From a virus, in IMG/VR virus record IMGVR_UViG_3300017527_000132, positions 1 through 33,654 of that record: 33,654 nt of DNA; one strand, given 5' to 3'. Position 1 is the stretch's first letter; every line of letters starts with the position of its first letter. Both the position numbers and the translations under genes were made by a program. Shown piece by piece: positions 1-33,654 of the stretch. Below the pieces are notes generated by a model. That model was given only the letters and a program-made list of their open reading frames with translations, searched no databases and was not told where the DNA came from.

Positions 1-3000
1 AAGTTTATCAACCGAAAGTATATCTACATCTCCGGCATCGGCATCAGCATTTAATGCAAAATCTTCTACCGTAGCAACACTCGTTGTCCATGATACCATA
101 CCGTGATCTGCATCTGCCATTTCATCGGCGGCGATTGCATCATCGGCCATTGTACCATTATCAATAACATTATCAGGTAAGCCACCAACCGCAAGATTTG
201 TGATACTTCCGCTACTAAGATCGAGCGCATCCGTGGCAAGATTTATCGTGCCGAAATCGAAAGTATCAACTCCGGTGTCTGAGGTTAAGGTTACGGTATT
301 TGATGTAAACTCAAAATCAATATCCTCGCTATTACTTTCTAATTCGATTGAGTTGTTATCCGAAACAATATCATTTGTGCTTGATGTTAGATTAGAACCC
401 AATGCGCTGCCGGTTGAATCTGCTTTACAATACCAGAGGTCTGCATCAGCATCGTAAGCAACCACCTGATCGTCCGTACAGGCCGAAGCTGTGGCAGTTG
501 TCATATCAACAACTTGCTTTATTGCCGCTCCGTTATAGTACGTTAAGGCGCCGTTGGTAAAGTTGCTAACTGTTGAATCGTGTCGTAAAGCCCCTGCATT
601 AGCCGACGGGTCTGCGTTCGATGAGCCAACCTGTACCTCTGTCGTTGCAACCACGGCGGCATCCGCTGTTACAGAGGTGGCAGTAAAAGCACCGTCAACG
701 TCCATTGTGGCACCAGTTACATTGATTGAACCGGCAGCATTAAATGTTATTACCTCGTTGCCTGTAATGCCAACAACCGCACCGTTTGCCAAGAGTACGT
801 CATCACCTACACCAACATCACCAGAAAAAGTCCAAGCGGTTGCGGAACTGGTCATTGTATTTGCTTGGTCGTTCTCTCCGTAGATAACCGACCCAGCAGC
901 TAAATATATATCAGAGAACTCAAGAGTGGCAGAACCAATATCCGCACCATCGGCGGCATCAGGGGCGAATAGATTCGCGCTTACGGTTCCAGAAGCATCA
1001 AGACCCGTACCGGTTGCAGCTCCAATGTTCGGAGTCGTTAAGGTTGGAGAAGTAGCCCTAACGGGTGCGCCGGAACCCTGTGCGGTTGTCCAGACAGGTG
1101 CCGTACTTGCCCCACCACCTACGAGTATTTCAGTTGTCGCACCGGCTGCAACGACCTCAACTGCACTTGCCGCATTACCGATAACAAGGCCACCATCTGC
1201 CAAAGTACTTGCTCCTGTTCCACCCTGCGCCACCGGAACGTCTGTGAATCCTGCGGCCAACGAACCGGCAGCCAGCGCACCAACCGTTGTCAGGTTTGCT
1301 GCCGTGGTGATTGATGCCTGTGTCGCTCCTGTCACCGTTGCGGCGGTGCCACTTACATTTCCAGTAAAACCACCACTTGATTCCAAGGCAATCGCTCCAA
1401 AATCTATATTGGTTACACCAGTACTACTACTAACACCGACTTCGTTTTCAACATCATCAAAATTAAAGGTTAAATCCTCATCAGCACCCTCACCCAGACC
1501 AAGAAATGTTATAGCTCCGTCACTATCGGGTCTAAGCTCAACACCAGCAGACCCAAACATTAAGCCATCATTATTTAACATCTCCCATCGAGCCTCAGAT
1601 TCATCGAACACAAGCGCACTAACAAGACCACCATCTCGCTCTGCTTGCAGATATAAATCACCGTTATTAATATCAACCGCCTGTCCGAATATTTTTGCCA
1701 CTTGTGTATCAGAAAAATCCGAATCTCTAAATATAATCCCTGGGAAATCATGGGTGGAATAAAATTCCTCTCCTGCATAAATAATGCCTGTTGCTGTAAG
1801 TTGTGCAACCCCTGTTACATTATTAGAATCATCTATGATAACACCAGAAGATTGAGTAATCTTTGCTCCGCCATGACCACGGACTACGGCATGATCTGTT
1901 ATAGCCGCCGTTGCGGTAACACCATTTGTTACCGTAGCTGCATTACCTGTCACTTCGCCGGTTATCGGTCCTGCAAAGGCCGTGGCTGTTACCGTACCCG
2001 TAACATCCAAGGCGGTTGACGGGGCGGCGGTTTTGATTCCCACATTTCCATCAGGGGCAAAGTTAATGTCTGCCTCCGCACCATCAGGATCAACCGTCGT
2101 AAAGGTCGTATGACCATCGGCTAACAAAACAGCCGTAAGGTAATTTGCGGCATCATAGCTCAGTCTGAATTGCTCGGTAGCTAATAAGGCTGAAACCCTG
2201 CCAGCCACTTCTAAATCACCAGCCACTTCAAAATCCTGTCCATCTTCTTCCCAGGTAATCGTACCGTCATTCCCTGAATCAAAAGTAATTACAGGATCAC
2301 CAGCGGATGTATCGCCAAGGGTAATGCCATTGGCCGTGGTTGTAATACTACCCTCGCTGGTCAAAGCACCGTCTGCACCGATGCTGAAAACCGTGTTGGG
2401 AGTACCAAGTGAATCATCCACAATTTTGAAATATGTTAAATTACTTTCGCCATCGTCCACCGAATCTATTTGTAATAAAGTCGTTGCGGCGGCAACCGCT
2501 GCATCGGTATGATCCAGCTTGAACATCACATGGTCGGCTTCATCCAAGGTGGACGTAATTACTTGCTCATATCCAGAAAAGGCTATACTGCCATCACCAC
2601 CTGGATTAGCGATTGCATCCCAGAGGGTATTACCGGATAACCCTAATTGGGTGTCGGTTCCGGCATCGTCCGTCCACCACAATTCTATTGGTGACGCCGT
2701 ATTTACCCAAAGCTGTCCGTAGTTTGATTTATCATCAGAGGCTTCGGCTTGCTCTGCGATAAAAATAGACCCGTTGGCAACGAAATCCCCTGTATCGGGT
2801 TCAATGTACGCCATGACGTTTGACCCAGCCGTGGCATTGGTTCTAAATTCAAAGTTGTCGTCTGAACTTGCCCCCGCATCGGCGTTGGTGCCAATCCACC
2901 AATCGGTGTCTTGGGCATCACTTGCATCAAATTTAAAAAATGGGTCTTCAACTGCCGCCATTGTTATGCCGCCATCAAAATATGCCTGACCATCGACTTC

Positions 3001-4881
3001 AAGAGTTCCCTCTACATAAGCATCCTCTCCGTCCATCGTTTGATCCGGCGTTCCGTTTCCGACTTTCAGACCCGTTCCGGTTCCGCTTACCACCACATCA
3101 TCAAAGGTTACGTCTGACGCTTCCAAAAGATGTTGGTCCATATCAAAAAGCTCGTTTGCACCATAACCCGTATCAATGGTCAAGAACGTCACCGCATCCG
3201 TTGTCTGGACGTGCTGATTCATATCGTAAAGCTCATTAGCACCGTAGCCGGTATCAAGTGTGGTAGCGGTCGCTGCCCCCAGAGTAGGTGTAACAAGGGT
3301 TGGGGATGTGGAGAAAACCACATTCGTTGAAGCCGTTCCGGTAGTTCCGGTTGCGGCGTTGAGATATTCTAATTGAGTGGTAGTTAAGGTTGCACCGTCT
3401 ATTATTTCTAATTCGGCCTCATTTAATGCGGCAGACCCCATCGTGATAGAGGTTGTAAATGTGGGTGCAGTACCGAACACCAAAGCACCCGAACCCGTAT
3501 TATCACTAATATTATCATTAAGACCGCTTGAATCGGTTAGGATTGTTACAACCCCTGTCGTGGTAGCAGAGCGCATAATTCCGCTAGATGATTCAGATAA
3601 TGCTTGCTCATTGGACAAGGTTCCATTTAGGGTTTGAGTAATATAAGTAGCATCAGTAGGCGCACCACCACCAGCACCATCGTCTGAATCCCATGTTAGG
3701 ACTCCATTTCCATCCGTGTGTAAAACTTGGGCAGAGGTTCCGTCCGTTGCTGGCAGCGTATAAGTTAAATCGCCCGCCATTGCCTGAGTTTGAATTGTTA
3801 TTTTATTTGTGCCATCATCCGAATCTTCGTAAAGCTCAATAAATCCTGCGCCCGTAGCTCCATGCTTTGCAGTAATTCCAGCATTTCCGGTGATAATGGT
3901 ATTCGTTGTTATGTCTATATCTGCTGGCACCTGGGCATCCGTAACAGCCCCCTGCATATCCTGAAGGTCAAGCACCCCTTCCAATTCCGATTCAACACCG
4001 GTTGCATTTAGTTCACTTGCTGAAACAGAATCAGCACCTAATTGCAAGGCCGCTATTCCAGCATCCTCGATAGCGGCACCGTCAATCTTATCCGATCCAT
4101 TATCCCATTGGGTAGTGCCAAGAGTTAGATTCTTTCCTGTTGCTAAAGTGACATCCCCTAAACCAGTTACATTGTCAGAATCATCTATAATAACGCTGGA
4201 ACCTTGTCCAGTTTTTCCACCAGTACCGTCAAACCGGACAACTGCATTGTCGGTCGCACTCCCTGGTCCAGAAAAATCAGCTATGCTATAAGCAGATTTG
4301 AACTCCGCCTCGGTCAATGCTTTTAAGGTGTCTGAATCACTAAATACTGCAATTTCATCAGCATTTACGGTTCCGGTCGTATCAACGGTTCCGGCCCCTG
4401 CTGCCCTGAACTCTCCTGCGTCTACTCGCTTCAAGGTCGAATCTGTGGCATCCCAAAGCAGAAGATAATCAGCATCGGCGCTTGTGACTTCATCCTGTCC
4501 AGAAATTACGTCTGAGGCGAGATGTTCTTCATCTATTGAGCTATCTGCATAATGAGGGGAGTCAATGCCGCTATCGGCAATATCAATGTTGATTTCTGTA
4601 TCGGGGTCTTCGGTAATAGCAAACGCAGTCCCATCGAAATCAAGGGTGACGATATCTGAACCCCCGACCTGAGAATCACCATCTTCAACGGAAGTCATTG
4701 AACCGGAGCTTGACCCCCGCATATTAGCCACCGAAACCTTGTAATCCTCGCCACCCTCTATCAGCCATATATAACTGCCATCGGCAGGACTTTCATTTTC
4801 GGTGTAATTAATGAAGCTGGCGGAAGCTACACCAATGGTTAGTAATGAAACCAATAAGGTTGTAATTAATAGCTTTTTCAT
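1..4881 (-). CDS. Giant fibre/adhesin-like protein with signal peptide, 5' part only (C-terminus beyond left edge)
   Basis: I read the minus-strand frame from the ATG at 4881 (preceded by AAGGGG) codon by codon to base 1 and found no stop: at least 1627 codons, with the C-terminus outside the window. The first ~21 residues are a classic Sec signal peptide: MKK, a hydrophobic core, then a VASA-S cleavage-type site. The rest is low in Cys and rich in Thr, Ser, Ala, Gly and Asp, with degenerate repeats: VIIDDSDNVTG near 4190 and VIIDDSNNVTG near 1845, and a 27-residue tandem duplication at 3094-3255. The stretch around 2055-1920 (VGIKTAAPSTALDVTGTV) resembles the stalk found before S74 intramolecular-chaperone domains in tail fibres and adhesins; an S74 domain would lie to the left. 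Inferred role: virion fibre or secreted surface adhesin. A signal peptide is unusual for a virion part. Confident as a gene, moderately so as a fibre. Confidence 0.85.
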   Translation of the reverse strand, partial: MKKLLITTLLVSLLTIGVASASFINYTENESPADGSYIWLIEGGEDYKVSVANMRGSSSGSMTSVEDGDSQVGGSDIVTLDFDGTAFAITEDPDTEINIDIADSGIDSPHYADSSIDEEHLASDVISGQDEVTSADADYLLLWDATDSTLKRVDAGEFRAAGAGTVDTTGTVNADEIAVFSDSDTLKALTEAEFKSAYSIADFSGPGSATDNAVVRFDGTGGKTGQGSSVIIDDSDNVTGLGDVTLATGKNLTLGTTQWDNGSDKIDGAAIEDAGIAALQLGADSVSASELNATGVESELEGVLDLQDMQGAVTDAQVPADIDITTNTIITGNAGITAKHGATGAGFIELYEDSDDGTNKITIQTQAMAGDLTYTLPATDGTSAQVLHTDGNGVLTWDSDDGAGGGAPTDATYITQTLNGTLSNEQALSESSSGIMRSATTTGVVTILTDSSGLNDNISDNTGSGALVFGTAPTFTTSITMGSAALNEAELEIIDGATLTTTQLEYLNAATGTTGTASTNVVFSTSPTLVTPTLGAATATTLDTGYGANELYDMNQHVQTTDAVTFLTIDTGYGANELFDMDQHLLEASDVTFDDVVVSGTGTGLKVGNGTPDQTMDGEDAYVEGTLEVDGQAYFDGGITMAAVEDPFFKFDASDAQDTDWWIGTNADAGASSDDNFEFRTNATAGSNVMAYIEPDTGDFVANGSIFIAEQAEASDDKSNYGQLWVNTASPIELWWTDDAGTDTQLGLSGNTLWDAIANPGGDGSIAFSGYEQVITSTLDEADHVMFKLDHTDAAVAAATTLLQIDSVDDGESNLTYFKIVDDSLGTPNTVFSIGADGALTSEGSITTTANGITLGDTSAGDPVITFDSGNDGTITWEEDGQDFEVAGDLEVAGRVSALLATEQFRLSYDAANYLTAVLLADGHTTFTTVDPDGAEADINFAPDGNVGIKTAAPSTALDVTGTVTATAFAGPITGEVTGNAATVTNGVTATAAITDHAVVRGHGGAKITQSSGVIIDDSNNVTGVAQLTATGIIYAGEEFYSTHDFPGIIFRDSDFSDTQVAKIFGQAVDINNGDLYLQAERDGGLVSALVFDESEARWEMLNNDGLMFGSAGVELRPDSDGAITFLGLGEGADEDLTFNFDDVENEVGVSSSTGVTNIDFGAIALESSGGFTGNVSGTAATVTGATQASITTAANLTTVGALAAGSLAAGFTDVPVAQGGTGASTLADGGLVIGNAASAVEVVAAGATTEILVGGGASTAPVWTTAQGSGAPVRATSPTLTTPNIGAATGTGLDASGTVSANLFAPDAADGADIGSATLEFSDIYLAAGSVIYGENDQANTMTSSATAWTFSGDVGVGDDVLLANGAVVGITGNEVITFNAAGSINVTGATMDVDGAFTATSVTADAAVVATTEVQVGSSNADPSANAGALRHDSTVSNFTNGALTYYNGAAIKQVVDMTTATASACTDDQVVAYDADADLWYCKADSTGSALGSNLTSSTNDIVSDNNSIELESNSEDIDFEFTSNTVTLTSDTGVDTFDFGTINLATDALDLSSGSITNLAVGGLPDNVIDNGTMADDAIAADEMADADHGMVSWTTSVATVEDFALNADADAGDVDILSVDKL
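3094..3255 (-). repeat. Tandem 81-bp (27-residue) repeat inside giant fibre-like gene
   Basis: Two adjacent units, 3175-3255 and 3094-3174, each encode a 27-residue block starting DTGYGANEL and containing a DM-QH core. The units differ by several substitutions, so the duplication is not recent. Such units usually form repeating beta or trimeric stalk modules. Confidence 0.75.
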
Positions 4882-4892
4882 AATAACCCCTT

Positions 4893-5432
4893 TTAGCTGC
4901 TCATTCTTAAATATTTTAAAATTGATAGTGTTAATCGTGCGTGTTTTTTCATAAAGCCCTGCTGATCCAAAATAGCTTTACCCAGAAATTTCAATGCTGT
5001 TTTTGCGCTTGCAAGATCGGTGACGTTATTATCAACCCAAGTGTTAATTGTGGATTCATCAGGGAAGTCCAGAGCATCTTCGATATATTGAATTAATTCC
5101 GCCATTGTCATGTTGTTAATAGGCGAATTTGCAATTTCTGTTTTAGCTCCGTCAACGATTGCATCCTCTGCCGCTTTTGTTGTAATATCCCCCACGTTTA
5201 ACGGAACAATTTCATCGGCTATCCAGTTATATTTTTCCGTTTCGGGATTCGGTAAAGCATTAGTAAGCGGTAAATAAACAAGGTGAAGATTACTGTCTGC
5301 ATCTGCCACGGCTTCAAGTCTTGCTACCATTGTTTGATTTAGATCAGGATCGACCTTGCCGATTAACCCTGGGACAATCGCTCCCTGAAACGGTTCCGTA
5401 TCATTATAAATTAAATGAATTTGCTTTGCCAT
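4893..5432 (-). CDS. Hypothetical virion-associated protein
   Basis: A 179-residue protein starting at an ATG with a strong upstream GGAG (AAAGGAGAAATAAC). It ends 12 bases before the giant fibre gene and starts 13 bases after the tailspike-like gene, so it belongs to the fibre end of the late transcript. The N-terminal half (about residues 1-75) looks like a small beta-rich domain. The C-terminal half (about 90-179) is predominantly helical with the pattern NNMTMAELIQYIEDAL and a basic C-terminus. No signal peptide, membrane segment or catalytic motif is visible. I do not recognise the family; position suggests a fibre-associated or fibre-assembly protein, which is inference only. Confidence 0.75.
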   Translation of the reverse strand: MAKQIHLIYNDTEPFQGAIVPGLIGKVDPDLNQTMVARLEAVADADSNLHLVYLPLTNALPNPETEKYNWIADEIVPLNVGDITTKAAEDAIVDGAKTEIANSPINNMTMAELIQYIEDALDFPDESTINTWVDNNVTDLASAKTALKFLGKAILDQQGFMKKHARLTLSILKYLRMSS

Positions 5433-5444
5433 GTTATTTCTCCT

Positions 5445-6743
5445 TTATAAGCCGCGTGGCAAGAAAAACCCGGTTGTATTTAGCGAAAATACTATCGTCG
5501 CTACGGATTTAGTCGTATCCATTATGAAATCAAGTGCCTGGTCCGTTGGCCCCACTTCCAATACTTCAATTCCCCTGTGTGTATCCCGACCGACTACCGT
5601 ACCCGTAGATGCAGATGATTGACTCGGACGTGTAAGCAAATCAGACGCACTACCAACTGAAAAGTAAATCATAAATTCGCCCATCATGGAAAAACTCGGT
5701 AGCATTGTGGTTGCATATTCGGTCCAGCTTGTAGTTACATTCGTCGTGGATTCCTCAACACTATCGGCCCAATGTATTAATCTTCCGCCATCATGGAAAA
5801 ACTCAAGTATATTAGCACTTCCACCCGTTTTAAAGGCTCCGATGCACCTGTCCTCGGCGTTCGTCTGCCCAACCCAGCAATGCCTTGCTGCGTCCCATTC
5901 AGGCTCCTCGGTTATAGCCACTAATTCGGTTTCTGATATAACTGCCGTTCCTTCCGAAACTACGGCGCTGTCGTCTATATAAAGGTAATAAAAATCGTTG
6001 TTGGCTAAATCGGTACTGTCTGAATTACTGCCGCCTGAACCAAACTGAAATGTTAGTGTGGCATCGCAATTCACCACCTGTTCGGTTGTGCCTTGATGGT
6101 GAACTGTAAACGGATCAATGTATATTTCATCCGCGTCTTTCCAGGTGAACTTCGGCCTTGCGATAATGGCCCCCGGTAATGATGCCGCCGTAAATTCCTC
6201 TGCAACGGTATTTGCCCAGGCTGCCCCGTTCCAATGCCTGAGTGTCGCTGCCGTGGTTTGCCAAATAACGGTGCCGGTTTCGATGGTGAAGGTTGAATCG
6301 GACGGGTCTGAGGAATACACGTTGTTCGATCTAACACGCCATTTAGAGTTACCGTCATCCCATGTATAGGAATTGCCGGTTCCCGCGTCTATGGCGATTT
6401 CACCGTCTATTTCACCCGATGCCGCCGTGACTGCTGCTTCGGTTGCATACACCGTAACGACTATCGGCCCAAGGGTGCCGTAGATATTATCAACCGTCCA
6501 TTGAGTTACGTCTGCCGATGTTTTTAATACAATGCGGTAGGCACCCTCCCCCAGGATAATATCGGCTTCACCGTCCGAATCAAGGACAACCGGATTTGCG
6601 TTCGGCGTTGCCTTAGCATAATCCGAGTAGGTTGTTTTCGGGGTCGATGTTGCCGTAGTATAAGTAAAAACTTTCCCGCCGGATAGCGGATCACCGTTGC
6701 TGTCAAACGCTTTGAATTTCGGGTAGGTTAGTAATTGTTCCAT
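5445..6743 (-). CDS. Tailspike/tail fibre-like protein with head-binding N-terminus
   Basis: A 432-residue protein. The first ~95 residues (YPKFKAFDSNGDPLSGGKVF, then NPVVLDSDGEADI and TVDNIYGTLGP) match the N-terminal attachment domain widespread in podovirus tailspikes and fibres, which docks the protein on the tail. The middle (about 95-200) is a spacer with a trimer-like beta pattern. The C-terminal ~230 residues form a beta-rich region (QLTFQFGSG-like, DFYYLYIDDSA, NILEFFHDGG) of a type I associate with environmental phage fibres; no glycanase residues can be named. The ATG at 6743 follows an AAGAGG ribosome-binding site and the gene lies 12 bases after the largest ejection-type gene. 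Likely role: receptor binding at the tail tip. An enzymatic depolymerase is not supported by any motif I can see. Confidence 0.85.
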   Translation of the reverse strand: MEQLLTYPKFKAFDSNGDPLSGGKVFTYTTATSTPKTTYSDYAKATPNANPVVLDSDGEADIILGEGAYRIVLKTSADVTQWTVDNIYGTLGPIVVTVYATEAAVTAASGEIDGEIAIDAGTGNSYTWDDGNSKWRVRSNNVYSSDPSDSTFTIETGTVIWQTTAATLRHWNGAAWANTVAEEFTAASLPGAIIARPKFTWKDADEIYIDPFTVHHQGTTEQVVNCDATLTFQFGSGGSNSDSTDLANNDFYYLYIDDSAVVSEGTAVISETELVAITEEPEWDAARHCWVGQTNAEDRCIGAFKTGGSANILEFFHDGGRLIHWADSVEESTTNVTTSWTEYATTMLPSFSMMGEFMIYFSVGSASDLLTRPSQSSASTGTVVGRDTHRGIEVLEVGPTDQALDFIMDTTKSVATIVFSLNTTGFFLPRGL

Positions 6744-6755
6744 TTTTTTTCCTCT

Positions 6756-9245
6756 TTAATGTTCCTTAAATTCTTCTTGTAGTATGTTCCCTGTTCTAAT
6801 TCCTGAGTAAATCCCCAAGGTCATCATGTGTTGCCCTAATTTTTTTGCGGCAGGAGATGACCCCTTGTATTTTGTAACCGAATCCATAATTAACTCTGCG
6901 GTTTTAGGATTAAAAGCTCCATCAATAAGCATTGAATCTATTTGAGTGTCACTTATTTTTCTGGGTAATTTTGCAGCTATATCTACAAACCTCATCCATG
7001 CTGATACATACCAACCCTTGCCTGCCCCCACCGCTTTCATTTGCACACCCGCTCTTGCAGCCGCAAGGATTGATTTTTCCTTAAAGCTCAAGTCGCCTGT
7101 TAATTTTTCAGCGGTCGGAGACCCAGCCGTTGCAACCACCTTTTTATTTCTTCCCAAAACATTTAACAATTCATTGTAATTCTGAAGTGCTTTTATTTGT
7201 TTTGGCGTATATAATACCCTCATTCCCGGTAAATGGTCGTTTATTACTTTCCTTCTTGCCGATGCCTGTCTGGTTAATAAGCCAAAAGTATCCTCAATAA
7301 AATCCTTGGAATGATCAACATTCATCCTTGCTTCTTTCATAAGGTAATCTTTATATGCGGTCCGAACACCGTTTTCCGCTGAAGAATTACCCTTGATTCC
7401 AGGCAACTCCATAAGTTTTCGTATCGTAGCTGCCGATTGCACCTTGCCTTTATTGCCTATCCAACTTTTAATAATTTTACCAACATCGGCATCTAAAACC
7501 TTGCTCGCAACTGCTTTTTCATAGGCGTTTAAATTAACCAAAGCATCATCGGCAAGACTTTGTGTTTTTATGGCTTTATTGTATTTATCATAAAGCCCAT
7601 ATTTATTAAGAACTTCTTTATTGTTTCTTAACCACCCGGATGCTTGCGGCACATTGAGTTTTCCATTTTTATATGCAGCCGACATGAGATTTTTATCTGC
7701 GAAACCCTCAATCGACTGTTTGGCTCTATCCTTTCCCACGGCACGGATTAAATCATCTGCGGCATCCATTTTGCCTTTACGAAAGAACCTACCGGGAATA
7801 TCTGAAAAAGCAACTTTCTCTCCCGGCTCCAAAACCTTGCCAACCGTTTTCTCACGAAATGTTTTAAAATACTTTGTAAATACCTTCGTGGCTTTTTCAT
7901 ATTGCGCTGTAATTGCGGCATTGCCGGTTTTAGCCATTTGGTCCATAGCTTCATCAACACCGTTTTTTAGCATCATCAAGCGCCGAACCCTGTTTAAATT
8001 TGGCTGCGCTCCTGCCGTGCTAAATCTAATATCTCTTTTTATTTGTGAACTCCAATCCCTTAAATTATCAAAAGTTACTTTTCCTAACGGATTCTTTTTA
8101 GTAACCTTTGAAGCCGCCTTCATTTGTTTTATAATTGCTTTCGGGATAGTGTTTGATTCCCCACCCTCTAATTTAAAACTCCTTTTAGTTTTATTAATGG
8201 CTTTTGTTATTGGAATACTATCAAGCTGTATTCCCTTGGGCAATTTCTTGTATTCTGCATCTACATTTATTTTCGCTGCCTTTTTTTCTTTTATTAAGGC
8301 TTCCTTTATGCCCATTCCGGTTTGCTGTGTTTCTGCATCCCCACTTATTTTCGCAATTTGCGTTTCTGCCTGCCCTGTCGTTTCTTTACTAATTCCTTTA
8401 AGGCGACCCAACTCCTTTTCAACCCCAACCACTATATCTTCATTTGTTTTGCCTGTTTTAAAAACCTTCTCAATCGTTTCAAGCGCTTCTTTTCTAATGG
8501 TTGCATCCTGTACCTGCATTTGCGTTTTAACTTCAGGATACCTTACCTGTAAGGCTTGCTCTTGTATTCTGGCACCATACGCCCCTGTTTTTTGTGCTAT
8601 TGTCGGTTCTGTTTTTACGTCTAATTCATCAAGCAGTTTTTTCGTTTCTTTAACCGACTTTAAAGCCTCCGGGTTTTGAACTCCCATTCGTTCATAAATT
8701 TCACTTGCTTTTTTAATTACTTTTTCTTTGCTTAGTTTCGGTAACTTTTGATTTACCCATTTAGCCAACTGAATAAATGGTCCGGCTATTGCTTTGGCTA
8801 AAACCGTTACCGATTGTCCACCCATTTCCATCATGGCACCTTCTGCAACGTCATCAATCGCCTTTCTGGTACTTTCGGAAAGTGTCATGCTTTCAGACAA
8901 ACCCAAAACTTCGTCTATTCGGTCGGCAACATTTGAACCAATTCCATGACCAAGCCCACCCCCCGCAACTGCGCCAACGGGTCCTACCGACATACCACCG
9001 GCAGCACCACCACCCACAAGACCACCAACCTCAAGTGTTGTTCTTGCAGCACCGGCAATACCTTCTCTGATAGGTCTTCTTTGCGTCCAGCTACCTTCTG
9101 CGGGTGGATTCTGGATGGTAGGTGTTTGACTCTGTACCGGCATAGATTGCCCGCCATCAAACTCTTGAATAAACGCCCCTATTTCGTGATCGGGAACGCC
9201 TGCCGTCACCATTTCTTCAACTAATGTTTCAAGTTCATTATTCAT
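6756..9245 (-). CDS. Large ejection (DNA transfer) protein, P22 gp16-like in position
   Basis: An 829-residue protein. Residues ~62-105 form a Gly/Ala-rich zipper (GGLVGGGAAGG, GAVAGGGLGHGIG) able to insert in membranes. Much of the remainder (about 140-560) is Lys/Glu/Gln-rich and helical, probably coiled coil. The C-terminal third is also helical and basic. This layout fits the internal proteins that podoviruses eject ahead of their DNA to form a conduit through the envelope. Its place as last of three such genes after the gp10-like gene matches the P22 order 7-20-16. No lysozyme or transglycosylase motif (no E-x8-D-x5-T pattern or SLT motif) was seen. ATG overlaps the upstream TGA (ATGA), so translation is coupled. 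The assignment is by architecture and synteny rather than by a diagnostic motif. Confidence 0.75.
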   Translation of the reverse strand: MNNELETLVEEMVTAGVPDHEIGAFIQEFDGGQSMPVQSQTPTIQNPPAEGSWTQRRPIREGIAGAARTTLEVGGLVGGGAAGGMSVGPVGAVAGGGLGHGIGSNVADRIDEVLGLSESMTLSESTRKAIDDVAEGAMMEMGGQSVTVLAKAIAGPFIQLAKWVNQKLPKLSKEKVIKKASEIYERMGVQNPEALKSVKETKKLLDELDVKTEPTIAQKTGAYGARIQEQALQVRYPEVKTQMQVQDATIRKEALETIEKVFKTGKTNEDIVVGVEKELGRLKGISKETTGQAETQIAKISGDAETQQTGMGIKEALIKEKKAAKINVDAEYKKLPKGIQLDSIPITKAINKTKRSFKLEGGESNTIPKAIIKQMKAASKVTKKNPLGKVTFDNLRDWSSQIKRDIRFSTAGAQPNLNRVRRLMMLKNGVDEAMDQMAKTGNAAITAQYEKATKVFTKYFKTFREKTVGKVLEPGEKVAFSDIPGRFFRKGKMDAADDLIRAVGKDRAKQSIEGFADKNLMSAAYKNGKLNVPQASGWLRNNKEVLNKYGLYDKYNKAIKTQSLADDALVNLNAYEKAVASKVLDADVGKIIKSWIGNKGKVQSAATIRKLMELPGIKGNSSAENGVRTAYKDYLMKEARMNVDHSKDFIEDTFGLLTRQASARRKVINDHLPGMRVLYTPKQIKALQNYNELLNVLGRNKKVVATAGSPTAEKLTGDLSFKEKSILAAARAGVQMKAVGAGKGWYVSAWMRFVDIAAKLPRKISDTQIDSMLIDGAFNPKTAELIMDSVTKYKGSSPAAKKLGQHMMTLGIYSGIRTGNILQEEFKEH

Positions 9246-10837
9246 TGTGTACCTGTCCGATACTTTTCAATAAGCGCTTTTGCTTTCTCACTTGCTGAAC
9301 TCTCCGACCCCTTGAATCGTTTGACGCCAAAAGTATCATACCAATCAGACATATTAGCTTGATTTTTAAATACACCCAACCAATTAAGAAAATGTTCCTC
9401 ACCTTCTGACTCTATTACTTTCGCTTTTGCCATTATTTCTGAGAACGTATCCCCCGTATCTATAAGCCAACCCCTTACCGTTTGCATTTCTGCTTCCGTA
9501 ACGGCCACTCCAAGATATTTTTTTCTGTCATCTGAAGCCATTTTTTGTATCCTGACAACGGCTTGATACGCTTTGGAGTCTTTACCATACTTATGTTCCT
9601 GTAACCATTTTGTTAATTCATTATACCATCTTGACTTTGCTCTGTTAAAAAGCCCTTCTCCATCTGCCCTGTTTAAAACCGTCTGCACTTCCGGGTCTTT
9701 AAGTAAAGCCATGACTTCTTTTGCATCATCCCAATGTTCGGCTGCTTGTTTTAATGCCGTTGGCCCCCCTCTTTTTCCTATAACCTTGTGAGGATCGGGT
9801 AGTTTTCTTGGCGTACCTGTAATTAAATCAGTATATACGGTTCCATTATCGTTCATCTGGTATCCATTACGATAAACCTCCATAGGATTTTCTTTTGCGA
9901 TTTCTTGCAACCTTGGAAGTCCTGCCCTTAACTTTTCGGCTTCACGTTCTTTCTGAGTGTTTTTTTGCTGTGCTGGGGTTTGTGGTAGTGATCTTTTCCA
10001 TAGTTCGTGTTCCCTTTTATCTTCCTCTGTTCTTTTCTTCTTTTCTTCCCAAGACAAGGTTTCTTCGCCCTCACCCTTCAATGGATTTTTTCTTTTATAG
10101 TCATGTTCTCTTTGAAAATCTGCAAATTCTCTATCTGATTTCTCCTGCGGTGTTTCCTTCTTTTCCTCCGGCTTCAAACTCTTATACTTTTCATTAATCT
10201 GCGCTAACGCTGCCTTGGCTTCCATGATTAACTGCGGTTTCATTTGCTCAAAATTGTCTTTTGTTATTTCAGCCAGTTTAGCAGGGTTGACCATTGGTTT
10301 TTTTGTAACCGGATTCGGTTTCGTCAATACCTGTGTCTTTTCTGCAAAACATTCATAAGTATCACAACCTTCGGCACTCGTAGCGATTAAAGTCGTGGCG
10401 TAGGCATAATTTTTAAGCTGTCCCAACTTCATCTCTTGAACCACCTTGGGGTCGGGTGTGCCTGTCATCGGTGGAGTCACTCCTTGATTAGCCATATTAT
10501 TCTGAGCAATACCTTCTGAGGAAAAACCGGGACCGCCCATCATGCCACCTGTTGGGTCTGGTCCACCCTGACGCATATAATTAGCGGTAGCCTGCCGATT
10601 GGCCTGTTCCTGCTCTGCTGCCGCCTGAGTCTGTTCAGCCTGTTGCTTCCGTAATTCATAATCACGGTCGAGATTCTTCTGACGCAGAAACATATTGGCA
10701 GCATTAAAGGCGGTGTTTATCGCTGTATTGACCCTATTTTTTCGCCGGTCGCTTTTGGTTTCAAGCTGAGAATAGGCCGAATACGGATATTGCACCCTGT
10801 TTGTCTGTGGTAATCTCATTAAATTTACAGATACCAT
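9242..10837 (-). CDS. Ejection-type internal virion protein, P22 gp20-like in position
   Basis: A 531-residue, strongly hydrophilic protein. Residues ~25-90 form a helical region rich in Gln, Ala, Arg and Glu. A low-complexity Gly/Met/Pro stretch follows (about 93-130, GGPDPTGGMMGGPG). The middle (about 215-310) is Lys/Glu-rich and very likely coiled coil. There is no signal peptide or membrane span. The start ATG is preceded by AAGGAG; the stop overlaps the start of the next gene as ATGA. Together with the flanking genes it forms a three-gene ejection module downstream of the tail closure proteins, as in P22-like phages. Function is inferred from position and composition. Confidence 0.7.
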   Translation of the reverse strand: MVSVNLMRLPQTNRVQYPYSAYSQLETKSDRRKNRVNTAINTAFNAANMFLRQKNLDRDYELRKQQAEQTQAAAEQEQANRQATANYMRQGGPDPTGGMMGGPGFSSEGIAQNNMANQGVTPPMTGTPDPKVVQEMKLGQLKNYAYATTLIATSAEGCDTYECFAEKTQVLTKPNPVTKKPMVNPAKLAEITKDNFEQMKPQLIMEAKAALAQINEKYKSLKPEEKKETPQEKSDREFADFQREHDYKRKNPLKGEGEETLSWEEKKKRTEEDKREHELWKRSLPQTPAQQKNTQKEREAEKLRAGLPRLQEIAKENPMEVYRNGYQMNDNGTVYTDLITGTPRKLPDPHKVIGKRGGPTALKQAAEHWDDAKEVMALLKDPEVQTVLNRADGEGLFNRAKSRWYNELTKWLQEHKYGKDSKAYQAVVRIQKMASDDRKKYLGVAVTEAEMQTVRGWLIDTGDTFSEIMAKAKVIESEGEEHFLNWLGVFKNQANMSDWYDTFGVKRFKGSESSASEKAKALIEKYRTGTQ

Positions 10838-10849
10838 TTTAATTGCTCC

Positions 10850-12007
10850 TTATGAAAATAAGCCTGCTAAGAACCCACCAGCACCACCAATCACAGCACC
10901 CCACGGGCCACCTATTGAACCAATTTTTGCCCCTACTGCTGCCCCTGCAAAGGCACCTGATACCCCGCCGGAAAAACCACCAGCCCAATTTGGACCATCA
11001 TCGCCCTGCCTCTGCCGGTTGTATTGGTTCCACATATCACGTTCACGTTGCGCCGTTAATTGATTCTGCTGATACTGCCATTGGTTCATAGCATCACTTG
11101 CGGCACCCGATGCCCGTAAACCGGCGGCGGTGTTGTATCCACTTTGCAACATATTGGCGGTGTTGGTGCCTGCCTGCATCATGGCACTTGTTCCAAGGTT
11201 GGCATATTGTGCGCCCGTAGCTCCTAATTGCGATCCCGTTAATTGACCCAATCCTGACATAGCCTGATATGGAGCGATTTTATTTATGAATTGCCCACCT
11301 GAAAGATTAGCTTTGTCGTAATACTGTCTGAGCCAGTTATCAATATCGGTGGACGCTAACTGTTGCCCGAATCTTTGAGACTCTTTCACCTGTGGTCCTG
11401 ATAACAGCATCCCCCGGCTGGCGGCGCTTCGATCTAAAGCCTTTGTACCTTCCTGTTGCAGAAAATTATAATGTGGGCTTTCCTCATAGACGTTGTTCTG
11501 ATATACGTCCTTTGCCCAAGAAGGAACTTGTTCTCTGGCAGTTGCGCCTTCTCCTTCGCCCACTTCCGGTGTTGGAAAATATGTGGTGCCTTCTTTTAAG
11601 AAACCCTGCAATTCTTCCAGCGCCCAGCCACCGGCTTCAAGCCACGGCATCATGTCCTGTCGGGTTTGATAATAAAACTCGGCCTGCTGTGCCAGGGATG
11701 CCCTTAACATACGCTCCTGTGCGGCTATTCCGGCCATTGTGCCACGGAGGGACATGGCGGCGGCTTCGTTATAATATCCCGACATATTGGGCGGGGGTTG
11801 ATTCCCCCTTCCTTGCTGCCGTTGCCATTCCATAGCCTGTTCCCATTCTTCATCAGACACGTTTCGACCATCTATTGTTTTACCTCCTCCACCAGAGCCA
11901 GGTATAGGATAATAATTCCCATCTTCATCTTGTGTATAACCGGGCCGATCTCCTGGGTGTGGTCCTTCTCCTGCCTGCCATCTGTTATAATCACTAGTCC
12001 ATGACAT
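10850..12007 (-). CDS. DNA transfer/ejection protein with C-terminal glycine zipper
   Basis: A 385-residue protein. A Gly/Pro/Asn-rich N-terminal tail (1-85) is followed by helical segments with the pattern LDRSAASRGMLLSG around residues 195-210, a signature I know from phage DNA-transfer proteins. Residues ~225-330 are Gln/Ala/Asn-rich helices. The last ~45 residues are a glycine zipper (GVSGAFAGAAVGAKIG, GAVIGGAGGFLAG) suited to membrane insertion during ejection. ATG at 12007 has a CGGAG site. It sits first in the three-gene ejection module, the place of P22 gene 7. Confidence in ejection function is good, in exact gp7 homology moderate. Confidence 0.75.
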   Translation of the reverse strand: MSWTSDYNRWQAGEGPHPGDRPGYTQDEDGNYYPIPGSGGGGKTIDGRNVSDEEWEQAMEWQRQQGRGNQPPPNMSGYYNEAAAMSLRGTMAGIAAQERMLRASLAQQAEFYYQTRQDMMPWLEAGGWALEELQGFLKEGTTYFPTPEVGEGEGATAREQVPSWAKDVYQNNVYEESPHYNFLQQEGTKALDRSAASRGMLLSGPQVKESQRFGQQLASTDIDNWLRQYYDKANLSGGQFINKIAPYQAMSGLGQLTGSQLGATGAQYANLGTSAMMQAGTNTANMLQSGYNTAAGLRASGAASDAMNQWQYQQNQLTAQRERDMWNQYNRQRQGDDGPNWAGGFSGGVSGAFAGAAVGAKIGSIGGPWGAVIGGAGGFLAGLFS

Positions 12008-12019
12008 TGCTATTCTCCG

Positions 12020-12643
12020 TTATGTCAGTCTTTCAATCGTTATGCTACATGCATTGGCAACCGTTAAGATCGTACTGGACCCTGCCGTAACGCTGCCCAC
12101 TAATTTCAATTTATCTTTCTTTTTCACAGTTAATATACGCTTTCCGGTTAAATTCTGATTATCGCCAGAGCCTAGCTGTGCTATGCTCAACGTTCCGTCA
12201 ATGTCTTCCCATCCGGTTCTGTATAATTGTAATTTTGCGTTTGCCGTCGTAAGGTCTGTATATGATGAAGTGTACGCCGTTAAGTGGTATGTAATTTTAA
12301 TATCACCGCTAAATAGCAATCGAATTTCTTCATCATCCGTAGAGTGGCTATAATTATTGTTTTTCTTAAAGGTTGTATCCCATGTAAAATCAGCCCAAGC
12401 CCCACTTGTGAACTCGTTTTCACCGCCCTGATCGTATAATGAAAGAAACGCATCCGGTGACGCGACAACATCACTGTCACCAAGTCTGTGAAGTGAATCA
12501 ATGCTTACCAAATTACCGGATGAGCCAGTTTTAACACCCTTCAACATCGCATATAATTCATTGAAAAAGGGGTGCCATTCTTTCGACAATCTGCCGTTGT
12601 CATCCAGAATTTTAGCTAAAAATGGGGGATAAATATTAACCAC
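12020..12643 (-). CDS. Beta-rich virion protein after gp10-like gene
   Basis: A protein of about 207 residues if started at the GTG at 12643, which follows GAGGGAG by nine bases; an upstream ATG at 12664 would add seven residues. The N-terminal ~40 residues contain a helical pattern (FLAKILDDNGRLSKEWHPFF) often seen at the start of phage fibre and needle-associated proteins. The C-terminal ~130 residues read as a beta-sandwich with regularly alternating hydrophobics (ITYHLTAYTSS, KLQLYRTGW, RILTVKKKDKLKL), reminiscent of C1q/TNF-like or fibre-head folds. It occupies the place of the P22 tail needle gene (gp26) but does not look like that coiled coil. Likely a tail-tip or decoration component; no catalytic motif is visible. 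Confidence 0.7.
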   Translation of the reverse strand: MVNIYPPFLAKILDDNGRLSKEWHPFFNELYAMLKGVKTGSSGNLVSIDSLHRLGDSDVVASPDAFLSLYDQGGENEFTSGAWADFTWDTTFKKNNNYSHSTDDEEIRLLFSGDIKITYHLTAYTSSYTDLTTANAKLQLYRTGWEDIDGTLSIAQLGSGDNQNLTGKRILTVKKKDKLKLVGSVTAGSSTILTVANACSITIERLT

Positions 12644-14153
12644 GTTCAATATCTCCCTCAACATGAGCGCCGATTAATGCCAGGTCTACGGGGTCACTAC
12701 ACCTCACACGGTATGATCTTTGACGTGAAGTACCTAATTTATACATTGGTGCTCTGAATAAATAATCCCCAAGTTGCCCGATTTTCACCATTCTTTCGCC
12801 TTGCCACGACCAACCATCGTTTGAATAATCCACAAGAGCATACACCCTCGGACTTGTTTCGGTTTCATTATCCGCTACCACCACAAAGTTATGATCGGTG
12901 TCGAGAACGTATTTGCCCTCGGTATCGGTCATGTAATCACCGTAAGCGCCTTCGCCGTATTCCATTTCAAGTTCAAGCGATTTATGAACGATTCTTTTTA
13001 TACCGTCTGAGGGAATATTGATTGTAAATTCTTTTAGAACGGGTCGCCTGTAATCGGCATAATGCGTGGATAACAGCTCGTAAATCAGGCCGTTTCGATA
13101 ATCCCCCACGATATGTTTATTGTCAAAAAGAGTGTAGCAGTTAGCACGATGCCTGAATTGCTGATCGGGGTGCGCATCCGTCCACGATGATCTTTGATGC
13201 CAAAGCGTAGTCGCCATATCCAGTACCCACGTTTTACCATCGGACGGAAACGTGAGTTGATACCAAGGGTGGCCCTCGAACGTGTATGCAAAAGCAAAAG
13301 CATCGCTGGTTGTACCGTAATTAGCGATTTCATAATCCATTTGGCGTGTACTGACAATCTGAGGGGAGTATCCAACTGCTCTTGCCACCTGTCTTTCATG
13401 CGTGAGCCATAAAACGCCATTGTCTATTTTAGCAACCGAGTCTCTAGCACCGCATCCTTTTTCGATAAACGATCCCTGTATTCGTTCAAACGGGAAATCA
13501 GCCGCGCCCGTGTTTATCCAAACACTTGTGGAGCGTTCCCCAAAATTCCATAATTCACGATGATCGGTTTCAATCGACATGGTGTTGTCGGGATTACCTT
13601 CCGCGGACGCAAAATCCAGGGCATCCCATGAAGTCCCGTCATAAAGCGTGGACACGTTCATTTGACCTGTATCAGTCGGTGACACGATGAAATAACCGTC
13701 CTGATAAATAACCTTTCTACCACCTGGAAAATCCCTGTCCTTAATGCGTTTAAATTCCTCTGAGTTCCAGTTATAGATGTATCCGTTAGGCCCGTCCACG
13801 ATCATTAATTCGCCGCCGTTATCGGCCATTGATACACGCCCTGAGAGTGTCTTGAGCGTCCCTATTTCGGTCTTTGTCTTGTCGGCCTCATACTGGTATA
13901 GCTTATCGTGCGAAACAACGTAGAGAAGCTCTGGGGTGTCGGCTTTGGGTCGGGTGGGGGATGAACGATATATGCCTCTTATTTCCCTGCCGGTGCCGGT
14001 GTCGGCCCAGAATTTCAAGCCGGGGCAGGCGGAAAGAAAAATCTTGCCCTCATCTCCAGGGGGGCCTTTTTCCAGAAACATATTCACAAGCCTGCCGCTT
14101 GCCCTGTTTTTCGCCCTACCCTCGCTATATCCTATCGTAAATGGTACTCTCAT
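12636..14153 (-). CDS. P22 gp10-like packaged DNA stabilisation / tail hub protein
   Basis: A 505-residue protein. The N-terminal pattern (GRLVNMFLEKGPPGDEGK, then ACPGLKFWADTG) is typical of the P22 gp10 family, a beta-propeller-like tail hub that closes the portal vertex after packaging. Repeating beta blades with aromatic/Asp turns continue through the protein (LYQYEADKTK, YIYNWNSEEF, YFIVSPTDTG, LWLTHERQVARAVGYS, WVLDMATTLWHQRS). P22 gp10 is about 470 residues, so the length fits. The ATG shares its A with the stop of the gp4-like gene, giving coupled translation. Context and motif agree, so the family call is firm; the number of copies in the tail and partners are inferred from P22. Confidence 0.88.
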   Translation of the reverse strand: MRVPFTIGYSEGRAKNRASGRLVNMFLEKGPPGDEGKIFLSACPGLKFWADTGTGREIRGIYRSSPTRPKADTPELLYVVSHDKLYQYEADKTKTEIGTLKTLSGRVSMADNGGELMIVDGPNGYIYNWNSEEFKRIKDRDFPGGRKVIYQDGYFIVSPTDTGQMNVSTLYDGTSWDALDFASAEGNPDNTMSIETDHRELWNFGERSTSVWINTGAADFPFERIQGSFIEKGCGARDSVAKIDNGVLWLTHERQVARAVGYSPQIVSTRQMDYEIANYGTTSDAFAFAYTFEGHPWYQLTFPSDGKTWVLDMATTLWHQRSSWTDAHPDQQFRHRANCYTLFDNKHIVGDYRNGLIYELLSTHYADYRRPVLKEFTINIPSDGIKRIVHKSLELEMEYGEGAYGDYMTDTEGKYVLDTDHNFVVVADNETETSPRVYALVDYSNDGWSWQGERMVKIGQLGDYLFRAPMYKLGTSRQRSYRVRCSDPVDLALIGAHVEGDIERG

Positions 14154-14851
14154 TAATCCCTGCCTGGTTGAAAATACATTTCAGTTGACGATATTTCAGG
14201 ATAATGCCGTGATAACTTGCGCCTGCTTTGAAGCGCCAACCCCATGAGAACGGAGCTGGGTTCTTTGCCGTATTCGGGTGCCAGGTCTATCGCAAGGTTA
14301 TATTTCAGCATCCGATATGATACTTCGGGCATATCAAGATTGCCTGCAAGTGTTGGCGATTCTATGCGTCTGCGATAATTCAGAATAACCGTGTCGGTAG
14401 TATCGGATGGTATATAATCCAGCTTGAATAATCCGTTGTCTTTTTCTCGTTCGTAATAATATCTGCCGGGTGTTCCCGTTTGACCCTTATTGGATATGGC
14501 ATTGTAATCCTCAAGCGTCATCGGTATCAGGATATTATCGTTGCTGTCCGTGTCCCTGCGTGTGGCCGTGATGATACCTTCCGGCACTTCAAGGTCTAAA
14601 TCACCCCCACTGGCTTTTATATCGAAACTGGCTTTAGCTGAAAGCGTTAAGGTCGCTATCGCCTGTATCCACGGTTTTATACCAATATCGGTTCTATCGG
14701 GTGGACCGGCTAATTGTTCCAGCATCCAGATAAAGGCATCGAGCGCATTTTGCATTTCATCGTCGGTGGGTGTCGTGTGAATATCGTGAACGCCCAAAAC
14801 CCTTAAACTCGCTTTTATTAATTCATTTCCGGTTATTGTTCGTAAAGCCAT
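14153..14851 (-). CDS. P22 gp4-like head-to-tail adaptor / head closure protein
   Basis: A 232-residue protein. Residues ~8-50 carry the family pattern: ELIKASLRVLGV, a Thr-Pro-Thr-Asp turn, then a helix ending in a leucine-rich LEQLAG segment. This is the hallmark of P22 gp4-type tail accessory proteins that bind the portal ring and receive gp10. The C-terminal half contains YEREKDNGLFKLDYIP and a conserved-looking YRRRIESPTLA, then a helix (LKYNLAIDLAPEYGK) typical of these proteins. It is longer than P22 gp4 (166 residues). ATG at 14851 is one base after the TAG of the GT9-like gene and lies directly upstream of the gp10-like gene, as expected. Confidence 0.88.
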   Translation of the reverse strand: MALRTITGNELIKASLRVLGVHDIHTTPTDDEMQNALDAFIWMLEQLAGPPDRTDIGIKPWIQAIATLTLSAKASFDIKASGGDLDLEVPEGIITATRRDTDSNDNILIPMTLEDYNAISNKGQTGTPGRYYYEREKDNGLFKLDYIPSDTTDTVILNYRRRIESPTLAGNLDMPEVSYRMLKYNLAIDLAPEYGKEPSSVLMGLALQSRRKLSRHYPEISSTEMYFQPGRD

Positions 14852-14852
14852 G

Positions 14853-16229
14853 CTATGCCGCCTTTTGTGTGGTTTTACTCATTGCTAATTCAATCGCTTC
14901 CTCAACGGTATTCACGTTGATTCGGGCCTGACACAATGCTGCGCCGGTTACGCTATCCTGATTGCAGAAATGCCATGTATAGTGCAATCGGTGACAAGGA
15001 AAACACGGACAATCTTTTTTATCGGGTTCCAAGCTGATTGTGTTTACCCAATGCTTGCTGACGTTTTCCCTGCTGCTGTGGCTTAAGAATATTATTGTGG
15101 GAGTGAGTTCCATCCCCACGGCGTTTATAACACCCGTTTCAGGCCCGATAACGATATCTGCCTGTGTAACGGCGAATGTGAGCGTGTTTCTGATTTTCTC
15201 TCCCGCCCAGAGATGGACTCTTTTCTCGTTTTCCCAACCGGATTGAAGCATTTTGCACATTTCGTCACCCGTGAGAACGATACTTGCTTCGGGATATTTA
15301 ACTAATAACCGTGCTATGATCTGATCCAGGTAGGGCCATGTCTTGTGAATAGATGAACCGGACAAAACCCAATGAATAATGGGTCCAGCCCCGATTTGCT
15401 TCCTTTTTTGAACGCACCATTGAATTTCTTTCTTGTCGGGATAGAATTTCGTGTTGAACGGCGGATATGGTAATTCTGCCAAGTCGTGCGTAAATTCAAG
15501 ATAATTTATGCTCATGTATTTCTGTCTGGCGCTATAAGGCCATTTATTGTTCATTCTGCCGGGAAGCGCAAGAATCGTGCCCTCAACGGATTCGGACAGG
15601 TTTATGATTTTATCGTACTTGGTTTTCAGAAATTCCCAATGATAATCAAGTTGCTGGTTCGGCACCTGATCTTTGTCGGTAATGAATATATCGTCCACGT
15701 TGGGATCATCTTTTATAATGGATGCGCTTTTAGGTTGACATAGAACGGTGATGTGGTATCCTTGTTTTTTCAAAGGCGGAAATATACTGCTTATTTGAAT
15801 CATATCTCCAACGGCACCATACCTGATAACCAAAACCGTTTTCGGTGGTCGTTCATCATTGTAAAATATGAGTTGTTGCTTGTCTGAGCGTTTCTTGTAA
15901 ACATGAATGAAATCATCTTCTGATTTTTCCGATAAGAGAAAATCCCATCCCTTGATATTCATCATCTGAGGCGCTCGATTCTCACCGATTAAAATGAAAT
16001 GCCCACCCTGTCTTATTCTTTGCCATGCTTTCAGAAACAGGGATTCATCTCTTAATTCGTGCAAAATAACGTAATCCCAGCGTGACTTGTGAAAATACCG
16101 GAAATCCGATTCGTCACAACCCGTGAAATGGGGCCACATTTTCGGCTGTTCCTCCGGGATATTAACCTGAAGGCCACGCCCGCGTGTGAATGGAACAAGC
16201 TCGTATCTGATAGCTTCTGGTTTAATCAT
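14853..16229 (-). CDS. GT9 (heptosyltransferase-type) glycosyltransferase fused to degenerate methyltransferase-like domain
   Basis: A 458-residue two-part protein. Residues ~1-115 align in layout with a class I methyltransferase (PHFTGCDE near the usual acidic residue; WDYVILHELRDES; WQRIRQGGHFIL, like the post-motif III region), but the glycine-rich SAM loop is replaced by LQVNIPEEQPK, so SAM binding is doubtful. Residues ~130-450 are a GT-B glycosyltransferase of family 9: RYGAVGDMIQISSIFPPL at 136-153, IIHWVLSGS near 284, and the nucleotide-sugar motif IGPETGVINAVGM near 361. Family members transfer heptose or related sugars from ADP-heptose-like donors to LPS. A cysteine cluster (C407, C409, C412, C422, C433) could bind a metal. 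ATG overlaps the previous stop (TGATGA). It is the last gene of the sugar cassette. The donor and acceptor are unknown. Confidence 0.87.
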   Translation of the reverse strand: MIKPEAIRYELVPFTRGRGLQVNIPEEQPKMWPHFTGCDESDFRYFHKSRWDYVILHELRDESLFLKAWQRIRQGGHFILIGENRAPQMMNIKGWDFLLSEKSEDDFIHVYKKRSDKQQLIFYNDERPPKTVLVIRYGAVGDMIQISSIFPPLKKQGYHITVLCQPKSASIIKDDPNVDDIFITDKDQVPNQQLDYHWEFLKTKYDKIINLSESVEGTILALPGRMNNKWPYSARQKYMSINYLEFTHDLAELPYPPFNTKFYPDKKEIQWCVQKRKQIGAGPIIHWVLSGSSIHKTWPYLDQIIARLLVKYPEASIVLTGDEMCKMLQSGWENEKRVHLWAGEKIRNTLTFAVTQADIVIGPETGVINAVGMELTPTIIFLSHSSRENVSKHWVNTISLEPDKKDCPCFPCHRLHYTWHFCNQDSVTGAALCQARINVNTVEEAIELAMSKTTQKAA

Positions 16230-16468
16230 CAGTACATTTTCACCTGATAGTAAACTTTGGGTGGTTTTCCGTTGCCGATATTCACCACCATTTCGTCTAT
16301 CTCCTGAATCAAGTCGTTGCGCTGTTTATTCAGCACCCCGATTTTACGAGCGGCATCAGCTATCGTCGAGTCTTCCAATGATGTACGATGTTTGATTTCC
16401 TCTTGATGCCAGAGTTTTAGGTTCATCACGCTTAGTTTGTCCACCAGGCTTCCCAGCGTTTCTGCCAT
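16229..16468 (-). CDS. Small DUF4254-like helical protein
   Basis: A 79-residue, all-helical protein. The pattern LVDKLSVMNLKLWHQEEIKH, followed by IADAARKIGVLNKQRNDLIQ and an IDE motif, resembles the DUF4254 family and short relatives that are repeatedly found beside glycosyltransferases in bacteria and phages. Its biochemical role is unknown. The start is fixed by a strong GGAGAAGGGGG directly before the ATG, although this places the first 113 bases inside the end of the upstream C2HC gene in another frame. The stop overlaps the GT9-like start. A helper or partner of the cassette's glycosyltransferases is inferred from context only. Confidence 0.75.
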   Translation of the reverse strand: MAETLGSLVDKLSVMNLKLWHQEEIKHRTSLEDSTIADAARKIGVLNKQRNDLIQEIDEMVVNIGNGKPPKVYYQVKMY

Positions 16469-16754
16469 CCCCCTTCTCCTTTGCCTTTTTCACCTTGCAC
16501 CATCTTAAATGGCTTGTGACTTTCTTAAAACGCTTGCCACAATACTCGCAAACCTCCGATTCTCTTGGTTCGGGTTCCTCAACGATTTTCTTCACGGGTT
16601 CGGGTGGCTCCGGTTCCGGTATTGGTTCCCGGCCTTTCTGATACCCGACAAAAAAACCGCCGCCATCGTATTTTCTACCTTCCTGAATGTATTTGCAATC
16701 GCCACCAGGTCCGAACACTTCCCCATAGGGTTTTTTAGGATCAAATTCAATCAT
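16356..16754 (-). CDS. C2HC zinc-finger protein with proline-rich linker
   Basis: A 132-residue protein in three parts. Residues 1-42 contain KPYGEVFGPGG and YIQEGRKYD, a short pattern common in small phage proteins beside structural genes. Residues ~43-66 are a Pro/Glu linker (PIPEPEPPEPVKK). Residues 69-86 form a zinc finger with C69, C72, H82 and C86 (CEYCGKRFKKVTSHLRWC). The C-terminal ~40 residues are basic and Gly/Lys-rich and are encoded over the start of the next gene, so they may be under constraint from two frames. The ATG overlaps the stop of the GT4 gene as ATGA. The role is unknown; nucleic-acid or protein binding through the finger is a reasonable guess. Confidence 0.7.
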   Translation of the reverse strand: MIEFDPKKPYGEVFGPGGDCKYIQEGRKYDGGGFFVGYQKGREPIPEPEPPEPVKKIVEEPEPRESEVCEYCGKRFKKVTSHLRWCKVKKAKEKGDGRNAGKPGGQTKRDEPKTLASRGNQTSYIIGRLDDS

Positions 16755-17629
16755 GCTGCTTCCTTTTGGTTTCCGGTTATTTGTTGTATAATATCAGCAA
16801 TTCGTTCATAATTACCGATACCGAAATCGTCTAAAGCGAAAAGTTTTCTTGTTGTTCCATAGGTTGTTATTAGTTCACAGGCTTCGTCAACCGTGTTAAA
16901 TATACATTCTTCAGGAAATATATCCTTCGCACCGGGCCAATTATGAATTATTGTCGGAATACCCTTTGCCATTGCTTCAAGGACGTTATTCGGGCAACCC
17001 TCGGAAATAGAGCATGACAATAAAACACCAATATTGTTCAGCCAGGCATCCATTTTATGATGCGGTATGCGCCCGTGAAAATTTAATCGTTCCAGCGTGA
17101 TTTTTAAATCCGCTGCCAGGTTGAAGATATAATCCATTGTGGCTGAGTCCTGAACCCCTCCGGCAATATGGAGTTCATGTTTGGGCAATTTGCTTAAAAT
17201 CTGTATTGCTAGAGGGAAGTTTTTTTTCTGATTTATCCATCCCACCATGCCGATGTTTTTCGATTTGAGTTTTTCAACGAGTGTCCATTTGTTTAAATCA
17301 ACCGAATTGTAAATCACATGGGTTTTTACGCCTGTTTGTTTTTCAAAACCCTCGGCTAAATAATCGTTCACGAATATAACCGCCGAAACCTTGTTGAAAT
17401 TTATCTCGTACAGCCATGATTGATAATACTCGTATCTGCGAACCCATAGAATGATTTTAGCATCACCCCTGTAACGGTTTATGAACTCCTTGGCTTCCTG
17501 ATTCGCCCACATAAGCAAGTAAATATCGGTCGGCAATTTCAGGTTAATATTAGAATTTACGGTTAAATCATAGCCTTGTAATATATTTTTAAATCCTTCC
17601 ACCCATTGAAACGGTTCCTGTGTCACCAT
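16751..17629 (-). CDS. GT4-type glycosyltransferase (cassette gene 4)
   Basis: A GT-B fold glycosyltransferase of family 4 type, about 292 residues from the ATG at 17629, which follows AAGGGTTCAA and lies eight bases after the radical SAM stop; an ATG at 17662 would add 11 residues and overlap that gene by 25 bases. Diagnostic features: IYNSVDLNKW after the first domain, KNIGMVGWINQKKNFPLAI at the domain junction, LHIAGGVQDSA, and SEGCPNNVLEAMAKGIP with the E-x7-E donor-binding pattern. These enzymes move a sugar from a nucleotide donor with retained configuration. It is short for the family (usually 350-400), mainly through a reduced N-terminal domain. Cytoplasmic, no membrane segment. Acceptor unknown. 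Confidence 0.88.
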   Translation of the reverse strand: MVTQEPFQWVEGFKNILQGYDLTVNSNINLKLPTDIYLLMWANQEAKEFINRYRGDAKIILWVRRYEYYQSWLYEINFNKVSAVIFVNDYLAEGFEKQTGVKTHVIYNSVDLNKWTLVEKLKSKNIGMVGWINQKKNFPLAIQILSKLPKHELHIAGGVQDSATMDYIFNLAADLKITLERLNFHGRIPHHKMDAWLNNIGVLLSCSISEGCPNNVLEAMAKGIPTIIHNWPGAKDIFPEECIFNTVDEACELITTYGTTRKLFALDDFGIGNYERIADIIQQITGNQKEAA

Positions 17630-17637
17630 TTGAACCC

Positions 17638-18648
17638 TTAAATATGGTTGCAATCTTGACATAATTTCAAGCCCCCCGTTTTAGCCTCTCCGTTTTTGTG
17701 CGCATAATAATATTTCCGATACAATTCCCCCGCTAAAATATTAGGCAGGGATTGCTCATTGATATTTCCGAACACCACTTCGTAATCGTAGTCGGAACAA
17801 CATAGAATCAAATCCCCGTTATGCCTGAAATACAGCTTGTTTAAAAAATATGAGCATCCTTTCGTTTGTATTTTGGATGGTATGAATTTCACCTTCCCGG
17901 CTCGATTAAAAAAAGTTGGTTTAAGATAACCCCTTCCGAAATGAGTCACCCCTTCAAAATCCTTGTCCCGCAACTTGTATTCGTTAAGATCATCGTAATG
18001 GTTGACATGAATCGAATCACAACCGGCATCAAGCAAGCCTTGAACATCCTCGGAGTATTTAAGTTTATCTCCGTTCGTGGCTATTTTGACACGTGCATCC
18101 GGTAGATATTCTTTTATTTCTTTCAGGATCGCCAATATACGATTATCTTCCAGCGGTTCGGCCATTAAATAAGGATGAACGGCACCCGTGTAATTATAAT
18201 CAAGCAACTGGCGTAGGATTCGGCTTAGTGTTTTCTGACTCATTTTAGTTTCGGGTGATTTATTCAAATCCTTGTTGGGACACCACGCGCATGAGCGGTT
18301 GCAGAAATCAATCGTTTGAATCTGAACCGATTTATAGGTTTTTAAAGCATTTACACGTTCAGCCCTTTGCTGAATCCTGCTTCTGAAATCCGCATCGGTG
18401 AGCGCATCGTTACCATCGAACTGAGCCGTTTCTTTTAATTCCTTTAGCCTGTCGGACATTCTTTTACTTAACCAGTACGCTTCTGCTAATAAATCAAGGG
18501 CTTGTTGCTTGTTCTGCTCGGATTCGATATTCTTTTCAATTAAATCCCAGACTTCCCGATGAACTTCGCAAACATATCGCCTTGGGCTGGCTCCGAATTG
18601 AACCAGCTCCTTTGCTTTCTCAATATTATCGTAATGGCTAACGCTCAA
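17638..18648 (-). CDS. Radical SAM/SPASM-type enzyme in glycan cassette
   Basis: A 336-residue protein. The radical SAM cluster motif CNRSCAWC gives C116, C120 and C123 to hold a 4Fe-4S cluster; MAEPLEDNR is at the position of the SAM-binding GGEP-type motif, and VKIATNGDKL is a typical barrel strand. After the barrel come C265, C283, C284, C330 and C333, an arrangement fitting a SPASM-like domain with one or more extra Fe-S clusters. The N-terminal ~100 residues are a helical extension of unknown role. Related enzymes modify peptides or sugars by radical chemistry; the substrate cannot be told here. The start is a TTG overlapping the methyltransferase stop, with only a weak ribosome-binding site, so translation is probably coupled. 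Rare in a phage structural region. Confidence 0.88.
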   Translation of the reverse strand: MSVSHYDNIEKAKELVQFGASPRRYVCEVHREVWDLIEKNIESEQNKQQALDLLAEAYWLSKRMSDRLKELKETAQFDGNDALTDADFRSRIQQRAERVNALKTYKSVQIQTIDFCNRSCAWCPNKDLNKSPETKMSQKTLSRILRQLLDYNYTGAVHPYLMAEPLEDNRILAILKEIKEYLPDARVKIATNGDKLKYSEDVQGLLDAGCDSIHVNHYDDLNEYKLRDKDFEGVTHFGRGYLKPTFFNRAGKVKFIPSKIQTKGCSYFLNKLYFRHNGDLILCCSDYDYEVVFGNINEQSLPNILAGELYRKYYYAHKNGEAKTGGLKLCQDCNHI

Positions 18649-19237
18649 GAATTACCCACTTGTATTTTTTTATTTTATCGTTTATGGTTTCACACTCGTA
18701 CCGTTCGTATTTTATCAATTCCGTTTCGGTTTTATCCACCAGAAGCGCCAAAGTGTGAAGATCGAACTCATAATCAAAATCGGTGTGGTGTGATTCCTCC
18801 CACGGTAAATGAACATAAATTCTACCGTGCGGAGCTAAAACCTTGCCAATGCGTTCAAATCCTTCCTCTCTGTCATCGGGTGGAACGTGTTCCAAACTAT
18901 CAAAGCAGAATATTCGATCAAACCCGTCCTCGGTTTCCGGTAGTGTTTTCACATCTGCGTGAACCACTTCGCACCCCATGCGTTTTCGGGCATAATCAAC
19001 ATAAATAGGTGATACATCCGTCCCGGCCCAATGCCAATTATTTAGTAAAATCAGTTGTATCGCCGCTGACACAAGCGGTACTCCCACTCCGATTTCAAGC
19101 ACTCTTTTATTAAAGAAATTATCAGCATCCAGTATTTTGCCTAATATCTTGGCTTTTTTCCAAATGTTTTCACTAAAATGCTTTGCCTGTATTTTAGCGA
19201 TCTCATCCCAATACCCCTGCATTTCCTGATTAATCAT
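18638..19237 (-). CDS. Class I SAM-dependent methyltransferase (Methyltransf_11-like)
   Basis: A 199-residue protein from the ATG at 19237, chosen because it overlaps the preceding stop as ATGA and follows GAGGGGGG. Motif I is VLEIGVGVPL (about 47-56), the acidic residue after strand 2 is D73 (GTDVSP), motif II-like HADVKTLPE is near 92-100, and FDRIFCFDSLEHVPPDD (105-121) is the usual post-II loop of small-molecule methyltransferases. GRIYVHLPWEESHH follows. All elements for SAM binding look intact, unlike the fused domain in the GT9-like protein. Lying between a GT4 gene and a radical SAM gene, it probably methylates a sugar or sugar-linked substrate; that is inference. A nucleic-acid methylase motif (DPPY/NPPY) is absent. 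Confidence 0.88.
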   Translation of the reverse strand: MINQEMQGYWDEIAKIQAKHFSENIWKKAKILGKILDADNFFNKRVLEIGVGVPLVSAAIQLILLNNWHWAGTDVSPIYVDYARKRMGCEVVHADVKTLPETEDGFDRIFCFDSLEHVPPDDREEGFERIGKVLAPHGRIYVHLPWEESHHTDFDYEFDLHTLALLVDKTETELIKYERYECETINDKIKKYKWVILER

Positions 19238-20310
19238 GCCGCCCCCCTCAGACAAATTAATTTTTTATATAATTCCAGCAAACTGTCGATGTGATTATCC
19301 ATGATGAACTTCTGTCTGAACTTAATCACATTCTCCTGTTTCTTTCTGTGCTCTCCCCATCGGGCTTTTAATTCCCTCATTGATTCAACCGTGATGCCGA
19401 CATCGTGTTTCTCAATGAATTTGCTTGATTCGCTTGCATTTATTGCCACAACCGGCAACCCACACGCTAAATACTCGAACATTTTATTGGTTAAGGTCAT
19501 TTCCCATTGATAGCTTTTCTCCATATTGCCGACCAGACCCCAATCATGCCGTGTTAAACACGTTAAAAGCTCTAAATACGGGTATCCGGGATGCACCGTG
19601 GCGATTCCATTATAGTGTTTTTTAGCTTCGTTAGTTCCAGGGTAAAGGTGAAAATCAATGCCAGCGTTCGTGCAATCCTTCGCCACTCTGGTATAATCGC
19701 AATACGAGAATCCCCACATTCGTTCATTCTTGCCATCTATTTCACCCGGCAGCGTCACCTTGCCTTCGTACACTAAACCGCCCAAGTATCGCCCCATATT
19801 GTATTTGTATAAGAAATCAGGAACGTAGCTGGGTAAAACAAGGGATGGTTGATTTAATTCAAACTCTTTCATGGTCACATCCCTGACCGAATCGGAAACG
19901 AAAACAAGTCCATCGGCTAACCGGAAATTAAGTCTTTCTTCGTTTGAAACCCTGAATGGATTAAAACCATGATTTTTCAAAGAGCGACATTCAGCCGGTG
20001 TCAAGCGTGTCAAATAGGTGTCGTGAACGTCCAGTACCACCGGCACTCCGGTTCTTTCTTTAAGGATCGTGACAAACCAGGACGGTTCATTATGGCAATG
20101 ATAAATGTCAATATCCCCGACTTTTTCAAATCTTTTAATAACATTTATTAATTGCCCTGCATCCGAATAAATTGAGAACGTGTCGTAACATTCGTAAAAA
20201 CTCGGTATTTTTTTTGCAATTAAATGAACCTTATGCCCTACCTGTGTAAGCGGCAACGCCATTTTCTGCACTCTAATGCAGGCGTGTGCCGACACAAAAA
20301 CAATGTTCAA
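19234..20310 (-). CDS. GT4-type glycosyltransferase (cassette gene 1)
   Basis: A GT-B glycosyltransferase of about 358 residues from a TTG at 20310, chosen because GGAGGGGAGGGGG lies just upstream and the protein then opens NIVFVSAHACIRVQKMALPL as GT4 enzymes do. Features: DIYHCHNEPSW, VVLDVHDTYLTRL, LADGLVFVSDSVRD (domain linker region), and KMFEYLACGLPVVAINASES near the C-terminus, the donor-binding EYLA-x-G-PVV motif. Cytoplasmic, no membrane span. It is the first gene of the sugar cassette, separated from the head genes by a stable hairpin. Donor and acceptor are unknown. Several in-frame codons upstream extend into the hairpin region but lack a good ribosome site. Confidence 0.88.
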   Translation of the reverse strand: MNIVFVSAHACIRVQKMALPLTQVGHKVHLIAKKIPSFYECYDTFSIYSDAGQLINVIKRFEKVGDIDIYHCHNEPSWFVTILKERTGVPVVLDVHDTYLTRLTPAECRSLKNHGFNPFRVSNEERLNFRLADGLVFVSDSVRDVTMKEFELNQPSLVLPSYVPDFLYKYNMGRYLGGLVYEGKVTLPGEIDGKNERMWGFSYCDYTRVAKDCTNAGIDFHLYPGTNEAKKHYNGIATVHPGYPYLELLTCLTRHDWGLVGNMEKSYQWEMTLTNKMFEYLACGLPVVAINASESSKFIEKHDVGITVESMRELKARWGEHRKKQENVIKFRQKFIMDNHIDSLLELYKKLICLRGAA

Positions 20311-20333
20311 AATCCCCCTCCCCTCCAATTTTT

Positions 20334-20362
20334 CTTGTGGGGGTGTTTTAAGCCCCCACAAG
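20334..20362 (-). terminator. Intercistronic hairpin between head genes and glycan cassette
   Basis: A perfect 10-bp stem (CTTGTGGGGG with CCCCCACAAG) and 9-base loop, ten bases after the stop of the small head protein gene. On the minus-strand transcript it is followed by AAAAATTGG, not by a U tract, so it is not a textbook terminator. It may be a partial terminator, an RNA end-protecting structure or a processing site that lets head proteins be made in excess over the sugar enzymes. Confidence 0.55.
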
Positions 20363-20371
20363 ATTATGTGC

Positions 20372-20854
20372 CTATTCGTCCCACTTGCTGCTGTAAACAC
20401 GCACGAAATCAATAAAGAACGCTACCGTGCCGGTAGTCGTTGCAGTATTGGCATCGGTGCCATCAGCAGTTTGGGGAGTTCCGGTGCGAATACCAATGTA
20501 TGACCCAGCATCCACCTGGGCAGCGGTAAAACCCACCACGGAGGCAATGTCATACTGAGCTGCACCCACCATAGCCAGATCAGCACTTGTTTCGGTAGAC
20601 CCGTTCACAAGCACACGGGCCGGAACTTCGTCCATGCCGGTTCCACCTCCGGCAATCGTTGCCAGAGTCAAATGGCCGAACTTCAGAAGTTTAATCGGTC
20701 CTTTCGGATAAAACCGCGTAACATGGTCAGCGGTGGTTGCATCGGTCGTACCGAACGTATAACCCCCAGCCGCAGAGCCGCCACATTTTTTTGTCAATCC
20801 GAACCAACGGCGTTCAATTACGCCGTATTTTGCATCATCATAAGCGTTACTCAC
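20372..20854 (-). CDS. Putative capsid decoration / head protein
   Basis: A 160-residue protein immediately downstream of the major capsid gene, started by GTG with a strong GGGAGG seven bases upstream. It is Gly/Thr/Ala-rich with predicted beta strands (IKLLKFGHLTLATIAGG, ARVLVNGSTETSADL, TVAFFIDFVRVYSSKW), no cysteine pattern beyond a single Cys and no membrane segment. Small beta-rich proteins in this position are commonly capsid decoration or minor head proteins. I do not recognise a specific family, so decoration is inferred from position, size and composition. The strong ribosome site and following hairpin suggest abundant expression. Confidence 0.65.
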   Translation of the reverse strand: MSNAYDDAKYGVIERRWFGLTKKCGGSAAGGYTFGTTDATTADHVTRFYPKGPIKLLKFGHLTLATIAGGGTGMDEVPARVLVNGSTETSADLAMVGAAQYDIASVVGFTAAQVDAGSYIGIRTGTPQTADGTDANTATTTGTVAFFIDFVRVYSSKWDE

Positions 20855-20872
20855 TCAAACCACCTCCCTTCT

Positions 20873-21859
20873 TTATGATGCGCTATCCCATTTCACGATA
20901 CGGGCTTGCGCTGCGGTTGTATGGATAATGCCAAAGCCGCCCAAGTAATACCAGGCGACACCCTTGCTTCTGCCGTAATCGGACGGAAGTTTACCACGCA
21001 TTTCCTCTGGAACGGCAATCGCTTCCGTAACACCGTCCTGACCCAAGAAGAAAGCCCAATCGGACTTCGCATTATCCCAAGCATCGGAAGTGTTGGAATA
21101 AGCGTTCCAAGTGGTACTGTCGTTCGCACCACCCTTCGGAATTTGCGTTTGCTCCACAAAACGGCATTTCTCGTATTTACCGATTTCGCCGTTGTAGATT
21201 TGCTTGTATCCTTCCGTAACGTACTGATACACGGATTCCAGATCGTTTTTAAGCGTTCGGAACGTGCTGGGCCACCCGATACAAACATAGTCCTCGTTTC
21301 TATAAGGTGGAATATTGCGCTCTTTCATCGTATCCACGACTGCCGAAACGTGTCCTTTACGCATTGCAACATTGTTCGTATCCGTGTGAGTGCTGGCCGT
21401 AAGCAACGTCACCACCGCCGTATCGGTTCCATCGCTGGCCTGAACTCTCAACGGTGTTTTATTGAACTCAGCGTGAGAAACACAGTCAAAGAATTTCTTG
21501 GCATCGTTTTTGAGCGCCTTGTTAATAATTGATTTCACGGGATGTTCGGAAAGATCATCCAGTTTGCCGGTGTAGGGAACTGCATTTCCGGCTTCCGTTA
21601 CGCTGATAGTACCCTGCGTAATCGTGAAATTGGTTTCGGGCATGGTGTCGGTTTCCACCAACGTATTACCCTGGGTAGCTACATCGTTATACACATTGTA
21701 GGTGTATAATTCGCCCTTATGTTTTCCAAAAGCACCCTTGGCATCGCAGAATTGACGGAATTTCACCGTTGGTTGCAACGCATATCTAAGGTACTTGGAA
21801 AGTTTCTGGGAACTCATGTAGCCACCGAGGGAATTTGTTACCCACAGTTGACCGGACAT
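20873..21859 (-). CDS. Major capsid protein, N4-gp56 type (HK97 fold)
   Basis: A 328-residue protein. The N-terminal domain has the pattern of N4-gp56 family capsid proteins: LSKYLRYALQPTVKFRQFCD, a Gly/Tyr strand region, LVETDTMPETNFT, then a strand pair and a long helix (VKSIINKALKNDAKKFFD). Further on, VCIGWPSTFRTLKND and YNGEIGKYEKCRFVEQTQIP are the characteristic IHPDV-like and NGEIG...RFVET-like segments of that family. These proteins adopt the HK97 fold and form the icosahedral shell. The ATG follows AAGGAGATAAACTT, a strong ribosome site. It lies directly after the scaffold gene and before the small head protein, the standard order. Confidence 0.9.
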   Translation of the reverse strand: MSGQLWVTNSLGGYMSSQKLSKYLRYALQPTVKFRQFCDAKGAFGKHKGELYTYNVYNDVATQGNTLVETDTMPETNFTITQGTISVTEAGNAVPYTGKLDDLSEHPVKSIINKALKNDAKKFFDCVSHAEFNKTPLRVQASDGTDTAVVTLLTASTHTDTNNVAMRKGHVSAVVDTMKERNIPPYRNEDYVCIGWPSTFRTLKNDLESVYQYVTEGYKQIYNGEIGKYEKCRFVEQTQIPKGGANDSTTWNAYSNTSDAWDNAKSDWAFFLGQDGVTEAIAVPEEMRGKLPSDYGRSKGVAWYYLGGFGIIHTTAAQARIVKWDSAS

Positions 21860-21871
21860 AAGTTTATCTCC

Positions 21872-22855
21872 TTATAATTGTCCCCGTGATTTTCTCATTT
21901 CATCGAGGATTTGTTGTTTGGTTTGGGGTTTTTCCTCCGGCGGTGGTGCCTGCCGTTGGTTTGTTCCCCGTGGAACATCATCCGCTGCGGCTCTTTTGCT
22001 TGCTTTTTTGGATTCAAGATCAGGCCCGCCATAGCGCGTTTTTAATAATTCCCGAACTTCCTCACCGGCTTTCTGGTAGGTTTCCCAAGTATTCGGTTCC
22101 CCGGCGTTCAGCAACCTGTCCGATGCTGCAAAGAACGCTGGAAATGCAATCACTTCGTCTTCCATCAGGTCTGCAAAGCCGCCATCTTCGGGTTTGCGCT
22201 TCACGTTTTCCCAGAAGGTTTTCTGAGCCTGCTCCTGCTCCAACTGTTGCACTCTTTTTTCCACCAGCTCACTCACCCGTTCGGGCGTTACGGTGGTGGT
22301 TTCCTGAAACTGCGCCAATGCTTGCGCGGCTTCATCTTCCGTTCCGTACTGAATAGCCTTGGCGAGAGCCGCCGCATCCATGCGTTCAGTTTCCGGTTCG
22401 GGTGGTTTCGGAGGCACGTCCTCTTTCGGGGGTAATGCCCGTTCCTTGGCTTCCCGTAAAAGCTGGGTCGCTTCCTCTAAGCGTTTATCGGCGGCCAGTT
22501 GTTTCTGTAAAGCACGTTTACCAGCGTCCGTGACTTCGGATAACGGCACGTCCTTTTCCTGTCCGTCGATAATGAGATGAACGGTTTCTTCCGGTTCGGG
22601 TGGTTTTTCCTCCTCGGCTGGTTTTTCCGATTCGGTTTCAACGTCCTCTAAATCCGGTTCCTGTTCATCGGGTGGTAATTCCGGTTCAATGATGTCGCTC
22701 TGCGTGTCTTTCTCGTACTGTTCATCGGCGTTCTTGTTCTGCTCGATAATGTCTTCCATAATCTGCATCCGGGGATCATCTTCGGGTAACAGTTTTTCCT
22801 GTTCCTCTTGTTCCTCGGACACGTCTTCTTCGATAGCGTCCTGTTTGGGGTTCAT
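21872..22855 (-). CDS. Capsid assembly scaffold protein
   Basis: A 327-residue, strongly acidic protein. The N-terminal ~110 residues are Glu/Asp/Pro-rich (DVSEEQEEQEKLLPEDDP). Residues ~125-250 are long helices with Gln/Ala/Glu coiled-coil character (QLEQEQAQKTFWENV). The C-terminus is basic (SKKASKRAAADDV, then KTQQQILDEMRKSRGQL), as in scaffolds that bind the inner face of the coat protein through a positively charged tail. It sits between portal and major capsid genes with an AGGAG ribosome site at the right spacing before the ATG. Scaffold function is a confident inference from composition and position; sequence identity between scaffolds is always low. Confidence 0.85.
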   Translation of the reverse strand: MNPKQDAIEEDVSEEQEEQEKLLPEDDPRMQIMEDIIEQNKNADEQYEKDTQSDIIEPELPPDEQEPDLEDVETESEKPAEEEKPPEPEETVHLIIDGQEKDVPLSEVTDAGKRALQKQLAADKRLEEATQLLREAKERALPPKEDVPPKPPEPETERMDAAALAKAIQYGTEDEAAQALAQFQETTTVTPERVSELVEKRVQQLEQEQAQKTFWENVKRKPEDGGFADLMEDEVIAFPAFFAASDRLLNAGEPNTWETYQKAGEEVRELLKTRYGGPDLESKKASKRAAADDVPRGTNQRQAPPPEEKPQTKQQILDEMRKSRGQL

Positions 22856-22856
22856 T

Positions 22857-23135
22857 TTAATTCTCCTGATCGTCTAAAATCTGAATGGCTTCATTGCCAG
22901 CCAGGATTAAATCGTTTATTCTTCTTGGTAAATACTCCAATTCCCTGATTATATTCTGTATTTTCACAACATCGTCACCCTCGGCAACTTTCAGCATTTC
23001 CAGATTGGCATTAATATCCTCCTCAAGGCTTTTCTCAATGTGCCTGCCAACCTCGGATTGCCACCAGACTTCGGCCTCAACGCCTAAATTAGCGATTCTT
23101 AGAAGCTGTCTGTTGCTGTCGTCTATCGTCATCAT
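22857..23135 (-). CDS. Small helical protein between portal and scaffold
   Basis: A 92-residue protein, predicted largely helical (VEAEVWWQSEVGRHIEKSLE, then VVKIQNIIRELEYLPRRIND). It overlaps the last 47 bases of the portal gene in another frame and ends just before the scaffold ATG. No obvious Shine-Dalgarno precedes its tandem ATG codons, so translation probably depends on the portal gene. It carries no motif I can name. Small genes here sometimes encode minor head or portal-associated proteins, but nothing in this sequence proves it. Confidence 0.65.
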   Translation of the reverse strand: MMTIDDSNRQLLRIANLGVEAEVWWQSEVGRHIEKSLEEDINANLEMLKVAEGDDVVKIQNIIRELEYLPRRINDLILAGNEAIQILDDQEN

Positions 23136-24999
23136 TCGCCGTATCCATTATTTTTTCGACAATGCGTGTCTGCATTTCAGAATCATGCCTATCGCCCTGG
23201 GCTTTTTCACGATCCCCGGCGATTTTAAGTTTCGTCATTTGCTCAAGCTGTTTACTGTCTATCTTGCCCTGTAAATCCTGAATCTGCTGCTGCATTTGCT
23301 GCATTTGAGCCGACATCATCTGATATTCCTGACTATCCTTGGCGAATATGAACCTGTCGGGATTTTTCCAACCAAGAGCGGAGAATACTTCCTTACCGAC
23401 TTCCTCTAAATCCACGTTCGGCAACGGCATTGCAGCGGCTTTAGCAAGGGATTCCAAGGCAATTAATAATCTCTGCAACCTGGCTTGTGGATCAGTCGCG
23501 CCCGAACCCACATTAACCTCTAATGTTAATCGCTGATTCAATAATTCGTCCGTAATGGCATTAACACCGTATTTTTGCAGGACTTTAGCCTTTTCCGCCG
23601 CCGTGGACATCACCACAATATCGGTTTCATACGCCATTTCCAACTGCAATAGCTGTTTTAAAACCGGTTCAACCCAGGTTTCAGAAAATGTGCGAATAAC
23701 GTACTCGGTTAATATCTGAGCACCGCCTTTTATCATCTGCATACCGCCCACGGTTTCATTCATTCTGCGATTAGTCTGCACCGTGGAGGGCGAAAACGTG
23801 CCAACAAGCTCATCATAGTCTAAATTAAGCCGATCCTGCTCCTGATATGAACTGCCGGTCACATCGTTAAATTCAACCGGCATTATGTCTTCCTTGGGAT
23901 TATTCGCCATCGTGACGGACCCGGCGGCATTGCGTAAAATAGAATTTATATCCACTTGCTGACCACGTTTCACAACCCAACGCTTATTCAGCACCATTTT
24001 AACATTATCTAAACGAGCATTGGCGATTTCGTTTAATTCCTGCTGCATGGGTTTACCGATACCGGCTAATCCGTCCGGCATGGCATCATGGGCGCAAATA
24101 ACGGAATTACCGATCACATATGGTCGTCTACCATGAAGGTAAATCGACTCTAAAGGTACGGGATTACTTAATAAATGCCTTGTTCCTAGTGTATAAAACA
24201 AGTAATCGGTGCCAGCATCATTGAAAATATTCTTGTGAACCCAAACGGTATCAAAATTCTTCAAGGAAGGTGGTTTTTCTTCATCAAACGGGTCTTCCAT
24301 GCGCTGGTTGCGCTCCTGCTGAGTCGTGTTGTACTCCATCGTGTGCGCTTCCATGATTTCCTGATCGGTTTTAGCTATCCATTTGGATTCACCCGTTTTA
24401 GCATCAACCTTTTCCATGCGCCGTTTCACGTCTTTTAAATACATCGGCATTAAATGAATCACATACGGGCTTGAATTTACCGGATTAACCCAATCAGCGG
24501 CGGGATCAATGCGAATATTCTCAATAGGAACTAACTCAATACAGGGCTGATCCTTTACAACACCCGTTTTATTCTCAACGTATTCCCAGAAAATATGAGA
24601 ACACACCGCGCCAACCTTCTGAGCCTCCTGAAAGGCACCGATACAGATTAAAAACCAGGGAATAGACTCCGTTAAACGATATTGAAGAATCTGATCCCAG
24701 ATTTCAGCCGATGCCTGCATAATCGGAATATCGGGATTCCGAGCCGTAATATTCACCACGTCCTCATTACCAAAAAAAGCCACCATTGCGGCAGCTTCGT
24801 TGGCTCTGATACTGGACCTCGTTTTCGGTCTGAATATCTTGCTGCGATAATTGTAAACCGCGCCGTGATATTTACTGCCGGATGCGTGTTCCCCGTTGAA
24901 ATGCCGAACCGCGTCATCCCATTTCTTGCGCATATTATTGTTAATATAGGACGTTGAACCATCGTAGGCGTCTTTCGCCATTTCTAACCAGTCTGGCAT
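23089..24999 (-). CDS. Portal protein
   Basis: A 636-residue protein just downstream of the terminase region and upstream of scaffold and capsid genes, the canonical portal place. The N-terminal ~130 residues have the helix-rich opening seen in podovirus portals (WDDAVRHFNGEH, RSSIRANEAAAMVAFFG). The middle contains the conserved DGLAGIGKPMQQELNEIANA segment (about residues 305-325), a common portal signature leading to the stem helices, then FSPSTVQTNRRMNETVGGMQ. The C-terminal ~60 residues are a Gln/Met-rich coiled coil (MMSAQMQQMQQQIQDLQGKI). It forms the dodecameric ring through which DNA is packaged and to which gp4-like adaptors bind. Size is within the podovirus range. Firm by context and pattern. 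Confidence 0.88.
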   Translation of the reverse strand: MPDWLEMAKDAYDGSTSYINNNMRKKWDDAVRHFNGEHASGSKYHGAVYNYRSKIFRPKTRSSIRANEAAAMVAFFGNEDVVNITARNPDIPIMQASAEIWDQILQYRLTESIPWFLICIGAFQEAQKVGAVCSHIFWEYVENKTGVVKDQPCIELVPIENIRIDPAADWVNPVNSSPYVIHLMPMYLKDVKRRMEKVDAKTGESKWIAKTDQEIMEAHTMEYNTTQQERNQRMEDPFDEEKPPSLKNFDTVWVHKNIFNDAGTDYLFYTLGTRHLLSNPVPLESIYLHGRRPYVIGNSVICAHDAMPDGLAGIGKPMQQELNEIANARLDNVKMVLNKRWVVKRGQQVDINSILRNAAGSVTMANNPKEDIMPVEFNDVTGSSYQEQDRLNLDYDELVGTFSPSTVQTNRRMNETVGGMQMIKGGAQILTEYVIRTFSETWVEPVLKQLLQLEMAYETDIVVMSTAAEKAKVLQKYGVNAITDELLNQRLTLEVNVGSGATDPQARLQRLLIALESLAKAAAMPLPNVDLEEVGKEVFSALGWKNPDRFIFAKDSQEYQMMSAQMQQMQQQIQDLQGKIDSKQLEQMTKLKIAGDREKAQGDRHDSEMQTRIVEKIMDTANDDDRRQQQTASKNR

Positions 25000-25151
25000 G
25001 ATTTCTCACTCTCCGGTATCATGTTGGCATAGGTAATTTTTGGCCTGTGGTCGTTATATTCCTTGTCTTCTCGTACATGAATGTGCATTATTGGAAAATC
25101 GCTTTTCTCCCTGTAACCGCAGAAGGGGCAAACATATTTAATCTTTTTCAT
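24984..25151 (-). CDS. Small putative zinc-binding protein
   Basis: A 55-residue protein whose ATG at 25151 follows GGGGTGATTTAAT and the stop of the upstream gene by one base; its own stop overlaps the start of the portal gene. C8, C11, H23 and H25 (CPFCGY, then MHIHV) could hold one zinc ion in a C2H2-like arrangement. It opens with a basic KKIK. The function is unknown; such minifingers are common in phage packaging regions. Support comes from tight packing with neighbours, a ribosome site and the metal motif. Confidence 0.65.
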   Translation of the reverse strand: MKKIKYVCPFCGYREKSDFPIMHIHVREDKEYNDHRPKITYANMIPESEKSCQTG

Positions 25152-25152
25152 A

Positions 25153-25401
25153 TTAAATCACCCCGTGTCGTTCTAAAATTTCACCACCAGCCTGACGCAC
25201 CCTGCGTAGTTCAGGATAGTCTAACTTATTCAAATGCAACACATAACGCATATCATCAGGGCTTAAATTACGCTCCCAAACGTGCATAATGCCGTTCTCT
25301 ATCTGAACGTCCACGCCCCATTCGTGCAAAGGGAACGCCCTATATAATAAGGTAAGGGATTCAAACATGAGCGGATCGGGCTGTTTTATGAAATCATTCA
25401 T
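25153..25401 (-). CDS. Hypothetical small protein
   Basis: An 82-residue protein from the ATG at 25401, preferred because it overlaps the end of the preceding small gene (ATGAATGA) and is preceded by GGCAGGG; a longer reading upstream would only cover that gene. The sequence contains FESLTLLYRAFPLHEWGVDV and RNLSPDDMRYVLHLNKL, with mixed helix and strand, and a basic helical end (LRRVRQAGGEILERHG). No known motif is visible. It is one of three small genes packed between large terminase and portal. Confidence 0.65.
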   Translation of the reverse strand: MNDFIKQPDPLMFESLTLLYRAFPLHEWGVDVQIENGIMHVWERNLSPDDMRYVLHLNKLDYPELRRVRQAGGEILERHGVI

Positions 25402-25537
25402 ACGGCCCTGCCGTTCTATCCGTGTTCTTGAACTTGCGCCCATTAGAAAACTCGTACACCTCCTCGTCCTTGTACCTGTCCTTGTCATGCTCATCGCATA
25501 AACTCAGCCAATCTTTCGTGGATTCCTGCTCAGCCAT
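25394..25537 (-). CDS. Small charged hypothetical protein
   Basis: A 47-residue, highly charged protein beginning MAEQESTKDWLSLCDEHDKD and ending DRTAGPYE. The ATG at 25537 is three bases after the large terminase stop and the stop overlaps the next gene by eight bases, so it fits snugly between its neighbours on the same transcript. No motif and no strong ribosome site; translation is probably coupled to the terminase gene. Called on packing alone, so moderate confidence. Confidence 0.5.
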   Translation of the reverse strand: MAEQESTKDWLSLCDEHDKDRYKDEEVYEFSNGRKFKNTDRTAGPYE

Positions 25538-25540
25538 GAT

Positions 25541-27178
25541 CTACACCCCGTATATACCCTCTGGAATTAAACTGCCCTCATCCTCGATTATCTGCGGCGG
25601 ACTCATCTCTAAATCATAAACACGCGACATCGCATCTAAAAAATCCTTCGCAGTCGTTGCCGGAAAAAATAAATACTCGTTAGAAATAAACCAATCAATT
25701 AAATTATACGTCCTACCATCATGGTTCTTATTCACAATCGGCTTCGCCACTAAATGCCGCTTACCCTGTAATGTCGCCTCCCGCTGATCCTTCGTTAAAC
25801 CCTTGCCATTATAAGGTAAAAAAAACTTCCAATTCTGAAAATCAGGCACTAATCGCCGAATACGATCATCCTTGGACTGACTCCCCTCCCGAACCCAACT
25901 AACCTCGTCTATCGGAAAAGGACATTTCTCTATGCGCATCATTTCCTCAAAATGCTCTAAATCAGCCTGCATACCATAACGCTCGTAACCAACCTTAACA
26001 ACCTGAATACCGGGTCGATTTAACCAACGAAAACGCAATCTTTTCAACGTCTTCCAACGCTCATTTAAACCCATACGATGACAAACACCGTCCAGTAAAT
26101 AACGGTTCCAAGCATAATCTATACCAATTACAGCCATAGCGGTGTTGGAACTGCCCTTCTTGCGGGAATTAGCCGGATCAACTAAAATAGCCACATTCAA
26201 AGTCTCAGGCCGTATCTCAAAATACCTCAACCACTCAGGCTTGAACTCCTGCTCTGAACCAGCTAACGGATTCTGCAACATCTGACACGCTATCGTATAT
26301 GTGCTCGATTTGCGCTTCTTGTCCTCCCATTTCTCCCTGGATAAAAAAACAGGCTCACCATCAGGAGTTCCATCGTCCGTAGCAGGAAATAAACGCGGCT
26401 TCACGGCACCACGCTCTAACATTACCTTATAAGTGTCCGCAAAATTATAGCGCGTACCAGCATAAACACAAATACCACCATCATCAGTCAATAAATGCTG
26501 GCTTAATTCCCAGGCATCTGTCGTCTTCTCTATCTGCTCCGCTGTACTCACGCTCGCCTGAGTTACAACATCATCATAACATAATACCTTGAAATGCTTG
26601 GAAACAGGTTGACTATCAACCAATCCCCAACTCTCAAACGTGGCCTCAACAGGATTCGTCTTCCGCTTCACTATTAAACCAGTCTGTATGCTCCAAACAC
26701 TCGACTCCTTCCTCGGATCACTATATAAAATATCAGGATATAACCCCTTTAATAAATCGTTCTGCTCTAACTCATGCTTGATCTGCCTCAAAAATGCGTC
26801 CGCTATCTTGCCAGTATGACTGAATATACCAATCGTCACCTCTGGATCATTCAACACCCTCTGAATGTTCCTCGCAAACGTCTTCAACGTAGTCTTGTAA
26901 TGCGTCCGCGCCCATAAATCTAAAACATCAGCCTCCTCACGCTCTACGTCCCGACAACGCTCATACAACCAAGGATGAAATACGTCACTCCTCCCCAACA
27001 ACAACGTCACTAAAAAAAATAGGTCCCTACGCCCCAACTCCGCCCAAACATAACCACGACAACCCTCATCCTTCATCACAGCATCATATACCCGCAACGC
27101 ACTCGCATAATCAGCACCTACTAAATAATCCGCAGCCTGATTCGCATAATCAATGCTCGCTTGATTCAACTTAACCAA
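25541..27178 (-). CDS. terL: Terminase large subunit (packaging ATPase-nuclease)
   Basis: A 545-residue protein. The ATPase domain has a Walker A-type segment LWARTHYKTTLKT (about 88-100), of the ARxHxKTT kind rather than the textbook GxxGKT, and a Walker B-type VLCYDDVV (198-205). The coupling region follows near SVSTAEQIEKTTDAWE. The C-terminal nuclease begins with VAILVDPANSRKKGSSNTA (about 329-347), where D334 is the likely first metal ligand, and continues through YERYGMQADLEHFEE. It packages concatemeric DNA into the prohead through the portal. The start is a TTG at 27178: no ATG is available in frame, and GAGGAG lies nine bases upstream. It overlaps the small gene before it by 13 bases. 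Confidence 0.92.
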   Translation of the reverse strand: MVKLNQASIDYANQAADYLVGADYASALRVYDAVMKDEGCRGYVWAELGRRDLFFLVTLLLGRSDVFHPWLYERCRDVEREEADVLDLWARTHYKTTLKTFARNIQRVLNDPEVTIGIFSHTGKIADAFLRQIKHELEQNDLLKGLYPDILYSDPRKESSVWSIQTGLIVKRKTNPVEATFESWGLVDSQPVSKHFKVLCYDDVVTQASVSTAEQIEKTTDAWELSQHLLTDDGGICVYAGTRYNFADTYKVMLERGAVKPRLFPATDDGTPDGEPVFLSREKWEDKKRKSSTYTIACQMLQNPLAGSEQEFKPEWLRYFEIRPETLNVAILVDPANSRKKGSSNTAMAVIGIDYAWNRYLLDGVCHRMGLNERWKTLKRLRFRWLNRPGIQVVKVGYERYGMQADLEHFEEMMRIEKCPFPIDEVSWVREGSQSKDDRIRRLVPDFQNWKFFLPYNGKGLTKDQREATLQGKRHLVAKPIVNKNHDGRTYNLIDWFISNEYLFFPATTAKDFLDAMSRVYDLEMSPPQIIEDEGSLIPEGIYGV

Positions 27179-27381
27179 AAATGACCGCTCCTCGTTCCAA
27201 CATTCCGACCTATTATATCACCCGTACCACCAGGCTTTAACCAATCCCATAAACTACCGTATACCTCAAAATCCGCACCCGAATCCTCTAAAGCCCCATC
27301 AGCTATGCCTAAATCAACGTAAATCTCAGCATCTAAAAACTCGTCAATACCTAAAGGCTCTATGTCTGAAATGAATTCCAT
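27166..27381 (-). CDS. Small acidic hypothetical protein before terL
   Basis: A possible 71-residue acidic protein starting MEFISDIEPLGIDEF and ending in a Gly-rich segment (KPGGTGDIIGRNVG). It overlaps the start of the large terminase gene by 13 bases in another frame. The ATG at 27381 has no Shine-Dalgarno (it follows a T run); in-frame TTG or GTG codons upstream would extend it into a hairpin. No family recognised. Coding is plausible from composition and packing, but weakly supported. Confidence 0.5.
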   Translation of the reverse strand: MEFISDIEPLGIDEFLDAEIYVDLGIADGALEDSGADFEVYGSLWDWLKPGGTGDIIGRNVGTRSGHFWLS

Positions 27382-27389
27382 AAAAAAAA

Positions 27390-27668
27390 TTACCAAAAAA
27401 TTGAACCGGTATGGGAGTGGGGGGTATATAAAAAGCGGCACCCCCAATTCCCGATTGACTTTTCACCCGGCTCAGAAAAAGAATTCTTTTTTATAAATAT
27501 ATCAATAGGTTGCTGATATGATACCAGGGGCCTGGCACCGGGGACACCAGGCAATGTGATGGCATGGTTGGCCACCGTATTTGAGCCATAACTTCCTGTA
27601 ATCATAGGACATGAGTATGCACCAGGTGGTATGGTACTGTCAATGGTACTGTCAATTAGTGTCGTCAC
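27390..27668 (-). CDS. Doubtful small protein between terS and terL
   Basis: A possible 92-residue product from a GTG at 27668, ten bases after AGAGGA and overlapping the end of the putative small terminase gene. It starts with a repeated DSTI DSTI caused by a 12-bp tandem repeat, then has a Pro/Gly-rich middle (LPGVPGARPLV). Its last part lies across a strong hairpin at 27413-27452, and the amino acid pattern is not convincing. It may instead be a noncoding leader. Listed so that the gap is accounted for. Confidence 0.25.
   Translation of the reverse strand: MTTLIDSTIDSTIPPGAYSCPMITGSYGSNTVANHAITLPGVPGARPLVSYQQPIDIFIKKNSFSEPGEKSIGNWGCRFLYTPHSHTGSIFW
27413..27452 (-). other. Long imperfect hairpin between terS and terL
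   Basis: The arms 27413-27425 and 27440-27452 pair over 13 positions with two mismatches around a 14-base loop; each inner arm has six consecutive G-C or A-T pairs (ACCCCC/GGGGGT). On the minus-strand transcript, a six-U run occurs about 12 bases after the hairpin, too far for a standard terminator. It could attenuate transcription or structure the mRNA before terL. Confidence 0.45.
27631..27654. repeat. Perfect 12-bp tandem duplication
   Basis: ATGGTACTGTCA occurs twice in a row (27631-27642 and 27643-27654), ending on the stop codon of the putative small terminase gene. On the minus strand it reads TGACAGTACCAT twice. It could be a slippage duplication or a protein-binding site. Confidence 0.8.
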
Positions 27669-28002
27669 TATTCACTATCCTCTTTGGTTCGGGTGTAATA
27701 TCAATAGCTTGAGCCAATCCGGTAACATCGGGCGCTTGAATGACGACCTGGGTTGAAATATTGGCGGGGATCTGGAGCGCTTCGCTGTGGTCTATCAGTT
27801 TCGATGCCATAGCCAGCCGTATCTTATCAGATTTATTATGCAGCAATCCATCGACCACTTCCCAAAAGGGTGAAGTCCCTTGTAGTACGGCACGTTTTAA
27901 CTCTGTTTCAACTATACTAACGAAGTTTTTGCCGCCTTTGGGCCTACCGGGATGGTTTGACTTCTTTAGATTCCGTAATGCGGTTTCACGATTTCCTGCC
28001 AT
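27652..28002 (-). CDS. terS: Putative terminase small subunit
   Basis: A 116-residue protein, the first gene of the minus-strand late block, 0.5 kb before the large terminase gene. Residues ~8-28 carry ALRNLKKSNHPGRPKGGKNF, the basic GRPKG-type opening often seen in small terminase and related DUF5681-like phage proteins; a helical region follows (FVSIVETELKRAVL, then SDKIRLAMASKLIDHSEAL). The C-terminus is hydrophilic and probably flexible. Small terminases recognise the packaging site and stimulate the large subunit. The call rests on position, size and the basic helix; it could also be another DNA-binding phage protein. ATG at 28002 with a weak AGGT site. The upstream region holds repeats and promoter-like elements. 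Confidence 0.65.
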   Translation of the reverse strand: MAGNRETALRNLKKSNHPGRPKGGKNFVSIVETELKRAVLQGTSPFWEVVDGLLHNKSDKIRLAMASKLIDHSEALQIPANISTQVVIQAPDVTGLAQAIDITPEPKRIVNSDDTN

Positions 28003-28012
28003 AATTACCTAT

Positions 28013-28068
28013 TGTATAAATGTTTGTATAAGTGCAGTCACTTTATGCAGTCACTTTGCTGTCACTTT
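28013..28068 (-). promoter_or_regulatory. Promoter-like region with three tandem operator-like repeats upstream of terS
   Basis: On the plus strand TGCAGTCACTTT occurs at 28033-28044 and 28046-28057, and TGCTGTCACTTT at 28057-28068, spaced 13 and 11 bases. Read on the minus strand they are AAAGTGACTGCA-type boxes whose GTGACT resembles a -35 element; two TATACA boxes (28025-28030 and 28013-28018) lie 17-18 bases downstream of them, as -10 elements. A regulator bound to the repeats would cover the promoter. Predicted transcripts would start very close to the ATG at 28002. Confidence 0.45.
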
Positions 28069-28603
28069 TTTCTTGTTCATAACCTGGAGTCATAGTCAAC
28101 CTTTATTTTATGACATTTCGTTGTTGGCGCGGCATAGTGGAAAGGGACAAACCGTTGTAAACGTACTGATAGCAAGGGATTCAGGGTAGTACGCTCTGAG
28201 ATGCGATTTAAGCCGTTTTAATTTATTCCGAATAGGTTGATATGGCTTTTTTCGTTGTTTTGGTCCTGAATAGGGTCTGTTCGGCCGTTTTCGGCATTTA
28301 CGGCTGCCCTTGGGGAGCGGTTTTTTAGCTTGTGGTTTCGGATCCGCACACTTCCGGATCGTATCGCAAGGGAAAGGGCATTTTTAGAGAAAGGTCAAAA
28401 GGGGTAGATTTTAGAATTGTCTATTTTTTAGCTGGTATTGTTCTGGATTAGCCGGAATGCGATTTTACCGGATTATTAAAGGGCTTTTAAAGGATTAAGC
28501 CATTTTGATTTATGCTGTCTTCACGCCCCTTGGGCGCTCAGATACGCTAGTATCATGGGGTTTCCCGACAAATCAAGATTTATTTTGATGTTTTGTTATT
28601 TAC

Positions 28604-28620
28604 CATAAGTTTTACTTATG
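28604..28620. promoter_or_regulatory. Palindromic operator-like site
   Basis: CATAAGT-TTT-ACTTATG is a perfect 7-bp inverted repeat with a 3-base centre, in AT-rich DNA about 150-165 bp upstream of the sigma-54-like promoter. That is the usual distance for an upstream activator site of a sigma-54 activator, but it could equally be a repressor operator. Confidence 0.5.
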
Positions 28621-28772
28621 ACAAATTAAGGTTGTACTTGAAATTTACATGGAAAGTACGAATTTTTGTCATGTTTTTGCTATTTTGACAATTATTGGTA
28701 TTTACGGCTTTCATTATATGATTATACGAAAGCTAAGTCCTTATAATCACTTATAAAGATATTTTATCATTC

Positions 28773-28788
28773 TGGCATACCCTTTGCA
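28773..28788 (+). promoter_or_regulatory. Sigma-54-type promoter for the plus-strand operon
   Basis: TGGCATACCCTTTGCA matches the sigma-54 consensus TGGCACG-N4-TTGCA: the GG (-24) and GC (-12) are separated by exactly ten bases, and TGGCA and TTGCA are both fully matched. Expected transcription start is near 28799, about 30 bases before the ATG at 28830, leaving a short leader with AAGGGGG as ribosome site. No equally good sigma-70 promoter was found nearby. Identified by eye, not by scoring. Confidence 0.6.
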
Positions 28789-28829
28789 GTTATAAAGGTT
28801 ATCTATTAACCATTAACCAAGGGGGTATT

Positions 28830-29327
28830 ATGGAAACAAATTACGGGGGGATTGACTATGGTTTGGGTCGTTCTAACATCGGCGCTGCCGGAATCCGGTA
28901 CGGCGTTATAAATCAAAGTGATGTCGGTCAAGCATGGTATGAGGATTCAGAACCGATTTATTATTATATTTGTCCTAAGTGTGATTATGAAATCGGATAT
29001 CATTTTTGTTCTATTTGTCCCGATTGTAAAGAGGATATTGAGGAAAGTTTTGATATGCTTGAACCTATCGGGTATATTTTCGAGGATACTGATTATTCGG
29101 CTGAGTGTTCTGATGATATGGGTGACATCTTCGTTACGAGGTCGCCGTATTTTACCTATGCTCAGTATTGTTCGCCATGCGCACCGGGCGCAGGCTATTT
29201 AATGAATTTTATTACCGATCCGGGTATAGGACCTCGGGCCTATTGTTTCGGCCATGACTGGTTTGAAACTGAGGTCGCGCCTTATCCTGTTTATAGTGTT
29301 GAAACTGGTAAGTTAGTCAAACCTTAA
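28830..29327 (+). CDS. Conserved phage/plasmid-type protein with zinc ribbon, first gene of plus-strand operon
   Basis: A 165-residue protein starting TNYGGIDYGLGRSNI after its Met, an opening I recognise from memory as shared by a family of uncharacterised proteins on phages, plasmids and conjugative elements. C48, C51, C60, C63 and C66 (CPKC, CSICPDC) form a probable zinc ribbon. The C-terminal half has the conserved-looking GDIFVTRSPYFTYAQYCSPC and YCFGHDWFE, then APYPVYSVETGKLV. No enzyme motif is known to me. The ATG follows AAGGGGGTATT and a sigma-54-like promoter lies 42 bases upstream. It probably acts as an accessory or host-interaction protein; function unknown. Confidence 0.85.
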   Translation: METNYGGIDYGLGRSNIGAAGIRYGVINQSDVGQAWYEDSEPIYYYICPKCDYEIGYHFCSICPDCKEDIEESFDMLEPIGYIFEDTDYSAECSDDMGDIFVTRSPYFTYAQYCSPCAPGAGYLMNFITDPGIGPRAYCFGHDWFETEVAPYPVYSVETGKLVKP

Positions 29328-29341
29328 ATGGAGGGCTGCCT

Positions 29342-29425
29342 ATGCGCATATTAGAGGATATTCTGTTGGTAATCGCTGGCGTCGCTGTATCTTGGGCGCT
29401 CCTTGTCTTGGCATTTTGTTTATAA
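29342..29425 (+). CDS. 27-residue single-span membrane microprotein, copy A
   Basis: A 27-codon gene with a good ribosome site (GGAGGG six bases before ATG). The product opens MRILEDILLV and is hydrophobic from residue 7 to the C-terminal LAFCL, long enough for one membrane span with a short charged N-terminus. A second copy at 30376-30459 shares 18 of 27 residues, and 11 of those 18 conserved residues are encoded by different codons, which shows selection on the protein. The function is unknown; small phage membrane proteins can modulate host membrane enzymes or act as holin-like or exclusion factors. Confidence 0.75.
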   Translation: MRILEDILLVIAGVAVSWALLVLAFCL

Positions 29426-29440
29426 TGGGAGGGTTGAAAA

Positions 29441-30082
29441 ATGAAAGCTAACATTAACACAATTATGAATTACATGGAAAGCAAAAATATGTATCCGGAA
29501 TTTTACCCTGGTATAGCTGAGTTCGGTTATAATGATTATCCGGCCTTAGCTGGTGATTGGTGGATTAGAAAAGAGGGTAATCTTACTTGTAGACTCCTTA
29601 ATTGGATTGATGAAAACAAAGAAGAATTGAATCTTGATGCGTTATGGCATGATGAATATATGCCATGCTCTGAATGCGGTAAGGCCGTTAGAACAACGGC
29701 GGATTCTTACGGGTGGGAGCCTTCTTATGTCTGGACTTGCGATTGTGAAATTGCCTGCCATGAATGTATTGAAGCCGATAATAAACTTGATGATAAAATT
29801 TTAATAGAAGATGTGATTGATTATTATTCTAATCGTACCGATAAAGCCGTTTATTCCTGGTTTTATGAGTACATCGAGACCGCTGGTTTTGTTTGTTACT
29901 CTCCCGACGAGTATTGCCAACGGTTTGAAACCGGATTTCATCCAGGGCAAAATGATGATCCTAAAGATGTAGCGAAGGATATTGAAGCGGAGTTACCTGA
30001 TTATGATTATATTTTCAAAATTGATAGCGTAGGTCAGTTCGATGTTTATTGGAGTGTATTTTTAAGAAAAAGGGAGGGTTGA
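29441..30082 (+). CDS. Acidic cysteine-rich hypothetical protein
   Basis: A 213-residue acidic protein. C76, C79, C100, C102, C106 and C109 (CSECG, then CDCEIACHEC) suggest a zinc-binding module in the middle. The N-terminal ~70 residues have PEFYPGIAEFGYNDYPALAG and WWIRKEGNLTCRLLNWIDEN; the C-terminal part is rich in Asp, Glu and Tyr (DDPKDVAKDIEAELPDYDY). The strong negative charge would fit a DNA-mimic or inhibitor protein, but no such family is recognised and this is speculation. Ribosome leader GGGAGGGTTGAAAA is nearly identical to that of the next genes. The stop TGA lies inside the leader of the following gene. Confidence 0.8.
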   Translation: MKANINTIMNYMESKNMYPEFYPGIAEFGYNDYPALAGDWWIRKEGNLTCRLLNWIDENKEELNLDALWHDEYMPCSECGKAVRTTADSYGWEPSYVWTCDCEIACHECIEADNKLDDKILIEDVIDYYSNRTDKAVYSWFYEYIETAGFVCYSPDEYCQRFETGFHPGQNDDPKDVAKDIEAELPDYDYIFKIDSVGQFDVYWSVFLRKREG

Positions 30083-30085
30083 ACA

Positions 30086-30376
30086 ATGAGCAGACAAGAC
30101 AAAATCGGAAGTCACAAGACAAGCGTTTTTGCTGAAAACGGGTTTACGCGGGTATTATACCATCAAACCCAAGTCGTAAAGTTTAATGAAAAACAAATCA
30201 GACTTAATTCTAACGGCTGGGCCACCGTAACAACAAAACTACGCATGAACCAAGCATCTAATCAATTTAATTTAGGTTATCGAGTTTTCCAAAAAGATTT
30301 TGAATGGTTTGTTGATTACCAGGGCAAAACCATGGATTATTATGATGGTATGGTTTTAGATAGGCTGGTGTCTTAA
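30086..30376 (+). CDS. Small conserved phage/plasmid-type protein
   Basis: A 96-residue protein. The segment LNSNGWATVTTKLRMNQASN and the following LGYRVFQKDFEWFVDYQGKT, then DYYDGMVL, match my memory of a widespread uncharacterised family of small proteins in phages and conjugative elements. It is probably a compact beta-rich domain. The TAA stop overlaps the ATG of the second microprotein gene (TAATG), so translation is coupled. Leader GGGAGGGTTGAACA. No cysteines or membrane span. Function unknown. Confidence 0.8.
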   Translation: MSRQDKIGSHKTSVFAENGFTRVLYHQTQVVKFNEKQIRLNSNGWATVTTKLRMNQASNQFNLGYRVFQKDFEWFVDYQGKTMDYYDGMVLDRLVS

Positions 30377-30459
30377 TGCGTTTACTCGAAAACATATTAC
30401 TGTCAATCGTCGGCGCGGTTATATCATACGCGCTCCTGATATTAGCCTTTTGCTTATAA
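30376..30459 (+). CDS. 27-residue single-span membrane microprotein, copy B
   Basis: The paralogue of the microprotein at 29342. It opens MRLLENILLS and ends LLILAFCL; 18 of 27 residues are identical and most other changes swap one hydrophobic residue for another. The ATG overlaps the stop of the preceding gene (TAATG) and has only a weak ribosome site, unlike copy A. Both copies are followed by TTATAA and then a GGGAGGGT leader, so the duplicated unit probably included the leader of the next gene. Confidence 0.75.
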   Translation: MRLLENILLSIVGAVISYALLILAFCL

Positions 30460-30475
30460 ATGGGAGGGTAAAACA

Positions 30476-30775
30476 ATGGAATCTACTTGGATTACAAAGA
30501 CAAGATTTAAAAATGCGTTAGAATCTAATCGGGTATTTATGACATCTGAAATGCAAACTCGTAACGGTGTTACCGGATATAATGTTTATATCAAAGATGC
30601 CAAGGGTCCAACCATGCGTCAATTGTTAGGTCATAGCAGTTATTGGAGTGACACAAAAAGATGCTATCATTGCACAGCTTGGGGAACAAGTCGCCCCTTG
30701 GAAATTATTTTGTCGATTGGTTATGAATTAGGACTTAAATTTAATCAAATCAAGCAAAGTTGGACTTTTTTATAA
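30476..30775 (+). CDS. Hypothetical small protein
   Basis: A 99-residue basic protein (about 13 Lys/Arg), starting MESTWITKTRFKNALESNRV. It contains two Cys two residues apart (C-Y-H-C) near residue 63 but no second pair. Mixed alpha/beta; no membrane span or signal peptide. ATG at 30476 follows TGGGAGGGTAAAACA, one of the repeated ribosome leaders of this operon. Not recognised. Confidence 0.75.
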   Translation: MESTWITKTRFKNALESNRVFMTSEMQTRNGVTGYNVYIKDAKGPTMRQLLGHSSYWSDTKRCYHCTAWGTSRPLEIILSIGYELGLKFNQIKQSWTFL

Positions 30776-30792
30776 TAGGGGAGGGTTGAACC

Positions 30793-30975
30793 ATGAAACC
30801 GTGGATTGTATTATATCAAAACAATGTAAGAATTGTGTCATTCCTTAAAACCAAAAAACAACTAAAAAGTATTCAAAACCTGTTTATTTTTGACGTTATA
30901 CAGGAGGATATTAACGGCACATTGCATATTAATATTTACGGATTAATAGATAAAAATAGGAGGGTTGAACCATGA
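30793..30975 (+). CDS. Hypothetical small protein
   Basis: A 60-residue protein starting MKPWIVLYQNNVRIVSFLKT. Basic N-terminal half, hydrophobic strand-like segments after it. Leader GGGGAGGGTTGAACC. Its last six residues (NRRVEP) are encoded by the ribosome leader of the next mini-reading frame, and its TGA overlaps that ATG. Function unknown. Confidence 0.7.
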   Translation: MKPWIVLYQNNVRIVSFLKTKKQLKSIQNLFIFDVIQEDINGTLHINIYGLIDKNRRVEP

Positions 30976-30998
30976 AAATTAAATTCGTAGCTGATTAA
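30972..30998 (+). CDS. Eight-codon mini-reading frame with perfect leader (relic or leader peptide)
   Basis: ATG after AGGAGGGTTGAACC, then MKIKFVAD and TAA. The leader is as good as that of any gene in the operon, yet the frame stops after eight codons, 23 bases before the terminator. It may be the truncated start of a lost gene, or a short translated element before the terminator. Confidence 0.4.
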   Translation: MKIKFVAD

Positions 30999-31020
30999 CC
31001 AATAACCTTAACACCTACCA

Positions 31021-31052
31021 GGGGCCGGGATTCTATCCGGCCCCTTTTTTTT
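31021..31052 (+). terminator. Strong Rho-independent terminator of the plus-strand operon
   Basis: GGGGCCGG (31021-31028) pairs perfectly with CCGGCCCC (31037-31044) around an 8-base loop, followed directly by eight T. It ends the plus-strand operon. Read on the minus strand there is no U tract after the stem, so it should not efficiently stop the convergent gene on the other side. Confidence 0.93.
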
Positions 31053-31055
31053 GTC

Positions 31056-31400
31056 CTAATCGTCGATTATAACCCAACCAGGCCCATACGGATTATTTGG
31101 GCTGTCATGTTTATACCTGGACCCGGCACCATACGGATTATTTATCGAATCCACTGAAAAAGGCGATCCGTATCTCCCAAATTTATTTGATATCGAATCC
31201 AACCGAAAAGGATTACTTGACAGCTCGCCGCGATAATTGCCTTGTCTGTCGTAAAGTTTAGGCGGGCTGGCGTCGTAAGGACTCAACCCTTGCGTAAAAC
31301 GGTCGCTGGGTCGGCAATCTTGCCCATGCGAAATTCCGGGGCCAAAAACTATTCCGGCGAAAATCAGGCTGGTGATAACTATTCCGGCGAATTTTTTCAT
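31056..31400 (-). CDS. Secreted small protein with NPYG-type repeats
   Basis: A 114-residue protein from the ATG at 31400, which follows GGGAGGTGCAAA; an ATG 18 bases upstream lacks a ribosome site. Residues 1-25 form a Sec signal peptide (MKKFAG, a hydrophobic core, cleavage near GISHG-Q). There is no lipobox cysteine. The mature part has three degenerate repeats with the pattern S-I/P-NN-PYG and YGSPFSVDSINNPYGAG, which I recall from a scattered family of short secreted bacterial proteins. Role unknown. It sits at the convergent junction with the plus-strand operon, is separated from the upstream gene and looks like a cargo (moron) gene that could change the cell envelope or surroundings. 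Confidence 0.8.
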   Translation of the reverse strand: MKKFAGIVITSLIFAGIVFGPGISHGQDCRPSDRFTQGLSPYDASPPKLYDRQGNYRGELSSNPFRLDSISNKFGRYGSPFSVDSINNPYGAGSRYKHDSPNNPYGPGWVIIDD

Positions 31401-31431
31401 TTTGCACCTCCCATGCACTATTTCGTAGTGT

Positions 31432-32283
31432 TTATATCAATTTTGGAGTGGTGGCCTTTCGCCCACGGTATTGAATAGATGTTATTTCAACACCTTGCCT
31501 ATACCGATTCCATGCGACTGCACACTTATAATACATCTCCTTGTCTGTCACCCTTGTTTTTTGTGGATTTCTAGAAGACATTGTTGCATTTAAAAGATAT
31601 TGTCGTAAATAAAACTGCGGCATTTTTTTTCTAAGCATCTCCCCATCCCTAACATCTACCCAAAAAGACTCGGCATCCTGCCCAACCACCTTGAACGAAC
31701 TTATAATTGCTGCAACAACGACCCTTCTTCTCATGTGTGCAGATGCCTTGTTCTTTGCCCCCAACAGGTCATTAAGAAAATTAGCCTCGTCAACAAGATG
31801 TTGAAGCATTTCAACCTTTTTATCCTTGTCGTCTACGCCTGCCAAATAAGCCGCTGCCGAAACAACAGCAGATGCTATCCTCAACGGTACTTTCATTTGT
31901 AAGACGTCCGCCTCTACCTTTACCATTGACGCGATACTCCTCATATAATGATTATCAAATTGTCTGAATAATTCCGACAGCTCTCGCCGTTTTTTGCATA
32001 CATATTTTTCAAGTAACACCTCAATCGTTTTACCGGAATCCATAACCGCGTGTAATTGATGCTGCCCGTTCATTAAGACCCGTTTATCTTCAATGCCGTT
32101 GCTTTGATCTATTGCGATGGCTAAAGACCCAATCCGAAACCGGCCCTGCTTCATCTTGTTGGATAATGTTTGGGTATGTTTTTTTGAAATATACCTTTGT
32201 GAAGAAAATGTGTTTAATTTTATATAATCTCTTGCCAGTAAAGGTGTTATGGCTATAATTTCTCTTGATAATGGTCTTAACAT
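31432..32283 (-). CDS. ParB/Srx-fold-like protein
   Basis: A 283-residue protein. Residues ~15-95 contain LMNGQHQLHAVMDSGKTIEV, which resembles the core of the ParB N-terminal/sulfiredoxin-like fold (the GxxR/H region), preceded by strand-like RFRIGSLAIAIDQSNG. Phage proteins of this type may be nucleases, CTPases or DNA-binding regulators, but the catalytic residues cannot be settled from this sequence. The C-terminal two thirds are helical and basic (HMRRRVVVAAIISSFKVVG, then KMPQFYLRQYLLNATMSS). The ATG follows GGGGGTGAAAA and overlaps the previous stop by seven bases, so it forms a pair with the upstream gene. Confidence 0.65.
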   Translation of the reverse strand: MLRPLSREIIAITPLLARDYIKLNTFSSQRYISKKHTQTLSNKMKQGRFRIGSLAIAIDQSNGIEDKRVLMNGQHQLHAVMDSGKTIEVLLEKYVCKKRRELSELFRQFDNHYMRSIASMVKVEADVLQMKVPLRIASAVVSAAAYLAGVDDKDKKVEMLQHLVDEANFLNDLLGAKNKASAHMRRRVVVAAIISSFKVVGQDAESFWVDVRDGEMLRKKMPQFYLRQYLLNATMSSRNPQKTRVTDKEMYYKCAVAWNRYRQGVEITSIQYRGRKATTPKLI

Positions 32284-32891
32284 TTTTCACCCCCTATATT
32301 TATTATACTTTTTAAGCTATGCAAGTATTGCATAACAACATCTCTTGACGTATCCTTCCAATTATTAAATTTTGCGTCTTGTATTTCCCCCGCTAAATTA
32401 TCAAACGCATTTTTAAAAGATTCACTTATTAATGTTTCATTACGCAATTTGTGTCTTACTTTCCTAAATCTGCGCTTTTCATCATCACCCACCATCTTGC
32501 CAACAACCCTCATTACATGAATGGCCGTGACCCTCCCATCCGGCGCAGTATCAATCACTTTCGTCCAGGCTTCTATCTGCAATGGTGGTGACAACCTTGT
32601 TAGTGGGCGCGCTTGACGTTCGGATGACGGGATTTGGGAACCATGGTTCCCATCTTGAAGATTATCTACAACTTGGGTTGCTCCTATCTGATAATTTATA
32701 TACCGACGCCCCATATCCCACCGCTCCCTGCAATAGTCCTCGAAAGTGTCATAGCCCAAAACATTTTTATAAAGTCGGCTATCCCGTATTTCCTTTAATG
32801 CTGCACCGATTTCATAAAACGCCTTCATGTTTTTATTTATAACCAATTCAAGTTCATCTAACCGCCCCCTGTCATCAATAGCTAATTCCAT
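32277..32891 (-). CDS. Phage DNA-associated protein with DUF3102-like N-terminus
   Basis: A 204-residue protein from the ATG at 32891, supported by GGGAGGGGGTGAAATT; an in-frame extension upstream would overlap the resolvase gene by ~90 bases and has no ribosome site. The N-terminal region LDELELVINKNMKAFYEIGA, ALKEIRDSRLYK and FEDYCRERWDMGRRYINYQI resembles proteins (DUF3102-like and ParB-associated) whose helix-turn-helix-like region binds DNA. The C-terminal half is basic and helical. A replication or partition helper is a reasonable inference, mainly because the next gene is ParB-like; exact role unknown. Confidence 0.7.
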   Translation of the reverse strand: MELAIDDRGRLDELELVINKNMKAFYEIGAALKEIRDSRLYKNVLGYDTFEDYCRERWDMGRRYINYQIGATQVVDNLQDGNHGSQIPSSERQARPLTRLSPPLQIEAWTKVIDTAPDGRVTAIHVMRVVGKMVGDDEKRRFRKVRHKLRNETLISESFKNAFDNLAGEIQDAKFNNWKDTSRDVVMQYLHSLKSIINIGGEKC

Positions 32892-32895
32892 AATT

Positions 32896-33264
32896 TCACC
32901 CCCTCCCATTAATAATCTCAATACTCCCCTCGTAACTCCATCTTTTCTCGCATGAAACTTGCCAGATATAGCGGTCATCCCGGTCATTCACGGCGCAATC
33001 CATAACCGCTTTCAACATATTATCGAGGTCTCCACGCCCCTGGTGTGCCATCCCATCGTATTGACTCTTTTTCTTTTTAGACCATGATCGGGGCATTTCA
33101 ACGTGAAAGACGATTGTAGCCCCCGAATCAGGCACACGCACCCCTTGTATGCCACAAAGCGTTTTAAACCGCCTGTATCGCCTTACACAGTTCCTGGGGG
33201 GGTCTAACCACTTATCTCTCTGGGTTTGTCTTGGTTTAGGTACAGGATTGATTTTATAATTCAT
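32896..33264 (-). CDS. rusA: RusA-like Holliday junction resolvase
   Basis: A 122-residue protein, the usual RusA size. It opens NYKINPVPKPRQTQRD, a typical strand with the PVPK-R motif, and has the metal-binding core RGDLDNMLKAVMDCAVNDRD with D79, D81 and D89 as the likely catalytic aspartates. RusA enzymes cut four-way DNA junctions as homodimers, and in phages resolve recombination or packaging intermediates. The ATG at 33264 follows GAGGAAC and lies within the end of the upstream gene. Its stop (TGA) is five bases before the next ATG. Firm family call. Confidence 0.88.
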   Translation of the reverse strand: MNYKINPVPKPRQTQRDKWLDPPRNCVRRYRRFKTLCGIQGVRVPDSGATIVFHVEMPRSWSKKKKSQYDGMAHQGRGDLDNMLKAVMDCAVNDRDDRYIWQVSCEKRWSYEGSIEIINGRG

Positions 33265-33460
33265 GTTCCTCGGTCCTCATGTGCGGATAATCGCCCAGCC
33301 TCAATGATAATTGCTCGTTTTCCTTTTCCATACCAGCCAGCTTTTCAAGCGTTTTATTATATTCGATTATAATGCTCTCTGTTTTGTGTGCCGAACATAG
33401 AAACGCTATAAACATTGACACCAGGCACCAGCATAAAAATATTATTATAATCGTTTTCAC
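33254..33460 (-). CDS. Small membrane-anchored coiled-coil protein
   Basis: A 68-residue protein from a GTG at 33460 preceded by GATAGGGGGAACC; a GTG at 33478 would add six residues and overlap the upstream gene. Residues ~3-22 form one hydrophobic membrane span (IIIIFLCWCLVSMFIAFLC), followed by a charged coiled-coil-like segment (YNKTLEKLAGMEKENEQLSL). That plan resembles i-spanins (Rz-type) but also many small phage membrane proteins; no overlapping o-spanin lipoprotein is present, so lysis function is not supported. It overlaps the resolvase gene by 11 bases. Confidence 0.65.
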   Translation of the reverse strand: MKTIIIIFLCWCLVSMFIAFLCSAHKTESIIIEYNKTLEKLAGMEKENEQLSLRLGDYPHMRTEEHEL

Positions 33461-33468
33461 GGTTCCCC

Positions 33469-33654
33469 CTATCGCCACCTATCATTCGGTGTTCCCCGAC
33501 CTCTTTGGAGCATTTCAACGTATGGGTCCATATAAAACGGCATCACGCCCTTAGCCACGATTCGGCAGTTTTTGCAGTATTTTCGGGGGATGCCACGCCC
33601 CAGCCAGTACATCGGTTTATAATGTCTTGAACGGCACATCGGGCAAATACATTC
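33469..33654 (-). CDS. Zinc-ribbon protein, N-terminus beyond right edge
   Basis: The last 61 residues of a minus-strand gene cut by the window edge, reading to a TAG at 33469. It contains CICPMC followed 20 residues later by CKNC, a probable zinc ribbon, then a basic segment (GRGIPRKY) and a charged end (QRGRGTPNDRWR). The stop lies just after the start of the small membrane protein reading (GTG 33460). The start codon is not in the window. Function unknown; DNA or protein binding is likely for such ribbons. Confidence 0.7.
   Translation of the reverse strand, partial: ECICPMCRSRHYKPMYWLGRGIPRKYCKNCRIVAKGVMPFYMDPYVEMLQRGRGTPNDRWR

Follow-up and report, generated by a model that had tools for sequence, protein, structure and literature searches.

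The window, a 33,654-nucleotide stretch of viral DNA (IMG/VR record IMGVR_UViG_3300017527_000132), carries in its head module what is probably, on a judgement only somewhat better than even, an exchangeable locus for virion glycosylation: the glycosyltransferase GT4a would glycosylate dec, a putative decoration protein encoded next to it, and tailoring enzymes together with a GT9 enzyme would act on the resulting glycan. This reading draws on gene content and position, on a linkage of dec and GT4a that holds in both search directions, on their correlated divergence, and on the enzyme families present. Self-decoration is suggested by the head-module location of the enzymes and by the co-inheritance of GT4a with dec rather than with the capsid protein MCP. 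The initial annotation had left the choice between decoration of the phage's own virion and alteration of the host surface; in silico, head-module position and GT4a–dec co-inheritance make the virion the probable target, while the dec linkage and the lack of GtrA in the 21 records searched make the host surface less likely.

The proposed pathway is as follows. As a decoration protein, dec would bind the capsid built from the neighbouring MCP. GT4a would transfer the first sugar to dec, perhaps to Ser/Thr residues in exposed loops, and a second GT4-type enzyme (GT4b) would lengthen the chain. The standalone methyltransferase (MT) may O-methylate the sugar; the BtrN-type radical SAM enzyme would oxidise a sugar hydroxyl to a ketone via hydrogen abstraction. 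The GT9 enzyme would add a further sugar, on this glycan or on a different component of the virion, with heptose from the host ADP-heptose pool as a possible donor. With tailoring genes varying by lineage around a constant dec–GT4a pair, capsid coats would differ among phages. Acceptor, sugars, order of steps and biological benefit are what we infer from these genes.

Organisation of the locus

All seven open reading frames first described as one tightly coupled run are present on the (−) strand, joined by short overlaps or gaps. The cassette boundary had been drawn too narrowly, omitting the linked gene dec just upstream of GT4a. The features, from the MCP side, which also carries portal and terminase, are:

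20873..21859, (−): MCP, N4-gp56 / Phage_capsid_3 type; Phage_capsid_3 above cut-off, N4-gp56 model 1.4e-14, below cut-off
20372..20854, (−): dec, 160 aa, decoration (cement)-type protein, proposed glycan acceptor; from position, beta-sandwich model and co-inheritance with GT4a
20333..20363, (−): strong hairpin in the dec/GT4a gap; fold −20 kcal/mol, 11-pair stem
19234..20310, (−): GT4a, GT4-type glycosyltransferase; Glyco_transf_4 2.7e-10 (scanned as 19234–20412); TTG start at 20310
18638..19255, (−): MT, class I SAM methyltransferase; Pfam/NCBIfam 1.6e-14
17638..18648, (−): radical SAM enzyme, BtrN type; Radical_SAM 4.4e-9 and SPASM 8.2e-12
16751..17662, (−): GT4b, second GT4-type glycosyltransferase, proposed chain extension; GT4 match 5.2e-16
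16356..16754, (−): C2HC gene, small head-module protein; motif and finger in sequence
16229..16468, (−): DUF4254 C-terminal half, 79 aa; DUF4254 2e-13, profile positions 74–138 of 144 only
14853..16229, (−): GT9 fusion, degenerate N-terminal methyltransferase domain plus GT9 domain; predicted model and family comparison
14153..14851, (−): gp4-like head completion adaptor; phrog_12985 (function unannotated) 1.9e-19, phrog_637 Ad3 weak, 0.0016
12636..14153, (−): head closure Hc3; phrog_578, 4e-104

The earlier enzyme assignments stand for both GT4 proteins, the methyltransferase, the radical SAM/SPASM enzyme and the GT9 fusion; the DUF4254 gene encodes only half of that domain and shares 113 nt with the C2HC gene. 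A full-length DUF4254 relative was found in another locus (L138). The hairpin between dec and GT4a is a possible attenuator or processing site. A promoter scan was uninformative, with 26 sites where 19.8 were expected. The phage of the window recurs as IMG/VR contig 3300017613_000620 (100% or 99.96% identity over the stretches compared), which is therefore no independent observation.

The C2HC gene had been counted among the cassette members, but it is probably a head-module gene outside the glycan pathway, to judge by its relatives. CEYCGKRFKKVTSHLRWC is visible in its protein sequence, which has no Pfam or NCBIfam match and combines an N-terminal KPYGEVxG...Y.Q.G..F motif with a C2HC finger. 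Ten such C2HC-type proteins, recognised by eye, form a cluster in GT4a loci. The N-terminal motif also occurs in isolates without glycosyltransferases at that place, namely in the PTXU04 gp14 region (weak phmmer match) and in Vibrio phage 219E41.1 (by eye). A role in the glycan pathway was rejected, since the protein resembles a head gene that occurs without any glycosyltransferase.

The dec–GT4a pair

dec adjoins MCP on one side and GT4a on the other. Starting from GT4a, the dec subtype lies upstream in 28 of 30 loci, a set that takes in the window's own phage and near-copies; 27 were recognised by sequence, and the other (L101) retains a 23–24-residue dec C-terminus at the contig's cut edge (E about 6e-4). 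The two loci without it, L115 and L117, have the remotest GT4a matches (29–31%), and the protein in the dec place of L115 matches dec weakly (probability 21%). Starting from dec, GT4a is the next gene in 30 of 31 loci, 13 of the 31 contigs being new relative to the GT4a set; at the remaining locus, L144, a contig end intervenes.

Pooling the MCP and GT4a searches (loci extending 1.5 kb or more beyond MCP, leaving out 6 duplicates and the three without MCP, L101, L115 and L117, and keeping the window's phage and the near-copies L093/L094 and L099/L100, as in the GT4a-first count) gave dec and GT4a together in 25 loci, neither in 68, and no discordant locus. With the dec search added, 38 loci have both, 68 neither, and one dec only (L144); excluded from this count and from the MCP tree were 13 loci with less than 1.5 kb beyond MCP, L094 for its short MCP, further duplicates, and loci lacking an MCP match. 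Among loci found through GT9 and having MCP, both genes occur in 2 and neither in 66. By this distribution, dec and GT4a are a module separate from the rest of the cassette. Absence from relatives with an otherwise identical block had been named as evidence against the cassette; GT4a is indeed lacking in 68 of 93 loci, which speaks for modularity and does not refute function.

Divergence of dec follows that of GT4a (r 0.75; partial r given MCP 0.70; 0 of 2000 permutations; 30 loci), whereas the partial correlation of dec with MCP given GT4a is 0.19. Given MCP, dec also correlates with GT4b (partial r 0.65, 26 loci), but not with portal (0.06, 23 loci) or GT9 (0.00, 18 loci). Near-copies L094, L100 and L133, and loci lacking full-length MCP, dec and GT4a, were left out of these correlations. 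On an MCP tree built by a quick method, which carries long-branch warnings, the dec/GT4a label changes at least 10 times, 4 of them forced by well-supported branches; a sign test for independent turnover, with 3 independent pairs on starred branches, was not significant. Support for repeated, independent turnover is thus limited.

Correlated divergence of dec and GT4a could reflect block transfer of neighbours without contact between enzyme and substrate.

The position of dec and a model of moderate confidence suggest that it is a decoration protein. The gene lies directly after MCP and its model (pLDDT 77) is a small beta-sandwich, the two features used to recognise decoration or cement proteins. 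The best structural matches reach Z 8.3, no more than common beta-sandwich arrangements give, and cement-type structures fall inside that range (7eel_H, Z 7.7; 8h89_J, Z 7.2). Foldseek found nothing under E 0.001 in the PDB; in BFVD it gave 93 matches at or below 0.001, headed by an uncharacterized phage protein (4e-6) and uninformative on function. In two groups of GT4a-free loci, the protein in the dec place matches dec by profile in one (A6; probability 70%, E 4e-5) and gives no profile match in the other (A7). On account of the A6 match, absence of dec here denotes absence of the dec subtype and not of every decoration gene.

The virion might also be glycosylated elsewhere, on MCP, tail or fibre proteins, with dec and GT4a merely exchanged as one block. 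The two genes are adjacent, so that block transfer alone would yield their linkage, and the core gene GT9 diverges independently of dec; for mycobacteriophages, the accessible part of one source places glycans on proteins of the capsid and the tail tube (PMC12363180). Against this, dec is equally near to MCP and yet tracks GT4a; no MCP-bearing GT4a locus lacks dec, and no dec lacks GT4a except on the cut contig L144; and locus L161 retains only the dec C-terminus beside a broken MCP. We regard this alternative as unlikely overall. For GT9 itself, its failure to track dec means that its acceptor may be something other than dec.

Tailoring enzymes and the GT9 gene

Between the dec–GT4a pair and GT9, the set of tailoring genes varies among loci. 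Of 17 proteins scanned from this slot, 15 match families for sugar work, methyl transfer or DUF4254, 2 of these only below curated cut-offs; partners in relatives include acetyl-, sulfo- and de-N-acetylase types. The parts of the cassette differ in distribution, only GT9 being near family-wide, with dec–GT4a a separate module and the middle changeable; the fixed seven-gene unit first proposed was rejected on these grounds.

In the window, the MT protein has an intact glycine motif by eye (LEIGVGVPL) and is proposed to be a sugar O-methyltransferase. The radical SAM enzyme had been taken as a sign of more than simple glycosylation, and this finds support: it is a relative of BtrN (profile E 4.7e-30; single-sequence 7e-17 to 4m7t) across 234 residues covering the radical SAM and auxiliary-cluster domains. 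The CxxxCxxC cysteines C116/120/123 and the auxiliary C265/283/330/333 do not vary among 4 sequences and line up with those of BtrN; an extra N-terminal domain occupies about residues 1–100. By homology, it is probably a sugar dehydrogenase and, from the gene content of related loci, it fills a slot that several other tailoring enzymes can take. A peptide maturase is disfavoured, BtrN being the sole strong solved relative; NCBIfam rSAM maturase models score far below cut-off (best, tungsten cofactor maturase, 47.5 of 380 bits). The GT4a profile gave one weak glucosyltransferase match in the PDB (E 0.0075).

Such glycosyltransferases might instead act on DNA bases as hypermodification against restriction. 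Phage glycosyltransferases acting on DNA are reported in the accessible part of PMC12619734, and a longer record of the window's phage encodes an N6/N4 DNA methyltransferase. The head-module position and the acetyl-, sulfo- and de-N-acetylase partners argue the other way, as does the lack of thymidylate synthase family members in 21 GT4a-bearing records, many of them fragments (control 9/14 genomes), and this explanation is very improbable.

The GT9 gene is present in 57 of 62 loci of a large uncultured phage group and in none of the 4 isolates examined; at least 582 IMG/VR stretches have a GT9 relative among the 600 pattern-matched stretches listed. On this distribution it counts among the core head genes of that group. 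The protein comprises a methyltransferase domain (about 1–120) and a heptosyltransferase-fold GT9 domain (127–458) with a four-Cys motif, found in 63 of 71 distinct GT9 C-termini; this motif may occur in other GT9s too. The window protein has no Pfam match and a weak NCBIfam heptosyltransferase III match (1.4e-4, far below cut-off). Scores against curated models stay below cut-off (TIGR02201, 21.1 of 170.2 bits; PF01075, 19.0 of 22 bits for a relative, L012). Its model (pLDDT 86.7) has a GT-B heptosyltransferase fold, with Z 23.3 to 3tov, 22.6 to 1psw and 20.0 to TibC (4rap).

The N-terminal domain is a methyltransferase in relatives, its SAM motif being lost in the window protein. Among GT4a loci, the motif occurs in 1 of 14 that have a standalone MT and in 3 of 10 that lack one; among loci lacking GT4a it occurs in 47 of 65. 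These counts come from regular expressions applied to the ORFs retrieved, some of them truncated at contig ends, and are confounded by kinship. That the standalone MT replaced the fused domain is suggestive only.

Enzymes of the GT4 and GT9 families are common in LPS synthesis, and the locus might serve late modification of the host envelope (LPS core or O-antigen), blocking superinfection or freeing virions from debris, with capsid-gene adjacency reflecting late timing only. The GT9 model does match LPS heptosyltransferases (Z 19–23), and 7 of 10 GTDB loci bear Proteobacteria names, which we take to be Gram-negative, an eighth being named Deltaproteobacteria. GT4a divergence, however, tracks dec and not portal or MCP, and envelope modification gives no reason for tight dec linkage in both search directions. 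GtrA was found in none of the 21 GT4a-bearing records, many of them fragments (control 7/14), so that O-antigen conversion by a GtrA-type system was rejected. Envelope modification in general is doubtful.

Significance and known systems

Virion glycosylation itself is known in mycobacteriophages; its exchangeable, decoration-linked form appears to be new. A literature survey judged at listing level found no description of this arrangement, papers with phage, glycosyltransferase and radical SAM terms (e.g. PMC10783043, PMC7029224) being among those listed. If virion glycosylation through dec holds, self-glycosylation would belong to the core traits of a large group of mostly uncultured phages, swapping of genes would vary the capsid coat in the manner of bacterial surface sugars, and why capsids need sugar coats outside animals would become a testable question; glycosyltransferases would adjoin their likely substrates, and a virus would carry a radical SAM sugar enzyme. 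More tentatively, podovirus-like phages with N4-gp56 capsids may possess a polymorphic capsid-glycan locus, with an exchangeable dec–glycosyltransferase pair followed by swappable tailoring enzymes, among them, in the window's phage, a radical-SAM dehydrogenase making a virion keto-sugar; this would imply phage capsid 'serotypes' and radical chemistry on a virus glycan. Two non-MAG Paraburkholderia assemblies hold apparent prophages that carry the GT9 core (L149 and L150, on 148- and 101-kb contigs), which makes the reading testable; the strains concerned are Paraburkholderia sp. C35 and P. rhynchosiae WSM 3937.

Bacterial O-antigen and capsule loci have conserved ends and a changeable middle of sugar-tailoring genes, as does the phage locus. 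Unlike them, the latter is phage-borne, adjoins capsid genes, has a GtrA-type anchor in 0 of 21 records, and would have a virion protein as acceptor. The product of BtrN is an antibiotic aminocyclitol; the phage enzyme shares BtrN's CxxxCxxC and four auxiliary-cluster cysteines but has the additional domain of about 100 residues in most copies seen.

TibC is described, in the accessible text of PMC4358343, as having an autotransporter substrate, an N-terminal beta-barrel, a dodecamer ring and a four-Cys iron finger. The window GT9 resembles TibC/BAHT in its GT-B heptosyltransferase fold (Z 20) and C-terminal four-Cys motif, and its invariant D142 lies, by numbering rather than superposition, at a fold-start offset similar to that of the catalytic D110 of TibC. 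The spacing between second and third cysteines is x9 in the window GT9 versus x15 in TibC, the N-terminus is a methyltransferase domain (in relatives) instead of a beta-barrel, and a Veillonella GT9 and LPS heptosyltransferase II outscore TibC as structural matches.

In the literature reached, reports of phage virion glycosylation concern a few mycobacteriophages only. Che8, Corndog and Myrna have glycosylated virions (Freeman et al. 2023, via the accessible parts of PMC12363180 and PMC11256854), and in F1 phage Maravista the glycosylation enzymes lie near the genome 3′ end, with capsid and tail tube as reported targets (same sources). As far as these accounts go, the window's phage is alike in having phage-encoded glycosyltransferases, with its own virion as the probable target and a glycan that is predicted. 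It differs in that the genes lie inside the head module, tied to a decoration-type gene and accompanied by a variable set of tailoring enzymes, one of them of the radical SAM type, and in belonging to other hosts and another capsid family.

Gene order and the GT9 gene of the head module

The window makes up a 33,654-base IMG/VR record, and its phage is the same as that of IMGVR_UViG_3300017613_000620 (42,728 bases), with 100% or 99.96% identity over the stretches compared. Its late genes lie on the minus strand in the order terminase, portal, a scaffold-like gene (in the window named from its position), major capsid protein (MCP, N4-gp56 type), a decoration-type protein (dec), the reported genes, a gp4-like adaptor, Hc3 and tail/ejection genes. 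The seven ORFs of the initial annotation are present as it described them (two GT4-type glycosyltransferases, GT4a and GT4b, a methyltransferase, a radical SAM enzyme, a C2HC protein, a DUF4254 protein and a GT9 fusion), and these genes are real and of interest.

20873-21859 (-): MCP
20372-20854 (-): dec, 160 aa
20333-20363: hairpin between dec and GT4a
19234-20310 (-): GT4a, with a TTG start at 20310 preceded by a purine-rich stretch
17638-18648 (-): radical SAM enzyme
14853-16229 (-): GT9 fusion

Relatives of the protein encoded at 5445-6743 sit elsewhere in other loci (L-numbers denote retrieved loci or contigs); in L010 and L016, for example, they adjoin the gp4-like gene. The protein is perhaps a mobile tail-protein domain. 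L176, a longer record of the window phage, also encodes an N6/N4 DNA methyltransferase, a replication O-like protein and a DUF3799 nuclease-like protein, and has a weak M8-peptidase match.

An MCP search of IMG/VR gave 574 pattern matches, 563 of them encoding relatives, from which the best 80 loci were taken. Of 62 IMG/VR loci that extend 6 kb or more past MCP, 57 have a GT9 gene there, the window phage being one of them; the gene occurs both with GT4a (22/25) and without it (35/37). Among the best 80 loci of the reverse search, 45 reach far enough upstream of GT9, and 42 of these have MCP there; Hc3/gp4 lies downstream in 46 of 55. GT9 is a core gene of the head module in this phage group. 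Two of the three GT4a loci lacking it downstream of MCP are L113 and L110; GT9-like ORFs occur upstream of capsid genes at L113:420-1484 and L110:668-1222. In GTDB genomes, nine of ten matched GT9 loci adjoin MCP or portal genes; two of the nine are Paraburkholderia assemblies rather than MAGs, and host assignment is tentative for the other eight because they are metagenome bins. Against the phage-record collection GT9 had zero matches at E 1e-5. MCP matched 40 records there; the four opened (PTXU04, Bas95, Vibrio 219E41.1 and 1.232.O; 48-50% identity) carry only small genes, and no glycosyltransferase annotation, at the place after MCP.

Many relatives encode a methyltransferase-GT9 fusion with the motif DLGCGP...VDN...LLEHI; in the window protein, as in L003, the SAM motif is gone from the methyltransferase half (QVNIPEE). 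The window protein passes none of the curated GT9 cut-offs. Its predicted structure (pLDDT 86.7) matches a Veillonella GT9 (Z 23.3), heptosyltransferase II (22.6) and TibC (20.0). Four cysteines are found in 63 of 71 distinct GT9 C-termini. The TibC finger binds iron through four cysteines (PMC4358343), but their spacing differs.

Linkage of dec to GT4a

The small dec protein, encoded immediately downstream of MCP, is modelled with moderate confidence as a β-sandwich (pLDDT 77). Its structural matches include the phage capsid chains Pam1 7eel_H and GP4 8h89_J, which are cement proteins, at Z 7 to 8.3, a level common among such folds.

GT4a relatives occur in 30 IMG/VR contigs, 27 of which have dec upstream, after MCP; the start of L101 resembles the final 23-24 dec residues (E about 6e-4), bringing the count to 28. 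L115 has a different small protein there (weak profile match) and L117 none. Conversely, a dec search found 31 contigs, 13 of them new relative to the GT4a set, with GT4a next in 30; the remaining one, L144, stops before GT4a could show. Pooling the MCP and GT4a searches gives 25 loci with both genes, 68 with neither and none discordant; with the dec search added, 38 have both, 68 neither and one (L144) dec only. MCP identity to the window falls to 34% among dec/GT4a loci. Relatives without GT4a have other small proteins in place of dec, one group of which is perhaps distantly related to it. In L161, GT4a stands behind a broken MCP, with dec reduced to its C-terminus.

A small ORF may intervene in the MCP-dec-GT4a stretch of L104 and L105; dec is duplicated in L109 (9120-9974) and triplicated in L144 (3261-4507); and L132:8341-10607 has two successive GT4a-type genes behind dec. 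HNH-endonuclease-like genes were found by eye directly after MCP, where dec usually starts (L009:2825-3409, L015:3725-4222, L024:5435-5938, L032:1792-2307, L075:11032-11493), and Vibrio phage 1.232.O has an annotated HNH nuclease there.

Protein distances of dec track those of GT4a (30 phages; r 0.75; partial given MCP 0.70; 0/2000 permutations) and, given MCP, almost as well those of GT4b (0.65, 26 loci), and do not track those of portal (0.06, 23 loci) or GT9 (0.00, 18 loci). Given GT4a, the dec-MCP partial is 0.19. Because dec sits between MCP and GT4a, adjacency alone fails to predict that it follows GT4a and not MCP. The co-divergence fits either an enzyme-substrate pair or one block exchanged whole. 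A quick MCP tree, which carries long-branch warnings, has at least 10 changes of dec/GT4a label, four of them forced by well-supported branches; an independent-pair sign test gave no significance, the pairs being too few.

The 75 bases 3' of the dec stop, which are coding where dec meets or overlaps GT4a, contain a hairpin with z ≤ -2 in 29 of 37 loci (mononucleotide shuffles). It is GC-rich and not conserved in sequence, and is followed by a T-run in several loci, though not in the window. Its presence would be accounted for by a partial terminator that leaves capsid protein abundant and the enzyme scarce; PTXU04 has a terminator annotated after the gene at the matching place.

The changeable middle and the radical SAM enzyme

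Between GT4a and GT9, relatives encode hexapeptide acetyltransferases, GFO/IDH/MocA oxidoreductases, a PIG-L deacetylase, GT2, methyltransferases, full-length DUF4254, a reversibly-glycosylated-polypeptide family protein, a UDP-glucose/GDP-mannose dehydrogenase and an NAD-dependent epimerase/dehydratase. Such matches were present in 15 of 17 representatives, for a subset of the genes in this slot. Sulfotransferase-like proteins also occur there; one clears the cut-off of 22 bits at 22.8, another falls below it. By its gene content, the slot looks like a surface-sugar locus set inside the head operon of a phage.

The radical SAM enzyme matches BtrN (7e-17 alone; E 4.7e-30 for a profile from four phage copies), with the radical SAM and auxiliary-cluster cysteines aligned. 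Since BtrN oxidises an aminocyclitol alcohol, the best guess is that the phage enzyme would oxidise a sugar hydroxyl. It matched 19 IMG/VR contigs. Seven of the eight at ≥42% identity carry it in the slot (the window, L089, L093, L094, L132, L133 and L161, including two near-copy pairs) and L164 outside; the 11 weaker matches have no head-module profile match nearby. Its N-terminal domain of about 80 residues forms a separate small slot ORF in five loci (L101:1141-1422, L106:11767-11967, L112:9339-9608, L122:8605-8895, L125:7838-8149). Campylobacter phages have distant relatives within a radical SAM cluster; one, CPt10 (L179), has six annotated radical SAM genes in about 12 kb.

Probable function and known systems

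Most likely, the locus serves virion glycosylation, with dec the putative acceptor for GT4a and GT4b, changeable tailoring enzymes, and GT9 as one of the group's core enzymes. The initial annotation had left open whether the phage decorates its own capsid or fibres or the host surface; that dec follows GT4a favours the virion. Alteration of the host envelope would suit GT4 and GT9, which are LPS-type enzymes, but is less likely: GtrA occurs in 0 of 21 records, and the dec linkage would be left unexplained. DNA modification by the glycosyltransferases is also unlikely, the thymidylate synthase family occurring in 0 of the 21 records, many of them fragments. Possibly a different virion part is glycosylated and dec is a mere hitch-hiker, above all as regards GT9.

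Virion glycosylation is on record for mycobacteriophages (PMC12363180, PMC11256854), while a decoration-linked, exchangeable, radical-SAM-bearing form was not found in the literature searched. The locus is a putative new form of phage virion glycosylation, the kind itself being already known.
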